Positions 1 through 64,000 of a stretch of DNA of 64,000 nt are shown here, in pieces. Source of the stretch: Spirochaetales bacterium Spiro_09 (GTDB lineage: Bacteria; Spirochaetota; Spirochaetia; Treponematales; Treponemataceae). Both the position numbers and the translations under genes were made by a program. The notes beneath the pieces were generated by a model, which had not been told where the DNA came from, did no database searches, and worked only from the letters and a program-made list of their open reading frames with translations. How positions within the stretch are numbered: the first letter of the stretch is position 1; every line of letters starts with the position of its first letter. Where the stretch lies: NCBI GenBank assembly GCA_001604385.1, contig LVBK01000004.1, forward strand, positions 62,001 through 126,000, in the 5' to 3' direction.

Positions 1-1427
1 GACAGGGCCTCTTCCTGATCCCGGTAATCACCGGTTTTAAACGATTTTCCGCGGTCCAGGTCGAAGGGAACGCCGAATTCGCCGAGCAGTGCCGGAAGGT
101 TTCGCGACCGGATACGGTAAGCCTGCCGCGACAGTTGCCGTCTGAAACTTTCCGCGACAGCTCGTTTACCAAACACCGGAACTCCTTCCTCGGAATCGGC
201 AGAAAAAGCGGGATTCCATTTTTTCCGCAGCAGGGTAATCCCGTCATACCAGTGCATCCCGTCTACCAGGGGAATCAACGATCCGTCATCCCGCAGGCGG
301 TCTTCCGCGGTCCACATAACCTCTGGACGCATGGGGACGCCTTCGGGGAAAAAAATAAAATGCCGATGTTTTTTCTCGAAAGCGTCCATAAACCGCCGCT
401 GAAACGGTTTCAGAAAGTCCTCGTGGAAGTTTACTCCCGCAAAGAAATCCGGCTTCAGCAACACAGGCTGTCCGTCGACAACATCCCATACACCGGCTGT
501 ACGCCAGGGACAGACAAAGCCGTCCCTGAAAATTGAAACCCTGTCTGGATTGAGTTCACGATAACCGGGAAGAATAAGTTTTCCGAAGAGCGTAAATTTT
601 TTAATTCGCCGGGTAAAGCCTGAGGCAGCCGCCATGGCGTCGAAGGCGGAGGGAACAGCGCCAGAGGCTGCGGTTATCCGTTCATGCGACCGCAAATCGG
701 ACAAACCGATAAAGCCCGGATGGGGTTCGTTCATTGTACCGATTCCAATGATGGACAGACAATCTTTCAGACGGCGTGCGGTATGTCGCATGGCGTCGAT
801 ATAATGCGACTGAAGGTATTCCTGAACGGGGATGCCCTCTATAAGCAGTTCGGGAGCATAACGGTTTCCGCCGAAAAACAGGGTATTCATACAGGCGGCG
901 CCATACAACAAGTTATTCATTCCCCAACACATGGGTTGATACAACGAGCCCTCATGCTGCACCGTCAGGGCAGAACCGCTTTCTGCAATTCGGGACAAAT
1001 CAAAACCGATCGCGCTCAGTGTCCAGCCAGGAGCGCCATCCCCGCCGGTCCAGCGGCTCCAGGCATCCTGATGCGGATCCATATACACGGTAATTCCGTG
1101 ATCTTCCGCCTTTTTAAGAATCTCCCTGAGGTAGGAAAGGTATTCCTCGTCATAGATTCCCGGTCCCTCATGTTCAACTGCTTCCCAGGTAAAGACAAAG
1201 CGAATAAAGGTAAAACCCCACTCAACGAGCCGGGCAAAATGGGAATCTGCTTCAGTCACCGGAAAGGGGCGGCCGATAAAGGAAACATCGCCCTCAAGCG
1301 GATTCCCCGGAGGATACGCCGGAATTTTGGAGTCGCCTCCCAGATTACAACCGCGGAGCATAACAACCCGATTCTGTCTGTCCCGAATGTACATACCGTC
1401 TGTTGTGTAAACAGGTTCGATTTTCAT
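1..1427 (-). CDS. Glycoside hydrolase family 5, endoglycoceramidase-like (3' end cut by window edge)
   Basis: The frame read leftward from ATG 1427 stays open to the window edge (475 codons). A strong AGGGAGG lies just upstream of the start. The protein has the GH5 barrel signatures: a GIGTMNEPHPG segment with the acid/base Glu at residue 234 and a LLGEFGVPFD segment with the nucleophile Glu at residue 450. The N-terminal lead with RGCNLGG, and the HQD motif near residue 120, are typical of the endoglycoceramidase/glucosylceramidase branch of GH5. No signal peptide is visible, so it probably works in the cytoplasm, perhaps on imported glycosides. The upstream neighbour on the same strand is the ptsN gene, separated by a terminator. 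I see no good promoter in the short gap, so expression may depend on read-through. The family is fairly sure; the substrate is not. Confidence 0.85.
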   Translation of the reverse strand, partial: MKIEPVYTTDGMYIRDRQNRVVMLRGCNLGGDSKIPAYPPGNPLEGDVSFIGRPFPVTEADSHFARLVEWGFTFIRFVFTWEAVEHEGPGIYDEEYLSYLREILKKAEDHGITVYMDPHQDAWSRWTGGDGAPGWTLSAIGFDLSRIAESGSALTVQHEGSLYQPMCWGMNNLLYGAACMNTLFFGGNRYAPELLIEGIPVQEYLQSHYIDAMRHTARRLKDCLSIIGIGTMNEPHPGFIGLSDLRSHERITAASGAVPSAFDAMAAASGFTRRIKKFTLFGKLILPGYRELNPDRVSIFRDGFVCPWRTAGVWDVVDGQPVLLKPDFFAGVNFHEDFLKPFQRRFMDAFEKKHRHFIFFPEGVPMRPEVMWTAEDRLRDDGSLIPLVDGMHWYDGITLLRKKWNPAFSADSEEGVPVFGKRAVAESFRRQLSRQAYRIRSRNLPALLGEFGVPFDLDRGKSFKTGDYRDQEEAL

Positions 1428-1458
1428 ACAATCCCTCCCTGACCCGATGATTCACGAG

Positions 1459-1485
1459 TAAAAAAAAAGGACCCGTACGGGTCCT
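1459..1485 (-). terminator. Intrinsic terminator after ptsN
   Basis: A perfect palindrome AGGACCCGTACGGGTCCT (1468-1485) is followed on the minus strand by a run of nine or more T (the A run at 1459-1468). It sits 33 bases past the ptsN stop. Confidence 0.85.
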
Positions 1486-1517
1486 CTTGCATACAGCGCA
1501 GGCAAGCCTGCACACAA

Positions 1518-1964
1518 CTACTCGGTTAGAATTCGAATAACTTCCGATTTGTCGGTAGCTTTGAGAATTTCCTGTCTCTTTTCTGCGCTCTTGAACAAAA
1601 GCGATACTTCCGCAAGGAACTGAAGGTGCGGTCCTGTTTTATCAACCGGGGAAAGAGTCATGATGAATATTCGGCACGGTTCCTGATCGAGAGAATCAAA
1701 ATCAACCGGGTTATCGGAAATACCCATACAGGCAACAAGATCCTCAACGGAATCGGTTTTTCCATGTGGTATCGCAATACCATGTTTCATACCGGTCGAC
1801 ATTTTGCGCTCACGGTCGAGGACACAGGCACGTGCAGCTACCTTGTCCTTTACCTTTCCCGCCTGAACGAGTATCTCGAGAAGTTCATCGATGATGGCCT
1901 CTTTTGAGGTTCCCTTCAGGTGCAAATTGACGGTATCACTAGTCAATACAGTTTTCAGGTTCAT
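1518..1964 (-). CDS. ptsN: PTS EIIA-type protein, PtsN family (copy 1)
   Basis: A 148-residue single-domain protein of the fructose/nitrogen PTS EIIA family (PTS_EIIA_2). The phosphorylatable His is residue 67 in GIAIPHGKT, and the family's PHLQFLAEVS segment follows near residue 112. PtsN-type proteins accept phosphate from the HPr/NPr chain and act as regulators of transport and metabolism rather than as sugar carriers; no membrane EIIBC domain is attached or nearby. A second PtsN-like protein lies at 31557-32021. The gene has no ribosome-binding site: the promoter places the transcript start on the start codon. It is divergent from the small hypothetical gene at 2022. Confidence 0.88.
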   Translation of the reverse strand: MNLKTVLTSDTVNLHLKGTSKEAIIDELLEILVQAGKVKDKVAARACVLDRERKMSTGMKHGIAIPHGKTDSVEDLVACMGISDNPVDFDSLDQEPCRIFIMTLSPVDKTGPHLQFLAEVSLLFKSAEKRQEILKATDKSEVIRILTE

Positions 1965-1999
1965 ACGGTTAGTTTACGTTTCATGATAGGAAATGTCAA
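1965..1999 (-). promoter_or_regulatory. Promoter of ptsN, leaderless geometry
   Basis: TTGACA (1994-1999), 17-base spacer, TAAACT (1971-1976), then six bases to the ATG at 1964. The expected transcript start is the A of the start codon. No Shine-Dalgarno sequence is present. Confidence 0.7.
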
Positions 2000-2015
2000 G
2001 GATTTTATATATAAT
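1987..2015 (+). promoter_or_regulatory. Promoter of the hypothetical gene at 2022, leaderless geometry
   Basis: A consensus TATAAT (2010-2015) ends six bases before ATG 2022. The -35 position (TAGGAA, 1987-1992) is weak. It overlaps the -35 of the divergent ptsN promoter, so the two may compete. Confidence 0.5.
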
Positions 2016-2021
2016 AATGAC

Positions 2022-2417
2022 ATGACAGCCCTTGATAAATTTTTTTCGGATACTGACAGGCTCATTGCCCACGCTGATAATCCGTCAGCCAATTTTACGG
2101 ACAAGAAATTTGCCGATGAACTGCTGCGCCTCATAGGCCCGCTTATTGCTGATTTCGAGCCCTTATCCAGTCCCCTCACCGAATACTGGAAGGATCACTA
2201 TACCCCGACACTGACCAGCGCTGAAGGCAGAAAATTCGCCGCCCAATGGTTCGCGAATCTGTACGCCCTGTTATCCGGTTCGTTTACGAAGGATATGGAT
2301 TTTCCCGACCGGGACTGGGATGAAATTCGGGAAACAGTAAATGATCAGGCCGAATATCTGGACATGGATATTCTTTCAACCATCATGACAACCATTGTCG
2401 ATCGGGGAAAAACATAA
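2022..2417 (+). CDS. Hypothetical protein, 131 residues
   Basis: I do not recognise this acidic, helix-rich soluble protein. The start at 2022 is chosen because a perfect TATAAT ends six bases upstream, the geometry seen at several other genes here; an in-frame ATG at 1983 has neither ribosome-binding site nor promoter. The protein has no signal peptide, membrane segment or cysteine pair. A proline-rich turn near residue 50 precedes a YWKDHYTP segment. It is divergent from ptsN with 57 bases between the start codons, which hints at shared control, but no function can be inferred. Confidence 0.65.
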   Translation: MTALDKFFSDTDRLIAHADNPSANFTDKKFADELLRLIGPLIADFEPLSSPLTEYWKDHYTPTLTSAEGRKFAAQWFANLYALLSGSFTKDMDFPDRDWDEIRETVNDQAEYLDMDILSTIMTTIVDRGKT

Positions 2418-2437
2418 GGTTTTTTACAATACGAAAC

Positions 2438-2466
2438 TTGACTTGCTGACCAACCTGTACGATATT
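2438..2466 (+). promoter_or_regulatory. Possible promoter for the tandem RNA region
   Basis: TTGACT (2438-2443), 17-base spacer, GATATT (2461-2466). It points into a gap with no protein gene and could start a transcript near 2473, upstream of RNA element 1. The -10 is imperfect. Confidence 0.4.
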
Positions 2467-2600
2467 CAGTGTAGAACAATTTGAGTACAGCATTCGTGCA
2501 GTACAGGAAGTTCTGAGAGAGTACTGATTATTTCGGGCTGTGGACGTACGGGATACAAGAAACGGACGTTCAGCTAACAGACTTACAGTATATGTACGAG

Positions 2601-2786
2601 AGGGGGACCGTCATGGATAATCCGCCTGAATACCGGCGCCGGAGAGAAACCGGCAACCAGCATGAGTTACCCGCCTGCACGGCTATATGGCAGGTGTAGA
2701 TAGACTGGCCGAAGTTTTCGTGCATGAAACGGCTCCAAATTGGGGCTTTAAGGCCAAGACAAGCCGGCGACAGGCCGGCTTTTTAT
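2601..2786 (+). ncRNA. Structured RNA element 1 (candidate riboswitch or small RNA)
   Basis: This is the first of two related elements in a 770-bp gap. Visible helices are: GCCGG/CCGGC (2638-2642 with 2650-2654), enclosed by CTG/CAG (2626-2628 with 2658-2660); CGCCTG/CAGGTG (2672-2677 with 2691-2696); and an enclosing GGCC/GGCC (2707-2710 with 2752-2755). The last holds two hairpins, GTTT/AAAC (2714-2717 with 2727-2730) and GGCTCC/GGGGCT (2731-2736 with 2742-2747). A terminator hairpin follows directly. Blocks shared with element 2 include ATAATCCGCC-like, TTACCCGCC-like and GGCCGAAGT. I cannot match it to TPP, SAM, cobalamin, lysine, glycine, FMN, c-di-GMP or c-di-AMP riboswitches. Confidence 0.6.
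2762..2786 (+). terminator. Terminator hairpin of RNA element 1
   Basis: AGCCGGC (2762-2768), loop GACAG, GCCGGCT (2774-2780), then a T run. The stem is identical to that of the second element but the loop differs. The stem repeats the GCCGGC of the upstream hairpin, so alternative pairing is possible. Confidence 0.8.
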
Positions 2787-2880
2787 TGTTTTACCTGAGC
2801 AAATATTACAGGCCGTATTAACGGCACACAGGATATTGGGGTGCGGTATTCACCGAACTGGATACGCGCACATCATAACG

Positions 2881-3095
2881 GAAGGGTGGAGGCAAATATG
2901 AATAGTCCGCCGGACCTGGCCAGCCGGTACAAGCCGGCACCAGAAAGAGGTATGTAATGCTCACTGTTTATCGAAGAATTGTGTTTTACCGCCCGTAACA
3001 ACAGGCGTTCAGAAAGATAGGCCGAAGTCCTGGTAAAGGACAGCTCCACGGGGGCTCAAGGCCATACAAGCCGGCTCAGTGCCGGCTTTTTTTTT
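2881..3095 (+). ncRNA. Structured RNA element 2, paralogue of element 1
   Basis: It has the same order of helices as element 1: GGTGGA/TCCGCC (2885-2890 with 2906-2911); CTGG/CCAG (2916-2919 with 2940-2943) enclosing GCCGG/CCGGC (2923-2927 with 2934-2938); CGCC/GGCG (2990-2993 with 3004-3007); and GGCC/GGCC (3020-3023 with 3060-3063) enclosing GTCC/GGAC (3027-3030 with 3038-3041) and AGCTCC/GGGGCT (3042-3047 with 3051-3056). The GTTT/AAAC stem of element 1 has become GTCC/GGAC, with both sides changed together, which is good evidence for a selected fold. A terminator ends it about 95 bases before malQ. It could be a riboswitch or attenuator for the starch genes, or a free-standing small RNA. 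Confidence 0.6.
3069..3095 (+). terminator. Terminator hairpin of RNA element 2
   Basis: AGCCGGC (3069-3075), loop TCAGT, GCCGGCT (3081-3087), then nine T. It lies between the RNA element and malQ, where read-through would extend into malQ. Confidence 0.85.
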
Positions 3096-3148
3096 ACTTC
3101 CCGACGCAGTGGAAGGCTCGAAATACATTGCTTTATTTTTTGACCCGC

Positions 3149-3175
3149 TTGACGTATACTTCTTTCAAGTATAAA
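3149..3175 (+). promoter_or_regulatory. Possible malQ promoter
   Basis: TTGACG (3149-3154) and TATAAA (3170-3175) with a short 15-base spacer lie between the RNA 2 terminator and malQ. If real, malQ has its own promoter and does not depend on read-through. Confidence 0.4.
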
Positions 3176-3189
3176 AGCGGAGGATAGTT

Positions 3190-5202
3190 ATGCGTTTCCC
3201 TCTCCGGCCATTTCCGCTTAGCGGACTAGCCCTGTCACTTGGATCGTTGAAAACTCAAGACAGCTGCGGGATCGGCGAATTCCCCGATCTGATACCCCTT
3301 GCGGATTTTTGCGTCAAAGCAGGTCTCGATTGCATACAGCTCTTGCCCGTAAATGATACGGGAACCGAAAGTTCTCCATACAGCGCCCTATCCGCCTTTG
3401 CCCTCCATCCGATTTATCTGCGCCTTCAGGATATACCCGAGGCAAAGAAATACAAGAAAGAGATTGAGCTACTGAGAAATCGTTTTGAAGATCTGCCACG
3501 GTTTGACTACAAATACCTCCGGGAGGCAAAACTTGAGTTGCTGCATACCATTTTTGAAGCGCATGAAACGGAAATACTGCCATCACCAGAACTGAAAAAA
3601 TGGATCTCTGAAAATCCCTGGATAGCAGAATATGCCGTCTATATGAATATGAAGCGAAGGAATTTCGACGCAAGCTGGAAGGAATGGGACAAGCTGAGAA
3701 CCCCTTCACATGCAGAAATACTTGACCGCTGGGAGAGCCCGAATCGTCGATCTTCCCACCTTTTTTATGCCTGGCTTCAAATGAGACTCGATGAACAGTT
3801 TTATGCATCCGTTCAATATTGTGAGCAAAAGGGAATCGCAGTAAAAGGCGACATTCCCATTATGATGAACGAAGATTCCTGCGATGCCTGGGCCAATCCC
3901 GAGTTTTTCCGGGACGATTTGCGTGCGGGAAGCCCACCTGACGATTCTAATCCCGGCGGCCAAAATTGGGGCTTTCCCATCTATAATTGGGGAAATCTGG
4001 AAGCTGACGGCTTCAGTTGGTGGAAACGACGACTTGTCCACAGCGCCCGCTATTATCATGCCTACAGGATCGATCACATACTCGGATTTTTCCGCATCTG
4101 GTCTATCCCCGTTGGGGAATCTGACGGGTACCTGGGTTGGGCAACGCCCCATGAGCCAATTACCGAACAGGAGCTTGCCTCCCTGGGTTTTACAGGCGAC
4201 CGGCTCAGATGGCTGAGTGAACCTCATGTGCCAACCAGAGTAGTCGAGGAAGTGAACAATTACGATTATCTCGGTTCACACGGAATTATGCACAAACTGA
4301 TGGATCGCATTGGAGAAGAGGAACTCTGGCTTTTTAATGCGGATATACACTGCGAGGCGGATATCTGGAATCAATCGATCCCGGAGCCCGTCAAGAGCGT
4401 TCTTGCGCGCGCATGGAAGGACAGGCTGTTACAGCGAACAGGCCGGGACCAGAAAGGGAAACCCCTTTTCGCCCCGGTGTGGCGTTACCGTGACACCACT
4501 GCATGGAAGTCCCTTTCAGCTGAAGAGAGGGGAACATTACAAAGACTGTTTGACGAAAAAGAAACAATCAATTCAGGACTCTGGAAAGCACAGGCCGAGA
4601 AACTGCTTGGAGAACTTACCGGAACGGTAGACATGCTTCCCTGCGCCGAAGATCTGGGAAGCATCCCGGACAGTGTACCCGATGTACTGTCACGTCTGGG
4701 AATTCTTGGCTTGAAAGTAATACGCTGGGAACGTTTGTGGCAGACTGAAGGCCAGCCCTTCAGGTCAATACAGGCCTATCCCGAGCTTTCGGTTGCAACC
4801 ACCTCGGTTCACGATTCGTCTACCATGCGCGGATGGTGGGAAAAAGAAGGTGCTGCAGCCCAACTTATGGAACAATTCAAACCGGAACAGGCAGGAATCA
4901 ACTCCCGCTCGATCGAAGAGTGGAAACACCGCTACACACCGGAGGCTGCCCGCTGGATTTTAGGTGAACTGGCGGGAACGGCCTCACGTATGTTTATTAT
5001 TCCGGTCCAGGACTTGCTGGCCCTTAGTGCCGACTATATTCCGTCCAACCCGGATGATGAGCGGGTTAACATACCGGGGACAGTCACTGCGTTCAACTGG
5101 ACGTACCGACTACCCTGCAAGATAGAAACGCTTTCAAAAGACAGAAAACTGATTGACGGAATAAAAAGTATAGTGGACAGACGACACAAACCGAACACAT
5201 AA
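3190..5202 (+). CDS. malQ: 4-alpha-glucanotransferase (amylomaltase, GH77)
   Basis: A 670-residue cytoplasmic enzyme that moves maltodextrin chains between glucans and releases glucose. Family blocks are complete: SPYSALSAFALHPIYL near residues 62-77, the nucleophile Asp295 in YRIDH, the acid/base Glu487 in CAEDLG, and the transition-state Asp542 in TSVHDSSTMRGWW. GGAGGA lies seven bases before ATG 3190. The length is in the range of plant/bacterial amylomaltases with an extended middle. It is followed after 101 bases by a large amylase-family gene, so the pair likely serves glycogen or maltodextrin turnover. Two structured RNAs precede it and may bear on its control. Confidence 0.95.
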   Translation: MRFPLRPFPLSGLALSLGSLKTQDSCGIGEFPDLIPLADFCVKAGLDCIQLLPVNDTGTESSPYSALSAFALHPIYLRLQDIPEAKKYKKEIELLRNRFEDLPRFDYKYLREAKLELLHTIFEAHETEILPSPELKKWISENPWIAEYAVYMNMKRRNFDASWKEWDKLRTPSHAEILDRWESPNRRSSHLFYAWLQMRLDEQFYASVQYCEQKGIAVKGDIPIMMNEDSCDAWANPEFFRDDLRAGSPPDDSNPGGQNWGFPIYNWGNLEADGFSWWKRRLVHSARYYHAYRIDHILGFFRIWSIPVGESDGYLGWATPHEPITEQELASLGFTGDRLRWLSEPHVPTRVVEEVNNYDYLGSHGIMHKLMDRIGEEELWLFNADIHCEADIWNQSIPEPVKSVLARAWKDRLLQRTGRDQKGKPLFAPVWRYRDTTAWKSLSAEERGTLQRLFDEKETINSGLWKAQAEKLLGELTGTVDMLPCAEDLGSIPDSVPDVLSRLGILGLKVIRWERLWQTEGQPFRSIQAYPELSVATTSVHDSSTMRGWWEKEGAAAQLMEQFKPEQAGINSRSIEEWKHRYTPEAARWILGELAGTASRMFIIPVQDLLALSADYIPSNPDDERVNIPGTVTAFNWTYRLPCKIETLSKDRKLIDGIKSIVDRRHKPNT

Positions 5203-5303
5203 TATATAGTTCGTTACAGACACGGAACTGATATACCGCAATAATCTCTTGCTGTGTAATCATTTTTTCTATATTTTCCAGCATGCTGTCAAGGAGAAAT
5301 ACA

Positions 5304-8300
5304 GTGCCGAATATAAACAATTCCAGCCTCATTCTAATCGGCGATAACACATGTTCCGACAAGCGTTTTATGGAATTCCATATAAACGCACGTATACGCT
5401 CACAGTGCGGTTTTGACCAGACACTCTTCGCTTCCAGCGGAAATGTCATTTTCACCAATCTGAAGGCCGTTCACCAATTTGTTCAGGCATACAACCGGCA
5501 AGTTGATCCACACGGGGATAATCCAGCGTACCTAAAAGCAGGTCAATTGAATGCGATGGGACTGATTGACGAGATCTTTCACTATGTGTGCCGTCTGTAT
5601 CGCAGAGAAAGAAACAACTCTTTTTTTGAGGAAGGACTCGCCCTGTTAAACCGGGAACTGGGAACGCAGCCGACCCGCGCCTTGCTCAGACAATTTGTGA
5701 CTCTTTTTCCTCCCATGGAAGTCTACCGCGACAAGATGGACAGCGATCAATGGCTTGACGGCACCGACAGCAATGGGGTCTCCCATGCAGTCATCGCACT
5801 TGAAGAATTCATGCTTCTGCGGCTGGCAAATGACAATCCCGCCTTTGAACCATTTTTCCCCCTCTTCTCGGATAAAGAACTGGCCCAAAAGACAAAAATG
5901 GCCAGGGCATGGGATCTGTTAACAGAGCATTCAAAGCGTAATCCGGTTTTTGGTCCAGAGGGAAAAGATTTAATCGGCATGCTTCGCGCACCCGTCGATT
6001 TTTCTCCATTTAACCTGAAAGGTCAGCTGGATTATATCAGAACATACTGGAAGGACATTCTGGGAGAATGGCTGACACGGCTTCTTTCGGGCCTCGACTT
6101 GATTGCGGAAGAGGAAAAAGCAGGATGGACCGGCGGTATAGGATCCGGAAACCCGGAAATGCCGGCCTATGAATTCGGCGATATCAGCAAGGAATATGAG
6201 CGATTCAGTCCGGACCGCCAATGGATGCCGAATGTCATTATCATCGCGAAAAGCACCTTGGTCTGGCTTGATCAGTTATCCAAAAAATACAAGCGTCCTA
6301 TTCACCGGCTCGACCAGATTCCGGATGAAGAACTCGATGCCCTTGCCGCAGCCGGCTTTAACGGCCTGTGGCTGATCGGACTCTGGGAACGCTCGCCTGC
6401 AAGCCGCCGTATCAAACAAATATGCGGAAATCCCGAAGCAGCTGCCAGCGCATACAGCCTCGACGATTACGAAATAGCCGGTGAATTGGGCGGTTGGGAA
6501 GCCATGGATAATTTACGGGCACGGGCATGGCACCGGGGCATTCGCATGGCATCGGATATGGTTCCCAATCACACGGGTATGGACTCCCGATGGGTCGTTG
6601 AGAAACCGGATTTATTCATCCAGACCGGGGAATGCCCATTCCCCGGCTATGATTTTTCGGGGGAAAACCTCTCCCATGACGATCGAGTAGGCATCTACCT
6701 GGAGAATCATTATTACTCCAAAAGCGATTGTGCCGTTGTGTTCAAACGGGTAGATAACAACACGGGAAATGTCCGGTACATATATCATGGAAACGACGGA
6801 ACAGGTATGCCCTGGAATGATACCGCCCAAATTGATTTTCTTAACCCCGCTGCCCGTGAGGAAGTCATACAAAAAATACTACATGTCGCGCGAAATTTTC
6901 CGATCATCCGATTCGATGCCGCGATGGTTCTTGCAAAAAAACACATACAGCGTTTGTGGTATCCCGAACCGGGACACGGCGGGGACATTGCAAGCCGTTC
7001 GCAGTACGCATTGAGCCGGCAGGATTTTGAAAAGCGCATCCCGGAGGAATTCTGGCGCGAAGTCGTTGATCGCTGCGCAAGCGAAATTCCTGACACCTTG
7101 CTTCTTGCCGAGGCCTTCTGGATGATGGAAGGGTACTTTGTCAGAACCCTCGGGATGCACCGGGTATACAACTCGGCCTTCATGAATATGCTCAAACGGG
7201 AAGACAACGATAAATACCGAAGCACCATCAAAAACACCATTGAATTCGACCCGGAAATTCTTAAACGGTATGTCAATTTTATGAACAACCCCGACGAAGA
7301 AACAGCTGTTGCCCAGTTCGGAAAGGATGGCAAATACTTCGGCGTCTGCACCATGATGGTAGCCATGCCGGGTTTACCCATGTTCGGACACGGTCAGATC
7401 GAGGGATTCGAAGAAAAATACGGTATGGAATACCGCAAAGCCTACCGGGACGAGGAGCCGGATGCCGAACTGATAAGCCGTCACGAACGGGAAATTTTCC
7501 CGCTCATGAAAAAACGCGCTCTGTTCGCCGGCGTGGAGAATTTTCTGTTCTATGATTTTTGGACAAATGATCATGTCAATGAAAACGTCTTTGCCTGGTC
7601 CAATCAACAGGGACAGGAACGGGCAGTTATCCTGTTCAACAACGTCTACCAGCAGACGGCAGGCTGGATAAAGACCTCTGCACCCTATGCGGCAAAACAG
7701 GCTGACGGTACACGGATACTGACCCGAAGAACCCTCGCGGAAGGTCTTGGTCTGGTTAACCGTGACGGCCGATATTGCCTTATGCAGGAACAGCGCAGCG
7801 GATTATGGTTTATACGAACTTGTCGGGAACTGTGCGAAAAAGGCCTCTTTGCCGCACTGAACGGCTTTCAGACCCAGGTCTTCATGGATATTCGGGAAGA
7901 GGATGATACACCTGACCAGGTTTACCGAAGTCTGTATGAAACCTTGAACGGAAGCGGAATCCGCAATATACACATGGGCATACAGAATATCAGGTACAAG
8001 ACGCTGTATCAGGCCCTTGAAGCATTGATAGACAAGGAACTGTGCTCCCTATTCACGGCTACCGGTAAACCCTCACACAGGAACTGTTCAGCAGACCTTG
8101 CGAAAAAAGCACGGGTGTTCTATGACCGCTGCGCTGAACAGGCCGGCGAGCCTGCACCGGTGTTGAACGCAAAGGAGCGGGCACGACTGGCACAACGCTT
8201 TACGCGGCTTGTAAGCTCGGTAGTGACGGTAACGGCAACCATACCGGTACGGCGACCACTCGCCTACCTCTGCGCCCGGTTAATGACGGATATCTGTCTG

Positions 8301-8795
8301 ATTGTGGACGCTTCTGCCAGCCTGGATGCTCGAAGGAAATTGTTGTCCACATGGTCCATTGGTGAAAAACTTGCGGAAATAATTGAAAGTCACGGAGGTG
8401 ACGGTGAAGCAATCCGGTATAGCGCGCAGGGACTGTGGATTGCGAATGCCCTTACAGAAAGCGGTATTGACCTCAATTTTTTCCGGAAAGATGAAATAAG
8501 ACAATCCCTGGGCACTCATGAATGGGATGGCATAACATGGTTCAACAAGGAAAGGGCCGAAGAACTTGCCGAACAGGTAGTCTTTTCACAATTGTTCGAG
8601 AAACGAACACCGCGAAAAAGGCATATACGCGCAGCTTTAAAGAAAATCTCGGCATTTGCAGCCAGGTTCGCGCGCAGCGGGTACCAGTATGAGCGCTTCA
8701 TCAGGTCATACTCCGAACAGGGTACAGCCTGGAAGATTCGCGCATTTATGGGTAAACTGGCTCAGTGTATTGGAAATTTCCGGAAAAGGACTTAA
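5304..8795 (+). CDS. Large alpha-amylase-family (GH13) protein, 1163 residues
   Basis: The start is the GTG at 5304, seven bases after AAGGAG; an upstream in-frame ATG (5283) has no ribosome-binding site. A GH13 catalytic core occupies roughly residues 320-800: region I DMVPNHTG near 418, region II RFDAA with the nucleophile Asp near 537, region III LLAEAFW with the acid/base Glu near 602, and region IV NNPDE with Asp near 663. About 310 residues before the core and 360 after it match nothing I know. The tail is helical, with many Arg/Ala pairs. No signal peptide is present, so it probably acts inside the cell on glycogen or maltodextrin with MalQ. The order of regions I-IV is normal. The exact specificity is unknown. 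Confidence 0.8.
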   Translation: MPNINNSSLILIGDNTCSDKRFMEFHINARIRSQCGFDQTLFASSGNVIFTNLKAVHQFVQAYNRQVDPHGDNPAYLKAGQLNAMGLIDEIFHYVCRLYRRERNNSFFEEGLALLNRELGTQPTRALLRQFVTLFPPMEVYRDKMDSDQWLDGTDSNGVSHAVIALEEFMLLRLANDNPAFEPFFPLFSDKELAQKTKMARAWDLLTEHSKRNPVFGPEGKDLIGMLRAPVDFSPFNLKGQLDYIRTYWKDILGEWLTRLLSGLDLIAEEEKAGWTGGIGSGNPEMPAYEFGDISKEYERFSPDRQWMPNVIIIAKSTLVWLDQLSKKYKRPIHRLDQIPDEELDALAAAGFNGLWLIGLWERSPASRRIKQICGNPEAAASAYSLDDYEIAGELGGWEAMDNLRARAWHRGIRMASDMVPNHTGMDSRWVVEKPDLFIQTGECPFPGYDFSGENLSHDDRVGIYLENHYYSKSDCAVVFKRVDNNTGNVRYIYHGNDGTGMPWNDTAQIDFLNPAAREEVIQKILHVARNFPIIRFDAAMVLAKKHIQRLWYPEPGHGGDIASRSQYALSRQDFEKRIPEEFWREVVDRCASEIPDTLLLAEAFWMMEGYFVRTLGMHRVYNSAFMNMLKREDNDKYRSTIKNTIEFDPEILKRYVNFMNNPDEETAVAQFGKDGKYFGVCTMMVAMPGLPMFGHGQIEGFEEKYGMEYRKAYRDEEPDAELISRHEREIFPLMKKRALFAGVENFLFYDFWTNDHVNENVFAWSNQQGQERAVILFNNVYQQTAGWIKTSAPYAAKQADGTRILTRRTLAEGLGLVNRDGRYCLMQEQRSGLWFIRTCRELCEKGLFAALNGFQTQVFMDIREEDDTPDQVYRSLYETLNGSGIRNIHMGIQNIRYKTLYQALEALIDKELCSLFTATGKPSHRNCSADLAKKARVFYDRCAEQAGEPAPVLNAKERARLAQRFTRLVSSVVTVTATIPVRRPLAYLCARLMTDICLIVDASASLDARRKLLSTWSIGEKLAEIIESHGGDGEAIRYSAQGLWIANALTESGIDLNFFRKDEIRQSLGTHEWDGITWFNKERAEELAEQVVFSQLFEKRTPRKRHIRAALKKISAFAARFARSGYQYERFIRSYSEQGTAWKIRAFMGKLAQCIGNFRKRT

Positions 8796-8827
8796 AAAAA
8801 AAGGCTGTCCGGATTCACCGGACAGCC
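8794..8827 (-). terminator. Terminator for the 44-codon gene
   Basis: GGCTGTCCGG (8803-8812), loop ATTCA, CCGGACAGCC (8818-8827). On the minus strand it is followed by nine T (8794-8802). It also sits right after the amylase stop, so it may act in both directions. Confidence 0.8.
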
Positions 8828-8842
8828 CATTTCCTACTTTTT

Positions 8843-8977
8843 TCAACTTTGTTGCGCGTTTTCTTCTACGTATTTTTTAAACTCTTCCGCCGACATCTTG
8901 TCGGCATAGAGAGGATACAAGGCTTCGACAAGATCTTCAATCGTATCGAATTTTGCACCGTCCAGCTTAAAGGCCAT
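8843..8977 (-). CDS. Small protein, 44 residues
   Basis: A short gene with all expected signals: a near-consensus promoter (9004-9032), an AGGGGG ribosome-binding site six bases before ATG 8977, and a strong terminator after the stop. The product begins MAFKLDGAKFDTIEDLV and ends KKYVEENAQQS. It is acidic and probably two helices, with no membrane segment. Its independent transcription unit argues for a real gene. Function is unknown; a regulatory or adaptor role would be a guess. Confidence 0.75.
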   Translation of the reverse strand: MAFKLDGAKFDTIEDLVEALYPLYADKMSAEEFKKYVEENAQQS

Positions 8978-9003
8978 GCATTACCCCCTGTTCGAATGTA
9001 CGC

Positions 9004-9032
9004 AGTATAATAAATCTGCAATCATATTTCAA
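9004..9032 (-). promoter_or_regulatory. Sigma-70 promoter of the 44-codon gene
   Basis: TTGAAA (9027-9032), 17-base spacer, TATACT (9004-9009). The start of transcription is expected near 8997, giving a 20-base leader with AGGGGG. It starts immediately after the thrC stop. Confidence 0.75.
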
Positions 9033-9035
9033 CAA

Positions 9036-10346
9036 TCAGTGAAATTCCCTTATCAATTTTTCAATAATCCGCCGATCGACCGGATATCGTTTGACCTGCT
9101 CGACCGGCTCCAAAAGAGGTGCTTTCAAGCCGGTAAATGAAGAACCCAGCCCGCAGGACGTTCTGATACGTTCAGCCTCGAAGGAGGGATGGTCCTTTGA
9201 AACCAGAACCACCGTTCCCTCATCGGATTCAATTCTGTCCTTCACCTGTTCAATCGCTCCATAGGCAAGTGCGGATGCAGAATCAAGCATCAGGCCGTAC
9301 TTTTTATATGCTCTGAACATCAAATCTGTCACACCGGTTCTATTTACCTCGGCGGGGAACACAAGGCCGCGCAACATGGCCGGGCTTACCGCAAAAACCT
9401 GTTCAAGCCGCTCCATATTGGACGGACTGGCAGGATCAGCGGGGCCTCGTTCCATCAGGGGAACGATCGAATCAAGGCAATGGCAGTGGCCGGACACATC
9501 GCAGGAAAGGGAGGGTGTTGCATCGGTTATGAATCCGTTCACCGGCAATGAAAATTTCCAGGCATAGAGACCGGCAACAAGATTGCCATAATTTCCGGAG
9601 GGTACCGCATAAAAAATATCCCCGCGAATCTTTTTCCGCATCCGTGAAAAGGCAAACACATAGAAAAAAACCTGCGGCAACAGTCTTCCGATATTCATCG
9701 TATTTGCCAAGGTCAATCCATACTGTCTGACTAACACCGGATCGGAATAGATAGACCTGACCAATTGCTGGGCATCCTGCAAACTGCCGTCTATTTCCAG
9801 GGGCAAGATATTTCCGCCATTTCGGGCAAGACAGGCAGGATCAAGACCAAGAGCCGTACCCCGTTCGTAAACCAGAATCATTTTAAGGCGTTTTTTGCCC
9901 GCAAATGCAGCAGCCATACTGCGTCCGGTCATGCCGGCCGTCGCGGCCAATACGGTTGCGGAACGGTCCTCTATGGTCAACATATGTTCAAGAACCGAGG
10001 CAAACCATAACAGGGCAAAATCCTTGTGGCTTCCGGTCGGACCATGATACAGCTCCAGGTTGAACAAATTGTCATCCAGTTGATTCAAGCGGGGAGAAAA
10101 ATCGGCAAAAGCTGATCCGGCCATACGTTCGGATACAACCGGTGAAAATTCTTCTTTTAACAGAGCAGAGGTCAATGATCCCGCGATGGACGCAAACGAG
10201 GTTGTCTCGTCCATATACATGATCCAGGGACGTAAATCTTCTTCCGTAGAAGGTACATATAAACCGCCATCGGACGGGATGCACTCCAGTACCGCGGTGC
10301 GGAAGCTCACTTTATGAGAATTATTTCGGGTACTGACCAGTTCCAT
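9036..10346 (-). CDS. thrC: Threonine synthase
   Basis: A 436-residue PLP enzyme that converts O-phosphohomoserine to threonine. The PLP lysine is residue 108 in HGPTGSHKDF. The N-terminal STRNNSHKVSF and SDGGLYVP segments are the usual lead of the E. coli-type enzyme. The phosphate-cup region reads ATAGMTGRSM, where the family usually has SGDTG, so the substrate loop has drifted. GGAGG lies close to ATG 10346. The lysO gene upstream ends 65 bases away and may be co-transcribed. Other threonine-pathway genes are not in the window. Confidence 0.92.
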   Translation of the reverse strand: MELVSTRNNSHKVSFRTAVLECIPSDGGLYVPSTEEDLRPWIMYMDETTSFASIAGSLTSALLKEEFSPVVSERMAGSAFADFSPRLNQLDDNLFNLELYHGPTGSHKDFALLWFASVLEHMLTIEDRSATVLAATAGMTGRSMAAAFAGKKRLKMILVYERGTALGLDPACLARNGGNILPLEIDGSLQDAQQLVRSIYSDPVLVRQYGLTLANTMNIGRLLPQVFFYVFAFSRMRKKIRGDIFYAVPSGNYGNLVAGLYAWKFSLPVNGFITDATPSLSCDVSGHCHCLDSIVPLMERGPADPASPSNMERLEQVFAVSPAMLRGLVFPAEVNRTGVTDLMFRAYKKYGLMLDSASALAYGAIEQVKDRIESDEGTVVLVSKDHPSFEAERIRTSCGLGSSFTGLKAPLLEPVEQVKRYPVDRRIIEKLIREFH

Positions 10347-10411
10347 AGACTACCTCCAACAAACACAGTGGCCCGGTTGAATTTCCGGAGTTGAAAATCC
10401 GGGTTTCCCTG

Positions 10412-11404
10412 CTAATTATACAGGAAACTCATGCATAATGGCACCAGAAAGGGAACAAGGAAACTGAGGATTACGCCATGTGCAACCGCCAGCGGCACAA
10501 TCGTCGGGCCCCAGGTGCTTTCAAGTACAGGCAACGTTACATCCATACTGGTTGCACCGCAAATTCCTATTCCGCTTTCTCTTCTGCGGGTATACACAAG
10601 CACAGGTACGGCAAGAAATGCAATGGTCTCGCGCAAAATATTGGCCAAAAAAGCTGCTGCGCCCAGCAGGGGCTCTCCCATATCGGTAATAATGACTCCG
10701 GAAAGACTGTACCAGCCAAAACCGGCGCCAAGAGCCAGCGCCTTGCCCGGGGTAATTCCGGGGAAAAACATACACACCAGGGAACCGGAAAGCGAGCCCA
10801 TAATCGTTACCAGAGGAATCAGTAAAAGAACCGGATTCACCAGCACCGAGACAAGTTGTTCATGAGAGTCTGCCGTTTGTATGCCAATGATAAACAAGAG
10901 TACATAAAGTATCCACATTGATACGCTGCCATCCCGTAAAAGCGGTGTTTCGGGAAGTACATAGCCAGCAAAAAAGCCACCCAGCACAAAGCAAAATAAT
11001 ATGGCAGGGAGCGAGAATCGGCGAAGGAGCGTCATGATGCCGGGTTCGGCAGCTCGTGAAAGAGGAGGTTTTATTTCAGTCTGATGGGGATTTACCACAG
11101 GGGAACTCGTGGTGTGCAAACGGTCAAACCGCCGATACAGCGGTATACACAGAATATGAGCAAGGACAGTTCCAGCACTCGTGCCAAGAGAGGCTATAAG
11201 CGCCAGGAGCCCGGTTTGGGGAAGGCTTTCAAGTACGGTTGAACTCTGTCCAAGGCGTATACCCATGGAACACAACAAGGAATACAGGGAGATTTTGAAC
11301 ACTACATCCCAGGCGCCGGACCAGGACAGGATACCGATACGGGACAGGGCGTAACCTGCCATCAATAAAAGAAGAAGAACAAACAGAGAACCAATGATAC
11401 TCAC
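10412..11404 (-). CDS. lysO: LysO-family lysine exporter (DUF340 membrane protein)
   Basis: 330 residues with about eight hydrophobic segments. The C-terminal half has the family blocks GAGFGWYSLSG, LANILRE and GATSMDVTLP, which carry the acidic residues that bind lysine in LysO (YbjE). It would export lysine across the inner membrane. The start is GTG 11404, overlapping the stop of the upstream DUF2156 gene by four bases (GTGA), so the two are translationally coupled. The hydrophilic stretch near residues 95-125 is longer than usual. Naming rests on motif recall. Confidence 0.8.
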   Translation of the reverse strand: MSIIGSLFVLLLLLMAGYALSRIGILSWSGAWDVVFKISLYSLLCSMGIRLGQSSTVLESLPQTGLLALIASLGTSAGTVLAHILCIPLYRRFDRLHTTSSPVVNPHQTEIKPPLSRAAEPGIMTLLRRFSLPAILFCFVLGGFFAGYVLPETPLLRDGSVSMWILYVLLFIIGIQTADSHEQLVSVLVNPVLLLIPLVTIMGSLSGSLVCMFFPGITPGKALALGAGFGWYSLSGVIITDMGEPLLGAAAFLANILRETIAFLAVPVLVYTRRRESGIGICGATSMDVTLPVLESTWGPTIVPLAVAHGVILSFLVPFLVPLCMSFLYN

Positions 11405-12282
11405 GTTTTATCCACCCGATATTTTTTGACAAAACCTGACGGTCTGTACGTCATTTTCGCCTGGCGCATGCCCTCATCACCCAAGTCCTGTTCGCGATTG
11501 ATAAACTCTACTGTTTCCGGAAGAGAGCGGGCAAATGCATAGTTGATGTATTGATAGGAACCTCGTATGTCAATCCGCGCTTTCTCAAAATGCACGGCTA
11601 CTGAAGTACCGTCTGCGACAAACTCTGCCAATGTCCAGGCAACGGGCCGATTCGCAACATACAGGACCAGACCGCACATACCAAAGTGTTCAAGATGCAA
11701 CAATACCTCTTTTGCGGCCTGGTAATCGGTGTTTTCCGGATGGTCTTCATGTGACACCCATTCCTCCAGAATGATGAGGGCATCCGGTATCGTTGAAGCG
11801 TCCAGCATTCTCACCGAAAAATCGGGATACGTATGCTCAAATGCATTAACATGATTTCTTTTCTTGTGAAACTTTTTACCGGAAAGACTTGCAAGATCGG
11901 TTCGAAGGTATAAATAGTCGAAATTATCCCGATCCTCAACCGGAATCAAACCCGCTTTTTCCATTTCAACACTGTTTTTTTCAATGAAAGCAGGGGAAAT
12001 GAGCTTCCAGTAATCGTGCGAAGCAAAAAGTTCACGAATTATATCCATACCGGTAGAGCAACAGGGCGTAATGAAGAATGTTTTACCCTCACGTTCACCG
12101 GAAATGACAAGAAGGTCTCCGCTCATGGCCACCCGATAATTGTATCGATATCGGAACAAATACAAACCCGCAAAACTGAATTCGGATATTCCGTCGGGGA
12201 GTTTAACCAGATGAGGGGTAATTTCCCGCGCCATCTCGAGTGACAAAGGAGCAAAGTCCGGATATTGCGGGACTGATTTCAT
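11401..12282 (-). CDS. DUF2156 domain protein (lysyl-phosphatidylglycerol-synthase-like acyltransferase fold)
   Basis: 293 residues of the DUF2156 family, which has the double-GNAT fold of the C-terminal domain of MprF lipid aminoacyltransferases. Segments typical of the family are SEFSFAGLYLFRYRYNYRV near residue 33, KKFHKKRNHVNAFEH near 135 and DLGDEGMRQAKMTYRPS at the end. It is soluble, without the MprF membrane part. Its coupling to a lysine exporter is suggestive, since MprF relatives move lysine or alanine onto lipids. The start at 12282 is set by a promoter whose -10 ends seven bases upstream. Substrate unknown. Confidence 0.75.
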   Translation of the reverse strand: MKSVPQYPDFAPLSLEMAREITPHLVKLPDGISEFSFAGLYLFRYRYNYRVAMSGDLLVISGEREGKTFFITPCCSTGMDIIRELFASHDYWKLISPAFIEKNSVEMEKAGLIPVEDRDNFDYLYLRTDLASLSGKKFHKKRNHVNAFEHTYPDFSVRMLDASTIPDALIILEEWVSHEDHPENTDYQAAKEVLLHLEHFGMCGLVLYVANRPVAWTLAEFVADGTSVAVHFEKARIDIRGSYQYINYAFARSLPETVEFINREQDLGDEGMRQAKMTYRPSGFVKKYRVDKT

Positions 12283-12289
12283 ATAGTAT

Positions 12290-12318
12290 AAGGTACCTCT
12301 TTTCCCTGCAAAGGGCAA
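12290..12318 (-). promoter_or_regulatory. Promoter of the DUF2156 gene, leaderless geometry
   Basis: TTGCCC (12313-12318), 17-base spacer, TACCTT (12290-12295), seven bases to ATG 12282. Its -35 is two bases from the -35 of the divergent pepT promoter. Confidence 0.55.
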
Positions 12319-12320
12319 GA

Positions 12321-12349
12321 TTGACGGTAAGGACCAAATATCGTACTCT
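12321..12349 (+). promoter_or_regulatory. Promoter of pepT, leaderless geometry
   Basis: TTGACG (12321-12326), 17-base spacer, TACTCT (12344-12349), seven bases to ATG 12357. There is no ribosome-binding site. Confidence 0.65.
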
Positions 12350-12356
12350 GATTTTC

Positions 12357-13604
12357 ATGAATCGTACGGATATTCCCGAACTATTACTTGAGCGCCTGAC
12401 CAGGTATGCCGCAATCGACACGCAAAGCAATATGGAGAAGGCCGATTCGCTCGTCTTCCCGTCTACGGATACACAAATACAATTCGCCCGGGAAATAGCC
12501 GAAGAATTACGAAGTATCGGCGTTCCGGATGTCATGGTTGACGAGAATTCCTATGTAATAGCACGTATTCCGGCCAGCCCCGGAAAGGAGGACACACCGT
12601 CCTTCGGGCTATGTGCTCACCTGGATACGGCAAGCGATGCACCGGGATCTGGCGTTAAACCCCGGATACACCGAAACTGGTCAGGAGAGTCGATAGTACT
12701 TCAAAACGGATTCATCCTTGATCCTGCAGTCGACAAGGCCCTTGGCGAATGTATCGGTCATACCATCATTACCTCTGACGGCACTACCCTTCTTGGCGCT
12801 GACGACAAGGCAGGACTGTCCGGTATCATGACCCTGGCACAGTATTTAATTGCACACCCGGAAATTCTGCATGGTCCGGTGGAGATACTGTTCAGCCCGG
12901 ATGAAGAAACCGGGCACGGAATGGACAAGGTGCCTCTGTCACTGTTACGTTCAAAAGCTTTCTATACTGTAGATGGCGGACACGCCGGTGAGATAGAAGC
13001 GGAATGCTTTAACGCCTGGAAAGCCGAGGTTTCATTTTCCGGTATAGCAGCACATTTAGGTTCAGCGAAGGGCCGTATGGTCAACGCCCTGGCCATGGCC
13101 GCGGCATTCGTCAATGCGCTTCCTGCACGGGAAAGCCCGGAAACGACAGAGGGATATGAAGGCTATTTTTGCCCGCTTGATATTCGGGGGTCAACAGAAA
13201 AGACAGACCTCCTTGTCTTTATCAGAGACTTTGACCGCGAGCAGATGACCCGCCGCCTTGAACGCCTTGACATAATAGCCCGTTCAATCGAAGCCTCTTT
13301 CCCCGGCGGTATGGTCACCATAAAAAAGACCTGTCAATACCTCAATATGAAACAGAAACTGGACGAACACCCGCTCATTCTTGAACGGCTCTGCACGGCG
13401 GTCGTTCGTGCCGGCCTGGAACCGGTACAGAAACCCATCAGGGGCGGTACAGACGGATCCCGACTCACGGAGATGGGAATACCCACACCGAATATTTTCA
13501 CCGGTGGCCATAATTATCATTCACGCACCGAATGGGCATCACTTGAACACATGACGCAAATGTTCGACACGCTGGTCGAACTGACACATATATGGGGAGA
13601 ATAA
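12357..13604 (+). CDS. pepT: Peptidase T (tripeptide aminopeptidase)
   Basis: A 415-residue M20-family zinc aminopeptidase that removes N-terminal residues from tripeptides in the cytoplasm. It shows the metal and catalytic blocks: [12 protein letters not shown] near residue 87, GADDKAG near 145, the Glu pair in SPDEETG near 180, DGG near 205, and [14 protein letters not shown] near the C-terminus. The ATG at 12357 is chosen because the promoter -10 ends seven bases before it; upstream in-frame codons run through the promoter itself. It is followed by murA after four bases, a two-gene operon. Confidence 0.93.
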
Positions 13605-13608
13605 GAGA

Positions 13609-14895
13609 ATGTACGAATATCATATTGAGGGCGGATTTCCGGTAAAGGGAACGGTAAAGGCAAGTGGTAACAAGAACGCGGCCTTGCCCTGCATTGCGGC
13701 GACAATTTTGACGGACAAACCGGTAATTTTGCACAATCTTCCCGAAATTGAAGATGTTCAGGTAATGCTGGAAATTGTCGAGTCGCTCGGCGGCAGTGTT
13801 CGCAAAATCGGTACGAACTCCTACGAGTTGACCACCTCGAATATTCTGCGGACAGATATTGCCGCGCAACACTCAAAAAAGATACGGGCTTCGATCCTCT
13901 TTGCCGGCCCGCTCCTTTCACGAGCAGGAAAGGCGGTGCTTCCTCCGCCGGGGGGAGACGTCATCGGCAGAAGACGTCTCGACACTCACTTTTTGGCACT
14001 GACCGAATTGGGAGCCCGGGTTGACATCGACGGACAGTTCACATTCACGGCAAACAAGCTTAAGGGACAGGATATTTTTCTTGATGAGGCTTCGGTTACC
14101 GCAACCGAAAACGCCCTTATGGCGGCGGTTCTTGCCGAGGGAACCACAATACTTGCCAACTGCGCCAGTGAGCCGCATGTCCAGGATCTGTGCAATCTCC
14201 TGAACCTGATGGGCGCACGGATTACCGGTATCGGCTCGAACACGCTGACCATTGAAGGTGTTGATACCCTTCAGGGAGCAGAATACACGATCGGTCCTGA
14301 TTACATGGAAATCGGTTCGTTTATCGGTTTGGCGGCAGTCACCCACGGTCACCTTTCAATTACCGGCATAGCGCCACGGGATATGCGTCCCATAAAGATG
14401 GCTTTCGGGAAACTGGGAATCCGCTGGGATATCGACGGCAGCATGCTGACTGTACCTGCGCAACAAACCCTTCAGGTAAACACCGATCTGGGAGGCATGA
14501 TTCCAAAAATAGATGATGCGCCATGGCCGGGCTTCCCGCCGGACTTGACGAGCATTATGACCGTCGTCGCAACACAGGTTGAGGGAACCGTGTTGATTCA
14601 CGAAAAAATGTTTGAATCCCGCATGTTCTTTGTCGACAAATTGATCGGCATGGGTGCGCGCATTACACTGTGCGATCCGCACCGCGCGGTTGTTACCGGC
14701 CCAAGCGTGTTGCAGGGTTCCGAACTGGTCTCTCCCGATGTCCGCGCCGGTATGGCTATGGTTATTGCGGCCCTCTGCGCGCGAGGAGAAAGCGTTATAC
14801 GGAATGTATATCAGATTGAACGAGGCTACGAGAATCTCGCGGCAAGACTGCAGGGTCTCGGAGCGCATATAGAACGCAGGCTAACCTGCTCATGA
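13609..14895 (+). CDS. murA: UDP-N-acetylglucosamine 1-carboxyvinyltransferase with Asp at the catalytic Cys position
   Basis: 428 residues. It adds enolpyruvate to UDP-GlcNAc, the first committed step of peptidoglycan synthesis. Family blocks are clear: [11 protein letters not shown] at residues 18-27, [16 protein letters not shown] near 112-127, and [10 protein letters not shown]. The residue at 117 is Asp (GAC, 13957-13959) where E. coli MurA has Cys115, the target of fosfomycin. The same change is known in Mycobacterium and Borrelia and goes with natural fosfomycin resistance. GGGGAG precedes ATG 13609. It is convergent with the membrane gene ending at 14912. Confidence 0.96.
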
Positions 14896-14911
14896 CCGGA
14901 GGCCAGTTTTC

Positions 14912-16696
14912 TTATTCCGAGCGTTGTCCCCAGAAATAGAGGCATGAGAAAATAAATGACAGAGAAAGGGTTCCCAAAGTAAAAACCATTGCCATGGCGG
15001 GAGAACGATACACGAATACGGTTATTACGAGGCGGGCTATATAGCGTACAACACCGATCGTCATCATGAGAACGAATGGAATCAGGGGGAGAACAAGGAC
15101 CCACCACGCCTTGAAGAAGGAATAGGGTTCCATTCGGTATTTCCACCCCAGCGTCAGCGCAAGGATAGAAATGACAAGAACCAAAAACGGATCGGAAAAA
15201 CGGGCCAGCATATGGGTGATAACCGCACGGGAAGAAAAACCATACCTATCCGCCCGATCGGCAAAACCGGTCAATTCGGCAAGCGTCATGGTATCAAAAC
15301 CGCGGTTCGCAGCTATAACTGCATTCAGTTCGCGATAGGGCATTTCCAACAATACGGAATATGAATCCGCTTCGCTCATAGCGCCTTCGAGTATCTGCGG
15401 AATCACCTCGATTTCGCGCCGGTCACGATCCACCGAGCGCAAAAGGATACGCGGCTGCGCTTCTTCATCCGAAAGCCGGTACGGGAACATCTTGGCATAC
15501 GGTACGGCCAGCCGAAACACCAGGGAATACACCGGGTCAAAGCGAGCCATTTCAAAGTCGCGTATATACCACACATCGGTATTATTGTTTTTGGCATATG
15601 TCAGACCGCGCATACTGACAACATCGGTAAGCCCTCCCGGGGTTTTAATGGTGAATACAATATCACGGGCCGACTCAAATGCGCGAACGGACAGAGTTTC
15701 ATCGATAAAGAAGGATTGCTGTAACAGCCCTTGCCGGGAAAGGGTCAAGAATCGCCCGACATCGGGGTCACGCAAACCGCTTTCTTTCTCGGCTTGCGAC
15801 AGATCGTTGAAAATATAGTACGCACGCAAGTAATCGCCTGCATCCAGGGCTTCATACCCGTCCCGCTTGGTACGATACAGTTCTGCATCGTCCTTGGCCG
15901 AAAGAAGCGCACTACCCTCTACAATATGATTCCATCCGTCTGCGGCCAACCGGAGCGCATACTCCTTGTTTGGATCGGTATCGGAAGCCAGTCTCCATGC
16001 CAACATCGCATAATAATGCTGGGCATACCAATCCATTTGCGATGAGGCTTCCCTGGAAAGGTCAATCGCCGATATAACCGACAGCCCTTCAGGGTTGAGC
16101 ACGTAACGCGACACGTCCTCCATGCCGGTTTTGTTTCCGTCAGCATACAGGGATTCTGCTTCCAATGCCAGGCTGTACCGAACGCGCTCAAGCAAGGACA
16201 ACGCTTCGCTGCTATCAGGCCAAACTGCCAGAGCAAACTGGATGCGGATCTCGGCTTCAGCATATTCCCGTGCAGTAATATGCCGTGCTGCAAGTTCCAT
16301 ATTATTGGTATAGTCTGCGGTACGGGAAACAAGGGTTTCGCGGGTACGCAAAGAAAGGGGAACCACCCCCTCCGACAAAATAACAAAGACAGCAGACAGT
16401 ACAATACACAGGGTAAAAGCACCTTTCAACCAGGCAATATGAACTTCCGACCAGCGTCTGACCGGTTCCTTCCGGGTACTGAATACTACTGCGTAGCCGG
16501 TCAATATGCCTGCAGTTTGCCAGGCCGGCAAGTAGTTGACAAATAGAAGCAGAACAGAGTGCATACGCCAGGACAATAGAAATGGCTCGATGAGCTGAAC
16601 CGGAATATCCTGAAGAAAGGTATACGCAAGCGAAGCGATATATCCGAATACAAGAAACAGAAAAATAACCGGTATGACTTTCCGTGCTTCCTGCAT
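14912..16696 (-). CDS. Membrane protein with LptF/LptG-like topology and a large helical insert
   Basis: 594 residues. The start is ATG 16696, ten bases after AAAGGAG, which itself lies in the end of the upstream gene. There are three N-terminal membrane segments (about residues 8-100), a large outside part, and three C-terminal segments (about 485-585). The stretch MTLAELTGFADRADRYGFSSRAV, just before the last membrane block, resembles the juncture in YjgP/YjgQ (LptF/LptG) permeases, as does the preceding beta-rich domain (about 310-460). Unlike LptFG, a TPR-like helical region (about 120-300) sits in front of it. No ATPase partner is in the window. The LptFG link is an inference from topology and local pattern. 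Confidence 0.5.
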   Translation of the reverse strand: MQEARKVIPVIFLFLVFGYIASLAYTFLQDIPVQLIEPFLLSWRMHSVLLLFVNYLPAWQTAGILTGYAVVFSTRKEPVRRWSEVHIAWLKGAFTLCIVLSAVFVILSEGVVPLSLRTRETLVSRTADYTNNMELAARHITAREYAEAEIRIQFALAVWPDSSEALSLLERVRYSLALEAESLYADGNKTGMEDVSRYVLNPEGLSVISAIDLSREASSQMDWYAQHYYAMLAWRLASDTDPNKEYALRLAADGWNHIVEGSALLSAKDDAELYRTKRDGYEALDAGDYLRAYYIFNDLSQAEKESGLRDPDVGRFLTLSRQGLLQQSFFIDETLSVRAFESARDIVFTIKTPGGLTDVVSMRGLTYAKNNNTDVWYIRDFEMARFDPVYSLVFRLAVPYAKMFPYRLSDEEAQPRILLRSVDRDRREIEVIPQILEGAMSEADSYSVLLEMPYRELNAVIAANRGFDTMTLAELTGFADRADRYGFSSRAVITHMLARFSDPFLVLVISILALTLGWKYRMEPYSFFKAWWVLVLPLIPFVLMMTIGVVRYIARLVITVFVYRSPAMAMVFTLGTLSLSFIFSCLYFWGQRSE

Positions 16697-16697
16697 G

Positions 16698-17705
16698 TTA
16701 CACAGTCTCCTTTTGTCCTTTAAGGACACGGAAAATTGAAACCGGAATACCAATGATAATGACTATAGCCGCAAAAGCGGCATACACAACTGAAGCTGGA
16801 TCTATTCCCGAATAAGGGATAAACGAAGTGATCACGACCCCATCCACATATTCCTGTACCAGACTATATCCGCCAAGTATGACGCAAAAAATCGCGGTAC
16901 ACAGTATCAAATTGAGCAATTTCCATCCGGTTGTATGAGAAACAAGCCATAAACAACCGACAGCACTGAAAAGAGCCCCGCTCAAGGCCATATACGCAAG
17001 CACAGACCTGTTTGTCGAGTTATACAGTCCTGACAACAATGCATTGACCGACGAATACGCAAAATTTCGTAACCAGGTACTCTCTGTGTACAAATCAACC
17101 AGGGGATCGACACCACCGGATGCCGGTGAAAGAGTCTCTCCACGATACACCAGGGATGTGTTTTCAGGATCATATTCCGCCCAGGGATAGACAGAAAGAA
17201 CCGGAGTCCCCTCAGCGATTCCGTAGTCAACAATGACTACAGGCAAAACACGCGTGCCGGCAAACCGTTCATCGAACCACACGATTTTTCTGTTACTACC
17301 ATCCGGACGAATAAAACCTGCTGTATGTACCGATTTTGAAAGTTCAACAGCCTTGCCGGTAATTGAAGAAAACGAGGCATCAAATAGATCCAGACCACGG
17401 TATGAAAGCGGAATACAAATGGTGGCTGATACTACAGCAAGTGCACACATAAGGGGTATCGAAAGGAAGAGAATCGTTTTATGTCTCATCAGATAAAGAA
17501 CAACCATAAAGAAGGACAGCAGAAGACACAGCGGTACATAGACAAGCATCTGGCGGACTACAATCAGGAAAAAAGTCTGCGCATGATCCGTGATGAGAAT
17601 CAATAAAGATTCATAGCTCCCTAATGTCACTGAAAACCCGATAATCAGCGACCAGAATAGAAAAAAAGCAGAAAATACTACAGGGATCTTCAATGCATTT
17701 TTCAT
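16698..17705 (-). CDS. Membrane protein, probable partner of the 594-residue protein
   Basis: 335 residues: three membrane segments (about 8-110), an outside beta-rich domain (about 120-235) and three more segments to the C-terminus. This is the half-and-half layout of LptF/LptG permeases. The next gene starts one base after its stop, so the two are surely one operon. The start ATG 17705 is set by a promoter (TTGTAA-17-TACTCT) whose -10 ends nine bases upstream. An in-frame ATG at 17738 lies inside that promoter. I do not recognise the family with certainty. Confidence 0.5.
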   Translation of the reverse strand: MKNALKIPVVFSAFFLFWSLIIGFSVTLGSYESLLILITDHAQTFFLIVVRQMLVYVPLCLLLSFFMVVLYLMRHKTILFLSIPLMCALAVVSATICIPLSYRGLDLFDASFSSITGKAVELSKSVHTAGFIRPDGSNRKIVWFDERFAGTRVLPVVIVDYGIAEGTPVLSVYPWAEYDPENTSLVYRGETLSPASGGVDPLVDLYTESTWLRNFAYSSVNALLSGLYNSTNRSVLAYMALSGALFSAVGCLWLVSHTTGWKLLNLILCTAIFCVILGGYSLVQEYVDGVVITSFIPYSGIDPASVVYAAFAAIVIIIGIPVSIFRVLKGQKETV

Positions 17706-17714
17706 ACTAAAAAC

Positions 17715-17743
17715 AGAGTACCATGCACATTCTGTCATTACAA
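17715..17743 (-). promoter_or_regulatory. Promoter of the membrane-protein pair, near-leaderless
   Basis: TTGTAA (17738-17743), 17-base spacer, TACTCT (17715-17720), nine bases to ATG 17705, leaving a leader of about three bases. Confidence 0.5.
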
Positions 17744-17788
17744 GAACTTTTCCTTGTTCTACAATGAATTCCTGAATGATTTAACAAG

Positions 17789-18035
17789 TTATCCACAGGT
17801 TGTACAAAGTATTTTTCTGTAGAATACTGCATTTCGTTGCATGACAATGATTTGGATTGACAGCCAATTTTTGTATGAAAAAAGATACAAAAAAGATTAA
17901 GTTGTTATGTCACAATAATATAGAACTTTTGTTTACCACCCTGAACATTATCACTCGAGACAGGAGACAGGAAGAACAAAGAATCAAAGGCTTGTCTTGC
18001 AAAAGAATACATAGTTTATCAACAACTTATCCACA
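17789..18035 (+). other. AT-rich gap with DnaA boxes (candidate origin or DnaA-controlled region)
   Basis: The 17744-18091 gap holds no convincing gene. It has two perfect DnaA boxes TTATCCACA (17789-17797 and 18027-18035) and a one-mismatch box TTATCAACA (18016-18024) three bases before the second, all on the plus strand. The stretch between is rich in A and T. parA-parB lie about 17 kb away. dnaA, dnaN and rsmG are not in the window. This could be oriC, a DnaA-titrating site or chance in AT-rich DNA. Confidence 0.45.
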
Positions 18036-18091
18036 ACACCCAAGAAAGTTCAAAGAGCAATCACCGGAATACAATTCTGTCAAGTAAAAAC

Positions 18092-18118
18092 AAAAAAAAA
18101 GACCGGTTTAAACCGGTC
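18092..18118 (-). terminator. Terminator of the STAS gene
   Basis: The palindrome GACCGGTTTAAACCGGTC (18101-18118) is followed on the minus strand by nine T (18092-18100), 24 bases past the STAS stop. Confidence 0.85.
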
Positions 18119-18142
18119 CATCTCTTGAGGCCTTGCCACACA

Positions 18143-18694
18143 TCATCCCAGGAAAACCTGGCCGTTATTATCTATTGCCAAAATAGTCTTACATTCAGAG
18201 CAACGAAAGCGACCAGCCTTGGTTGCCTTAAGCTTTTTGGAACATATCGGGCAGGCAAAGATTTTGGGAAAAATCTCCGATTTAATCTCGACACCACTCG
18301 ATTTGAAAAAATCTACGGAATCAGGAAGCGAGTCTTTTATATTGAAAAATTGGGAAAATCCCAACAACTGAAAAACTTCATATACCTTGGGTTGAATCTC
18401 GAGAAGCACTACATCCCCGCCCTTGGGTTTGACCGTTTTCAGAAAAGCGGTAAAAGACCCGATACCGGTCGAGGAAACATAATTGAGCGCACCACAGTTA
18501 AAAATAAGCCGGGTATACCCGGCTTCAACTACTTTTGTCACCCGTTTCTGGAAAAAACTGGAGTTATATGTATCAATGTAGCCATTCAAGTATAAAACCA
18601 CGCAACCATCTACATCTGTTACCTTCTCCAGACGTATTTTAAGGCTGTCATCCTTTTCATCGTCGAATCCGGGGATAATGCTGTTGTTATTCAT
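18143..18694 (-). CDS. STAS-domain protein with C-terminal zinc ribbon
   Basis: 183 residues. Residues 18-125 are a STAS domain of the anti-sigma-factor-antagonist type: NGYIDTYNS, then NYVSSTGIGSF with the phosphorylatable Ser at 74 or 75. The tail (145-175) is a zinc ribbon with CPIC (148-151) and CSEC (165-168). STAS proteins of this type are switched by serine kinases and phosphatases and free a partner protein. The zinc ribbon suggests a nucleic-acid or protein contact not found in SpoIIAA/RsbV. A GGAG motif precedes ATG 18694. It is a single-gene unit ending in a terminator. No kinase partner is adjacent. Confidence 0.8.
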   Translation of the reverse strand: MNNNSIIPGFDDEKDDSLKIRLEKVTDVDGCVVLYLNGYIDTYNSSFFQKRVTKVVEAGYTRLIFNCGALNYVSSTGIGSFTAFLKTVKPKGGDVVLLEIQPKVYEVFQLLGFSQFFNIKDSLPDSVDFFKSSGVEIKSEIFPKIFACPICSKKLKATKAGRFRCSECKTILAIDNNGQVFLG

Positions 18695-18764
18695 ATCACT
18701 CCTACCGTCCAGATTATCGGCATTTTCTCTAATATGATTACTATAAACATATTAAAATAAATTG

Positions 18765-19481
18765 TCAAACAAAGGTGGGCCGCCACGCCTTATCCACAGG
18801 AAGGATAACACCATTACAGGCCGAGTTTTCAAGCAAAAACATTGCAGCTCGGGCAATTTCTTCCCTGGTTACGGCTTTACCGTCCGGATTTTTTCGCTCA
18901 AGAGCTTTCAGGACCTCACCATCCAGATATTCAGTTTCAGCAAGCCCCGGACACAGCGCATTGCAGGTAATACCAAAGCGTGCGTATTCCTCGGAAACTG
19001 AACGAACCAGTGAACTCAATCCCGTTTTTGCTGCTGCATAGGCGGCATTTGTGCTGAAGCCACGAATCCGGTCTGTTCTGGTTCCCCCAAACAATAAAAT
19101 CCGCCCCCACTGACGGGACATCATATGAGGTAAAACAGATGACACAAGCATACCGGGAAAGGTCAGATTGTCAAACACAATGGACAACCATTGATCCTCT
19201 GATGTGTCATGAACCGGCTTCTGCAAAAAAGGACCGCGAACAACACAAAGTATGTCTGCAGACCGGGCTTCCTGTAAAACTATATCCCGGTTTCCGGATT
19301 TATCAAGATCAAGTGCCAAAAAAGTACGATCAGGACCAGAGGGATACTCAACGGGAGAACCATGACGTCCGACACACACAATATGTGCACCCCGATCTGC
19401 CAGTCCCGAGCTTACCAGACTACCAAGCCCTCCGGTTCCCCCGACAACCAGGGCCTTTTTACCCGAAAAAACGTTTTGCAT
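18765..19481 (-). CDS. Short-chain dehydrogenase/reductase family protein
   Basis: 238 residues with the SDR Rossmann lead GGTGGLGS (residues 13-20), a NAD(P)-binding region ending in DLD, and the catalytic YxxxK as AAYAAAKTG. The position usually held by the catalytic Ser reads LFGGTRTD, so this residue seems lost or moved. The C-terminal PG..ETEYLDGE segment and the ending are FabG-like. The start is ATG 19481: a TATTAT ends six bases upstream, and in-frame codons further up lie in the divergent promoter region. Substrate unknown; activity may be altered by the missing Ser. Confidence 0.8.
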   Translation of the reverse strand: MQNVFSGKKALVVGGTGGLGSLVSSGLADRGAHIVCVGRHGSPVEYPSGPDRTFLALDLDKSGNRDIVLQEARSADILCVVRGPFLQKPVHDTSEDQWLSIVFDNLTFPGMLVSSVLPHMMSRQWGRILLFGGTRTDRIRGFSTNAAYAAAKTGLSSLVRSVSEEYARFGITCNALCPGLAETEYLDGEVLKALERKNPDGKAVTREEIARAAMFLLENSACNGVILPVDKAWRPTFV

Positions 19482-19487
19482 ATACTC

Positions 19488-19516
19488 ATAATAACTGACT
19501 GATATTGACAGAACAA
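19488..19516 (-). promoter_or_regulatory. Promoter of the SDR gene, leaderless geometry
   Basis: TTGTTC (19511-19516), 17-base spacer, TATTAT (19488-19493), six bases to ATG 19481. Its -35 abuts that of trmJ. Confidence 0.55.
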
Positions 19517-19533
19517 GGGGAGAACCGGAAAAT
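19505..19533 (+). promoter_or_regulatory. Promoter of trmJ, leaderless geometry
   Basis: TTGACA (19505-19510), 17-base spacer, GAAAAT (19528-19533), six bases to GTG 19540. Confidence 0.6.
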
Positions 19534-19539
19534 GACTGT

Positions 19540-20280
19540 GTGAAAGATATCCCCTGCCCGATCATCTTGTGTCGCCCAGAAGAAAGCCGGAATATCGGAT
19601 CAGTATGCAGGGCGATGCTGAATGCAAATTGTCATGAGCTGCGAATTGTAGGCAATAAAAATGATTATTCAGATGAACAGGTTCGCATTCTGGCCATCCA
19701 TGCAGCACCGGTATGGGAAAGCGCCACATTCTTTGAACCGACAATAGACGGATTACGTCAGGCGCTATCGGATTGCTCCATTTCAGCAGGAACCACCAGG
19801 CGTATGGGGCAAAAACGAAAATCCTGGGGCATGACTCCCGAACAATTCGCTGCTCATATTTTTTCCGCACCAATAGATACGAAAGCCGCCATTGTATTTG
19901 GCAATGAACGAACAGGATTAACCGACGCTGAACTGGAATGCTGCACACTGGCCGTCAATATTCCAACGAGTACAAGCTTCCCCTCTCTCAACCTGTCGCA
20001 CGCTGTACAGATCATGACCTATACCCTTTTCCGTTTTGCAGACACCCGGGCCAGGGGATATGAAGCGGTAAGCACTGAACGGCTTGAGCGGGCAATGACC
20101 GGAATTGCACAATCAATAGAACGCATCGGATTGTATAGAAATCCGGGAGCAGAGAATAACACCCGGTTCCTTCAAGGTATTTTCGCCCGCGCCGCCCTGT
20201 CCGAAGGAGAACTTAAACGCCTGGAAAAACTGTTTGACCGCATGTCCTGGGTTAAAACACAATCGATTCCGGAAGAATAA
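19540..20280 (+). CDS. trmJ: TrmJ-type tRNA 2'-O-methyltransferase (SPOUT family)
   Basis: 246 residues. It probably methylates the 2'-OH of residue 32 in tRNA using SAM. The SPOUT trefoil-knot motifs are present: NIGSVCRAM (residues 18-26), VFGNERTGLT near 120 and PTSTSFPSLNLSHAVQIM near 145. The C-terminal extension (180-246) is typical of TrmJ. The GTG start at 19540 fits the leaderless promoter exactly. The 3' end overlaps the convergent AAA+ gene by 29 bases. A general rRNA/tRNA methylase of the same family is the only real alternative. Confidence 0.85.
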   Translation: MKDIPCPIILCRPEESRNIGSVCRAMLNANCHELRIVGNKNDYSDEQVRILAIHAAPVWESATFFEPTIDGLRQALSDCSISAGTTRRMGQKRKSWGMTPEQFAAHIFSAPIDTKAAIVFGNERTGLTDAELECCTLAVNIPTSTSFPSLNLSHAVQIMTYTLFRFADTRARGYEAVSTERLERAMTGIAQSIERIGLYRNPGAENNTRFLQGIFARAALSEGELKRLEKLFDRMSWVKTQSIPEE

Positions 20281-21385
20281 ACGGACTGGCTCCATCCTGC
20301 GGGGACCGTCGCAAGCAGGTGAACAATTCCCGGACATTACCCGGCCAAGGATAGTTCATCAACTTCTGGAGGGCTCCGTCAGTCAACTGTTTTTTTGAAG
20401 ACCGCAAGCAAAGACTGGCAAGGAGCGGAATATCTTCCAGATGTTCGCGCAGGGGAGGCATGGTAAGCCGGTTCTCGTCAAGCCGATAAAAAAGATCGCT
20501 CCTGAACCGCCCGGAACGCACACACGAAGCAACATCCTGATTCGTCGCGCAAATAAGCCTGAAACGAACAGTACGCCTGCAGTTAGTACCAAGTCTGCAT
20601 ATAACACCATCTTCAATAACCCGCAGGAACTTCGCTTGCAGGGAAAAATCCAGATCGCCGATCTCGTCAAGAAACAATGTTCCCTCATGAGCTTGTTCAA
20701 ACAACCCGGGGGTATCCACCGCAGCAGTGTAGCTTGACGGAAGGGTACCAAAAAGAATACTTTCGGCAAAACCGGAAGCGAGACAACTGGCGTTATAAGT
20801 AATAAACGGTCCTCGGGAAAAGGAAGACAGGTAATGCACGACATGAGCCGCAACATCCTTGCCGGTTCCGGACTCACCCTGAATCAGGACCGGGGCAAGA
20901 GAATTGCGCCAGCTTATCAGTTTTTCACGGATCCTGTTAATAGCAGGACTTTTCCCGACAAGGGTTTTCGTCCCTTCAGCGGAATCCCAGGAGGGCAACG
21001 CTTCGCAAACCGAATTAATATCCGGCTTGACCGTTTCGAGAAGGGCAGTTATGCGGGAAAATATGCGGTCATAATCGCAGGGAATCCTGAAATAGCCGGC
21101 AACGCCGGCATCCCGGGCAAAGGTTACCAAAGAAAACGAATACTCACGGGTAAGAACACAAAGGGGGGAATCAACCAACAGATTTGAAACCTGACATAAT
21201 AATTCAGGTACATAGCAACCCCTGAGGGCCAGATCAAAAAGAACACAATCGGGAGATTCGCGCTGAATGTGGTCAAAGGCTTCTTCCGGTTTGTCAGTAT
21301 GTGCTATTGACCATGTTCCGCCCGACAAACGTTCCACAACGGCAACATCTGCAACTGTTGACGTAATGTACAACACCTTTCGCAA
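20252..21385 (-). CDS. Receiver-like / AAA+ protein related to sigma-54 activators but lacking GAFTGA and the HTH
   Basis: 377 residues. The start is TTG 21385, seven bases after AGGAGG. Residues 1-115 resemble a response-regulator receiver (Asp51 in LFDLAL) but lack the acidic pair near the N-terminus and the usual Lys near residue 100. Residues 140-365 are a sigma-54-activator-type AAA+ domain: Walker A GESGTGKD, Walker B TLFLDEIGDL, and sensor/arginine-finger SDLFYRLDENRL. The sigma-54 contact loop, normally GAFTGA, reads SSYTAA, and the protein ends without a Fis-type HTH. It may regulate something other than sigma-54 or act as a co-factor. It is last in the ctp-rsmE-wecG operon and overlaps trmJ by 29 bases. 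Confidence 0.75.
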   Translation of the reverse strand: MRKVLYITSTVADVAVVERLSGGTWSIAHTDKPEEAFDHIQRESPDCVLFDLALRGCYVPELLCQVSNLLVDSPLCVLTREYSFSLVTFARDAGVAGYFRIPCDYDRIFSRITALLETVKPDINSVCEALPSWDSAEGTKTLVGKSPAINRIREKLISWRNSLAPVLIQGESGTGKDVAAHVVHYLSSFSRGPFITYNASCLASGFAESILFGTLPSSYTAAVDTPGLFEQAHEGTLFLDEIGDLDFSLQAKFLRVIEDGVICRLGTNCRRTVRFRLICATNQDVASCVRSGRFRSDLFYRLDENRLTMPPLREHLEDIPLLASLCLRSSKKQLTDGALQKLMNYPWPGNVRELFTCLRRSPQDGASPFILPESIVF

Positions 21386-21428
21386 TCCGCGGCCTCCTGG
21401 GCCGGCCGAATACCACGAAGTCTCACAA

Positions 21429-22172
21429 TCAAGCGGTTATACGGAACAGCCGGTTAATTATAAGTAGCACATTATACCACAGGTATTGAAAAACCCGCAG
21501 CACGCGAAAAGGATTTTTTATGATTTCAGGAAGATATTCCAACCCGCGGTCAAACATCTTCTCGGATATTCGTCGTTTTCGTTCGGAGAAAATGTCGATG
21601 ACATCGGCGCTCCATAGAAAGATTCCGTTATGAAGCTTCATGCGGTTCCTATGTATCCACCGCTGTCCACCCGGCACGCCATCTCCGACAATAACCAGAG
21701 ACGGATGCGCCTTGGTGATGGCGGTCATGATTTTCTTTTCCATAGTTTTATGATAGTACCCGGGGAAACGACCAACCAGGGATACGCGCGGGAAGGTACT
21801 GCGTACATTCCGTTCAGCCTGTAAAAGACTTTTCTGGTGGGCTCCAAACAAATAAAGAGACTTGCAGTACTGATCCAGCACGGATAAAACCGAAATAATG
21901 AGCGAAAAAGGGTAATAACGAACCGGTTGGGTACGTTTCAGGAAGAGAACCCCGCGGATAATACTGCGAGAAACTGGCAACACGAGGGCGGCGCTGGTAA
22001 CCATGTTCCTGAATTCTCCATTGTGACGGGCACGAAGGAGATCCCACAGAGTCAGCATCATAATATGGCAGGGTTCATTACGCTGTAAAAGACCCAACAC
22101 GGTCTGTTCAAGTTCCTCGGGAGGAACGATATCGAGAGGAACTTTTAAAAAGTTTATTCTTTCAACTGCCAC
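21429..22172 (-). CDS. WecG/TagA/CpsF-family glycosyltransferase-like protein
   Basis: 247 residues. The family patterns are YLFGAHQKSL near 108, GDGVPGGQRWIHRNR near 160 and the amphipathic C-terminal tail with NPFRVLRVFQY. Active members move ManNAc-type sugars onto lipid-linked GlcNAc at the membrane. Here the usual catalytic Asp region (A.l..DG.G) reads LVLPVSRSIIRG, so the Asp is not seen, and the GxPxQE motif is changed to GVPGGQ. It may have a different donor or be inactive. The start GTG 22172 lies within the end of rsmE (19-base overlap), so the genes are coupled. Confidence 0.7.
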   Translation of the reverse strand: MAVERINFLKVPLDIVPPEELEQTVLGLLQRNEPCHIMMLTLWDLLRARHNGEFRNMVTSAALVLPVSRSIIRGVLFLKRTQPVRYYPFSLIISVLSVLDQYCKSLYLFGAHQKSLLQAERNVRSTFPRVSLVGRFPGYYHKTMEKKIMTAITKAHPSLVIVGDGVPGGQRWIHRNRMKLHNGIFLWSADVIDIFSERKRRISEKMFDRGLEYLPEIIKNPFRVLRVFQYLWYNVLLIINRLFRITA

Positions 22173-22957
22173 TTGTCTTGCTCCGTCAATAAAACCTGCA
22201 CAGCCGCTATTCCATAAAGGGCAGCGGTTTCGGCCCTCAGCACATTCGTATCGAAATGCACCGGCTGAAAACCCGCTTCCTCAAGCAGACACATTTCCCC
22301 GTCAGAAAGCCCGCCTTCTGCACCGATAGCAAGAGCGACCACTTCGGGGTGTTTTTCAAGATACCCATGCAACGAGTTTCGCGCAAGAGGGGCTTCGGTC
22401 AAAACCAGAGCCGCAGAAGCTTGTTGCCCACAGAGTTCTGTCATTGTACCGGGAATGTCTCCCGGCTCGATCACCTCATGTATCTGCGTCGCTACCGGAG
22501 AGCCGCTTTGTTGAAGAGCTTCCCGCACAATACGCTGCCACCGCCCCGATTTACTGTCGCCCAGGGACTCCGCAGTCCGGACAAGGGAACGTTCTCCGGC
22601 TACCGGCACTATATGGGAAACGCCCGTTTCCGTAGCCTGGCGAATCACCTGATCCATTTTTTGACCTTTCAGTATCCATTGAAAGAGCACAAGGGGAGTA
22701 AAGCAAGACTCAACAGCAGGCTGAGACTCCGATGACCGTTGTATGTCCTGACAGGAACAGAGTGACAGCAGAATCGTACGGTGCTCACGATCGACGCGCT
22801 CGACGATAGCTCCGGAAAGTCCGCCATGAGGAAGGCGAACCTCCAGGGTATCCCCCTCGGTGGCTCGCAACACCTGCACTAAATAGCGGTACAAACTTCC
22901 CGTCAAGGTATACCGTCCGTCAGCATCGGCGGGATGATCAAGAACAAGTTGCCTCAC
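22154..22957 (-). CDS. rsmE: 16S rRNA m3U1498 methyltransferase
   Basis: 267 residues of the RsmE family. An N-terminal PUA-like domain (to about 75) is followed by a SPOUT domain with KGQKMDQVIRQATETGV near 115, IGAEGGLSDGE near 215 and the C-terminal LRAETAALYGIAAVQ. It methylates N3 of U1498 in 16S rRNA, near the decoding site. The start is GTG 22957, overlapping the ctp stop by four bases (GTGA). It is the second gene of the ctp operon. Confidence 0.93.
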   Translation of the reverse strand: MRQLVLDHPADADGRYTLTGSLYRYLVQVLRATEGDTLEVRLPHGGLSGAIVERVDREHRTILLSLCSCQDIQRSSESQPAVESCFTPLVLFQWILKGQKMDQVIRQATETGVSHIVPVAGERSLVRTAESLGDSKSGRWQRIVREALQQSGSPVATQIHEVIEPGDIPGTMTELCGQQASAALVLTEAPLARNSLHGYLEKHPEVVALAIGAEGGLSDGEMCLLEEAGFQPVHFDTNVLRAETAALYGIAAVQVLLTEQDKWQLKE

Positions 22958-24429
22958 TGCACGGAATCCGCTTCTTTTGACGCCTCGAGTTCCTGCATTT
23001 CCCGTACTGTACGGGTTGATTTCAACAAATGCGGAACCGTCCCGGAAAGCAACACATCGACAGCGGATCGAAGCTGTACATCATATTCAAGGTCATACAG
23101 GGGACTGAGATGAGTGCGATAAAACTCCTGCAGAACCAGTCGTTTCAGTACACGCTTTTCAACTTGATAATCACGTGCAAGAAGGGCAACAAATGCCTCT
23201 ATATCCTTGTCAGGAAGAGTATCTTTTCCGCTCACAAAATCTGAAAGTTTACTTGTCTGCAACAACTCGCTGAGAGCCTTTTCTTCCTCAACGGTCATTT
23301 CAGGAAAACTGACCGCAAGATCCGGAATGATACCGGTCTTGTCAATGTTTGCATCACTGGGCGTGTAATAACGTGCCATGGTAATCTTCATGGCATCCTG
23401 ATTTTGCAGCTCGACAACTTGCTGCACGGAACCCTTGCCAAAGGTTGTCTCGCCAACCAAATAGGCAAGCCGATAATCTTTGAGGGCACCGGCCAGGATT
23501 TCAGCTGCACTCGCAGAACCCTTGTTGATAAGCACCACAACAGGTTTATCCCCGGTAAACAAAGTTGTTCCCTGCCGGGCACGGAATTCACGGTTTTCCC
23601 AGGATATTCGGGAACGGGTGGATACAATTGTTCCGGAAGAAATAAATGCATCCGCTACATCCACCACACTGGTAATAAGGCCTCCGGGATTATTTCGTAA
23701 ATCGATTAACAGGGAGGAATACCCGGAATCGCTGAAGTGTTTCAGCGCGTCCTGCACCCGTTCGGCGGTTAACGGGGTAAACTCTATGATCCGCAAATAG
23801 CCGATACCGTTGTCCATCATTTGGTATTTGACGGTAGGAACTTCGATGAGGGCACGGGTCAGGGTAACGCTATAATCGAGCGCCTTCCCGCGGCGCATCT
23901 GAACCGTTACCGGAGTGCCGACCGGGCCGCGAAGCCGGGAGAGAACATCTTCCATGGATATTTCAGCAGTGGATTGGCCGTCTATGGAAATGATAAAATC
24001 GCCGGGTTGTATGCCGGCCCGCCAGCCCGGAGTATCCTCAATGGGTGATGCAACCTCTACCCAGGCGGGCTTCTCGGGAGTTGACTCGATCGGCTTTGTA
24101 ATGGAAAGGCCAACCCCACCGAAAGATCCGGTCGTCGTATCCCGTAAACTGAGGCTTGTCATGCTGTCGCTGTCAATATACGAGGTATACGGATCACCGA
24201 TTGACTCGAGCATTCCCTTTATGGCGCCCTCATACAACACCTCGGGATCAACCTCGTCAACATAGTTCTTTTGGATAAAATTGTACACATACTGAAAAAG
24301 CTGCAAAAACCGTTCCTGATTGGCAGCCCCGGAGGTATCCTGTGCAACAAGAGGTGTCCCGACAAGCACAAACAAGAGAAGCGCAAGCGAGAATATACAT
24401 GAACTGATCCAGATTTTTTTCGTAGTCAT
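22954..24429 (-). CDS. ctp: Carboxy-terminal processing protease, S41 family
   Basis: 491 residues: an N-terminal signal anchor (about residues 7-30), a PDZ domain (about 100-180) with the GXGL-type loop FGGVGLSI, and a tail-specific serine protease domain. The nucleophile Ser is in KGSASAAEILAGAL (about residue 310) and the Lys in GKGSVQQV (about 335). It cuts proteins from their C-termini in the periplasm. The start ATG 24429 is set by a strong promoter whose -10 ends six bases before it; the ATG at 24453 lies within that promoter. First gene of an operon with rsmE, wecG and the AAA+ gene. Confidence 0.92.
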   Translation of the reverse strand: MTTKKIWISSCIFSLALLLFVLVGTPLVAQDTSGAANQERFLQLFQYVYNFIQKNYVDEVDPEVLYEGAIKGMLESIGDPYTSYIDSDSMTSLSLRDTTTGSFGGVGLSITKPIESTPEKPAWVEVASPIEDTPGWRAGIQPGDFIISIDGQSTAEISMEDVLSRLRGPVGTPVTVQMRRGKALDYSVTLTRALIEVPTVKYQMMDNGIGYLRIIEFTPLTAERVQDALKHFSDSGYSSLLIDLRNNPGGLITSVVDVADAFISSGTIVSTRSRISWENREFRARQGTTLFTGDKPVVVLINKGSASAAEILAGALKDYRLAYLVGETTFGKGSVQQVVELQNQDAMKITMARYYTPSDANIDKTGIIPDLAVSFPEMTVEEEKALSELLQTSKLSDFVSGKDTLPDKDIEAFVALLARDYQVEKRVLKRLVLQEFYRTHLSPLYDLEYDVQLRSAVDVLLSGTVPHLLKSTRTVREMQELEASKEADSVQ

Positions 24430-24435
24430 AGGGTT

Positions 24436-24464
24436 ATTGTCCGTCTGGAGCATCCCTTTGTCAA
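24436..24464 (-). promoter_or_regulatory. Promoter of the ctp operon, leaderless geometry
   Basis: Consensus TTGACA (24459-24464), 17-base spacer, GACAAT (24436-24441), six bases to ATG 24429. Confidence 0.7.
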
Positions 24465-24477
24465 GAAGACCGGGCTA

Positions 24478-24506
24478 TTGACCGTAGTCAATATGTTGCG
24501 TAAACT
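24478..24506 (+). promoter_or_regulatory. Promoter of the minD-fapA-lgt operon, near-leaderless
   Basis: TTGACC (24478-24483), 17-base spacer, TAAACT (24501-24506), eight bases to ATG 24515. A second TATAAT-like string at 24511-24516 overlaps the start codon and has no -35. Confidence 0.55.
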
Positions 24507-24514
24507 TCTGTATA

Positions 24515-24913
24515 ATGCAAAAGGGCAAGCTGTTTTATCCAATCCTTCTATTGTATGAACTTCTCAGGCTGGGTCTTCTTCTTGCCGACAGCATTCCTGC
24601 GGTCCCGTCAAGCAACCGACTGGCCCTCTTTGCGGCCATACCACTCCTGTGCATCCTGCCCCCGCTCGTCTACATGCTTATATTGGATGAAAGAAGATTT
24701 GCCGCCTGGCTTATCCTGATAATCTGGATCAAGGCGCTTTCTCTTCCCGTTTGGCTGTGGTTTATACTGTCGTCAACAGGCGGGGTTCTGGCACCAAACC
24801 CCTTACAGGATGTTTCACTGCTTGCCACGCTCGCTACAGCGGTTCTTCTGCTTGCAGGAGACTTTATTTCCGGCATTACCTGTTACAGGAGACATTCACG
24901 CCTATGCATGTAA
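24515..24913 (+). CDS. Small integral membrane protein, 132 residues
   Basis: About four hydrophobic segments (roughly residues 8-25, 38-56, 62-85 and 100-120) and a short basic tail. I do not recognise the family. The start at 24515 has no ribosome-binding site but fits a promoter ending eight bases upstream. Its end overlaps the start of the MinD-like gene by ten bases, so it is the first gene of the minD-fapA-lgt operon and may work with those proteins at the membrane. Confidence 0.65.
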   Translation: MQKGKLFYPILLLYELLRLGLLLADSIPAVPSSNRLALFAAIPLLCILPPLVYMLILDERRFAAWLILIIWIKALSLPVWLWFILSSTGGVLAPNPLQDVSLLATLATAVLLLAGDFISGITCYRRHSRLCM

Positions 24914-26046
24914 TTCCAGTCGCAAGCGGAAAAGGTGGAGTCGGTAAAAGCCTCCTCTCGGCCAATCTGGCCATAGCGCTCTCCCAGGCAGGAAAAAAGG
25001 TCTTGCTTGCGGATCTCGACCTTGGTGCATCAAACCTGCATCTTGTCCTTGGCGTACAATCGCCCCGCACCGGCATCGGCACCTATTTGTCCGGGAACGG
25101 AACCTTCGAGTCCGTTATTCATGCAACCTCATACGAAGGCCTTTCCTTCATTCCTGGCGATTCCGAAATTCCGGGTTTGACCTCGCTTCGCAATGCGCAA
25201 AAAAATACGCTGACCAAAAACATGCTCAAACAGGATGCTGACTATCTTATTCTTGATCTGGGAGCCGGTACCCATTTGGGAATTCTGGATTTTTTCCTGA
25301 TGTCGCATAAAGGTATTATTGTGACAGCGCCGTCTGTTACTGCAACCTTGAATGCGTATCTTTTCCTGAAAAATGCGGTTTTCAGGCTGATGTACAGTTC
25401 GTTCAAGAAAGGATCGCCCGCCTGGAAGCGGCTGGAAGAACTGAAAAAAGACAGCTCTTCGTTACAGCGCATGTATATTCCCCGTATTATCGAAGAAATT
25501 GCGAAGGTCGACCCGGACAGCGCCTCGGTTTTTACACACAGGGCGTCACAATTTCACCCCCGACTGGTACTTAACATGATTGATGACCCGAAGGATGCTG
25601 ACAAGGCCCTGAAAATTCGAAGATCGTGCAGCGAGTACCTGAATATTGATCTTGAACATCTTGGGGTAATTTACCGGGACTCCGTACAGGATACCGCGCT
25701 TGCCTCCCGATTGCCCGTTATAGTCTATAAACCCCAGTCAATACTCTCCCAGGCCGTCTACCGCATTGCTGACAAAATCATACAAAGCGAAAGCGATGAA
25801 CCGGATGAAATTGACTTTGACACCTTCAGCGATGAGACCTTCCAGTCGGCCGAAATGGAAGCGAACATAGATTTTGATTCAAAGATGACATATGTTGAGG
25901 AACTGGTCGGAAGCGGGACCCTGTCGATGGGAGATCTTGCCGAAACGATCAAGTCCCAGCAGTACGATATAGGCGTTCTGAAAAAAGAAAACCAGCTGTT
26001 GAAAACCAAGCTTGCAGAAGCCCTCAAGCAAGGCTTCACGCTCTAG
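24904..26046 (+). CDS. MinD/FlhG-like ParA-family ATPase with coiled-coil tail
   Basis: 380 residues. The deviant Walker A is SGKGGVGKS (residues 8-16), the switch I-type DLDLGASNLH is near 40 and the Walker B-type LILDLGAGTH is near 115. The C-terminal part (about 300-380) is acidic and ends in a predicted coiled coil (VLKKENQLLKTKLAEAL). The lack of a MinD amphipathic tail and the fapA neighbour point to the FlhG/YlxH side of the family, which sets flagellar number and place. ATG 24904 was chosen since the Walker motif starts just inside it; AGGAG lies twelve bases upstream. No MinC/MinE or FlhF is in the window. Confidence 0.82.
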   Translation: MHVIPVASGKGGVGKSLLSANLAIALSQAGKKVLLADLDLGASNLHLVLGVQSPRTGIGTYLSGNGTFESVIHATSYEGLSFIPGDSEIPGLTSLRNAQKNTLTKNMLKQDADYLILDLGAGTHLGILDFFLMSHKGIIVTAPSVTATLNAYLFLKNAVFRLMYSSFKKGSPAWKRLEELKKDSSSLQRMYIPRIIEEIAKVDPDSASVFTHRASQFHPRLVLNMIDDPKDADKALKIRRSCSEYLNIDLEHLGVIYRDSVQDTALASRLPVIVYKPQSILSQAVYRIADKIIQSESDEPDEIDFDTFSDETFQSAEMEANIDFDSKMTYVEELVGSGTLSMGDLAETIKSQQYDIGVLKKENQLLKTKLAEALKQGFTL

Positions 26047-26061
26047 TCAGGCAGGAGATGT

Positions 26062-28260
26062 ATGGGAAAAACGGCCTGGCGTCTGGAAAAGAATGAACGT
26101 ACCCAACGGCTCTACCTGAACATACCGGCAGGTCTCACCGAGGAACAATATCCCTCATATGAAGATATTCTTGCGGCGGCAAAGGATTACACGCTGGACG
26201 AAAGATACCTTCTGCGCAAGGATATTCTTGAACACTCTCTGCAAAAGGCACTATCCATCATTGGTGATGAATATGCCCTGCCGGTCGAGATAGAACAGGG
26301 ATTCGATGCCCGGCTAATAATTTCCCCGGATAAAATCAGGGCAAGCCTGTACATACGAAAATCACGGGATGCACACAATCCCCTTGATATGAAACTCATT
26401 TCCACGGTCCTGACCAATTCCCATCTGAAAGATCTCGATACCGAGCGCATCAAAAAGGATATTCTTGCTTTCCGCGATTCCCCTGCCATGGAGTTGTCCG
26501 ATTACCTGTTATGCGAGGGAGTGGCGCCGGGTCGGGGCCCCGATCGGGAAGCGATACCGGACCTGGAATGGATGGAAGGCGAGGATAGGGAGCGTGTATT
26601 ACCACTGCTTCGCGCATATACCGCAAAGAAAGGAACGGTCAAAGGCGACACAGCGATTCCCCCTGACGACAAGGACACGCAGATGGCCTTTGTACGCGCA
26701 GGCCACATCATGTATGTTATTTCCCCGCCGGAGACGGGTTCTCCGGGGACCGATGTATATGGCAAAACGCTCCCCGGCTTGCCGGGTAATGACCCGCTTA
26801 TCAGGCTTTTTGAAAACGTCAGTCTTTCTCCCGGAGGCATACGGGCAGAGAAGGACGGAATCGCGCTGGCAAAATCAATAAACGGCGCATTGTATATACG
26901 GGTTGTATCTTACCGGGAAGGAAGTCTTAAAGTCAGTGTCTCGAAGAACAAGATGGAAGCCTTTCTGGAAATTGACGCTGAACGGGGCGCCGGAACACCG
27001 GTAACGCTCGATATGGCTCGTGCATTGCTGGAAAAGGAAGGGATTACCGGCAATATCGATACACAATACATTTCCGATTCAATTCAACAGGTTCGGACAA
27101 CCCGAATTCCCCAAACAATCCGGATAGTCGAAGGATTGGAACCGGTCAAGGCCGGCGGGGCAAGAATACAGTGGTTCAGAAAACCGGATACCGTAAAAAA
27201 AGGCTGTCAGGTCAACGCAGAGGAGCGCATTCTCTCTATAACCCGTTTTCCGTCGGGAGCTAACGGTATCAATGTATTCGGAGAAGAAATTGCATCCTCG
27301 ACCGCACTGGAAGTCGCCATACCGGACCATGACCCGAGCATTCGGGAAGAAACCGTATCGGGGAATCAGGAAGAACGCCAATTCTTTGCGGCGGTTTCCG
27401 GCGAACTTCATCTGGATAACAATAAACTGTACATCAGCGACACCCGTGAAATTACCGGCGATGTAGGGCCGGAAACCGGAAACATTGACTTCCCCGGCAA
27501 TCTGGTTTTGTACGGCAACGTTGACAAGGGCTTCGCGGCAAAAGCACACGGTACGCTGACGCTTTCGGGAGACGCATCCGCATCACTCGTGTCTGCCGAG
27601 ATTTCCGTCATGATGAGTGGCGGCATCAGAGGCGCGGGAAAAGGAACAGTCTGGGCAAAACAGGCCATACGCATCGGGTTCGCCGAGAATGCCCGTTTAT
27701 TGGCCGGACACGATATTACTGTCGAAAAGTATTGTTTCCAGACGATAGTCAAAACAAACAGCCGCCTGATTATCAATGGTTCTCCGGGAGTATTGCTTGG
27801 CGGTAGCATCCGCGCATCAAAGGGTGTCGAAGTAGTCGAATTGGGGTCGCCAAAAACCATCAGAACGACAATATCATTCGGCCAGAACTATCTGGTCAGC
27901 GATCAAATTGAAGTGTGCGAAAAGGAAGCTGCCCAGATCAAGGAAATGGTCAACCGGATCAATACCCAGATGCAAAAAATACCGCCCACCGACCCACGCA
28001 TTCACGATTTGCGGAAAAAGAAACTGGAATTACTGAAACGCAACGATAAACTGACTGTTCGCATTTTTACATTGAATGAACAATTTGAAACCCATATACT
28101 GTCCCACATCCGGGTTGAGAAAACGGTATATCCCGGCGTCATTCTGGAAAGCCACGGTCGCTATTATGAGGTCAGGGAACCGCGAAGTCATGTTATCTTC
28201 TCGTTCGACCAGATAACCGGCCAGATTACCTGCAATCCGATTCCGGACAATGAGGAGTAA
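26062..28260 (+). CDS. fapA: FapA (DUF342) family protein
   Basis: 732 residues. The FapA/DUF342 family has an N-terminal domain, then a long right-handed beta-helix and a C-terminal coiled coil. Here the middle carries the typical GSPGTDVYGKTLPG near 230, GANGINVFGEEI near 395 and the repeating GGSIRASKGVEV-type turns near 580. The coiled coil spans about 605-660 (KEAAQIKEMVNRINTQMQKIP). In Vibrio FapA links glucose signalling to flagellar assembly; in spirochaetes its role is not settled. AGGAG lies four bases before ATG 26062. It sits 15 bases after the MinD-like gene and ends three bases before lgt. Confidence 0.88.
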   Translation: MGKTAWRLEKNERTQRLYLNIPAGLTEEQYPSYEDILAAAKDYTLDERYLLRKDILEHSLQKALSIIGDEYALPVEIEQGFDARLIISPDKIRASLYIRKSRDAHNPLDMKLISTVLTNSHLKDLDTERIKKDILAFRDSPAMELSDYLLCEGVAPGRGPDREAIPDLEWMEGEDRERVLPLLRAYTAKKGTVKGDTAIPPDDKDTQMAFVRAGHIMYVISPPETGSPGTDVYGKTLPGLPGNDPLIRLFENVSLSPGGIRAEKDGIALAKSINGALYIRVVSYREGSLKVSVSKNKMEAFLEIDAERGAGTPVTLDMARALLEKEGITGNIDTQYISDSIQQVRTTRIPQTIRIVEGLEPVKAGGARIQWFRKPDTVKKGCQVNAEERILSITRFPSGANGINVFGEEIASSTALEVAIPDHDPSIREETVSGNQEERQFFAAVSGELHLDNNKLYISDTREITGDVGPETGNIDFPGNLVLYGNVDKGFAAKAHGTLTLSGDASASLVSAEISVMMSGGIRGAGKGTVWAKQAIRIGFAENARLLAGHDITVEKYCFQTIVKTNSRLIINGSPGVLLGGSIRASKGVEVVELGSPKTIRTTISFGQNYLVSDQIEVCEKEAAQIKEMVNRINTQMQKIPPTDPRIHDLRKKKLELLKRNDKLTVRIFTLNEQFETHILSHIRVEKTVYPGVILESHGRYYEVREPRSHVIFSFDQITGQITCNPIPDNEE

Positions 28261-28263
28261 CAC

Positions 28264-29238
28264 ATGTTTATGAGCTTGAACTATCCATCATGGATACAGC
28301 CAGAAATAATACCCGGCTTTCCCCTGCTTCGATGGTATGGTCTGATGTACCTCTTTGCCTTTGCCACTGCCTGGCTCATATTCCGAATACAGGTAAAAAA
28401 GGGAGAACTGCAAAAAGCCGCCGGTATTTCCACTATTACGGATGATGACGTTCTGTCCTTTTTTACCTGGGGCATTGCCGGACTCCTGATAGGAGCGCGA
28501 ATTTTCGCAGCCCTTGTCTACGATACAAAAGGTATTTACTGGCAAAAGCCCTGGCTCATTTTCTGGCCGATATCTGACGGAAAATGGACCGGTCTGCAGG
28601 GAATGTCATATCATGGCGGCTTTATTGGCGGATTTATCGGAATGTATGCCTGGACAAAAAAATACAAACAACCCTTTTTTGCCTGGATAGATACCATGGC
28701 AGCATCGATACCGCTTGGCTATACCTTCGGAAGACTGGGAAACTTCCTGAATGGCGAACTTTTCGGACGGGTTACGACCAGTCCATTGGGAATGATTTTC
28801 CCCGGTGCAGAACGTTTCCCTCTTTCCGAATCCTGGGTTCGCGAGGTAGCAGAAAAACTGTCCCTTCCCGCACCTGAGGGGGCACTGACCATAAACCTGC
28901 CCAGGCATCCAAGCCAGCTGTATGAGGCACTGTTTGAGGGTATCATCCTGTGGCTCATCATCTGGTTCATTTTCAGGAAGAATCGGCCATTTAACGGTAT
29001 TATTACCGCGGTATACGCAATCGGATATGGCGTGTTCCGCTTTGTCATTGAATATTTCCGCGAACCTGACGCAGATCTCGGATACCGGATTACCCGGGAC
29101 GGGAACCCGTCCCCGACCTATCTGTTTGAGTCTGCACTGAATCTTTCAACCGGACAGATACTGTGCCTGCTCATGATTATTGCCGGGATTGGCATACTCA
29201 TTACACAGTCGATACGGAGCAAAAAAAATGGCAGGTGA
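28264..29238 (+). CDS. lgt: Prolipoprotein diacylglyceryl transferase
   Basis: 324 residues with seven membrane segments. It carries the Lgt signature GRLGNFLNGELFGR, the RWYGLMY start motif and the HPSQLYEA block. It attaches diacylglycerol to the lipobox Cys of prelipoproteins in the inner membrane, the first step in maturing lipoproteins such as those at 46641 and 62108. GGAG before ATG 28264 overlaps the fapA stop region. At its end it overlaps the next small gene by eleven bases. Confidence 0.95.
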   Translation: MFMSLNYPSWIQPEIIPGFPLLRWYGLMYLFAFATAWLIFRIQVKKGELQKAAGISTITDDDVLSFFTWGIAGLLIGARIFAALVYDTKGIYWQKPWLIFWPISDGKWTGLQGMSYHGGFIGGFIGMYAWTKKYKQPFFAWIDTMAASIPLGYTFGRLGNFLNGELFGRVTTSPLGMIFPGAERFPLSESWVREVAEKLSLPAPEGALTINLPRHPSQLYEALFEGIILWLIIWFIFRKNRPFNGIITAVYAIGYGVFRFVIEYFREPDADLGYRITRDGNPSPTYLFESALNLSTGQILCLLMIIAGIGILITQSIRSKKNGR

Positions 29239-29407
29239 CCGCATTCACCTTATGAGCGAATATAATGACATGCTCGATGAGGTTCGCTCGCTCCTGTACC
29301 GCCTTCTTGAATTCAGCGAGGATGACTACTCGGAAAAGAAAACCCTCGCCAAGCGGGAAGTAAGCTTTGCCTTGAACGAGCTGAGAATTCGCGTGGAAAA
29401 CCTGTAA
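29228..29407 (+). CDS. Small hypothetical protein, 59 residues
   Basis: The start is ATG 29228, with GGAG seven to eight bases upstream inside the end of lgt. The product (MAGDRIHLMSEYNDMLDEVR and on) is charged and helical, with no membrane segment. It is the last gene of the minD-fapA-lgt operon, before a bidirectional terminator. I do not recognise it. Tight coupling to lgt supports a real gene. Confidence 0.65.
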   Translation: MAGDRIHLMSEYNDMLDEVRSLLYRLLEFSEDDYSEKKTLAKREVSFALNELRIRVENL

Positions 29408-29471
29408 TACCGGCAACAAAAAACCAAACCTGCAACGTAGTCCGAACGCGGGGGCTCCGCGCAGTGCCAGA

Positions 29472-29510
29472 GACAAAAAAAACCGGAGCGCCTTGCTCCG
29501 GTTTTTTTTG
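29472..29510. terminator. Bidirectional terminator between the lgt operon and tkt
   Basis: AACCGGAGC (29481-29489), loop GCCTT, GCTCCGGTT (29495-29503), flanked by an A run on the left and a T run on the right. It can end both converging transcripts. Confidence 0.88.
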
Positions 29511-29553
29511 TCGGTCAGACCCGCTTTACGCCGTCTGCCCCATTCTATCAAGT

Positions 29554-31539
29554 TTATTTGGCAATAATCCCGGCAAGAGCTTCCGCGGTGAACCCGAGGT
29601 GCTCGGCAACGGCGTCGGCGGGGCCAGACTCTCCAAAACGGTCAACAGAAAGGATATCGGAGGCGGCAGCCCATCCTTCCCAGCCCGTGCGGACGCCAGC
29701 TTCGGCAACCACGATGCGCACAGATCCCTTTTTCCCGCCGATAATGGCTTCCTGAATGGCTGCAGGCTGGGACTCAAAGAGCTCTTTGGAGATGACCGAC
29801 ACAACACGGACTTTCTTTCCCGTAACCTGGGAGGCAGCCTTGAGGGCCAGAGAAACCTCGGAGCCGGTGGCAAGAACCGTAACGTCGGGAGCATCGGCGG
29901 CTTTACGCACAATGTAGGCACCACACTCGGCGGTATGCTTCCAGTCGGGATCATCCTTGGTAAACACAGGCAGATTTTGCCGGCTCAAGGCAAGGGCAAC
30001 CGGGCCGTCAGTGCGCGCAAGAGCCATTTTCCACGCAATAAACGATTCCTCGGCATCGGCAGGACGATACACATGAGCGTTCGGAATTGCCCGGAGAGAG
30101 GCAATTGTTTCAACCGGCTGATGGGTCGGGCCGTCTTCTCCCAGATAGATGGAGTCGTGGGTAAGCACGTAGACGGCGGGCAACTTCATAAGGGAAGCGA
30201 GCCGGAATGCCGGTCGCAGGTAATCGGAGAATACCAGGAAGGTCGCGCAGAACGAGCGGAAACCGCCATGCAGCTGGATTCCGTTCGCAATTGTCGCCAT
30301 GGCGAACTCGCGGATACCGAAATGGAAGTACCGGCCGCCGCGGCTTTCGGCGCCATAGGCGCTTGCGCCCTTGATGGCAACAGCGTTGGGTCCCTGAAGG
30401 TCTGCAGAGCCGCCAACCAGATTGGGCAGTACCTGGGCGAAGGCATTGAGGGCTGCATTGGATGCCGTTCGGGTGGCTACACTATCGCCTTCCTTGTATG
30501 CGGGCATCTGGGCCTTGGCAAGGGCTGCGGCGGACACACCGCCGGGAGCGAAGGCGGCATCCCACATTGCGCGCTCTTCGGGGAAGCGGGCAGACCAGGC
30601 GGCAAACATGTCGTTCCAGGCCTTTTCACGGGCAGCCATGTCCTTGCGTGCTTTTTCGAAAAAGCTGTATGCCTCGGGAACAACCTGAAAATCCTTTGCG
30701 GGATCAAGGCCGAGGGATTTCTTTGCTGCGGCGACACCTTCGGCACCAATGGGGGCTCCATGGGCTTTGGCAGTACCGGCTACCGAATCGGCACCCTTAC
30801 CGATAACGGACTTGAGCATGATGAGACTGGGCCGGCCGTCTTTCTTTGCCTGGGCAACGAGGGATTCAATCTGGCCGTAGTCATACATGCTGCCGGAGAG
30901 GACCTGCCAGCCGTAGGCCTCATATCGTTTGGCGACGTCTTCGCTGAAGGTCATGTCGGTGGAGCCGTCAATGCAGATGCGGTTTTCATCGTAAAAGACA
31001 ATCAGCTTGCCCAACTTGTAATGGCCGGCAAGGCTTGAGGCCTCGGAGGCGACACCTTCCATCAGGCAGCCCTCGCCGACAAGGGCATAGGTATAGTGGT
31101 CAACCAGGTTGAATTCGGCCGTATTAAAGCGCTGGGCGAGCATTGATTCGGCAATAGCGAGACCGACCGCATGGGAAACGCCCTGACCAAGAGGGCCGCT
31201 TGTGGCCTCTACGCCATCAGTATAGCCGTATTCGGGATGACCAGGGCAGCGGGAACCGATCTGACGGAAGGCCTTGATGTCATCCAGAGTAACCTTGTAA
31301 CCGGCGAGATGCAAAATGGAATAGAGCATCATCGAGCCATGGCCGGCAGACAGAATAAAACGGTCACGGTCAATCCAGGCTGAATTGGCCGGATTATGTT
31401 TCATGATTTTTCCATAAAGAACCGCAGCAAGCTCTGCGGTTCCGAGAGGCAGCCCTGGATGTCCGGAATTGGCCTTCTGGATAGCATCCATCGAGAGGCT
31501 CCGTACCGACAGGGCGACGGCGTCAAGTTCTTTACTCAT
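29554..31539 (-). CDS. tkt: Transketolase
   Basis: 661 residues of a complete transketolase, the TPP enzyme of the pentose phosphate pathway that moves two-carbon units. It shows the GHGSM motif near 62, the TPP/metal block GEGCLMEGVASEA near 150, the GIREFAMATIANG segment near 395 and the HDSIYLGEDGPTHQPVE block near 460. The start is ATG 31539, with AAGGAG seven bases upstream; a GTG at 31560 is possible but lacks a site. It is the third gene of a unit with the 496-residue hypothetical and ptsN copy 2. A long frame antisense to it is a by-product of GC-biased codons. Confidence 0.95.
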   Translation of the reverse strand: MSKELDAVALSVRSLSMDAIQKANSGHPGLPLGTAELAAVLYGKIMKHNPANSAWIDRDRFILSAGHGSMMLYSILHLAGYKVTLDDIKAFRQIGSRCPGHPEYGYTDGVEATSGPLGQGVSHAVGLAIAESMLAQRFNTAEFNLVDHYTYALVGEGCLMEGVASEASSLAGHYKLGKLIVFYDENRICIDGSTDMTFSEDVAKRYEAYGWQVLSGSMYDYGQIESLVAQAKKDGRPSLIMLKSVIGKGADSVAGTAKAHGAPIGAEGVAAAKKSLGLDPAKDFQVVPEAYSFFEKARKDMAAREKAWNDMFAAWSARFPEERAMWDAAFAPGGVSAAALAKAQMPAYKEGDSVATRTASNAALNAFAQVLPNLVGGSADLQGPNAVAIKGASAYGAESRGGRYFHFGIREFAMATIANGIQLHGGFRSFCATFLVFSDYLRPAFRLASLMKLPAVYVLTHDSIYLGEDGPTHQPVETIASLRAIPNAHVYRPADAEESFIAWKMALARTDGPVALALSRQNLPVFTKDDPDWKHTAECGAYIVRKAADAPDVTVLATGSEVSLALKAASQVTGKKVRVVSVISKELFESQPAAIQEAIIGGKKGSVRIVVAEAGVRTGWEGWAAASDILSVDRFGESGPADAVAEHLGFTAEALAGIIAK

Positions 31540-31556
31540 TATAAATCTCCTTATAC

Positions 31557-32021
31557 TCACAGGTATTGTTGTATACTGGCCGTCAATTCGGCAGTATCAG
31601 GTTTTTTGCGTAGCAAGGCCCGAAATGAATCTTGCTGAAAAAGATACGATAAACGGGAAAGTATGCGCAAGTGACTCTGCGACCCGTTGGATAAAATGAC
31701 AAAGAAAACATATACAGGCTTTCCGTCCATGGCTTCAAAATTGAGTGGCTTGTCAAGAAAGCAGACAAATATGCGTTGATCTTCAGGCTTACTGATCAAT
31801 GGGGATCGGGGATGGGGAACCGCAATTCCATGTCCGATAGACGTTGTCATTATGCGCTCGCGCTCAACCAGGCTGTCACGAAACAATCCGGCGTCAAGAC
31901 CAGATGGCAAATCCAACTGCTGACACAGTTCGGTAAATATCTCCTCGACGGTGGAGCCGCCAATATTGTAGTGAACACCGCCTTGCTGTATCATTCCGAG
32001 TATATCGTCGGACTCATTCAT
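31557..32021 (-). CDS. PTS EIIA-type protein, PtsN family (copy 2)
   Basis: 154 residues of the PTS_EIIA_2 family. The phosphorylatable His is residue 70 in HGIAVPHPRSP. The SHLRILSRLSYLF block near 120 matches the helix after the active site. The PHP motif, instead of PHG as in copy 1, is found in regulatory paralogues. AAGGAG lies nine bases before ATG 32021. The gene overlaps the stop of the upstream hypothetical gene by eight bases and ends 17 bases before the tkt start, so it is translated in a chain with both. It may link PTS phosphate flow to carbon metabolism. Confidence 0.85.
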   Translation of the reverse strand: MNESDDILGMIQQGGVHYNIGGSTVEEIFTELCQQLDLPSGLDAGLFRDSLVERERIMTTSIGHGIAVPHPRSPLISKPEDQRIFVCFLDKPLNFEAMDGKPVYVFFVILSNGSQSHLRILSRLSYLFQQDSFRALLRKKPDTAELTASIQQYL

Positions 32022-33504
32022 TGCAGTGATTCTCCTTTTTATTCTTTATAACAGAAAATCTTCTCTTGAGCAGCTCCGGCATCAGTTCTTGTATCATGGT
32101 CCGGGTTTCGAAGAAACTGTCCTCCATGCCTTCAATGGAAGCCCACATTGACTCGTAATCAAGAGGTTCGTCATTTTGCGGAAAATCCAGATTGAACAGC
32201 GACGAGACGGTATGGTTCATGATCTGTCCAAGAATGACAGCGCCCTGCTCCGGAATTGAGTCGGGCAGGATACGGGAAAACTCCATCTCGCCCAAAAAGA
32301 GCATGAGCGCATTATGCAAGTCCACAAAACGATTGCGTAATTGTCCCCGTTCATGATCTGCAAAGCGATTATACCTGTTCATCTCGATATGAAACCGGAT
32401 AGCCATTGATTGCGCTACCATCGGAAGGCTTACTCCCTTGCCAAGATACCGGGAGGGAACCATGCGAGCAAGGGCTGCATCTACATTCTTTTCACCGCGA
32501 AACAGGGCATCGAAAATATAGGAATCCATCAAAAAAGTGTTAAGCGGCAAGCCGAGGTGCAAAAAGGCTTCATCGAGAATGTTTTCACCGCTGTTCGCCA
32601 TGGGCATAACCCAACTTTTTTGTGAGGGAATATCCTGACCGGCAAACCACAGCCGTGTTTCAACGCCGTATGGCTCAATGGCTATTCTCTTTGACCAGGA
32701 TAAAAACTCGTCCATTGTAGCCGCATGAGGTGAAAATAGGGTGTTACGGCCCAGAAACCATGCATGGGCAAGCTGTTCGTCAATGCTTGAGCCCGTACCG
32801 TTTCTCCCGAATGCAATTTCCAGGGAGGATTCCATTGCGTGCATCCACCGTTCTTTTTTTTCAGCATCAATCATACTGGCGGGAAGGATTTCAATATCGA
32901 ATGCACCAGCAGTCCAATCGTACTGGGTCGCAAGAATTCGATCCCCGGGAGAAAATCCGCTATTCCAGTATACCTGCCGAAAATCAACCGCACTCAGAAC
33001 AAAACGAGAGGGGATTTCAAAACCCTCAACGGAAAACAAGCCATCATTTTCTTCATTGTCAAGCGCAAGATATTGGGGTGTATATTCCTCGCCAAAAAGG
33101 GAATAATGATGACTTACCTCGGTATAGGAAACCTCAACGCGCACGCGTGGCAGCAGCTTGCCCTTGAAACGGAACGTCAGTTCATGGGGTAAAATACCGG
33201 GATTGGTAAAGGGAACAAGTCGGGAGCCGGGAAAAAACACGCCGGCTGAAAGTTCTGTTCGGTCCGGAACAATGACGCAGGGTTTTCCGGTAAAAAGAGC
33301 CAGACGGCTTATCCACACATCATTTAGATCCGGAGCGTCTGAATCCGTATACGCCAATTGATGGAAGGACAGGAAAGAAGAAACCTCCATGGCAAAGATT
33401 TCTGACAGCGGCTCGCCGACAAAACGGAGCAAGTCTTTCAATGTAAATGGCTCAAGTCGGGTTTGCAAAAAAAAAGCGAGCCGTTCTTCGTGAAAATCAA
33501 ACAT
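32014..33504 (-). CDS. Hypothetical protein, 496 residues, first gene of the ptsN-tkt unit
   Basis: I do not recognise this soluble protein. It starts MFDFHEERLAFFLQTRLEPF, has no signal or membrane segment, and ends in a basic stretch (RRFSVIKNKKENH). The N-terminal 60 residues look like a winged-helix-sized helical domain; the middle is mixed. ATG 33504 is chosen from the leaderless geometry, since upstream in-frame codons lie in the promoter. Its eight-base overlap with ptsN suggests it acts with the PTS branch, for example as a regulator, but that is a guess. Confidence 0.6.
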   Translation of the reverse strand: MFDFHEERLAFFLQTRLEPFTLKDLLRFVGEPLSEIFAMEVSSFLSFHQLAYTDSDAPDLNDVWISRLALFTGKPCVIVPDRTELSAGVFFPGSRLVPFTNPGILPHELTFRFKGKLLPRVRVEVSYTEVSHHYSLFGEEYTPQYLALDNEENDGLFSVEGFEIPSRFVLSAVDFRQVYWNSGFSPGDRILATQYDWTAGAFDIEILPASMIDAEKKERWMHAMESSLEIAFGRNGTGSSIDEQLAHAWFLGRNTLFSPHAATMDEFLSWSKRIAIEPYGVETRLWFAGQDIPSQKSWVMPMANSGENILDEAFLHLGLPLNTFLMDSYIFDALFRGEKNVDAALARMVPSRYLGKGVSLPMVAQSMAIRFHIEMNRYNRFADHERGQLRNRFVDLHNALMLFLGEMEFSRILPDSIPEQGAVILGQIMNHTVSSLFNLDFPQNDEPLDYESMWASIEGMEDSFFETRTMIQELMPELLKRRFSVIKNKKENHCNE

Positions 33505-33511
33505 CAGGGTA

Positions 33512-33539
33512 ATAGTACACGAAAAGGACCCGGTGTGGA
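33512..33539 (-). promoter_or_regulatory. Promoter of the hypothetical-ptsN-tkt unit, leaderless geometry
   Basis: TCCACA (33534-33539), 16-base spacer, TACTAT (33512-33517), seven bases to ATG 33504. Confidence 0.45.
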
Positions 33540-33772
33540 ACCTCCCGAAGCAGGAAGCCAACAGGTACATACCGATCCAGAATCAGTCTCTTACCACCCT
33601 TGTGTTGTATCATTATGATACAGCATAACTGAGCCTTATTGACCCTATTGGTTCAAATTTTCACGTTCCTGACAGCAGTCCAGGCGATCACGGACAGAAC
33701 GAGCAATTCAAGGAGACTAATTATTCTTTATAATACAACGATATAATACTTTCCGACTGTTTTCATGAGAGT

Positions 33773-33789
33773 TGGCACGATTTTTGCTT
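33773..33789 (+). promoter_or_regulatory. Sigma-54 promoter of hsp20
   Basis: TGGCAC (33773-33778), five bases, TTGCTT (33784-33789). The -24 GG and -12 GC are twelve bases apart, matching the sigma-54 (RpoN) consensus closely. Transcription would start near 33800, about 95 bases before hsp20. No sigma-54 activator with a GAFTGA loop is in the window. Confidence 0.75.
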
Positions 33790-33799
33790 GATAATACAT

Positions 33800-33894
33800 G
33801 TAGACCTGCAATACAGGTTCTACAAAAGCCCGCGACCGGAACACTGAAGGTCACGGGACAACAATACACATCATACCTTTTAAGGAGGTTCATT
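33800..33894 (+). promoter_or_regulatory. hsp20 5' leader with two hairpins and a strong ribosome-binding site
   Basis: The first hairpin pairs TAGACCTG with CAGGTTCTA around the loop CAATA (about 33800-33822). The second pairs CCCG-GACC with GGTC-CGGG around an eleven-base loop (about 33828-33857). Near the 3' end AAGGAGG (33881-33887) is preceded by CCTTTT, which could fold over it. The leader might carry a temperature or stability control. Confidence 0.4.
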
Positions 33895-34335
33895 ATGAAC
33901 ACACTGAGTCTTTTCAATCCAACCTTTGCATCGGATATCTTCGATGCTTTTGACCGGGGTCTGGGCCTTTCTTCAGGGGCAGTACCGCAAGCGGTATACT
34001 CGCCCCGCGTGGATGTAGTGGAAACCGCACAGGCCTATGTAATGGAAATGGATCTTCCCGGGCTTACAGAAAGCGACGTGGAGATTAACCTCAAAGACCG
34101 AGTTCTTTCCATTGCCTCGATTCAGGATGCAAAGAAAGAAGAAAACAAGAAAGACGATAAGGTAGAATACCTTATAAGAGAGCGCAGAACAGTCAGCTTT
34201 GCCCGGAAGTTTACCCTTCCGCAGGATATTGACGCGGAAAAAGTAGAGGCGAACTTTAAAAACGGAGTACTTACGATTACCATTCCGCGCAAGCCGGAAA
34301 GCCAGCCCCGACAGATACTGATCAAGTCGGCATAA
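33895..34335 (+). CDS. hsp20: Small heat-shock protein, Hsp20/alpha-crystallin family
   Basis: 146 residues. An alpha-crystallin domain spans about residues 35-135: VDVVETAQAYVMEMDLPGL, then FARKFTLPQDID and the family's FKNGVLTITIPRKPE near 120-134. It forms oligomers that hold unfolding proteins in the cytoplasm. AAGGAGG lies seven bases before ATG 33895. A single-gene unit: sigma-54 promoter upstream and a terminator downstream. Sigma-54 control of a small heat-shock gene is unusual, since sigma-32, HrcA or ROSE-type control is more often described. Confidence 0.93.
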   Translation: MNTLSLFNPTFASDIFDAFDRGLGLSSGAVPQAVYSPRVDVVETAQAYVMEMDLPGLTESDVEINLKDRVLSIASIQDAKKEENKKDDKVEYLIRERRTVSFARKFTLPQDIDAEKVEANFKNGVLTITIPRKPESQPRQILIKSA

Positions 34336-34346
34336 GGGAGAGAACG

Positions 34347-34378
34347 GGCAGACCCCTGCGGGTCTGCCTCTTTTTTTT
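34347..34378 (+). terminator. Terminator of hsp20
   Basis: GGCAGACCC (34347-34355), loop CTGC, GGGTCTGCC (34360-34368), then TC and eight T. Confidence 0.9.
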
Positions 34379-34402
34379 ATCCTGCCGGCAGGGCGGTTCC
34401 TG

Positions 34403-34431
34403 TTGCAAAAGGAGACGCCTCACGGTAGTAT
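34403..34431 (+). promoter_or_regulatory. Promoter of the VUT-family gene, leaderless geometry
   Basis: TTGCAA (34403-34408), 17-base spacer, TAGTAT (34426-34431), seven bases to ATG 34439. Confidence 0.6.
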
Positions 34432-34438
34432 GCCCCTC

Positions 34439-35176
34439 ATGAAAACACAAACAGCAACGCACAACGGGGGCACACCCCCATCCCAAGCGGTAAAAGAAAC
34501 CGCTCCCACAGGAACCCGTTTCTTGCCGGTATTGACCGGACTCTTTGTCGGGGTTCTGATTCTCTCCAACATTCTTGCGTCGAAAATGGTACAAATCGGG
34601 CCATTTGTTTTTGACGGAGGAACTCTTCTGTTTCCCCTTTCCTACATTTTCGGAGATATTTTAACCGAGGTATACGGATACCGGGAATCGAGAAAAGTAA
34701 TCTGGACCGGTTTTTTCATGCTCGGCATTATGACCGTTCAGATTGCCATTATCGGCGCACTTCCCGCCGAGCCGAACTGGCCTTTCCAACAGGACTTTTC
34801 GAACATTCTGATGCAAATGCCCCGAATTGCGGCTGCAAGCATGATTGCCTATTTCGCCGGCGAGTATTCCAATTCAGTTGTTCTTTCACGGATGAAAGTA
34901 GTTACTGGCGGAAAATACCTGTGGGCCCGTACTATTGGCTCAACCCTCGTTGGACAGGGGTTGGACAGCCTGATATTTGTTGCGATAGCCTTTGCAGGTT
35001 TGTATCCGGTCGGGGTCCTTGGCCTCATGACGCTTTCAAATTACCTGTTCAAAACAGTAATAGAAGTCCTGTTTACGCCCCTCACCTATCTCTGCGTCAA
35101 TTTTGTCAAGAGAAGTGAAAAAACCGATGTCTATGACACCGATATAACTTACAATCCGCTCCCCGGAACACGCTAA
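34439..35176 (+). CDS. yhhQ: Queuosine-precursor transporter, VUT/YhhQ family
   Basis: 245 residues with about six membrane segments after a polar N-terminus of about 25 residues. The family blocks are NILASKMV, GTLLFPLSYIFGDILTEVYGYRESRK and the C-terminal KTVIEVLFTPLTYLCVNFVK. YhhQ imports preQ0/preQ1-type bases for the tRNA nucleoside queuosine. ATG 34439 is selected by the promoter that ends seven bases upstream. Sense neighbours are hsp20 before it and parA after it, both with their own promoters. No queuosine gene is nearby to support the substrate. Confidence 0.85.
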   Translation: MKTQTATHNGGTPPSQAVKETAPTGTRFLPVLTGLFVGVLILSNILASKMVQIGPFVFDGGTLLFPLSYIFGDILTEVYGYRESRKVIWTGFFMLGIMTVQIAIIGALPAEPNWPFQQDFSNILMQMPRIAAASMIAYFAGEYSNSVVLSRMKVVTGGKYLWARTIGSTLVGQGLDSLIFVAIAFAGLYPVGVLGLMTLSNYLFKTVIEVLFTPLTYLCVNFVKRSEKTDVYDTDITYNPLPGTR

Positions 35177-35193
35177 CCGGATTCCTTCACAGA

Positions 35194-35230
35194 CAATGGC
35201 GCGCAGGATAGAGGAAACCTCGCGCCGTTG
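35194..35230. repeat. Inverted repeat between yhhQ and parA
   Basis: GGCGCG (35198-35203) pairs with CGCGCC (35221-35226), with AGG/CCT inside. No T run follows on either strand, so it is a weak terminator at best; it could be a binding site or a transcript-end stabiliser. Confidence 0.35.
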
Positions 35231-35271
35231 AAAAACAGAATCACCCGATTCCCGGTGTATTATATTCACCC

Positions 35272-35300
35272 TTTCAATAAACGGTAAAATCCGGTATACT
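35272..35300 (+). promoter_or_regulatory. Promoter of parAB, near-leaderless
   Basis: TTTCAA (35272-35277), 17-base spacer, TATACT (35295-35300), eight bases to ATG 35309. Confidence 0.6.
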
Positions 35301-35308
35301 GTGAAACC

Positions 35309-36064
35309 ATGGGACAAACCTTTGTTTTTGTGAACCAGAAAGGCGGAGTGGGTAAAACAACCTCTGCCATCAATATTGGAGCATACCTTGCGCTTGAGGG
35401 AAAAAAGACCTTGCTTGTTGATTTTGACTCGCAGGGCAATATGACTTCAGGTGTCGGCGTAGACCGTGATAAGCCAACGGTTTACGATTTGCTGGCTGGT
35501 TCAGCGACGGCAGAGACAGTAATCCGCCAGTCGGTCATTCCCAATCTTTCAGTCATTCCTGCTTCCATCGACCTCTCCGGAGCGGCCATTGAACTGGTTG
35601 ACCAGGAAAAACGGGAATACTTTTTGAAGACAGCCCTTGCACCCATCAAGGAATCATTTGATTACATACTGATCGATTGCCCGCCATCCCTCGGAATGCT
35701 CACACTGAACGGTCTCGTGGCAGCCGATGGAGTACTGATTCCCCTGCAATGCGAATACTTCGCTCTTGAGGGATTAACCCTTCTCCTGCAGACAGTCAAA
35801 CGGGTACAGAAAACACTGAATCCAGAACTGTATATCGGGGGCATCTTCTTTACCATGTACGATTCCCGGACCCGACTAGCCCAGGATGTAGTCCAGCAAG
35901 TCAAGTCCTATTTCAAGGACCGCGTTTTTACCACAATAATCCCCCGAAATGTCAGACTTTCTGAAGCACCATCCCATGGAGTGCCCATTTGCAAGTATGA
36001 TGCCTTGTGTGTCGGAGCCCGGAGCTATGAAAAACTTGCGAAAGAGGTAATTGAACGTGGCTAA
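35309..36064 (+). CDS. parA: Chromosome-partitioning ATPase ParA (Soj)
   Basis: 251 residues of the chromosomal ParA/Soj type without an N-terminal HTH. Deviant Walker A is NQKGGVGKTTSAIN (residues 9-22), switch DFDSQGNMTSG near 40 and Walker B YILIDCPPSLGMLT near 120. It binds DNA with ATP and moves ParB-bound origins. The start at 35309 has no ribosome-binding site. It overlaps parB by eight bases. No consensus parS was found by eye in the window. Confidence 0.95.
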   Translation: MGQTFVFVNQKGGVGKTTSAINIGAYLALEGKKTLLVDFDSQGNMTSGVGVDRDKPTVYDLLAGSATAETVIRQSVIPNLSVIPASIDLSGAAIELVDQEKREYFLKTALAPIKESFDYILIDCPPSLGMLTLNGLVAADGVLIPLQCEYFALEGLTLLLQTVKRVQKTLNPELYIGGIFFTMYDSRTRLAQDVVQQVKSYFKDRVFTTIIPRNVRLSEAPSHGVPICKYDALCVGARSYEKLAKEVIERG

Positions 36065-36995
36065 AACCGGTGGCCTCGGCAGAGGCTTGAACGCGCTTCT
36101 GGAAGATGACAGGCAGGAATTTGAAACAGCGGCGGGCAGCACCCGGACAGATTCGGCAAAACCGGCTCAGGGTGCCGGAACCGAGCTATTCGTAAACCCT
36201 GCCCTTTTAAAACCAAACCCCCATCAGCCAAGACAGGAATTCGACGAGGAGGCACTTCGCGAACTGGCGGATTCCATACGTGAACACGGTATCATTCAGC
36301 CTATAATTGTCGAGAAAAACGGCGAGGACTCCTACTACATCATAGCCGGAGAGCGCAGAACCCGTGCGGCACGCATGGCAGGGCTCACGAGTGTACCGGT
36401 AATTATTAAGAAATTCTCGGAAGAGCGTAAGCTGGAAGTTGCGCTTATAGAAAACATTCAGCGGGAAAACCTCAATCCCGTCGAGGAAGCGCAGGCCTAT
36501 CACCAATTAATGACGTTGGGAAACCTGAGTCAGGAAGAAGCTGCTGCTCGCGTCGGAAAAAGCAGATCGGCGGTTGCAAATGCCTTGCGTCTTCTTAAAC
36601 TGCCCGAGGATATGCTGTCATCACTTGCGTCGGGACAACTTACGCCCGGACACGCCCGCGCCATACTCTCAATCATCAACCCCGCTGACCAGCGCATCCT
36701 GTTCGGCCGCATCATCGGCAACGGGCTTTCAGTACGTGACACCGAACGAATGGCCGGCGAACTGAACGCTGGAAGCCGCGCCGGTGCATCCGGAACCGCA
36801 GGAAACCCAAAAAAAGAAAAACAGAGCGCTCCCTCCGATATAGAGGCACAGAATCTCGAGCAGAAATTCATAGACGTTCTTGGTACAAAGGTAACCATAA
36901 AAGGAAATCTTGAAAAAGGTTCCATCGAGATTGCCTACTTTTCACGCGATGATCTCGACCGTATCTATGAACTGATCAACTCCGCCGGACAATAA
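36057..36995 (+). CDS. parB: Chromosome-partitioning protein ParB (Spo0J)
   Basis: 312 residues. The start is GTG 36057, giving MAKTGGLGRGLNALLED, the usual ParB lead that stimulates ParA. The CTPase/ParB-N domain carries QPRQEFDEEAL, IIQPI and the arginine patch GERRTRAARMAG (near 100). The HTH follows (LSQEEAAARVGKSRSAVANALRLLKLP, near 160). The C-terminal dimer domain is at about 265-312. AGAGG lies eleven bases before the start. Its end overlaps the convergent ppk end by 20 bases. Confidence 0.94.
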   Translation: MAKTGGLGRGLNALLEDDRQEFETAAGSTRTDSAKPAQGAGTELFVNPALLKPNPHQPRQEFDEEALRELADSIREHGIIQPIIVEKNGEDSYYIIAGERRTRAARMAGLTSVPVIIKKFSEERKLEVALIENIQRENLNPVEEAQAYHQLMTLGNLSQEEAAARVGKSRSAVANALRLLKLPEDMLSSLASGQLTPGHARAILSIINPADQRILFGRIIGNGLSVRDTERMAGELNAGSRAGASGTAGNPKKEKQSAPSDIEAQNLEQKFIDVLGTKVTIKGNLEKGSIEIAYFSRDDLDRIYELINSAGQ

Positions 36996-39153
36996 ACTCG
37001 CGCTGGGGAGTTTTTTCAAATAGTTCAAATTTCGTCTTTTCCGCCTCGTACAGGGACTCCTGTACCCTGAACGGTTTTTCGCCCTGTACCGGCGTTCGTC
37101 TAACCCATGAACCGTCAGGCTGTAAATAATGGGCTTTCGTGTTATCGCTAAAATACAGCTGCAATATATCAAAGACGCTTTTTCGGATCGATTCCTGATA
37201 TACCGGAAACATCAATTCAATACGCCGGTCAAGGTTTCTGCTCATCCAGTCGGCGCTTGCAAGATACAGTTCATCGGAACCGCTGTTTGCGAACCAGAAA
37301 ATGCGGGTATGTTCCAGATAACGGTCGATGATACTGACGACCGTTATATGTTCGCTCATGCCGCTCACGCCCGGAACCAACATACACACACCCCTGATAT
37401 TGAGCAGCACCCGGACACCCGCGCGGCTAGCCCGGTAAAGCGCATTGATTATTTCAATATCCGCAAGACTATTCATCTTCGCAACAATTTTCCCGGGGCG
37501 TTCCACTGTGGAGCGGTCAATCTCGCGTTCAATAAGACTCAGCAAGCGCGATTTCAAGTCAATCGGAGCCATCACCAGGGAACGCGTACTCATAATTGCC
37601 GAATATCCCGAAATCATATTGAAAAAGAGTGTCGCATCCGATGCAATCGTCTCGTTCGTGGTGAAAAGCGACATATCGACGTACAGCCTGGCAGTCCGGT
37701 CATTGTAGTTACCGGTTGACAAATGCACATACCGCCTGATTCCCTCCGGCTCCCGGCGGACAACCAACAACACCTTGGCGTGTACTTTCAGGCGTGCAAT
37801 TCCATACACCACAATGACGCCAACTTCTTCCAGACGGTGAGCCCAGGAAATATTGCGGGCTTCGTCAAACCGCGCTTTCAGCTCGACAAAAACAGTCACA
37901 TGCTTGCCAGCGCGTGCAGCCCGCTCAAGAGACCGAATAACGGGAGAATCGCCGCTCGTGCGGTACAGAGTCATCTTGATGGCCAAAACATCCGGGTCTG
38001 AAGCAGCGTCATTTATAAAGCGCAAGACCGGGTCATACGTAGAATAGGGAACATGGAGCAACAAGTCGGTACGTTTGAGGGTATCCCATAAAGGTGCATC
38101 CTGGGGAAAATCAACCGGCCAATGATTCCGCCAGGGAGGATTCCTCAAATGATCCAGACCTTCAGCATTTACCAGATCGACGAGTGTTGGAAGGTCAATT
38201 GGACCGGAAACGGGATACACATCCTGGGACGACAAACCCATGCCTTCTTTAAGAAAATTCAATATATGGGTACTTTCGCCGGTACACAGTAAACGCACAG
38301 GAACCGAGGAGAGGCGGGAAACCAGCACTTCCTGTATCGCAGCGATAAAGTCCTCATCCCGTTCCTCGTCAACAGCCCGGTCTGCGTCACGCGTAACCTT
38401 GAAGAGGATGCTTTCGGCAATGGAAAAGCCGGGGAAAAGTCGCTGACCGAAGGTGCGAACGACATCATCAAGAAGGGTAAAATATCTGACCCCTTTTACA
38501 TCGGGAAGCCATACAACGCGGGGAATGCTCGACGGTATCTGAACTATGGCAAGTGGCTTCTGACCACTTTCACCATCGGCAGCCGTCTTGTCCTGGGTCA
38601 GAATTCCGGAAAGAGAGAGGAAGTCGGCAAGCGGACCTGTCGGCATCGCAATAGTGCTTTTCAACAAAAAGGCGGCATGCAGACGAAGATTGCTGATACT
38701 GGGAAATATACCGCCGGTATTTGTTCTGAGCGGAGTCAAAAGGGGAAACACGTCTGACATGAAGTATGCATCCAGATAGCGCACATGCGCTTGCGTATAG
38801 GCACGCGGATTGACATAGACAACATTCTCTTTCGCAAGCCCCGGAAGGATGTCTTCTCTCAGAACCCGGAATTGTGTATCGACGATTTCATGCACCCGGC
38901 CTGAAATGCGTTCCAGTTGCTCCCTGAGCGTAAAACCGGAAGAATCCTTCCACTCCGGATTCCTGGTACATTGATGTTTCAATCCGGCCACCCGAACCAT
39001 AAAAAACTCGTCAAAATTTGAAGCAACTATGGTCAGGAAACGCAAACGCTCGAGAAGCGGAACGTCTTTCTGCAGAGCCTCGTCCAGAACGCGGGCATTA
39101 AACTCGATCCAGGACAATTCACGGCTGAAATAAAGATTGTCGTCATCTTTCAT
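36976..39153 (-). CDS. ppk: Polyphosphate kinase 1
   Basis: 725 residues. It makes polyphosphate from ATP through a phospho-His. The four PPK1 domains can be followed: N-terminal LSWIEFNARVLDEA, the head domain, then C1/C2 with ASDPDVLAIKMTLYRTSGDSPVI and the active-site His in YVHLSTGNYNDRTARLYVDMS. The C-terminal phosphate-binding ASADWMSRNLDRRIELMFPV block is intact. A GAGGT lies just upstream of ATG 39153. It follows ppx by ten bases in the GH63-ppx-ppk unit, so making and breaking polyphosphate are controlled together. Confidence 0.95.
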   Translation of the reverse strand: MKDDDNLYFSRELSWIEFNARVLDEALQKDVPLLERLRFLTIVASNFDEFFMVRVAGLKHQCTRNPEWKDSSGFTLREQLERISGRVHEIVDTQFRVLREDILPGLAKENVVYVNPRAYTQAHVRYLDAYFMSDVFPLLTPLRTNTGGIFPSISNLRLHAAFLLKSTIAMPTGPLADFLSLSGILTQDKTAADGESGQKPLAIVQIPSSIPRVVWLPDVKGVRYFTLLDDVVRTFGQRLFPGFSIAESILFKVTRDADRAVDEERDEDFIAAIQEVLVSRLSSVPVRLLCTGESTHILNFLKEGMGLSSQDVYPVSGPIDLPTLVDLVNAEGLDHLRNPPWRNHWPVDFPQDAPLWDTLKRTDLLLHVPYSTYDPVLRFINDAASDPDVLAIKMTLYRTSGDSPVIRSLERAARAGKHVTVFVELKARFDEARNISWAHRLEEVGVIVVYGIARLKVHAKVLLVVRREPEGIRRYVHLSTGNYNDRTARLYVDMSLFTTNETIASDATLFFNMISGYSAIMSTRSLVMAPIDLKSRLLSLIEREIDRSTVERPGKIVAKMNSLADIEIINALYRASRAGVRVLLNIRGVCMLVPGVSGMSEHITVVSIIDRYLEHTRIFWFANSGSDELYLASADWMSRNLDRRIELMFPVYQESIRKSVFDILQLYFSDNTKAHYLQPDGSWVRRTPVQGEKPFRVQESLYEAEKTKFELFEKTPQREFIVRRS

Positions 39154-39163
39154 GAAACGTACC

Positions 39164-40708
39164 TCATACCACGATCAATTTGTAACCGAAAACCGATTCA
39201 AAAAGGTCGGCCTTCTCGTCAAGGGCGATGCGCTCAAGCGTAATGTCATGAGTCCCTTTCGCGCGAAGAAAAAGGGTGTCTGCAGTCAATTCAATGTCGA
39301 AATCCTGAATATGCTGGGAATGTCCCCGGTCCAGTGCGTCGGCGATGCGAAGAAGAGCCGATAATTTGAGCACGACCGTACGGTCTGTGCGCTGCAGGGA
39401 TGCATACGCCGGGTGGCTTGCCTTCGGCAGCTCGGCGCGGTGATACCGGACCACATTGGAAACAATATTCATGTCATCCCTGTTCAGTCCAAAAATGTCT
39501 GCGTGGGAGATAATATACTGACTGTGCAAATGATGATCGGCAGCACGGATAAATGAACCGATATCATGCAGCTGTGCAGCCGTTTCAAGCAAAAGACGCG
39601 CATGTCGGTCCAGTCCGTGTTCGGCGTTCAGACTGTCAAAAAGTTTGAGCGCTATCCTAGTAACATATGATGAATGTGACTCGTCAAGGTGGAATTTCTT
39701 GCCCAGAGTGAGAGCGGAGGCAATGACCTGTGTATAAAACTCTTCCCTGACCAGATGCTCGGGCCCCGCAAGCCGGGAAATTATATACCCTTCCCGAATG
39801 GACATATAGGGAATAAGGACACTTTCCGAGCCGGTCATTTCGAGTACAAAACGGTATGCCAGGAGGCCGGGCAAGAGGAGCTCGGCTTCATTATATCCGA
39901 TTCGAAGATTATGGACGATTTCCTCGACACTGTATTTACACAGCCGTTCCACGAAAGAAATGAAACCATCCCGTGAAACGATAGCATAGCGGTCATCGTA
40001 CTGAACGCCGATTGCTCGTCCAACAAGCCGGGCATCGCTGCCGCTTGCGATAAGTTGGGTGATAACATCGAGACGTAGCTCGTTATTGAGCGTTTCAGCG
40101 GTTGTCCGTATATACTCTTCCATGAAGCGCCTGAGATCCTTGAAAGACCCCATCATAGCCTTGATCTGCTGAGCGATGATAACCGTTCCCATGCGGAAGC
40201 TGTGCGCGGCGACCATTTTGCCCTTTTTCAAAAGCATTATTTCCGTCGATCCGCCGCCAATATCCATAATAATGGAATTGGCCTTTGACATACGCACGGG
40301 TACTCCATGCAACACATGGCTTACCATCAGGTACATAAGGCGGTTTTCTTCGATACCGTCGATAACATGTACTGAAAAACCGGTTTTAACCGCGATTCTG
40401 TCAAGGATAGAATCGCGGTTCCTGGCTTCACGGAACGCGCTTGTCGCAATAACATTGATATGTTCGCTGTCCAGATTCCAGCCCGAAAGGGTTTCACGAT
40501 ACCGGTTCAGTATGGCAAGTAGCTGCAGCAGGGTCTCCCGGGAAATATTGCCGTCAGTAAAAACATCCCGCGCAAGGGATAACGCACGTTCTGCACGATC
40601 AATGACTTTCCAGTCACCCCGGGGGGTGACTTCTGCTACAAGCAGTCTGATGCCGGTTGAACCGATCTCGATGACTGCCTCAAGGTATGGCCGGGCGTCA
40701 GGTTTCAT
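39164..40708 (-). CDS. ppx: Ppx/GppA exopolyphosphatase with HD-type C-terminal domain
   Basis: 514 residues. The N-terminal part (to about 310) is the actin-like Ppx/GppA phosphatase domain: VIEIGSTGIRLLV, TSAFREARN and MDIGGGSTEIMLL. The C-terminal part is HD-like, with AAQLHDIGSFIR and VRYHRAELP. It removes end phosphates from polyphosphate, or hydrolyses pppGpp. The ATG at 40708 comes four bases after the stop of the upstream GH63-like gene and has no clear ribosome-binding site, so translation is probably coupled. Confidence 0.92.
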   Translation of the reverse strand: MKPDARPYLEAVIEIGSTGIRLLVAEVTPRGDWKVIDRAERALSLARDVFTDGNISRETLLQLLAILNRYRETLSGWNLDSEHINVIATSAFREARNRDSILDRIAVKTGFSVHVIDGIEENRLMYLMVSHVLHGVPVRMSKANSIIMDIGGGSTEIMLLKKGKMVAAHSFRMGTVIIAQQIKAMMGSFKDLRRFMEEYIRTTAETLNNELRLDVITQLIASGSDARLVGRAIGVQYDDRYAIVSRDGFISFVERLCKYSVEEIVHNLRIGYNEAELLLPGLLAYRFVLEMTGSESVLIPYMSIREGYIISRLAGPEHLVREEFYTQVIASALTLGKKFHLDESHSSYVTRIALKLFDSLNAEHGLDRHARLLLETAAQLHDIGSFIRAADHHLHSQYIISHADIFGLNRDDMNIVSNVVRYHRAELPKASHPAYASLQRTDRTVVLKLSALLRIADALDRGHSQHIQDFDIELTADTLFLRAKGTHDITLERIALDEKADLFESVFGYKLIVV

Positions 40709-40712
40709 GACA

Positions 40713-42143
40713 TTACAGTTTGTCTATGAGCATGGAGCACTTGCCCGAAGGTATCGGAAGTGTCTTTTTCTTGTGACCCAGAATATTAATGGTAAAATAG
40801 TACAGCTTTTCACTTTCCATATGAATTTCCCACCCTCGCTGACTTTTCGTCGAAAGAATGGTAATCAAATTTCGCTTGAGACTCAAGTTCTCTATACCCA
40901 TCACCTCAAGGTTCGGAATAATCCAGTCAACCGTTTTTCGCGGCAAACTGATGGACAGGCCGATGATATTCTCGATCATCAAGGCGATAGTCGAAAGACC
41001 CGCATAGGGGAGATATTGCTTGCGGGGGAAACCCTCTTTCCCCTGCCAATGTGCAGGGCCTTCTTTTTGCGGAAGGTATGCTTCCCACAGGAATCCCTTG
41101 TTATGCTCGCCGTTCGGGGAAAGCGCGTCAAGCACGTAATAGAGGTGGCGGATTGTACACTCGCGGGCAAGATTCCATCGCTGATATTTTTCCAGCCCTT
41201 TGATAACCATAAAGGTAAAGGGAGGAAACACACTGCCACGATACCCCATTCCCCGCTCATCAAATTCGGGATCATCTGCGGACAAAGACGGGAAAGGATG
41301 ATCAAGTCCGAAGGTCTTGGGATTCTGCAAATGCGCTATCAGCCGCTCGGCCTTATCCTCGTTCGGTATTTCAGCAAGCAGGGGCCAAAAACCCGCAATG
41401 GTTTTTTGGGGTAATCGTTCGTCCTTCTCGTCAATATCATGATAAAACCCGGTATCCGGATCCCACATGTGGGAGTTAATCCGGGTTTTGAGGGAAAAAT
41501 ACATTCGCTTGTACTGGAAACTCAGTTCCTTGTCATTGAGAATATCGCCCAAGGCAGACATGTAGAGGGCATTAATGGAAAGGGCAGTATTGAAGTCCAC
41601 CAGATAGGCAGCCTTCTTGCGGGGGGAATTCGTCATGGTCGTCGCTGCAAGGGGAACCTTGTACAGGCCATTTTCCTGCTTGAAGGTCGCATCGATCCAG
41701 CTCATGTACCGCTGCAATACCGGCATAATCTCCTTGATGCGTTTCTTGTTCGCCGATTTATGAAACAGATTGAATTCAGCCCAGGCAAAAAGCGGCATGC
41801 CAATACCTTCGGGGTTATCCTTGGTCAATACCGGCTCGCCGGTAAGCAGGTTGTACTGCCAGCGGATCGCACCAGTATCTTCCTGGTGCTCGTAAAAAAA
41901 GTCGAGACTCTGGTTGGCATGATAGTTACGGTTTGAATAGACAAAGAAAAAAGAGGAAAAAATTGTCTCAAACTGGCGCAAAACAGACTCTTCGCCGTCC
42001 GGATATATAAAATATCCCTCGGGAGAAAGGCCTTTTACTTCCGGAGTTATCCAGTAGTCCTGAATCCATGCCCAGCTTCGATCATATATGTCAACAAAGT
42101 CCTGATCATAAAAATGAACTTTGGGGAAATCTCGCTTGTTCAC
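40713..42143 (-). CDS. GH63/mannosylglycerate-hydrolase-like glycoside hydrolase
   Basis: 476 residues with an (alpha/alpha)6-barrel pattern. Segments such as WAWIQDYWI, GAIRWQYNLLTG, GMPLFAWAEFNLFHKS, DFNTALSINALYMSALG and the C-terminal FLWEAYLPQKEGPAHW with PYAGLSTIALMIENIIGL resemble the MGH1-like GH63/GH37 group, which includes trehalase and mannosylglycerate hydrolase. Glu in WEAY is a likely catalytic base. No signal peptide is visible. AAAGGAG lies six bases before the GTG start at 42143. First gene of the unit with ppx and ppk. The substrate could be a compatible solute; that is an inference. Confidence 0.75.
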   Translation of the reverse strand: MNKRDFPKVHFYDQDFVDIYDRSWAWIQDYWITPEVKGLSPEGYFIYPDGEESVLRQFETIFSSFFFVYSNRNYHANQSLDFFYEHQEDTGAIRWQYNLLTGEPVLTKDNPEGIGMPLFAWAEFNLFHKSANKKRIKEIMPVLQRYMSWIDATFKQENGLYKVPLAATTMTNSPRKKAAYLVDFNTALSINALYMSALGDILNDKELSFQYKRMYFSLKTRINSHMWDPDTGFYHDIDEKDERLPQKTIAGFWPLLAEIPNEDKAERLIAHLQNPKTFGLDHPFPSLSADDPEFDERGMGYRGSVFPPFTFMVIKGLEKYQRWNLARECTIRHLYYVLDALSPNGEHNKGFLWEAYLPQKEGPAHWQGKEGFPRKQYLPYAGLSTIALMIENIIGLSISLPRKTVDWIIPNLEVMGIENLSLKRNLITILSTKSQRGWEIHMESEKLYYFTINILGHKKKTLPIPSGKCSMLIDKL

Positions 42144-42171
42144 TGGTGCTCCTTTTGGCGTTACCTGGGCT

Positions 42172-42202
42172 TATATAAGTCTTTTTTTTTGCGCCGCGTC
42201 AA
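42172..42202 (-). promoter_or_regulatory. Promoter of the GH63-ppx-ppk unit
   Basis: TTGACG (42197-42202) and a CTTATA/TTATAT string (about 42172-42179) with a spacer of 17-19 bases made largely of an A run. The leader carries a normal AAAGGAG. Confidence 0.5.
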
Positions 42203-42271
42203 TTTTTAAGTATATCATAAAGTAAAATAAAATTATATACTTGACAGGCAAAAAATTGTTCCGGAGGAATG

Positions 42272-44665
42272 ATGTATCAGTCCCATATATTCCTGGAAGT
42301 ACGAATTCTTGTTCCCATACAGGAAAAAGCCTTTTGCCAGTGCCATACCGGCAACACCCCGGGAACCTGTCCGGTATGCAAACGGGAGGCAGGCGCTCTG
42401 CCGGAAGTCAATAAACAGGCAGCCCGAACCGCGTATACCCTGGCGCATGCACTCGATTGCGCCCTTGCAGAAAAAGCTGATTTTGAACGACCGAAAGGCG
42501 CCCCCCTGCTGCCCGAACAATATAGCCTCTCTGGTGCTTCAATAAAGATAGCCTCGGACGGCTTTATGGACATAGAATTTCATCGCCGGAAAAAAAGGAT
42601 TACAATCCGGGAAGTCCGCCTTGAAGAATACGCCGGTAGGTTAACCCACACAAATGGCGAGGCTGTCATGGATTACTCCCACGCCGGAGCGCCGAATATC
42701 AGAATCAGAACAGCAAGCGATATGGAATTGGGAGAAGAAGCCGAAATTTTTCTGTCGGAGCTACACCGCCGCATCCAGTACATGGGAATATTAAAAGGTC
42801 TTCCTGTAGAAACAATGACCCGCTGCAACGCATACGTCGCACTGGCCCGTTACCCAGAAAAGCCTGTCTACTTCGTCAAGTTGAGAAACTTGAATTCGTT
42901 CAACTTTGTACGCAAGGCAATAAATGCTGAATTACACCGCCAGGAAGATATATTGATTTCAGGCGGACAGGTCGCATCGGAAAGCAGAATCTGGAACGAA
43001 CGACAAGGCCGAACCGAATTTTATCAGAGCAGGGAATCTGTTTCAAATCTCGAAGCAGGCCTTATCAGCGGAGCAAAAAGCTTCATGTGCCCGAAAGCCC
43101 TGCTTGCCGAACTGCGGGCATCTGCAGTGGAACATCCTTCGGACAGACAGAATAGACTGATAAAGAATTTTGGCATTTCACGCATACGAGCTTCGTTCAT
43201 TTGCGACGAAAAAAGCAGGGCAGATTTTTTTGAGCAGACAATACGCGCCGGTGCGGATCCGATGGAGAGCGCCCACTGGCTCATGTCGGATGTCACCGGT
43301 CTATTACGCAAGGCGGGAAAAAATATCGCGGACTCTCCATTATCTCCCCGACGTCTTGCGGATATCCTGGAACGGTATCACAACAAGGCAATATCAAGCC
43401 GAATTGTAAAGCAGTTACTGCAAGCGGTCATAGATACCGACAAGGATCCCCAGGAAATCATCAATGAAAACAACTGGAGCCAGATAACAGATACCGAACA
43501 ATTACGTGTGCTCGTCCAGAAGGCAATAGAAGATAATCAAGCGCAAACCGGCCGTCTGCGGGCAGGAGAAATGGCACCTCTCGAGTATTTAACCGGCATA
43601 GTAATGAAAAAGACCAGGGGCCTGGCGGATCCGATCGCAGTTAAAAAACTACTCAAGGAAGAACTTCACATCAGCCTTATTTATGTTTTGGCAATGGGTG
43701 GTACCATCTCCGGAAACATCGATGACGGTGAAATTTCAGCCGGGGACGACAAGATTCTCAAAACCATGCTCATGCAGGATGACGAATCACAAATCAGTAT
43801 CGAGAATATTACTGCCGATCAGCTCCTCAGCGAGGAAATACAGCCTGCAGACTGGGCCGACCTGATATGTGCGGTAGCCGGAAAAATAAGTTCGGGAACC
43901 GCAAACGGGATTGTCATAACCCACGGGACAGATACACTGTCATACACCGCGCCGCTCATTTATTGGCTCTTTGCCGATGCACCGGTACCAATCGTTTTTA
44001 CCGCATCGAACACCCCTCCCGGCAAGCTTGATCCCCAGGAGTCACCGGACGAGGCCCGGCTGAATCTGAACCGGGCAATCAGGCTGGCACGGGAGAAAGA
44101 CCGGGGTATTTACGTAGTATTCGGAGAGAAAGTGCTCTCTCCGCTCAATCTGAAATTTTATCGGCCCGCTCTTGCAGGCTTCACCAACTGGAATACCGGC
44201 GAACCGCAATATACGGGACAGGGCCTGTTATCCGATTTCGCCGATGTTGATCCCTATGTATTCAAGCGCCTTCTTTCGGAAGCGGCGGACCGCATGCATA
44301 TGAGCCGGGTTTTCCCTGGACTCAGGGCAGACCGACTCCTTGCACTCAATGATTCCGGAGTAAACTGCTTCTTTCTTGAGCTCTACGAAAAGGGCACGGG
44401 CAGCATGCGCAATACCGACTACTCACTGAAAACCCTGCTGGTACAGGGGCGCAAAAGGGGATGCAGATTTTATTGCACATCCCAACAGGAAAGCGTTGTT
44501 GACTTTACCGGATATTCCACGGCCCGGCGTATGTGGCGGGAAGGTGCGATCCCCATGGGATCGCTGACTACCGAAACGGCAATCGCCCTGTATTTTGCAG
44601 GCAGCCTGGTGTGCGATACACAGGAAGAGCTTGACGAACTCATGGAAGCCGCCGGTCAGGGGTGA
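42272..44665 (+). CDS. GatB/GatE-like amidotransferase subunit fused to an L-asparaginase (GatD-like)
   Basis: 797 residues. Residues 1-290 match the GatB/GatE catalytic core: the zinc site FCQCHTGNTPGTCPVC (Cys 22, 24, 33, 36), LPEVNKQA, an EEYAGR echo of EEDAGK, and KLRNLNSFNFV near 203-213. Residues 295-465 match the GatB/YqeY tRNA-contact tail. Residues 467-797 are a type I L-asparaginase with Thr478 (GGTIS), Thr553-Asp554 (HGTDT) and Lys628 in place. Archaeal GatE plus GatD is the known two-protein version; here they are one chain in reverse operon order. The GatB half lacks the DYNRAG and YFPEPDLP consensus, so its acceptor may differ from Glu-tRNA(Gln). ATG 42272 has better GGAGG spacing than ATG 42269. 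Confidence 0.85.
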   Translation: MYQSHIFLEVRILVPIQEKAFCQCHTGNTPGTCPVCKREAGALPEVNKQAARTAYTLAHALDCALAEKADFERPKGAPLLPEQYSLSGASIKIASDGFMDIEFHRRKKRITIREVRLEEYAGRLTHTNGEAVMDYSHAGAPNIRIRTASDMELGEEAEIFLSELHRRIQYMGILKGLPVETMTRCNAYVALARYPEKPVYFVKLRNLNSFNFVRKAINAELHRQEDILISGGQVASESRIWNERQGRTEFYQSRESVSNLEAGLISGAKSFMCPKALLAELRASAVEHPSDRQNRLIKNFGISRIRASFICDEKSRADFFEQTIRAGADPMESAHWLMSDVTGLLRKAGKNIADSPLSPRRLADILERYHNKAISSRIVKQLLQAVIDTDKDPQEIINENNWSQITDTEQLRVLVQKAIEDNQAQTGRLRAGEMAPLEYLTGIVMKKTRGLADPIAVKKLLKEELHISLIYVLAMGGTISGNIDDGEISAGDDKILKTMLMQDDESQISIENITADQLLSEEIQPADWADLICAVAGKISSGTANGIVITHGTDTLSYTAPLIYWLFADAPVPIVFTASNTPPGKLDPQESPDEARLNLNRAIRLAREKDRGIYVVFGEKVLSPLNLKFYRPALAGFTNWNTGEPQYTGQGLLSDFADVDPYVFKRLLSEAADRMHMSRVFPGLRADRLLALNDSGVNCFFLELYEKGTGSMRNTDYSLKTLLVQGRKRGCRFYCTSQQESVVDFTGYSTARRMWREGAIPMGSLTTETAIALYFAGSLVCDTQEELDELMEAAGQG

Positions 44666-44688
44666 CAGTCAAGGTCGAAAGCCGGTTG

Positions 44689-46587
44689 TTATTCTGCGGG
44701 AAGAAGGTCAGCCTGGTCCCGGAGCGGCAATTCTGCCGGAGACGTTTCGGGAACCGGCTGATTTTGCTCGGGTGGACGGCCGAACCAGACAGTTACATCC
44801 TCGTACTCGGCCTTATGCAGCATCTTCATGTACAGTGTTTCAGTTTCCTCGTTATACCGGTAACCTGACGAATTATAGCTTTCAAATCGGGGATCGGTAC
44901 GGAAGTCCATTCCATATATCTGAATCCGGTAAAACGGCTTGATACCGCGAAACACCATGTAATGAGTTTCCCCCTGGGGGAAGCGTGTGGTAAAACGAAG
45001 CACATTCGGCGCAGGGGACTGTACGCTGACGGACTGGGCGCTGGTCCACACCCATATCCCGGGTCCCGCTGAAGATGCAAGCGAAAGAGCCCGTGGATAC
45101 CAGGTATTCGAGGAAACCACCAGAGGATACAATTCGGCTGGCGGTATCATACGATCCGTGCGGGCGACCACACCGTCTATCACACCGGCTGCATTTCTGG
45201 CCAGAGTAAAGTGGGAGGGAAATTCGGCACGTTCCTCCCCGAAGGAAAGAAGCGAATTCGCCAGTAAATTACCGGCTGCTTTCCAGTGAATTCTGTCTCC
45301 ACCGAGACCACCGTATCGACGCATTATTGCCGCAATTCGCAGAGTATGCACGGTATCCACCAACTGACCGTCTGCCGACAAGTACAACTGGTCCCGCACC
45401 TGATACAACGATTCTTTCAGCCGTCGTTCGCAGGATTCGCCCAGAGCCTCAAGCGGGGCAACAATGTCGCTTGCATAGGAGCGGGCATCGATCCAGGCAT
45501 CAAGGATACCGGCTGCCTGGAGGGGTGTTATGGAAGCCATATCAAGCGATACCGCAAGACGGGCAATATCATTTAACAGGACGGAACTACCGCGATCCAC
45601 AAGGAAGGGGATGACAGAGGGAAATTCAAAAACCTCGGGATTTCCGTCAGTCAACAGGCGCGACAGGCGTGAACGCTCTTCCCTTTCACGGGAAACAAAA
45701 CCTGTCCATGTTTTCTCAAGATTGTTCAGGAAGGTATTTGTCTGCCAGGTCCGACTCGGGGAGTTTCGCCAGGCCAAGGGAATGGATTCCAGGGCGGACC
45801 GATACATTCCGGATCGGCCCATTTCGGAGATATAGGCGGCGACCAGAGGTTCTGTCAGGTTTCCGGATGACAGCGCATTACGGAATGATACAAGAGCGTT
45901 CGCGGCAAACTGTTCCACCGAGCGCTGAACAGCGCTGTCAGAAGCGCCGGCAAGCGATGCAAGTTGTTCAATGACAAGGCCCTTCGACGGAATCCATGTC
46001 TGGTACGCGACGACAGGAGAACGGCGATCGATCATCAGCCGGTTTGTCCGGTTCATGGCCATATCCTGGGGCACGGACGAGACAAAGGAGAAGGTTTTCT
46101 TGTCGGAAACAACCACAACCTGTGCTTCACGGTTCTCAAGATGAGACCGTCGGGTTATCTTGTAAGGCAGACTGATTTTCTGGTATTTTGTCGGTATGCG
46201 GGCCGTAATCAGCACCGATTCAACATCGCCCCGTTTTTCAAGGGAAAACGACAGACTGACATCCTGCTCGAAGAGCACCGAGAAAGATGAGGGGGACTGT
46301 GAAAATCCGGTAACCTGAAGAGGGATACTGTCATTTTGCCGTATATAGGCGTGCAGGGGCGACTGATCATCGAGGAAAAAGTCCAGGCCGTTAGCTCCCA
46401 TGTGCAGGGGAAGCACCGGAACAACACTTCCGTTATCCAGAGTACTGGTTGTACCGGTTATGTGCAGCGAACCGAAAGTAACCGAAAAGGAGTCGCCGTT
46501 CCTAAACTGAATGGCGAAAATACCGAGTATTATAACAAGATAGAGCGCGGCGGCCAGAAAAAGCCTGCGTGACACATACTTCATCAT
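44689..46587 (-). CDS. Large exported or membrane-anchored protein of unknown function, 632 residues
   Basis: After MMKYVSRR there is a single hydrophobic segment (about residues 9-27) that could be a signal peptide or anchor. The rest is periplasmic in character: beta-rich to about 230 (FGSLHITGT, LHMGANGLDFFLDD), then helical. The tail is Pro/Glu-rich. I do not recognise it. The start at 46587 is set by a TTGAAA-17-TACACT promoter whose -10 ends seven bases before it; longer in-frame versions read through that promoter. It converges with the GatB-asparaginase gene, 23 bases apart, and diverges from the TPR lipoprotein gene. Confidence 0.65.
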   Translation of the reverse strand: MMKYVSRRLFLAAALYLVIILGIFAIQFRNGDSFSVTFGSLHITGTTSTLDNGSVVPVLPLHMGANGLDFFLDDQSPLHAYIRQNDSIPLQVTGFSQSPSSFSVLFEQDVSLSFSLEKRGDVESVLITARIPTKYQKISLPYKITRRSHLENREAQVVVVSDKKTFSFVSSVPQDMAMNRTNRLMIDRRSPVVAYQTWIPSKGLVIEQLASLAGASDSAVQRSVEQFAANALVSFRNALSSGNLTEPLVAAYISEMGRSGMYRSALESIPLAWRNSPSRTWQTNTFLNNLEKTWTGFVSREREERSRLSRLLTDGNPEVFEFPSVIPFLVDRGSSVLLNDIARLAVSLDMASITPLQAAGILDAWIDARSYASDIVAPLEALGESCERRLKESLYQVRDQLYLSADGQLVDTVHTLRIAAIMRRYGGLGGDRIHWKAAGNLLANSLLSFGEERAEFPSHFTLARNAAGVIDGVVARTDRMIPPAELYPLVVSSNTWYPRALSLASSAGPGIWVWTSAQSVSVQSPAPNVLRFTTRFPQGETHYMVFRGIKPFYRIQIYGMDFRTDPRFESYNSSGYRYNEETETLYMKMLHKAEYEDVTVWFGRPPEQNQPVPETSPAELPLRDQADLLPAE

Positions 46588-46594
46588 CTGATCG

Positions 46595-46623
46595 AGTGTA
46601 ACTAAAGCACGAGACAATTTCAA
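46595..46623 (-). promoter_or_regulatory. Promoter of the 632-residue protein gene, leaderless geometry
   Basis: TTGAAA (46618-46623), 17-base spacer, TACACT (46595-46600), seven bases to ATG 46587. Confidence 0.6.
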
Positions 46624-46640
46624 CGCCCCGAGAGGAACCA

Positions 46641-48101
46641 ATGAAACCGAACAGAAAAACAACACACGCCTTCGCAAAGGCAGCAAGACGATGCAGCCTT
46701 CCGGCACTGGTGATCCTGCTTGTATGGTCATGTGCATCCGGGCCCGGAACGGACGGAGAGGCGAATACCGCAACGACCGGAACTGATCAGCGACAAACAG
46801 AAACCGGAAAGGAATGGACCCGTCTTTCATTTGGAGAAGAATTGGCGCATCTCATGGGGACGCAGGAATACGACAAGGCTCTTGCACTTTTTACAGCTAT
46901 TCCGGAAGAATTTGCCGCTGACACGTCGCTTCAAAAACTTGAGGCCTCGGTTTTACTGACTGCCGGCAGAACCGAAGAGGCCCGACAGCTGGCCGACACC
47001 CTCTTGAAGAAACACCCTGACGATACGGAAATACTGCTCCTGCAAGCCATGATCGCAGGCATACGGGGAGAAGCCAACGCACGAACCGGTTACCTCAACG
47101 AAATTCTGAAACGGGAACCCGCTCACGGAGAAGCGTTGACCGCACTAGGTCTCGATTTTCTCGGCAGAAAAAACTATCCACAAGCCCGATCCTTCCTGGT
47201 CAGGGCAGTTGCTGCAGACGGAACAAATATCGATGCCCTGCTTGGGCTTGCACGGGTTTATTATCTGGAAAACGACCTGAAAAAATCCGGCGACACACTC
47301 AACCTCGCCCTTTCCCGGGAGCAGTCATATTCGGTGCTCTGGTCGGAACGCGCGCGGGTACGGGCGGAAACGAACGACCTGCCCGGGGCCATCGAAGATA
47401 TACAGAAAGCAATCGAACTGGACAATTCAATCTACAGTCACTGGACCGATTACGGCAGCTACCTGATGAGTGCAATGAAAAAGGAAGAAGCTCGCGAAGC
47501 GTATTCCCGGGCCATCAAACTCCGGCCCGATCAATATCTTGCGTATATTTACCGCGCCGGGCTGAATGACGACCTCGGCAATGAAGACGGGGCGGTTGAA
47601 GACAACAGGATGATAGCGAAACTGTATCCACAATACTATTATGCCTCGGAAACACTCGGGGTCCTGTTGTGGAAACGGGGTAATTTCACCGAAAGTCGGG
47701 AGGCGTTTCTGACCGCCCTTTCGTATAGCCCCAAAAATATTTCCTATGCGCTGATGGCAACACTATGCTACTACCGTGAAGGCAGGGAGACCGACGCGCA
47801 AAACTTCATGCGGAAATATATCACTACCCTTGACCGAACCACTACAGAATACTTTCTGTGCCGCCTGTTCGTCGACAAAAGCGGTGACACGGACGTGTTG
47901 AATCGCATAATGCGCGAAAAAAACGCGACAGACCGCAACCGCATGCTGTTTTATTCGGCAATGTATTATGACCTGTTCATGAACAAGAATATTGCCCAGA
48001 AATATTACCTCGAGATAGTGTCGACTCCGATTCCCTCGTTTTTTGAGTATCGGATTGCCGGATGGGCACTAAAAGAACTGGAGAACGGCAGCCGGGGATG
48101 A
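46641..48101 (+). CDS. TPR-repeat lipoprotein
   Basis: 486 residues. A signal peptide ends in VWSC, a loose spirochaete-type lipobox (Cys about residue 31). A Thr/Gly-rich linker leads to a long array of TPR repeats from about residue 65 to 400, for example LLALARVYYLENDLKKSGDTL-type units and SHWTDYGSYLMSAMKKEEA. It is likely anchored in the inner or outer membrane as a scaffold. GAGAGGA precedes ATG 46641. The DHH gene starts twelve bases after its stop. Lgt in this window could lipidate it. Confidence 0.85.
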   Translation: MKPNRKTTHAFAKAARRCSLPALVILLVWSCASGPGTDGEANTATTGTDQRQTETGKEWTRLSFGEELAHLMGTQEYDKALALFTAIPEEFAADTSLQKLEASVLLTAGRTEEARQLADTLLKKHPDDTEILLLQAMIAGIRGEANARTGYLNEILKREPAHGEALTALGLDFLGRKNYPQARSFLVRAVAADGTNIDALLGLARVYYLENDLKKSGDTLNLALSREQSYSVLWSERARVRAETNDLPGAIEDIQKAIELDNSIYSHWTDYGSYLMSAMKKEEAREAYSRAIKLRPDQYLAYIYRAGLNDDLGNEDGAVEDNRMIAKLYPQYYYASETLGVLLWKRGNFTESREAFLTALSYSPKNISYALMATLCYYREGRETDAQNFMRKYITTLDRTTTEYFLCRLFVDKSGDTDVLNRIMREKNATDRNRMLFYSAMYYDLFMNKNIAQKYYLEIVSTPIPSFFEYRIAGWALKELENGSRG

Positions 48102-48107
48102 TACAAT
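48102..48107 (+). promoter_or_regulatory. Possible internal -10 for the DHH gene, leaderless geometry
   Basis: TACAAT (48102-48107) ends exactly six bases before ATG 48114; the -35 region is poor. It suggests an extra leaderless start inside the operon. Confidence 0.35.
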
Positions 48108-48113
48108 AACCGG

Positions 48114-49112
48114 ATGGAAAAGCCCTTTCACTCCCTCACCGCAGTCTTGGACAAAAACCGGCAGGTTCTCGTACAAACGCACGATTTTCCCGATCATGAT
48201 GCGGCAGGTGCCGCCTACGGCCTGTGCGAGTTACTGATGCGCTTTCAGTATGACTGCGCTATTGTGTACGGAGGGTGTATTCAGAGCATCTCGCTCGCAA
48301 ATATGATTGCACGACTGGAAATTCCGCTTTTCCACCTCGATTCGTTCACCCCGACGGAAAATGCACAAACGGTTTGTGTGGACGGATCTCCTTTCAGCGG
48401 AACCATTAAAACGCTTGCCGGGAATCTTTGTGGCATCATCGACCATCACCCGCAGAGAAAACGGGTTGATTCCCCCTTTATCGACCTCAGAACCGAATCG
48501 GGTTCCTGCTCTGCCATGATCTGGACATACTGGCAGGACGCGGGCGAGATACCGGACAAAACCACCGCGACGGCCCTTCTGGCAGGCATACAGCTTGACA
48601 CCAACTTTCTGTCGCGAAATGTCAGCGCTGTCGACCTCGATGCCCATTATCATCTTTTTTTTATGGGTAACCCGAACCTGGCCCGCGATATAGTCAATAT
48701 TTCGCTCAGCATCGACCAGCTGTCCGACATCGGCAACGCATTTCGAACTGTCCTCATCTCGCAATCAATCCTTTTGGCAGAAGTTCACGGCGATTATTCC
48801 GCCGAACTACTTTCCGTACTGGCGGATTTTTTGTTACGTTTGAAGGAAATAACCCTTGTGGCCGTCCTTGCGGTCAAGGGAACGGAATATCACATATCGA
48901 CGCGCTGTCGGGATCCCTTCATCGATGTTGGACATGTACTGCGAAAAATCCTTGTCGGTATCGGCTCGGGCGGTGGTCATCCGCACATGGCGGGGGGAAT
49001 AATCGCTCCGGGAAAATATCCGGGAGCCAAAGATTTATTGGATAAACTTGCGCACGAAGCGGATAACAACAGGAGAAAAAATGAGTCACACAGTCAAGAA
49101 TATCGAGATTAA
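48114..49112 (+). CDS. DHH/DHHA1 phosphoesterase, NrnA-like
   Basis: 332 residues. The DHH domain has the metal-binding HDFPDHDAAG (near 22), VCVDGSPF and IIDHHPQRK (near 106). The C-terminal DHHA1 domain has GSGGGHPHMAGG (near 285). Members split nanoRNA, pAp or cyclic dinucleotide products. There is no ribosome-binding site; a -10-like TACAAT ends six bases before the ATG. The end overlaps the TraB gene by 32 bases, so the two are coupled. Confidence 0.88.
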   Translation: MEKPFHSLTAVLDKNRQVLVQTHDFPDHDAAGAAYGLCELLMRFQYDCAIVYGGCIQSISLANMIARLEIPLFHLDSFTPTENAQTVCVDGSPFSGTIKTLAGNLCGIIDHHPQRKRVDSPFIDLRTESGSCSAMIWTYWQDAGEIPDKTTATALLAGIQLDTNFLSRNVSAVDLDAHYHLFFMGNPNLARDIVNISLSIDQLSDIGNAFRTVLISQSILLAEVHGDYSAELLSVLADFLLRLKEITLVAVLAVKGTEYHISTRCRDPFIDVGHVLRKILVGIGSGGGHPHMAGGIIAPGKYPGAKDLLDKLAHEADNNRRKNESHSQEYRD

Positions 49113-50259
49113 CGGAAGAACTATTATACTGGTCGGAACGGCTCATATTTCCCGGGAAAGTATCGACGAGGTAATCTCGGTCATTGCCACCGAAAACCCT
49201 GACCGGGTATGTGTTGAACTTGATGACGCCCGATACCAGTCAATGACCAATCCGGCAGGCTGGCAGGAACTGAACATTACAAAAGTACTGAAAGAAGGCA
49301 AAGGCTTTCTCCTTCTTGCGAATTTGGTTCTTTCATCGTTCCAGAAGCGCATGGGGGATGATATCGGTATCAAGCCGGGCGATGAAATGAAAGCAGCCAT
49401 AGAAGCCGCCAGGGCAGCGAATATCCCCCTCTCCATGGTAGACCGGCCAATTCACACTACCCTGCAGAGGGCCTGGGCAAAGAACAGCCTCTGGGGAAAG
49501 GCAAAACTCCTTGCGACCCTTGTTTCCAGCGCTTTTACCACCGAAGAATTCAACCGAGAAGATATTGAAAACCTCAAGGATCAGGGCGCCATGGACAGCA
49601 TGATGGCTGAACTGGCCACCTATTTACCGACGGTCAAGGAAGTCCTGATTGACGAACGGGACCAATTTCTTGCGAGCAAGATTTCCCGGGCCGAGGGACA
49701 ACGTGTCGTCGCCATTCTGGGAGCGGGTCACCTGCCCGGCACAGAAAAATGGCTGCGCGATATTGCCGCGGGAGCCGCAACCGCGGATACCGCATCAATC
49801 GAATCGGTTCCGCCAAAAACGGCCGGCGCGAAACTTGCGGGATACCTTTTCCCCGCAATCATCATTGCCCTGCTCGTTGCCGGTTTTTTTACTGGCGGGG
49901 CGGTAACCTCGCTCGAAATGCTCGTCAGGTGGCTTTTGTGGAACGGCAGCCTTGCGGCTCTTGGAACCATCCTCGCTCTCGGGCACCCGGTAGCGGTCAT
50001 CGTCTCGTTTCTCGGCGCACCGGCAGCCACGCTCAACCCCTTTATCGGAGTCGGCATATTTTCCGGGCTTGCCCAGGCCTGGATCAAAAAGCCGCAGGTA
50101 AGGGACATGGAACAGCTTGCCACAGACGTCAGTTCCTTCAAGGGCTTTTACCGCAACCGAATCGCCCATGTGCTTCTCATTTTCTTTTTATCCAGTATGG
50201 GCGGCGCGATAGGTAACTTCATCGCAGTGCCCGCCCTGATAAACAGTCTGGTAAAATAA
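49081..50259 (+). CDS. TraB/PrgY-family membrane protein
   Basis: 392 residues. The N-terminal TraB domain has ILVGTAHISRES with GTAH (near 17), PDRVCVELD (near 42), and VVAILGAGHLPG (near 220). The C-terminal part has four or more membrane segments (about 255-390) with the family's NPFIGVGIFSGLAQAWIKKP block. Related proteins in bacteria and archaea act as membrane-bound peptidase-like factors; PrgY blocks a pheromone in enterococci. The ATG at 49081 has CAGGAG before it, inside the end of the DHH gene. Confidence 0.88.
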   Translation: MSHTVKNIEINGRTIILVGTAHISRESIDEVISVIATENPDRVCVELDDARYQSMTNPAGWQELNITKVLKEGKGFLLLANLVLSSFQKRMGDDIGIKPGDEMKAAIEAARAANIPLSMVDRPIHTTLQRAWAKNSLWGKAKLLATLVSSAFTTEEFNREDIENLKDQGAMDSMMAELATYLPTVKEVLIDERDQFLASKISRAEGQRVVAILGAGHLPGTEKWLRDIAAGAATADTASIESVPPKTAGAKLAGYLFPAIIIALLVAGFFTGGAVTSLEMLVRWLLWNGSLAALGTILALGHPVAVIVSFLGAPAATLNPFIGVGIFSGLAQAWIKKPQVRDMEQLATDVSSFKGFYRNRIAHVLLIFFLSSMGGAIGNFIAVPALINSLVK

Positions 50260-50286
50260 CCGGTACGCCTTACAGAAGGAGTATAC

Positions 50287-51354
50287 ATGCCAACCCAGAA
50301 AGAAGTTGCCGAACGAGCCGGCGTTTCATTTATTACCGTTTCCCGGGTAATAAACAATGGAGCCCATGTCCGGGAGTCGACCAGAAAACGGGTCGAACAG
50401 GCAATACGGGAGCTGGGATATGAGCCAAGCTTTGCAGGCAAGGCCCTCAATACCGGGAAAAATGACACAATTGGCGTAATGGCACCCTCGGGGTTTGGCG
50501 ACATGATGGAGAATGCCTATCTCATGGGAGTACTGAGGGGCATAGAGGCAGCCTGCCGCGAGGCAAACAAGGACGTGCTTATTTCTCCGATCACCGAAAA
50601 CGGCAATACAGATTATCTGCGCCCATACCGGCAACGGAAGGTTGACGGCATGATATACATCGGCTTACGCAGAATGAACAACACTATTCTCGGCGAGCTT
50701 GCCAACAGGAAGATTCCCTGCGTGGTTATTGGAGACCGGCCGCAGGTGAATGGCGTATGCTGGGTGGATACCGACAATGAAGAAGCCGGGTATGAAACAA
50801 CCCGAAGGATTATCGATCAGGGCCATCGTCATATTGCCTTTCACTCAATTAATGAGGATATGTATAACCCGAATATATTCGGTCGTGAAAAAGGCTATAA
50901 ACGCGCACTCCGTGAAGCGTTCGGCTCCGGGGCGACTATATCTGTCCTTCGGGCCGGCTATGACCGGGAATCGGTACGAGGAAGCGTACTGGAGGTATTT
51001 GGAAAACCCGGTGAAACACCGACCGCGCTTTTTTGCGCGACGGACAATCAGGTTATCGCGGCCTTGTCAGCATTCCGAAAACTGGGGATATGCGTTCCTT
51101 CGGATGTATCCCTGGTCGGGTTTGACGGTTTTTTGCCGTCTTTTCTCATAGAACCGGAAATAGCCACAAACGTGCAGCCTCTGGAAGACATGGGTCGAAC
51201 AGCGGTGACCATGCTCATTGCGCAATCGGAACAGCATGCTGCACAACCGCACGGAAAGGTGTTTCCGGTTTCCTTTATTCCCGGGCAGAGTCTCGCTCCG
51301 CCCCGGAACGGCCAAGGGCAGAACGGCCGAAAATCCGCTGAATCGCGTCGGTGA
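50287..51354 (+). CDS. LacI-family transcription regulator
   Basis: 355 residues. The N-terminal HTH (QKEVAERAGVSFITVSRVINN, residues 4-24) and hinge helix are followed by a periplasmic-binding-type sugar domain with TDNEEAGYETTRRIIDQGHRHIAFHS and FCATDNQVIAALSAFRKLGICVPSDVSLVGFDG. It likely represses sugar-use genes until a sugar binds. The target is not clear, as no transporter or sugar operon lies next to it. AGAAGGAG precedes ATG 50287. Its last 80 bases overlap the end of radA on the other strand. Confidence 0.93.
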   Translation: MPTQKEVAERAGVSFITVSRVINNGAHVRESTRKRVEQAIRELGYEPSFAGKALNTGKNDTIGVMAPSGFGDMMENAYLMGVLRGIEAACREANKDVLISPITENGNTDYLRPYRQRKVDGMIYIGLRRMNNTILGELANRKIPCVVIGDRPQVNGVCWVDTDNEEAGYETTRRIIDQGHRHIAFHSINEDMYNPNIFGREKGYKRALREAFGSGATISVLRAGYDRESVRGSVLEVFGKPGETPTALFCATDNQVIAALSAFRKLGICVPSDVSLVGFDGFLPSFLIEPEIATNVQPLEDMGRTAVTMLIAQSEQHAAQPHGKVFPVSFIPGQSLAPPRNGQGQNGRKSAESRR

Positions 51355-52678
51355 GCGTCGCAACCGCAACGCAACCGTCCACGCTCTCCGGAGCGATAAC
51401 CGGCGAAAACCCGAGTGATACCGCAGCTCGCACCCGCTGTTTCAAGCGTTGGACCGGGCGTATTTCCCCTGCCAGACTCAATTCTCCGACAAGAGCGACG
51501 CCCGCGCTTACGGGTATATCCGTGCGGGCGGAATAGAGCGCAGCGGCAAGGGCCAGGTCAATCGCGCTTTCCGCAAGCCGTACGCCACCGGCGACGTTAA
51601 TATAAATATCCTGGTCGGAAAACCGTAAACCAAGGCGTTTTTCAAGTACGGCGGCAATGCGGCTGACCCGTGCCGCATCGATACGGTCCGATGAAACTCG
51701 TGTCAGGGAACCCTTTGCCGGTACGGTCAGCGCCTGGATCTCAACCAGAAATACCCGGCTTCCCTCGAAGACGGGCACAACCGAAACACCGGCGGGAATT
51801 GGACCGTTTCTGCGTACGATGAACAGACTTGCCGGATCCTCGAAGGCACTGAGACCGGTCGCCGTCATCTGAAAAATGCCCAATTCATCGACAGATCCGA
51901 AACGGTTTTTCAATGCACGCAAAAAGCGTACATCATCGTCATTGCGCTCAAACGAAATAACGGTATCGACCAGATGTTCAAGGGCCTTTGGTCCCGCGAT
52001 TGACCCGTCTTTGGTCACGTGCGCTACAAGAAAAAGAACAGAATCCCGCTCCTTTACCCAGCTGACCAGTTCGTGTGAGCACAGCTTTAACTGATTTACC
52101 GTACCGGGAACGGCGCCTGCGTCAGGAGAATACACCGTTTGAATGGAGTCCACGATAACGAAAACCGGATTGAGCTCGTCGAGAGCCCGGTTAATATCCT
52201 CAAGCCGCCCGGTACACAAAATTTCAATCCGGTCCACACACAAACCAAGCCTGTCCGCCCGGGAACGCACCTGCGCGGCAGATTCCTCACCGGAAACATA
52301 CACGATCCGGCCATTGGTTGAGGCTGCAGCTGCGGCCTGCAACAAAAGTGTCGACTTTCCGATTCCGGGCTCTCCGCCAACAAGGATCGCCGAGCGTTTC
52401 ATTGCCGCACCGCCGAGCACCCGGTCGAATTCCGGAATATTCGTTGCAAGCCGGGTACCGTCTCGAGCTTCAACAGATGAAAGGGGTATTGGCCTGACGG
52501 GGGATATTTGTGCCGCATTCCGGGACAACAATCCCGCAACCGGAGCATCAACGCTTTGCGTTTCTTCAAGCGTATTCCACTGACCACAATCAGGGCAACG
52601 CCCGAGCCATCGCGGTTGGGTGTAGCCGCAACTGGTACAGCGGAATTCAATAGTTCCAACTTTCTTTTTGGCACTCAT
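51275..52678 (-). CDS. radA: DNA repair protein RadA (Sms)
   Basis: 467 residues. The C4 zinc finger CTSCGY...CPDCG (residues 14-32), the RecA-type Walker A GGEPGIGKSTL, the KNRFGS motif and the Lon-like C-terminal domain are all present. RadA helps recombination intermediates branch-migrate. A TACAAT ends eight bases before ATG 52678, suggesting a near-leaderless transcript. The tail GRSALGRSGAERDSARE runs on past the conserved end and overlaps lacI by 80 bases. Confidence 0.95.
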   Translation of the reverse strand: MSAKKKVGTIEFRCTSCGYTQPRWLGRCPDCGQWNTLEETQSVDAPVAGLLSRNAAQISPVRPIPLSSVEARDGTRLATNIPEFDRVLGGAAMKRSAILVGGEPGIGKSTLLLQAAAAASTNGRIVYVSGEESAAQVRSRADRLGLCVDRIEILCTGRLEDINRALDELNPVFVIVDSIQTVYSPDAGAVPGTVNQLKLCSHELVSWVKERDSVLFLVAHVTKDGSIAGPKALEHLVDTVISFERNDDDVRFLRALKNRFGSVDELGIFQMTATGLSAFEDPASLFIVRRNGPIPAGVSVVPVFEGSRVFLVEIQALTVPAKGSLTRVSSDRIDAARVSRIAAVLEKRLGLRFSDQDIYINVAGGVRLAESAIDLALAAALYSARTDIPVSAGVALVGELSLAGEIRPVQRLKQRVRAAVSLGFSPVIAPESVDGCVAVATLTDAIQRIFGRSALGRSGAERDSARE

Positions 52679-52686
52679 GCAGATGA

Positions 52687-52692
52687 ATTGTA
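52687..52692 (-). promoter_or_regulatory. -10 element of radA, near-leaderless
   Basis: TACAAT (52687-52692 on the minus strand) ends eight bases before ATG 52678. No good -35 is seen. Confidence 0.35.
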
Positions 52693-52726
52693 TCAGAATT
52701 TTCTATTCTTTGCCCGTATTCAGAAG

Positions 52727-52732
52727 TATCAT
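52727..52732 (+). promoter_or_regulatory. -10 element of the outer-membrane barrel gene, leaderless geometry
   Basis: TATCAT (52727-52732) ends six bases before ATG 52739. The -35 is weak and no ribosome-binding site is present. Confidence 0.35.
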
Positions 52733-52738
52733 GGCATC

Positions 52739-54091
52739 ATGAAACGAACTATTTTATTACTAATGGTATATATTCTTGCTGTATCCGCACTCCAGTCACA
52801 GGAGGAACGAACATGGAAAATACAGGATATTCAGTGGAATATTCAGGGCCGAAGCTCAAGCCAGGCAATTTCTTCCTGGTTCGACATAGAAACGGGCCGT
52901 ATGTTCACGGACAAGAACGCGCTTGAACAGTGGGTTTCGGATCTTGCAAAACGCATGGACAACTCACGGATCTTCAAAACATCCTCAGTGAATGTAACGT
53001 ATGGTGCGGGGGAAAGCTCGTCCGGTGATTTGGATTCTGTTCCGGTCACCCTTGTCATAACCATTGAAGACGGCACCCCATTTCTTCCGATTCCCTACGC
53101 GTTTTATAACAGCAATGAAGGCTTTCAAAGCGGTCTAGTTGTCAATTTCCCGAATGTAGCCGGTACCCTGCAAAACCTGACAATAGTCAGTCTCTATGCA
53201 GCCCCTCCCGACGAGTCTGACACCCTGCAGTGGGCAGACCCCAATTTTCTTCTTCTGGGCACCTGGTCAGGACTGCAGGCCGGGTCGAACCGGGTCGGAT
53301 TTATCGGCAGTTTTATGAGGATGAGAAGAAAGATTGTTGACAGCGGCTACACAATGGCGGAATACCGGGAAACAAGCTTGACCGGCGGAGTATTTATAAC
53401 CACGCCTCTGGCCGGTGAACGATTGACAAACATGCTGACCCTGCGTTTAAGCGGTTCTCCCGAGAACTCACTGGGAATAGTCAACGATGACAGCTATTTG
53501 ACCTATGGACCATCCAAAACCGGACAACGTATACAAAACAGGCTGCAATACGACACCCTTGAATGGAGAAAAAACCTGAGAACCGGCTTCAAAACAGGTC
53601 TCAGTGCTGAATGGAACCGGGAGGACACGGTATATACAGGCAGCCAGACACACTGGCGTTTTGAATCGGATGCATCCTTTTTTCTGACGCTTGGAGACCG
53701 GTTTAATCCTTCCTTTCGGCTGCTTGCGTTCGCCAACACCGGGAAGCCCATACTGACTGCAGGTTTGTGGAACCGGGGAATCAGAAACAATGAACTTGCC
53801 GCGAATGCTGCACTCTATCTTAATACCGGTTTTCAAACCGTCCTGTTCCGCCTGGGAGGAACTGAAATACACCTGAATCCCTTTGCCGATTTCGCGGTGG
53901 TACATATCTACGGAGACCGTCCCGATGAAAACCGTCTCGGTGCCGGAGCGGGTGCCGAACTGATCGTCATGATCGATTCGGCACGGAATTTACCGATAAA
54001 ATTCGGCTTTGCCAGAGACCTGCGACCCGATTCAGAGATTGGCGGCGGAAAGAAGACAGAAATAGAGTTTGCCTTTGCACTGACCTATTGA
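52739..54091 (+). CDS. Outer-membrane beta-barrel protein with a POTRA-like domain (BamA/TamA-like)
   Basis: 450 residues. A signal peptide (about 1-20, ending LQSQ) is followed by a POTRA-like region (about 25-115: IQDIQWNIQGRSSS, VSDLAKRMDNSRIFKTSSVNVTYG, ITIEDGTPFLP). A C-terminal barrel follows with alternating polar and apolar strands, ending KTEIEFAFALTY, a typical outer-membrane C-terminal strand with a final aromatic. With one POTRA it is shorter than BamA, and could be a TamA- or Omp85-like transporter. ATG 52739 is the first codon that gives a signal peptide; longer frames upstream run back into radA. It is divergent from radA. Confidence 0.7.
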   Translation: MKRTILLLMVYILAVSALQSQEERTWKIQDIQWNIQGRSSSQAISSWFDIETGRMFTDKNALEQWVSDLAKRMDNSRIFKTSSVNVTYGAGESSSGDLDSVPVTLVITIEDGTPFLPIPYAFYNSNEGFQSGLVVNFPNVAGTLQNLTIVSLYAAPPDESDTLQWADPNFLLLGTWSGLQAGSNRVGFIGSFMRMRRKIVDSGYTMAEYRETSLTGGVFITTPLAGERLTNMLTLRLSGSPENSLGIVNDDSYLTYGPSKTGQRIQNRLQYDTLEWRKNLRTGFKTGLSAEWNREDTVYTGSQTHWRFESDASFFLTLGDRFNPSFRLLAFANTGKPILTAGLWNRGIRNNELAANAALYLNTGFQTVLFRLGGTEIHLNPFADFAVVHIYGDRPDENRLGAGAGAELIVMIDSARNLPIKFGFARDLRPDSEIGGGKKTEIEFAFALTY

Positions 54092-54102
54092 ATGAACAAG
54101 AT

Positions 54103-54145
54103 TTGACAAATCACTGATACGGCCGTACCCTCGTAGGGAACGGCC
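54103..54145 (+). promoter_or_regulatory. Promoter and inverted-repeat operator of the araC-type gene
   Basis: TTGACA (54103-54108), 17-base spacer, TACCCT (54126-54131). An inverted repeat covers the -10 and the start of transcription: GGCCGT (54121-54126) with ACGGCC (54140-54145), and CCCT with AGGG inside around a CGT centre. A repressor here would block RNA polymerase. It may be the regulator's own binding site. Confidence 0.5.
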
Positions 54146-56080
54146 ATGCAATCTCACATGAATCTTTACTTCAATATACTGTTTCCCCTGGTTACCGGAG
54201 GTTTTTCCCTCCTTTATTTTGTGCACTTTGTACTTACCAATCCATCCAGAGCAGTTTCATATCGCTTTTTTGTCATTTTTCTTGTCGGATTCAGCATATT
54301 CATGATCGGACGGCCATTGCAATTACTGGCTGGCCCCCACCCTCTTCCGCTTATCATAGTCAACATCCGGGTATTCATTCTGTGTACCATTGTAGCCCCG
54401 CTCGCAATGATGACCTCGAATATCTTCAAGAGGGGTTCACTTCACCGCAGGGAATATACCCTCTATACCGTGTGCGCCGTGCTTGGCCTGATATATGTTA
54501 TTTTCAACACACTCGGGACGAAGGCAAGCTATACGGTTGCCGCCGGGAACTGGCTGACCGTTCATGATAACCTGACTCCATCCGGACAAGCGCCGTTTTA
54601 TCCTCGGGAAGTGACCCTTGCGGTACAAATACTTATCGGGGGTATGCTTGTCTTCTTCTCATTAACCAAACTGGTTTTCCTGAAGCGAAATTCCCGGTTA
54701 CGAGGTCTATTTACTGATAAAAACTTTTTTATCAACACGGGCATCCTCATATTCGGTGCAAGCTTTACCATCGGGTCGCTGATTCAGCAATGGTGGATAT
54801 ATTACGCCTTTTCCATTGCGAGCACTCTCTTTATCGGTGCCAGTGTTATTATGGACCTGAAAGAGATGCAAAACTGGTACGAAAAACTGGTTCCCTTCTT
54901 AAAAGAAGACATCCTGTGTTCCATGACCGACAAATCCACCGGTGCAAGCCGAATCCGGGATATGCTTAAAACACTGGGCAAAAAAACAGTCATGGATACC
55001 TTTGTGGTTATGGATTGCACCCAGGACGCCAGACAGATGAAGCACAACGCGTGTCCGAAAATCCAGCACATTGTTCACGTTCATGCTGCCCGCCACCTTA
55101 ATGAAGAAAGGTTTCTGGTAGTGCCTCTGTCATTCGACAGAATCGGTATAGTGCTGTCGATGGAAAAACCGGGAAAGGACAGCGAGTACGAGCTTCTGGA
55201 GCTGATCGAAGACATTCACCGGGAAGTACGTACAGCAACGGGCATACGCCTGAAAACCGGCATCGGAAACACCTGTTCATCGGTTGAAAACCTCGGTCAA
55301 TCCTACTTTGCGGCACTGAATGCGCTCGATTTTGCGCACCGGATACCGGAAACAGACATTATGCATGCAAACACCCTTGCAGACCGCCAAAAAATGATGT
55401 GTACCTACCCGCTTCAGGAAAAACAGCAACTGCTTTCCGCCATCAAGGTTGGAGACAGGGAGGGTTCTTCCGAAGCAGCAAAGACTTTCAGTGCGTCCTT
55501 TCAGGCCTTTATCTCCGAGAATCCGGACGTATTGCAGGTTCGCCTCTATGAGCTTGCGGGGTCTCTTATCGATGCGGCCATTCTGGGCGGAGGAAACGAA
55601 CAAAAGCTGACGGAACTTGCAACGCGCTATTTCAGCGACATATCCCGCATAGAGAACAGCAGCCAGGCGGGTAACTGGATTACTGAAATAGTAAGCGAAA
55701 TAAGCGGAAACGTCGGCAGTGACATTGAACGCAGATCGCACAATCTGATACTGCATGCGCAAAGATATATTGAAATGCACTATGGAGAACAAATCGGGTA
55801 CAAGGATGTCGCGCGGGAAATTTGCATCAGTCCTTCGTACTTTTTGAACTTATTTAAAAAAGAAACCGGTACAACCTTCACCGACTGTCTTGCCCGCGTA
55901 CGCATGCAAAAGGCACGGGAGCTTTTGCATGCGAGTACACTGACAGTCGGCGAGGTTGCGGCTGCGGTGGGCTACCTCAATTCGAATTACTTCTCGTCAC
56001 TTTTCAGCAAGATGTTCGGCCTCTCGCCAACAGAATTCCGCAAAATGAGCGAGGAAGAAGGAATCATCGAACCTCAATAA
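54146..56080 (+). CDS. Membrane-bound AraC-family transcription regulator
   Basis: 644 residues. About seven membrane segments occupy residues 5-240 (7TM sensor-like), then a soluble region (about 255-530) and an AraC DNA-binding domain (about 545-640). That domain has two HTH motifs: YKDVAREICISPSYFLNLFKKETG and VGEVAAAVGYLNSNYFSSLFSKMFG. It would sense something in the membrane or outside it and act directly on DNA. The hairpin that overlaps its start may be its operator. Its end overlaps leuD by seven bases on the opposite strand. Confidence 0.88.
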   Translation: MQSHMNLYFNILFPLVTGGFSLLYFVHFVLTNPSRAVSYRFFVIFLVGFSIFMIGRPLQLLAGPHPLPLIIVNIRVFILCTIVAPLAMMTSNIFKRGSLHRREYTLYTVCAVLGLIYVIFNTLGTKASYTVAAGNWLTVHDNLTPSGQAPFYPREVTLAVQILIGGMLVFFSLTKLVFLKRNSRLRGLFTDKNFFINTGILIFGASFTIGSLIQQWWIYYAFSIASTLFIGASVIMDLKEMQNWYEKLVPFLKEDILCSMTDKSTGASRIRDMLKTLGKKTVMDTFVVMDCTQDARQMKHNACPKIQHIVHVHAARHLNEERFLVVPLSFDRIGIVLSMEKPGKDSEYELLELIEDIHREVRTATGIRLKTGIGNTCSSVENLGQSYFAALNALDFAHRIPETDIMHANTLADRQKMMCTYPLQEKQQLLSAIKVGDREGSSEAAKTFSASFQAFISENPDVLQVRLYELAGSLIDAAILGGGNEQKLTELATRYFSDISRIENSSQAGNWITEIVSEISGNVGSDIERRSHNLILHAQRYIEMHYGEQIGYKDVAREICISPSYFLNLFKKETGTTFTDCLARVRMQKARELLHASTLTVGEVAAAVGYLNSNYFSSLFSKMFGLSPTEFRKMSEEEGIIEPQ

Positions 56081-56610
56081 TTCGCAGCTGCATAGGCAAC
56101 CCAGCCACCGGCATGAACCAGGGCGGACTCGAATTCCCCCAAATGAAAATCACATATTTTTTCTATGCGGCTTCCATTTTTTTCAGCTGTAAACACAAGG
56201 TGTCCCGCGGCAATATCGACCGATACCGAAGTCTCAAGAGCGGAAAAATCGGAAAAAAGTTCATCGATATCAGATGAGGACAACTCGGTCGCGATCATCC
56301 CGCAGTTATACATATTCTGCCTGAAAATGCGGGCAAAACTCTCTGCGATAACAATCTGAATTCCATTAACTTCCAGTGCCCAGGGAGCGTGTTCACGGCT
56401 GGAACCGCAACCAAAATTTGCGCGGGTCACGATTGCAGTCTTCCCGGCAATATCCCGCCTGGGATCAAACGAGCCGGCCTTGAGATCTTCAAGACAATAG
56501 GGCTTCAGAGCTTCCTTGGATATTTCTGTCAGATATTTGGCCGGAATTATTTCATCGGTATTGATGTCACTGCGATCAAGAAACAACACCTTTCCATTAA
56601 AGTTTTTCAT
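56074..56610 (-). CDS. leuD: 3-isopropylmalate dehydratase small subunit
   Basis: 178 residues of the aconitase swivel domain: FLDRSDINTDEIIPAKYL (residues 10-27), NFGCGSSREHAPWAL near 66-80, and SFARIFRQNMYNCG near 92. With LeuC it isomerises isopropylmalate in leucine synthesis. The length fits the HacB/LeuD short form. The ATG at 56610 shares a base with the leuC stop. Confidence 0.92.
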   Translation of the reverse strand: MKNFNGKVLFLDRSDINTDEIIPAKYLTEISKEALKPYCLEDLKAGSFDPRRDIAGKTAIVTRANFGCGSSREHAPWALEVNGIQIVIAESFARIFRQNMYNCGMIATELSSSDIDELFSDFSALETSVSVDIAAGHLVFTAEKNGSRIEKICDFHLGEFESALVHAGGWVAYAAANY

Positions 56611-57902
56611 CAGTTCCCCCCTGCTTCAGTAATTGTACCGGCTATAGCCGTGGCTGCAGCGCTCGCGGGACTCATAAGATGAACGGTCCCGCCTTTGCCC
56701 ATCCGCCCGAAAAAGTTCCGGTTCGTTGTAGACGCGCATACCTCACCATCCGCCAAAACACCGTTCGACATGCCCAAACAGGCACCGCAGGTTGGATTGG
56801 TCACGCAAAAGCCGGAATCCATGAATATCTGGATGAGTCCTTCCTTCAGTGCTTGCTGAAACACCGCAGGAGTGGCAGGGCTGACAATGCCGCGTACGCC
56901 ATGGGCAACTTTTTTTCCCTTCAGCACGGCAGCAGCCTGCCGGAGATCTTCGATACGGCCATTTGTACAACTTCCGATATACACCTGGTCAACACGGGTT
57001 CCAGCCAATTCCCTGATAGTCTTGACCTGATCCGGTTTGAATCCGAAAGTAGCAACCGGAGAGAGATGCGAAACGTCGATCGAGTGTACCTCGTCATACT
57101 CCGCATCGGGATCCGAATGCCATTTCCGGAAATCAGCAAGAGCGGCGTCCTTTGACGGATACGAGGCATCACCCTCGGGGCCGATAAATTTCCACAAATA
57201 GTCGACCGTTACCTGATCGGGCATACAAACGCCGCAGGTTCCGCCCGCTTCAATAGCCATATTGCACATGGTCATGCGGCCTTCCATGCTCATACTGTCG
57301 ATAACCGGTCCGGTAAACTCCATCACCTTGTTCGTGGCGCCGTTCACCCCGATTTTCTTGATAATAGTCAGGATGATATCCTTGGGTGTTACGCCGGCGG
57401 GCATCGTTCCGGAAATTTCAAATTTGAGCGTACCGGGATATTGGAACGCGCACACGCCCTTGAGAATGCCAACCTCAAGGTCAGTAGTTCCGACACCGGC
57501 GGCAAATGCACCGAAGGCTCCATGAGTACAGGTATGACTGTCGCCCATAATAACCGTAAAGCCCGGCCGAACAAATCCGCGTTCGGGAAACAGGGCATGG
57601 CAGACCCCGTTTTGGCCAATATCAAAAAAATCCTTGATGGAGTGCCGCTCTGCCCAGGTACGCAACACACGACCCTGTTCAGCGGTTTTGGAGTCCTTTG
57701 CCGGGGTAACATGGTCAATTACCGCCTTGATCTTCGAGGGATCGAACACACTGTCCATCCCCCTCGCAACGAGGTCGTTAATTGCTACCGGAGTGGTTAT
57801 TTCATGGCAAAACACCCGGTCAAGACGGAGAACCCAGGCTTCACCGAAGGGTTTATCCACAACATGCGACTCGAAAATTTTCTGCGCGAGAGTTTTTCCC
57901 AT
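56610..57902 (-). CDS. leuC: 3-isopropylmalate dehydratase large subunit
   Basis: 430 residues of the aconitase family, shorter LeuC2/HacA type. The three Fe-S cysteines are in the IGSCTNGR and NPTCGACLG motifs, and the GDSHTCTHGAFG block is near 125. The start is ATG 57902, close after AGAGGAG. The promoter TTGACT-17-TATACA lies at 57926-57954. leuA and leuB are not in the window; the enzyme could also be a homoaconitase-like member. Confidence 0.92.
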   Translation of the reverse strand: MGKTLAQKIFESHVVDKPFGEAWVLRLDRVFCHEITTPVAINDLVARGMDSVFDPSKIKAVIDHVTPAKDSKTAEQGRVLRTWAERHSIKDFFDIGQNGVCHALFPERGFVRPGFTVIMGDSHTCTHGAFGAFAAGVGTTDLEVGILKGVCAFQYPGTLKFEISGTMPAGVTPKDIILTIIKKIGVNGATNKVMEFTGPVIDSMSMEGRMTMCNMAIEAGGTCGVCMPDQVTVDYLWKFIGPEGDASYPSKDAALADFRKWHSDPDAEYDEVHSIDVSHLSPVATFGFKPDQVKTIRELAGTRVDQVYIGSCTNGRIEDLRQAAAVLKGKKVAHGVRGIVSPATPAVFQQALKEGLIQIFMDSGFCVTNPTCGACLGMSNGVLADGEVCASTTNRNFFGRMGKGGTVHLMSPASAAATAIAGTITEAGGN

Positions 57903-57925
57903 ATTCTTCTCCTCTGTAATTATAC

Positions 57926-57954
57926 TGTATAACATTTAGTATTTATTAAGTCAA
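57926..57954 (-). promoter_or_regulatory. Promoter of leuCD
   Basis: TTGACT (57949-57954), 17-base spacer, TATACA (57926-57931), with an ordinary leader of about 15-20 bases carrying GAGGAG. Confidence 0.6.
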
Positions 57955-58027
57955 GAGGAGGGATACCCGGACACGCTTACTTGCACCTCCCGTCAATTTA
58001 AACGATAAATAAAGCGGAAGGTATGTG

Positions 58028-58930
58028 ATGGACGAAAAACAGACCGTTCTCCTGGTAGACGACATCAGACAAAATATTCAGCTTCTTGAGGGAATTCTGG
58101 GAGACGAATACAAAACGGTGTTTGCAACCAGCGGAAAAGAAGCAGTGCGGATTGCAAACGAAACATTTCCCGATTTAATCCTCCTGGATATCATGATGCC
58201 GGACATGAACGGCTATGAAGTGTGCGAACACCTCAAGGCCAACGAACAGACCGCTGATATACCGATTGTCTTTTTAACTGCACTCACAGATTTTGAAAAC
58301 GAAACTGAAGGACTGCGTATGGGCGCAATCGATTATATTCGAAAACCCTACAATCCCGCGATTGTAAAATTGCGCGTTCACAATCATCTCGAGCTTAAAC
58401 GCGCTCGTGACGAGCTGTACTACCTTTCAAACATAGACCGACTGACCGGTATTGCAAACCGCTCGGCAATCATCAATTATCTGGAAAAGGAAAAAAACCG
58501 CTCGGCCCGAAATGAACGACAACTGGGCTTGCTGATGCTCGATATAGATTTTTTCAAAAACTATAATGACCATTACGGTCATGTCGGCGGAGACGGATGC
58601 CTGAACTCCGTTGCCCAGGCGATATCTGCAAGCCTCCTTCGTCCGGGAGATATGGCCGGACGGTACGGCGGCGAGGAATTCCTGTGCGTCCTTCCCGAGA
58701 TCAGCAGAGAAGGGCTGATGGAAGTCGGCAACCGTATTCTGGAAGCGGTCCGGAATCTGGAGATACCCCATGCGAGCTCGGAAATTTCGGAGCGGGTTAC
58801 CATAAGCGCGGGAGCAAGCTGTGTTGTTCCCGGCCACAATCAGCGTTCAATGGATTTGGTCGAGCAAGCTGATCGTGCTCTCTACATTTCCAAAAAAACC
58901 GGGCGGAACAAATTGACGCTGTCAGAATAA
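58028..58930 (+). CDS. Response regulator with GGDEF diguanylate cyclase domain
   Basis: 300 residues. A receiver (residues 5-120) has the acidic pair DD at 11-12, the phosphorylation site Asp54 in LLDIMMPDMNGYE, Thr in LTAL and Lys in IRKPYN. A GGDEF domain follows (about 135-298) with GGEEF as the active site and an RPGD inhibitory site five residues upstream. It makes c-di-GMP when phosphorylated and is fed back by the product. AAGG precedes the ATG at 58028; an ATG three bases earlier is not in frame with a good site. No histidine kinase is next to it. Confidence 0.94.
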   Translation: MDEKQTVLLVDDIRQNIQLLEGILGDEYKTVFATSGKEAVRIANETFPDLILLDIMMPDMNGYEVCEHLKANEQTADIPIVFLTALTDFENETEGLRMGAIDYIRKPYNPAIVKLRVHNHLELKRARDELYYLSNIDRLTGIANRSAIINYLEKEKNRSARNERQLGLLMLDIDFFKNYNDHYGHVGGDGCLNSVAQAISASLLRPGDMAGRYGGEEFLCVLPEISREGLMEVGNRILEAVRNLEIPHASSEISERVTISAGASCVVPGHNQRSMDLVEQADRALYISKKTGRNKLTLSE

Positions 58931-60058
58931 TGAATTGAAGTACGAGGCATGACGCATATACGTTTCGTTTTGTACGGTCAAACTGACAACAGTACAAGTT
59001 GCATTATCCGAAGAAACGATACATACCTTGATATCACGGCTATCCAGCTCACTCTGCTGGTCGTAAAAAACGCTTTCGATGCGGAAACGGTGTGTATTTC
59101 CCGTCATTTCAGTGCTTCCGGGCCGCAGGACGGTATCGCCACTTGATACCGCAAAGAGCCGATACAGTTCAAGCGGCAGATTGTCGGGTTCAAGCCCTGC
59201 ATCCCCGGGAGAAAAGGTATCAACAATAATGATAGCAGTATTACCGAGTAAAAAGGTATTGTCGGCGATTTTAGTCCACTGACTGTCAAGATTCAACGAC
59301 ACAGTATCCACAACAAGGACTTCTTCCTTCCGTTCGGGATCAAGTTGGAAATCGGGCGGGGTACCGGTTTGGGGTAACAGGTCAAAGTTGAAAAACTCAT
59401 TGTCGCCACCGGAAGATATACGACCCTGTCGTTCAAGCGCAAGCCGTGCACTTCCGTCAGGGGCGGTCAGTGAATGCAGATTGAATACCGGAACCTCCGG
59501 CATCCACAGAAGAATGACGTCTCCGCCAAACAGGGGAACACGCCGTTCGGTACGGCAAGGCGCCGGCAACAAGTTTGAACGTCCGCTCAGTCGTTGCATC
59601 AGCGGATCATCGGCACACGTACTCCCATCAACAGACTTTCTCCATCTGTACAGATCAGGCAACAGGCCCATCAGATAATTGACGCCCTCAACATCACCCG
59701 GCCCGATCTTTGAAATGATATTCTGACCGACGAGCACCAGTGAGTCACCGGCCTGTTCGGTTCTGAATAAAACCGAAATACGGGAGTTCTTCGACGGTGT
59801 GACAAGCAAGGCACCCCAGGTTGAATCGTCGTAGCGTAAAAAACCTGTCCAGGTCGGCTCGGTCCAGGAATAATCCCGATACACGACATACTCCCCGGAA
59901 CGGGGACGCGGCCAATTGGACGGAGAACTGTCCACGGCGGAAATGGAACCGGACCGGACAGTGGAATCCTTCTGTCCGGAAGCAAAGAGGGGTCCCGCCA
60001 AAACGGCCAGAAAAAGCAAAAAAGTGGTAGCTATATGGACGGAAATACCGTTTTTCAC
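58922..60058 (-). CDS. Exported protein of unknown function, 378 residues
   Basis: A signal peptide (about 1-27, FLAVLAGPLFASGQ) is followed by a Ser-rich linker and a beta-rich domain with segments RPRSGEYVVYRDYSW and VLFRTEQAGDSLVLVGQNI. The C-terminal part has further beta pattern. I do not recognise the family. The GTG start overlaps the proS stop by four bases (GTGA), so it is translated after proS. It converges with the GGDEF gene, overlapping by nine bases. Confidence 0.7.
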   Translation of the reverse strand: MKNGISVHIATTFLLFLAVLAGPLFASGQKDSTVRSGSISAVDSSPSNWPRPRSGEYVVYRDYSWTEPTWTGFLRYDDSTWGALLVTPSKNSRISVLFRTEQAGDSLVLVGQNIISKIGPGDVEGVNYLMGLLPDLYRWRKSVDGSTCADDPLMQRLSGRSNLLPAPCRTERRVPLFGGDVILLWMPEVPVFNLHSLTAPDGSARLALERQGRISSGGDNEFFNFDLLPQTGTPPDFQLDPERKEEVLVVDTVSLNLDSQWTKIADNTFLLGNTAIIIVDTFSPGDAGLEPDNLPLELYRLFAVSSGDTVLRPGSTEMTGNTHRFRIESVFYDQQSELDSRDIKVCIVSSDNATCTVVSLTVQNETYMRHASYFNSLF

Positions 60059-61875
60059 CCCGCGACCCCTGCAGTGGCGGCCAGGGCGGATTTTACAATG
60101 TCAGACACCCGGGCAGCGGCTTCCTCGAGGGGAACGAGTGCGGATTCACTTTCCGTGCGAAGCTTGACTTCCACGTTCGGAAGGTTCTTGTCGCCCACCA
60201 CAATACGCACCGGAATTCCGACAAGGTCCATATCCTTGAATTTGACACCGGGACGTTCCTGTCGGTCATCCAGTAAAACCTCCACGCCGGCAGCAACAAG
60301 GCTGTTATACAAGCGGTCTGCAGCATCCTTCATCGAACCCTCGTACTTGATGGGTACAATGACGGCATGGAAGGGAGATACACTCATTGGCCAGACAATG
60401 CCGTCCTCATCATTGTGTTCTTCGATAATCGAGGCCAGCGTCCGGTCGACGCCTATACCGTAGCATCCCATAACCGGAGTCTGCTGTTTTCCGTTTTCAT
60501 CAAGATAGAGCATAGCCATGCTCTTGGTATATTTATAGCCAAGCTTGAAAATGTGACCAAGCTCGTTGCCTTTTTTGGCGTGAAACACACCACCACAGGT
60601 CGGGCAGATGTCTCCGGCTGTAACGGTTCTTACATCGCATACCATCCAGGGGGTAAAATCCCTGCCCGGTTCAACATGCTGGAAGTGAACGTCAGGGGCA
60701 AGACCTCCGGTAACCGCGTCATGCATGTCCATAACGGAAAGGTCCGCAATGATGGGAGCTGCAGAAAAATGCACCGGACCGGCAAATCCGACGGGAGCAC
60801 CGGTCAAGCGCTCGACATCGGCGTCGGAGGCAAGTTCGACCTCGCTCGCCTTGAGATTCGCGGCAAGTTTCACCTCGTTGACATCAAGATCGCCCCGGAT
60901 ACATACCGCAAAAAAGGCTTCCGGATAGTACGCATTCGAACTTGCCGGCTTTTTCCGGTCCAGGTTCGCACAGGCAGGAAATGCTGACAGATCAAGCTCG
61001 CAATTGACCGCGCGGTATATGAGGGTCTTGATAAAGGAAGTAGATACTGTTTTCAGGAAAACGGTCAGTTCGTCGATGGTGCGTACATTCGGCGTATCGA
61101 TGGCTGAAACAGACTCATCCGTGGCAACACTGCCCGGACCGGAACGCACGGGATCGGGAGCGCAGGCAGCTTTTTCGTCGTTGGCCGCATACCCGCAGGC
61201 AGCGCATAAAATGAGGTTATTGTCGCCGACATCGCTTTCCACCATGAATTCCTCGCTGCCGCTGCCGCCCATCGCACCCGAATCTGCCCGGACAGGAATA
61301 ACCGACAAACCGCAGCGTTTAAAGATGCGGCGGTAGGCATTTCCCATTTCCTGGTAGGTTGCATCAAGACTGGCCTCATCGGTATGAAACGAGTACGCGT
61401 CCTTCATGGTAAATTCGCGGGCGCGCATTAGCCCGTAGCGGGGACGAATTTCGTCGCGATATTTTGTATTGATCTGATAGACATTGAGGGGAAGCTGTTT
61501 ATATGAAGAGATTTCGCTTCGAAGGAGTGCGGTAAAGGCTTCTTCAGCCGTCGGACTGATGACAAGTTCCTGTTCAACCCGGTTTTTTACCCGGAGCATG
61601 CCGGCACCCATGGTTTCCCAACGGCCCGATTCGCGCCATATGTCCCCGGGAACGACAACCGACGGCTTGAATTCCAGCGCACCCGATGCGTCCATTTCTT
61701 CCCGGATAATGGATTCAACCTTGCGAAAAACACGCAAACCGAGAGGCAGGTACGTGAATAGTCCGTTCGACAATTTTCGTATCATTCCCGCACGAAGGAG
61801 CAGGCGATGACTGACTACAACGGCCTCGGCGGGAACTTCCCGCAGGGTGGGCATAAACATCCGGGACATTTTCAT
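60055..61875 (-). CDS. proS: Prolyl-tRNA synthetase (bacterial type with editing insert)
   Basis: 606 residues. Class II motifs are clear: motif 2 in TKYRDEIRPRYGLMRAREFTMKDAYSFH (near 140-170) and motif 3 in YGIGVDRTLASIIEEHNDEDGIVWP (near 450). The INS/YbaK-like editing domain lies between (about 235-385), with cysteine pairs around it. The C-terminal anticodon domain ends at about 600. It charges tRNA(Pro). The start is ATG 61875. A promoter TTGAAA-18-TACAAT lies at 61900-61929, and AGAGG sits in a leader of about 18 bases. Confidence 0.95.
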   Translation of the reverse strand: MKMSRMFMPTLREVPAEAVVVSHRLLLRAGMIRKLSNGLFTYLPLGLRVFRKVESIIREEMDASGALEFKPSVVVPGDIWRESGRWETMGAGMLRVKNRVEQELVISPTAEEAFTALLRSEISSYKQLPLNVYQINTKYRDEIRPRYGLMRAREFTMKDAYSFHTDEASLDATYQEMGNAYRRIFKRCGLSVIPVRADSGAMGGSGSEEFMVESDVGDNNLILCAACGYAANDEKAACAPDPVRSGPGSVATDESVSAIDTPNVRTIDELTVFLKTVSTSFIKTLIYRAVNCELDLSAFPACANLDRKKPASSNAYYPEAFFAVCIRGDLDVNEVKLAANLKASEVELASDADVERLTGAPVGFAGPVHFSAAPIIADLSVMDMHDAVTGGLAPDVHFQHVEPGRDFTPWMVCDVRTVTAGDICPTCGGVFHAKKGNELGHIFKLGYKYTKSMAMLYLDENGKQQTPVMGCYGIGVDRTLASIIEEHNDEDGIVWPMSVSPFHAVIVPIKYEGSMKDAADRLYNSLVAAGVEVLLDDRQERPGVKFKDMDLVGIPVRIVVGDKNLPNVEVKLRTESESALVPLEEAAARVSDIVKSALAATAGVAG

Positions 61876-61899
61876 ACAATAACTACCTCTGTGCCGGCC

Positions 61900-61929
61900 A
61901 TTGTAGCCCGAAACAGGCGGGATTTTCAA
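61900..61929 (-). promoter_or_regulatory. Promoter of proS
   Basis: TTGAAA (61924-61929), 18-base spacer, TACAAT (61900-61905). It gives a short leader with AGAGG. A separate ATCTTTC-T-GAAAGAT inverted repeat lies 48 bases away (61977-61991). Confidence 0.6.
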
Positions 61930-62107
61930 GCAGATGCGGTCTGAAGAGGCAGTACCACAGAACCACACCCTGTACTATCTTTCTGAAAGATGACAGAATA
62001 TAAAAAAGTGTCCAAGACTTGTTTTAGATCAAGCACAGCGATACACTTTCAGATATACAAAACGAAAAATTATAAAAGCACCTGTCAACTGAAGGGAGGA
62101 TGCTTGA

Positions 62108-63172
62108 ATGCATACAAAAAAAGTTTTATTTGCGGCCATGTTGTCTTTGCTGTTTGTGTCGTGCACGACCTACCGTGCGAATTTGCTGCTCTTGCGGGAA
62201 ACACCCGTCGAGAAAAAGGCCGACCTCTTATACCAGGACGGTCAGAAGCGATATACCTCTGAAGTGGTAAAAAACAACAACCTGACAGAAATTCCGGCCG
62301 TTCGCAGACGCTTTCAGGATGCACTGAAACTTGACCCGAGTCATGCGAACGCGCAAAAGGCCCTGGAAAACCTTTCGGCTTTCGAGGAGAAACAATATAA
62401 CATCTGGCTTTCTGCGGCACAAAAGCTGAACGTACAGGAAAAGCGCTCTACAGACCAGGATTATGAACTCGTCCTTGCCGTTAAAAAACTTGGCGATCTG
62501 AAAAGAAAGGACGAGGAAGTAAAGGTTTTGCAAACAGGAACCCAGGAGGTCCGGAAGTCAGTCATTTCGGTCAAGTCTGAAAAACTGGCGGCCCTGCAAC
62601 AGGAGATAAAGGCAGAACAGGAGCGGACAAAGCTTCTGGTTCTGTACCGCAACGCATTAAAAACAGCCAATGAAATAAGCGCTATAGACCCCTTAAATCC
62701 CGGAATCGCTTTCCAGAAGAATTCACTGGAAACAAAACTTGGCGAACTTCAAAGTGAACTGGATGCACAGAAAGCTTCCACAGCAGCACAAAAACCGGCA
62801 ACATCCCCGAGAAAACCGGCCAATGCAACCGCTCAAAGCCCGGACTACGATGCAAATATTGCCGTCGTGATTGCCTCAATCGATGCGCATATTAAAACCC
62901 AGAACCCGGAAGCAGCCATCTCCCTTGTCAGGGAAAACAAGTCCCGCATGAAGAAAAAAGAAAATCTTGACCAGCTGACCCAAAAGGAAAGCGAGGTTGT
63001 CAACCTGGTTAAAACTTTATATGGAGAGGGGATCAGGCTGTACAATGATGAAGATTATGATGCGGCAAAGACCAAATTTACCGCGGTTGTCCAATACAGC
63101 GCCAATTATGAGCAGGCGCAGGCATATCTTGACCGGACAAATACTAAAATCAGGGCTCTGACAGGAAGATAA
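62108..63172 (+). CDS. Lipoprotein with TPR-like and coiled-coil segments
   Basis: 354 residues. The signal peptide ends in the lipobox FVSC (Cys 19). Residues 30-110 and 280-350 look like TPR units (AKTKFTAVVQYSANYEQAQAYL at the end). A charged coiled coil runs about 140-240, and a Thr/Pro/Ala-rich linker is near 225-245. GGGAGG precedes ATG 62108. It is followed after four bases by a membrane sensor gene, so it may be an outer partner of that sensor. Confidence 0.82.
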   Translation: MHTKKVLFAAMLSLLFVSCTTYRANLLLLRETPVEKKADLLYQDGQKRYTSEVVKNNNLTEIPAVRRRFQDALKLDPSHANAQKALENLSAFEEKQYNIWLSAAQKLNVQEKRSTDQDYELVLAVKKLGDLKRKDEEVKVLQTGTQEVRKSVISVKSEKLAALQQEIKAEQERTKLLVLYRNALKTANEISAIDPLNPGIAFQKNSLETKLGELQSELDAQKASTAAQKPATSPRKPANATAQSPDYDANIAVVIASIDAHIKTQNPEAAISLVRENKSRMKKKENLDQLTQKESEVVNLVKTLYGEGIRLYNDEDYDAAKTKFTAVVQYSANYEQAQAYLDRTNTKIRALTGR

Positions 63173-63176
63173 AATC

Positions 63177-64000
63177 ATGAAACTCAAGGTGACTGCCCAC
63201 TCGGTCTATGACCTCATTTTTGCTGCATCGATTGTAGTGTGGTATATACTGCCGGTCGGAACAGGAGCGGTTCCCGTACTCGCGGACTCCACGTATATTC
63301 CACAACTGCTCCACACATGGAATCTGGGGAATCACTTTGCGGCAGCCCTTTTCGCGGTTCATCTGGCTCCAGCTTTCGCTGTGTACAGAATCGCAGTTTT
63401 TATCAGTCCGCTCGCAACAAAACGCTATCTAGGCGCGGAGAGTCCCATCGAAGGCATTGCCCGGGTCTTTATCAGCACCGGCATGCTTGCCTGTTCGCTG
63501 GTTCCCCTGCTCAATTTTGCGGACTCCGCGAGCTGGTTCAAAGCCCTTCCCCCGGCAGTCCTCGCAAGCGCGGCATTGGTCATTACGCTCCAATGCTCGT
63601 CTGTCATAGTCCTTCTCAAGACGCTGACCCAGCGAAACCCCCTGTACGCAGAATACCGTGAATTCAGGAAAACAAACACTGAAGTTCAAACCAACAAGAC
63701 AGCCACATTTCTGTCCATATTGTTCAAGATACGAACCAAGTTGTTTGTCGCCTTCATCGGGATAATAGCGATAATCCTCAGTTTTCTCAGCTTTATTCTC
63801 CTGAATAACTACCGGGCTACATTACTTGACGCCATACGGGACGGTGCCCGAAGCCAGGTCGAGCAGGCAGCAGCGACATACCGCATCAATCTGGGCGATT
63901 CCATCGCCATGTTCGAATACCTGAACCGTCAAAAGGAACTGAACGAAACGGCAAAATTTGCATACCAGGATCTTGTGCTGTACACCAACTTGCGAAGCGC
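63177..64000 (+). CDS. Membrane sensor protein, N-terminal part (cut by window edge)
   Basis: 274 codons are visible from ATG 63177. About four membrane segments lie in residues 8-150. A fifth (about 185-210, FVAFIGIIAIILSFLSFIL) is followed by a periplasmic sensor start (NNYRATLLDAIRDGARSQVEQAAATYR). This layout is common in spirochaete adenylate/guanylate cyclases, PP2C phosphatases and chemoreceptors; the output domain is beyond the window, so the class cannot be named. It is coupled to the lipoprotein gene before it. Confidence 0.65.
   Translation, partial: MKLKVTAHSVYDLIFAASIVVWYILPVGTGAVPVLADSTYIPQLLHTWNLGNHFAAALFAVHLAPAFAVYRIAVFISPLATKRYLGAESPIEGIARVFISTGMLACSLVPLLNFADSASWFKALPPAVLASAALVITLQCSSVIVLLKTLTQRNPLYAEYREFRKTNTEVQTNKTATFLSILFKIRTKLFVAFIGIIAIILSFLSFILLNNYRATLLDAIRDGARSQVEQAAATYRINLGDSIAMFEYLNRQKELNETAKFAYQDLVLYTNLRS

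Follow-up and report, generated by a model that had tools for sequence, protein, structure and literature searches.

The fusion gene and its relation to known families

The window, i.e., the whole stretch of 64,000 nucleotides that was analysed, holds a gene which was confirmed to encode a real single-chain fusion, composed of a GatB core, a helical/YqeY tail and an asparaginase-fold domain. The gene, its parts and its conserved neighbours are located as follows:

42272..44665, forward strand: remodelled GatB and asparaginase-fold domain in one open reading frame of 797 aa (reading frame and alignment to 19 other full-length homologues)
42263..42267, forward strand: GGAGG, probable ribosome-binding site, 4 nt 5' of the ATG at 42272 (sequence)
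42272..43141, forward strand: GatB cradle, residues 1-290 (Pfam, alignment)
43142..43669, forward strand: residues 291-466, helical and YqeY tail, the portion with which GatB anchors tRNA (PF02637, 4e-39)
43670..44662, forward strand: asparaginase-fold domain, residues 467-797 (PF00710; profile versus PDB)
43703..43705, forward strand: Thr478 codon, nucleophile position (residue counts and tree)
43928..43933, forward strand: Thr553-Asp554 of HGTDT (residue counts)
44153..44155, forward strand: Lys628, position of the catalytic Lys (residue counts)
40713..42143, reverse strand: MGH1-like glycoside hydrolase ('GLYC'), the divergent neighbour marking the ancestral gatCAB-AspRS2 locus (PF22422, 1.7e-29; synteny)
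36976-39153, reverse strand: gene which we take to be PPK-like (conserved neighbourhood)
39164-40708, reverse strand: gene which we take to be PPX-like (conserved neighbourhood)

The reading frame runs unbroken from the ATG at 42272 (or 42269) to the stop codon at 44663-44665, and the encoded protein aligns at 43-72% identity with 19 other distinct homologues, all full-length (777-846 aa), by which a frameshift, an artefact of two separate genes and a chimera were ruled out. An earlier note, made from the letters of this DNA, had read a GatB-related and an asparaginase-related half in one chain, and this is borne out by Pfam as well as by the reading frame and the homologues: GatB_N was matched at residues 7-257 (6.7e-39), the claimed YqeY-type tail was found as GatB_Yqey at residues 318-465 (4e-39) and the N-terminal part of Asparaginase was matched at residues 470-627 (2.9e-26), while the match to Asparaginase_C at residues 679-773 is weak (0.045) and under its cut-off. 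All of the motifs named there, i.e., CxC..CxxC, RNLNSF, Thr478, Thr553, Asp554 and Lys628, are present. When compared with the PDB, the profile of the asparaginase-fold domain matched 4q0m (1.2e-34) and the GatD structure 1zq1 (1.3e-30). The helical and YqeY tail was identified as the least conserved part of the fusion, with 10 of 176 positions invariant. Structure prediction of the fusion (sequences of the window, of L032 and of L033) failed, with a pLDDT of 43.8; L032 (Treponema sp. MAG11) and L005 are apparently one contig, and so are L033 (Spirochaetales bacterium) and L010.

Scored against models of known families, the window protein stays under the cut-off of the NCBIfam GatB model (304.6 versus 338 bits), which the one canonical fused GatB tested passes with 619 bits, and likewise under those of TIGR00133 (265.5 versus 314.8 bits) and of the NCBIfam type I asparaginase model (88.3 versus 260.5 bits). 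The GatE models (65.6 versus 456 and 44.7 versus 319.55 bits) and the GatD models (84.4 versus 324 and 83.4 versus 310 bits) gave partial matches far under cut-off, and the GatB half is thus closer to bacterial GatB, its nearest model, than to GatE (304.6 versus 65.6 bits). That the protein is equivalent to GatE plus GatD is not supported, as both are matched in part only and as, in relatives with a canonical fusion, this locus holds a gatCAB-AspRS2 operon. With the GatB of bacterial GatCAB (PF02934 and PF02637; NF004012/TIGR00133) the window protein has the domain order, the tail and many structural motifs in common, and its gene shares the locus with gatB of the gatCAB-AspRS2 operon, whereas it differs by the extra asparaginase-fold domain of 330 aa, by replaced Mg/ATP residues, by the lack of gatA and gatC neighbours and by scores under the model cut-offs. 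Archaeal GatDE, consisting of the asparaginase-like GatD and the GatB-like GatE, likewise couples an asparaginase fold to a GatB fold; in contrast, the window fusion is a single chain, its nucleophile is not conserved and its GatB site is non-canonical. The fused domain possesses the fold and most pocket motifs of type I L-asparaginases and GatD (PF00710, PF17763; PDB 4q0m, 1zq1), but is separated from the stand-alone asparaginases of the class by profile scores, and the canonical fusions differ by the alanine at their nucleophile position. A GatB-type tail is also joined to another enzyme in the GlnRS-YqeY fusion (NF011291), where it has a tRNA-binding role, while the window protein has no synthetase.

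Distribution of the fusion and the probable ancestral operon

Using the profile of the fused domain at E 1e-20, 69 of 394 genomes of the class were matched, namely 61 with the fused-type domain (some as fragments) and 8 with stand-alone asparaginases of 331-379 aa, the latter scoring 90 bits or less. As 16 of the fused-type genomes belong to the window's order and 45 to other orders, the GatB::asparaginase-fold architecture is spread over the class, and the window gene belongs to it by fused-domain profile and GLYC-linked locus. Of the 45 from other orders, 29 distinct genomes were read, all of which possess a canonical GatB half and form the canonical set; L157 and L160, which are broken by frame, were left out of it. 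Of 59 relatives 25 carry the fusion; 20 of these copies are full-length, and five were left out, being incomplete at one end (truncated: G003 and G010), divided between contigs (G001) or broken (G013, G028). Interruptions were seen as in-frame stops in L026 (G013) and as a split frame in L012 (G028), the latter of which may be a sequencing error. The full-length relatives' set of 20, together with L090, L093, L094, L139, L144 and L145 from wider searches, makes up the remodelled set of 26. On the GatB tree, as judged by eye, fused and unfused GatBs are intermingled, so the asparaginase-fold domain was probably lost several times. Outside the phylum the search covered a plasmid collection and one scan of genome contigs; in the former 54 records matched, none of them covering more than 80% of the query, and the best 10 of the 54 match the GatB half only. 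Among the matches listed from titles and abstract beginnings of the open-access literature, no paper about a GatB-asparaginase fusion was found.

In all 11 loci of the window's order that were fetched with flanks GLYC divergently adjoins the fusion, and in 10 of them the PPX- and PPK-like genes lie beyond it. Within the window neither gatA nor gatC nor AspRS2 adjoins the fusion, its neighbours being GLYC and the gene of a 713-aa protein (44689-46830, reverse strand) that has no Pfam match at E 0.01. Relatives of the latter lie near the fusion in 9 of the 11 loci. As a side observation, GLYC shares about 91% identity with the corresponding genes of L118 and L128, compared with 68-74% for PPK, PPX and the fusion, which indicates unusually slow evolution.

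Within other orders GLYC is divergent from a gatC-gatA-gatB::asp-AspRS2 operon (e.g., L115:7458-12982, L161-L180), which is predicted to serve tRNA-dependent asparagine synthesis. In the 22 loci read (L114, L115, L161-L180), AspRS2 adjoins the fused GatB throughout (19 by BLAST, 3 by match position), while GatA was identified in 21, GLYC in 18, with three of the four misses ending at a contig edge, and GatC, which is short and was looked for with a single query, in 12. Both AspRS2 that were tested score over the cut-off as aspartate--tRNA(Asn) ligases (511.7 and 515.9 bits, cut-off 353), and the one GatA tested, that of L114, lies just under its cut-off (462.2 versus 481.1 bits). Based on the shared GLYC-marked locus, the window gene stands in the position of gatB in the predicted asparagine operon, while the partner genes are absent. 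The matches listed for 36 genomes of the window's family, among them the genome of the window, include none of the AspRS2-like kind (about 200-240 bits across the full model); in another family of the window's order (f5), L035 and L036 possess a second gatCAB-AspRS2 operon elsewhere.

Residue changes in the two halves

For the yeast enzyme, the model given in PMC4027206 assigns Mg binding to H36, E156 and E186 and ATP binding to E34, T189, N230 and S232; mapped to S. aureus GatB numbering, these are H12, E125 and E150 for Mg and E10, S153, N194 and S196 for ATP. Residues were counted in the 26 remodelled fusions versus 34 stand-alone GatBs and the 29 canonical fusions. H122, E125, E150, D192, N194 and E210 are found in 34/34 stand-alone GatBs and H12 in 32 (two gaps), and the canonical fusions keep all seven in 29/29. 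In the remodelled set the mapped Mg ligands H12, E125 and E150 read R (26/26), E (26/26) and R (25/26, one C), the window protein being R/E/R, and of the mapped ATP ligands N194 is replaced by Y (21) or H (5), while E10 is kept in 24 (D in 2) and the S/T153 position is T in 26/26. S196 became A in 21 and G in 2 and remained S in 3, a weak test as this position is N in 18/34 stand-alone GatBs. Further exchanges are H122R (26/26), D192N (25/26) and E210K (26/26). The replacements in the window protein are H12 to R11, E150 to R144, H122 to R116, E210 to K203 and N194 to Y188, and the new residues R11, R116 and K203 (26/26) as well as R144, N186 and R205 (25/26) are nearly fixed. Retained in the remodelled set are E124, E125, D140 and S216 (each 26/26) and N213 and N215 (each 24/26), and the window protein retains E9, E118, E119, D134, R184, N206, N208 and S209. 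The KxYFYP and DYR blocks are mostly gone, P84 being left in 17 and R268 in 7 of the 26, and at 37 of the 83 positions that are at least 97% conserved in canonical GatBs the remodelled set has a different majority residue. The statement of the earlier note that several GatB consensus motifs were lost thus proved correct and even understated. Its suggestion that the acceptor may differ from Glu-tRNA(Gln) gained support. With the ligands assigned after the yeast model, the window protein keeps one of the three Mg ligands and has another residue in place of at least one ATP ligand. Considering this and the lack of adjoining gatA and gatC, the known GatB reaction is very unlikely for the window protein, which, with the Mg/ATP site lost, very probably has ceased to phosphorylate and amidate Asp- or Glu-tRNA by the established mechanism. 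The gene is nevertheless under purifying selection where this was measured: in two close remodelled pairs dN/dS by domain is 0.05-0.17, with dS already high (0.8-1.8) and other pairs mostly saturated, hence the fusion was kept rather than decaying in those lineages.

The asparaginase-fold half varies at its nucleophile position, which is T in 10, A in 14, V in 1 and S in 1 of the remodelled set, i.e., not Thr in 16/26, and Ala in 29/29 canonical fusions, a count that includes near-identical pairs and does not stand for 29 independent cases. Thr553 (23/26) and Asp554 (25/26) are both found in 29/29 of the canonical set, and Lys628 is K in 26/26 remodelled and K in 20 and R in 9 of the 29 canonical fusions, which furthermore possess SEE as well as C735, S737, Q738, Q739 and E768 in 29/29. 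Across both sets S520, E521 and G552 (55/55) and D554 (54/55), which we take to be residues of the asparaginase pocket, are conserved while the nucleophile varies. The alanine of the canonical fusions suggests a non-hydrolysing asparagine-binding domain, and the ASPARAGINASE half of the fusion probably goes back to a nucleophile-less form.

The Thr/Ser copies form one clade of 12 members (support 0.983) which holds the window's genus and has T in 10, S in 1 and A in 1, with T553-D554-K628 intact in 12/12. Outside of it (n=14) the nucleophile position is A in 13 and V in 1, and the triad drifts in four copies, with L, K or S at 553 in three and A at 554 in one. On the midpoint-rooted tree a single regain of Thr is apparently the shortest account. 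Thr at 478 in the window's clade may reflect either restored catalysis, by which asparagine hydrolysis would be possible, or drift among small residues, whereby the intact T-D-K of all 12 members leans weakly toward the former. The window copy carries T478, T553, D554 and K628 together, the four not being conserved across the family.

Possible functions of the fusion

The reading we favour, held tentatively and with slightly less than even confidence, takes the window gene to derive from a fused GatB and to have since been orphaned and rebuilt; its product would be a non-transamidating regulator that binds tRNA and asparagine and perhaps hydrolyses asparagine again. The ancestral protein would have served as GatB in an amidotransferase that is predicted to act on Asp-tRNA(Asn) and is encoded in the gatC-gatA-gatB::asp-AspRS2 operon still present in other orders, and the nucleophile-less C-terminal domain would have bound asparagine (or aspartate) uncut. 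A domain of this kind, retaining most of the amino-acid pocket and attached to an amidating subunit, may be read as sensing the product of tRNA-dependent asparagine synthesis. In the window's order a fused GatB copy would have persisted apart from gatC, gatA and AspRS2 and would have lost its Mg/ATP site (H12R, E150R, N194Y/H, E210K). The GatB shell and YqeY tail of this remodelled copy might dock tRNA, the asparaginase-like domain might read asparagine and the pair might regulate a partner; in the window's own clade, where the Thr nucleophile is back, asparagine might also be hydrolysed. Judged from its residues, the window copy may be an active asparaginase, which is a point against the favoured reading.

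To our knowledge, no built-in feedback sensor has been described for tRNA-dependent asparagine synthesis. A nucleophile-less asparaginase fold on GatB, located beside gatA and AspRS2 in several orders, is a direct and easily tested candidate for one, and the window lineage illustrates the fate of such a fusion devoid of its operon partners, i.e., a selected transamidase scaffold with a re-tooled active site. Labelling the window gene plainly as 'GatB' or 'asparaginase' may mislead.

The genome of the window is a metagenome-assembled genome (MAG) of 2.72 Mb, 88% complete, in which the proposed search for gatCAB and glnS was answered in part: one GlxRS only was found, and neither GatA nor a second GatB nor an AsnRS over cut-off. 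As 11/11 congeners possess AsnRS over cut-off, these absences look like missing sequence. Stand-alone GatB and GatA are present in 7 of the 10 other genomes of the genus carrying the fusion, and among the 59 relatives the fusion is accompanied by a stand-alone GatB and a match to the Amidase family in every genome more than 91% complete, the latter family being represented by a gene elsewhere in the genome in 46 of the 59. Together with the AsnRS gap, this means that the absences are not evidence for an essential role of the fusion in translation. A dependence of the genome on the fusion for both Gln-tRNA and Asn-tRNA was rejected as unsafe, given the 88% completeness and the equally missing AsnRS. 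In G001 and G002, two genomes of the same genus (91% and 84% complete), GatA and stand-alone GatB were not found, and each has two PF00749 matches, one of which may be GlnRS (in G002 judged solely by its length); GatCAB may have given way to GlnRS in some members of the genus, or the two assemblies may be incomplete.

Among the alternatives, a different reaction on aminoacyl-tRNA or on a tRNA base, asparaginase-fed or not, carried out by the Arg/Lys-rich rebuilt GatB pocket is unlikely; it would fit the nearly fixed new residues, the retention of E118, E119, D134 and S209 (26/26) and of E9, N206 and N208 (24/26) and the low core dN/dS of two pairs, but arginine in place of metal ligands may equally be the salt-bridge repair of a dead site. 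A plain asparaginase with a GatB relic as scaffold, at least in the window's clade, is a doubtful reading as well: the single well-supported clade of Thr/Ser copies with its intact triad would agree with it, while the alanine or valine and the drifting triad outside this clade, the possibility that a small residue (A/T/S/V) at 478 simply drifts and the score far under the type I asparaginase cut-off argue against it. Moreover, the flexible-loop Tyr, which has a role in classical asparaginases, is not seen in the family consensus. It is improbable that the fusion acts as a pseudo-subunit of the resident GatCAB, which would pair with GatA/GatC or compete for tRNA in place of the catalytic GatB; the stand-alone GatB in every fusion genome beyond 91% completeness is consistent with this, whereas many genomes have a stand-alone GatB and no fusion. 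We give equally little credence to the idea that the nucleophile regained from Ala to Thr supplies ammonia, or an asparagine switch, to an Arg-altered GatB site performing a new, Mg-independent tRNA reaction. Least probable is a single-chain GatDE-like amidotransferase, in which ammonia of the asparaginase half would be used by the GatB half on Glu-tRNA(Gln) or Asp-tRNA(Asn), as the two folds in one chain, the four catalytic residues of the window copy and an assembly with one GlxRS and without GatA, second GatB and AsnRS over cut-off are outweighed by the rebuilt GatB site (H12R 26/26, E150R 25/26, N194Y/H 26/26, E210K 26/26; KxYFYP and DYR mostly lost), by the unconserved nucleophile and by absences that resemble missing sequence in a genus where most fusion genomes carry GatB and GatA.

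The favoured reading as a tRNA- and asparagine-binding regulator also has to be set against the supply of asparagine in these genomes. Synthesis of asparagine via ND-AspRS and GatCAB alongside AsnRS is described for Deinococcus, Thermus and Bdellovibrio in PMC4206432. AsnRS, AspRS2, AsnA and AsnB were surveyed in 37 hand-chosen genomes, of which 21 are fused-canonical and come from the 45 in other orders, 10 belong to the order of the window and 6 lack the fusion. AsnRS over cut-off and an AspRS2 match (one cut by the contig end) are present in 21/21 fused-canonical genomes, 10 of which lack both AsnA and AsnB over cut-off (G366 and G467 have AsnB-like matches below it) and 11 of which do have one of them. 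Since 4 of the 6 unfused comparators (G234, G270, G064, G128) also lack AsnA/AsnB over cut-off, this lack, which would speak for the favoured reading, is not specific to fused genomes. AsnA or AsnB was found in 10/10 remodelled genomes tested, with AsnA in 7/7 tested of the window's family, and this, together with the stand-alone GatBs in most relatives' genomes, counts against the regulator reading. As a minor observation, a second AspRS2-like gene, with 209 bits to asnS, lies apart from the operon at G203:C1:3599910-3601169.
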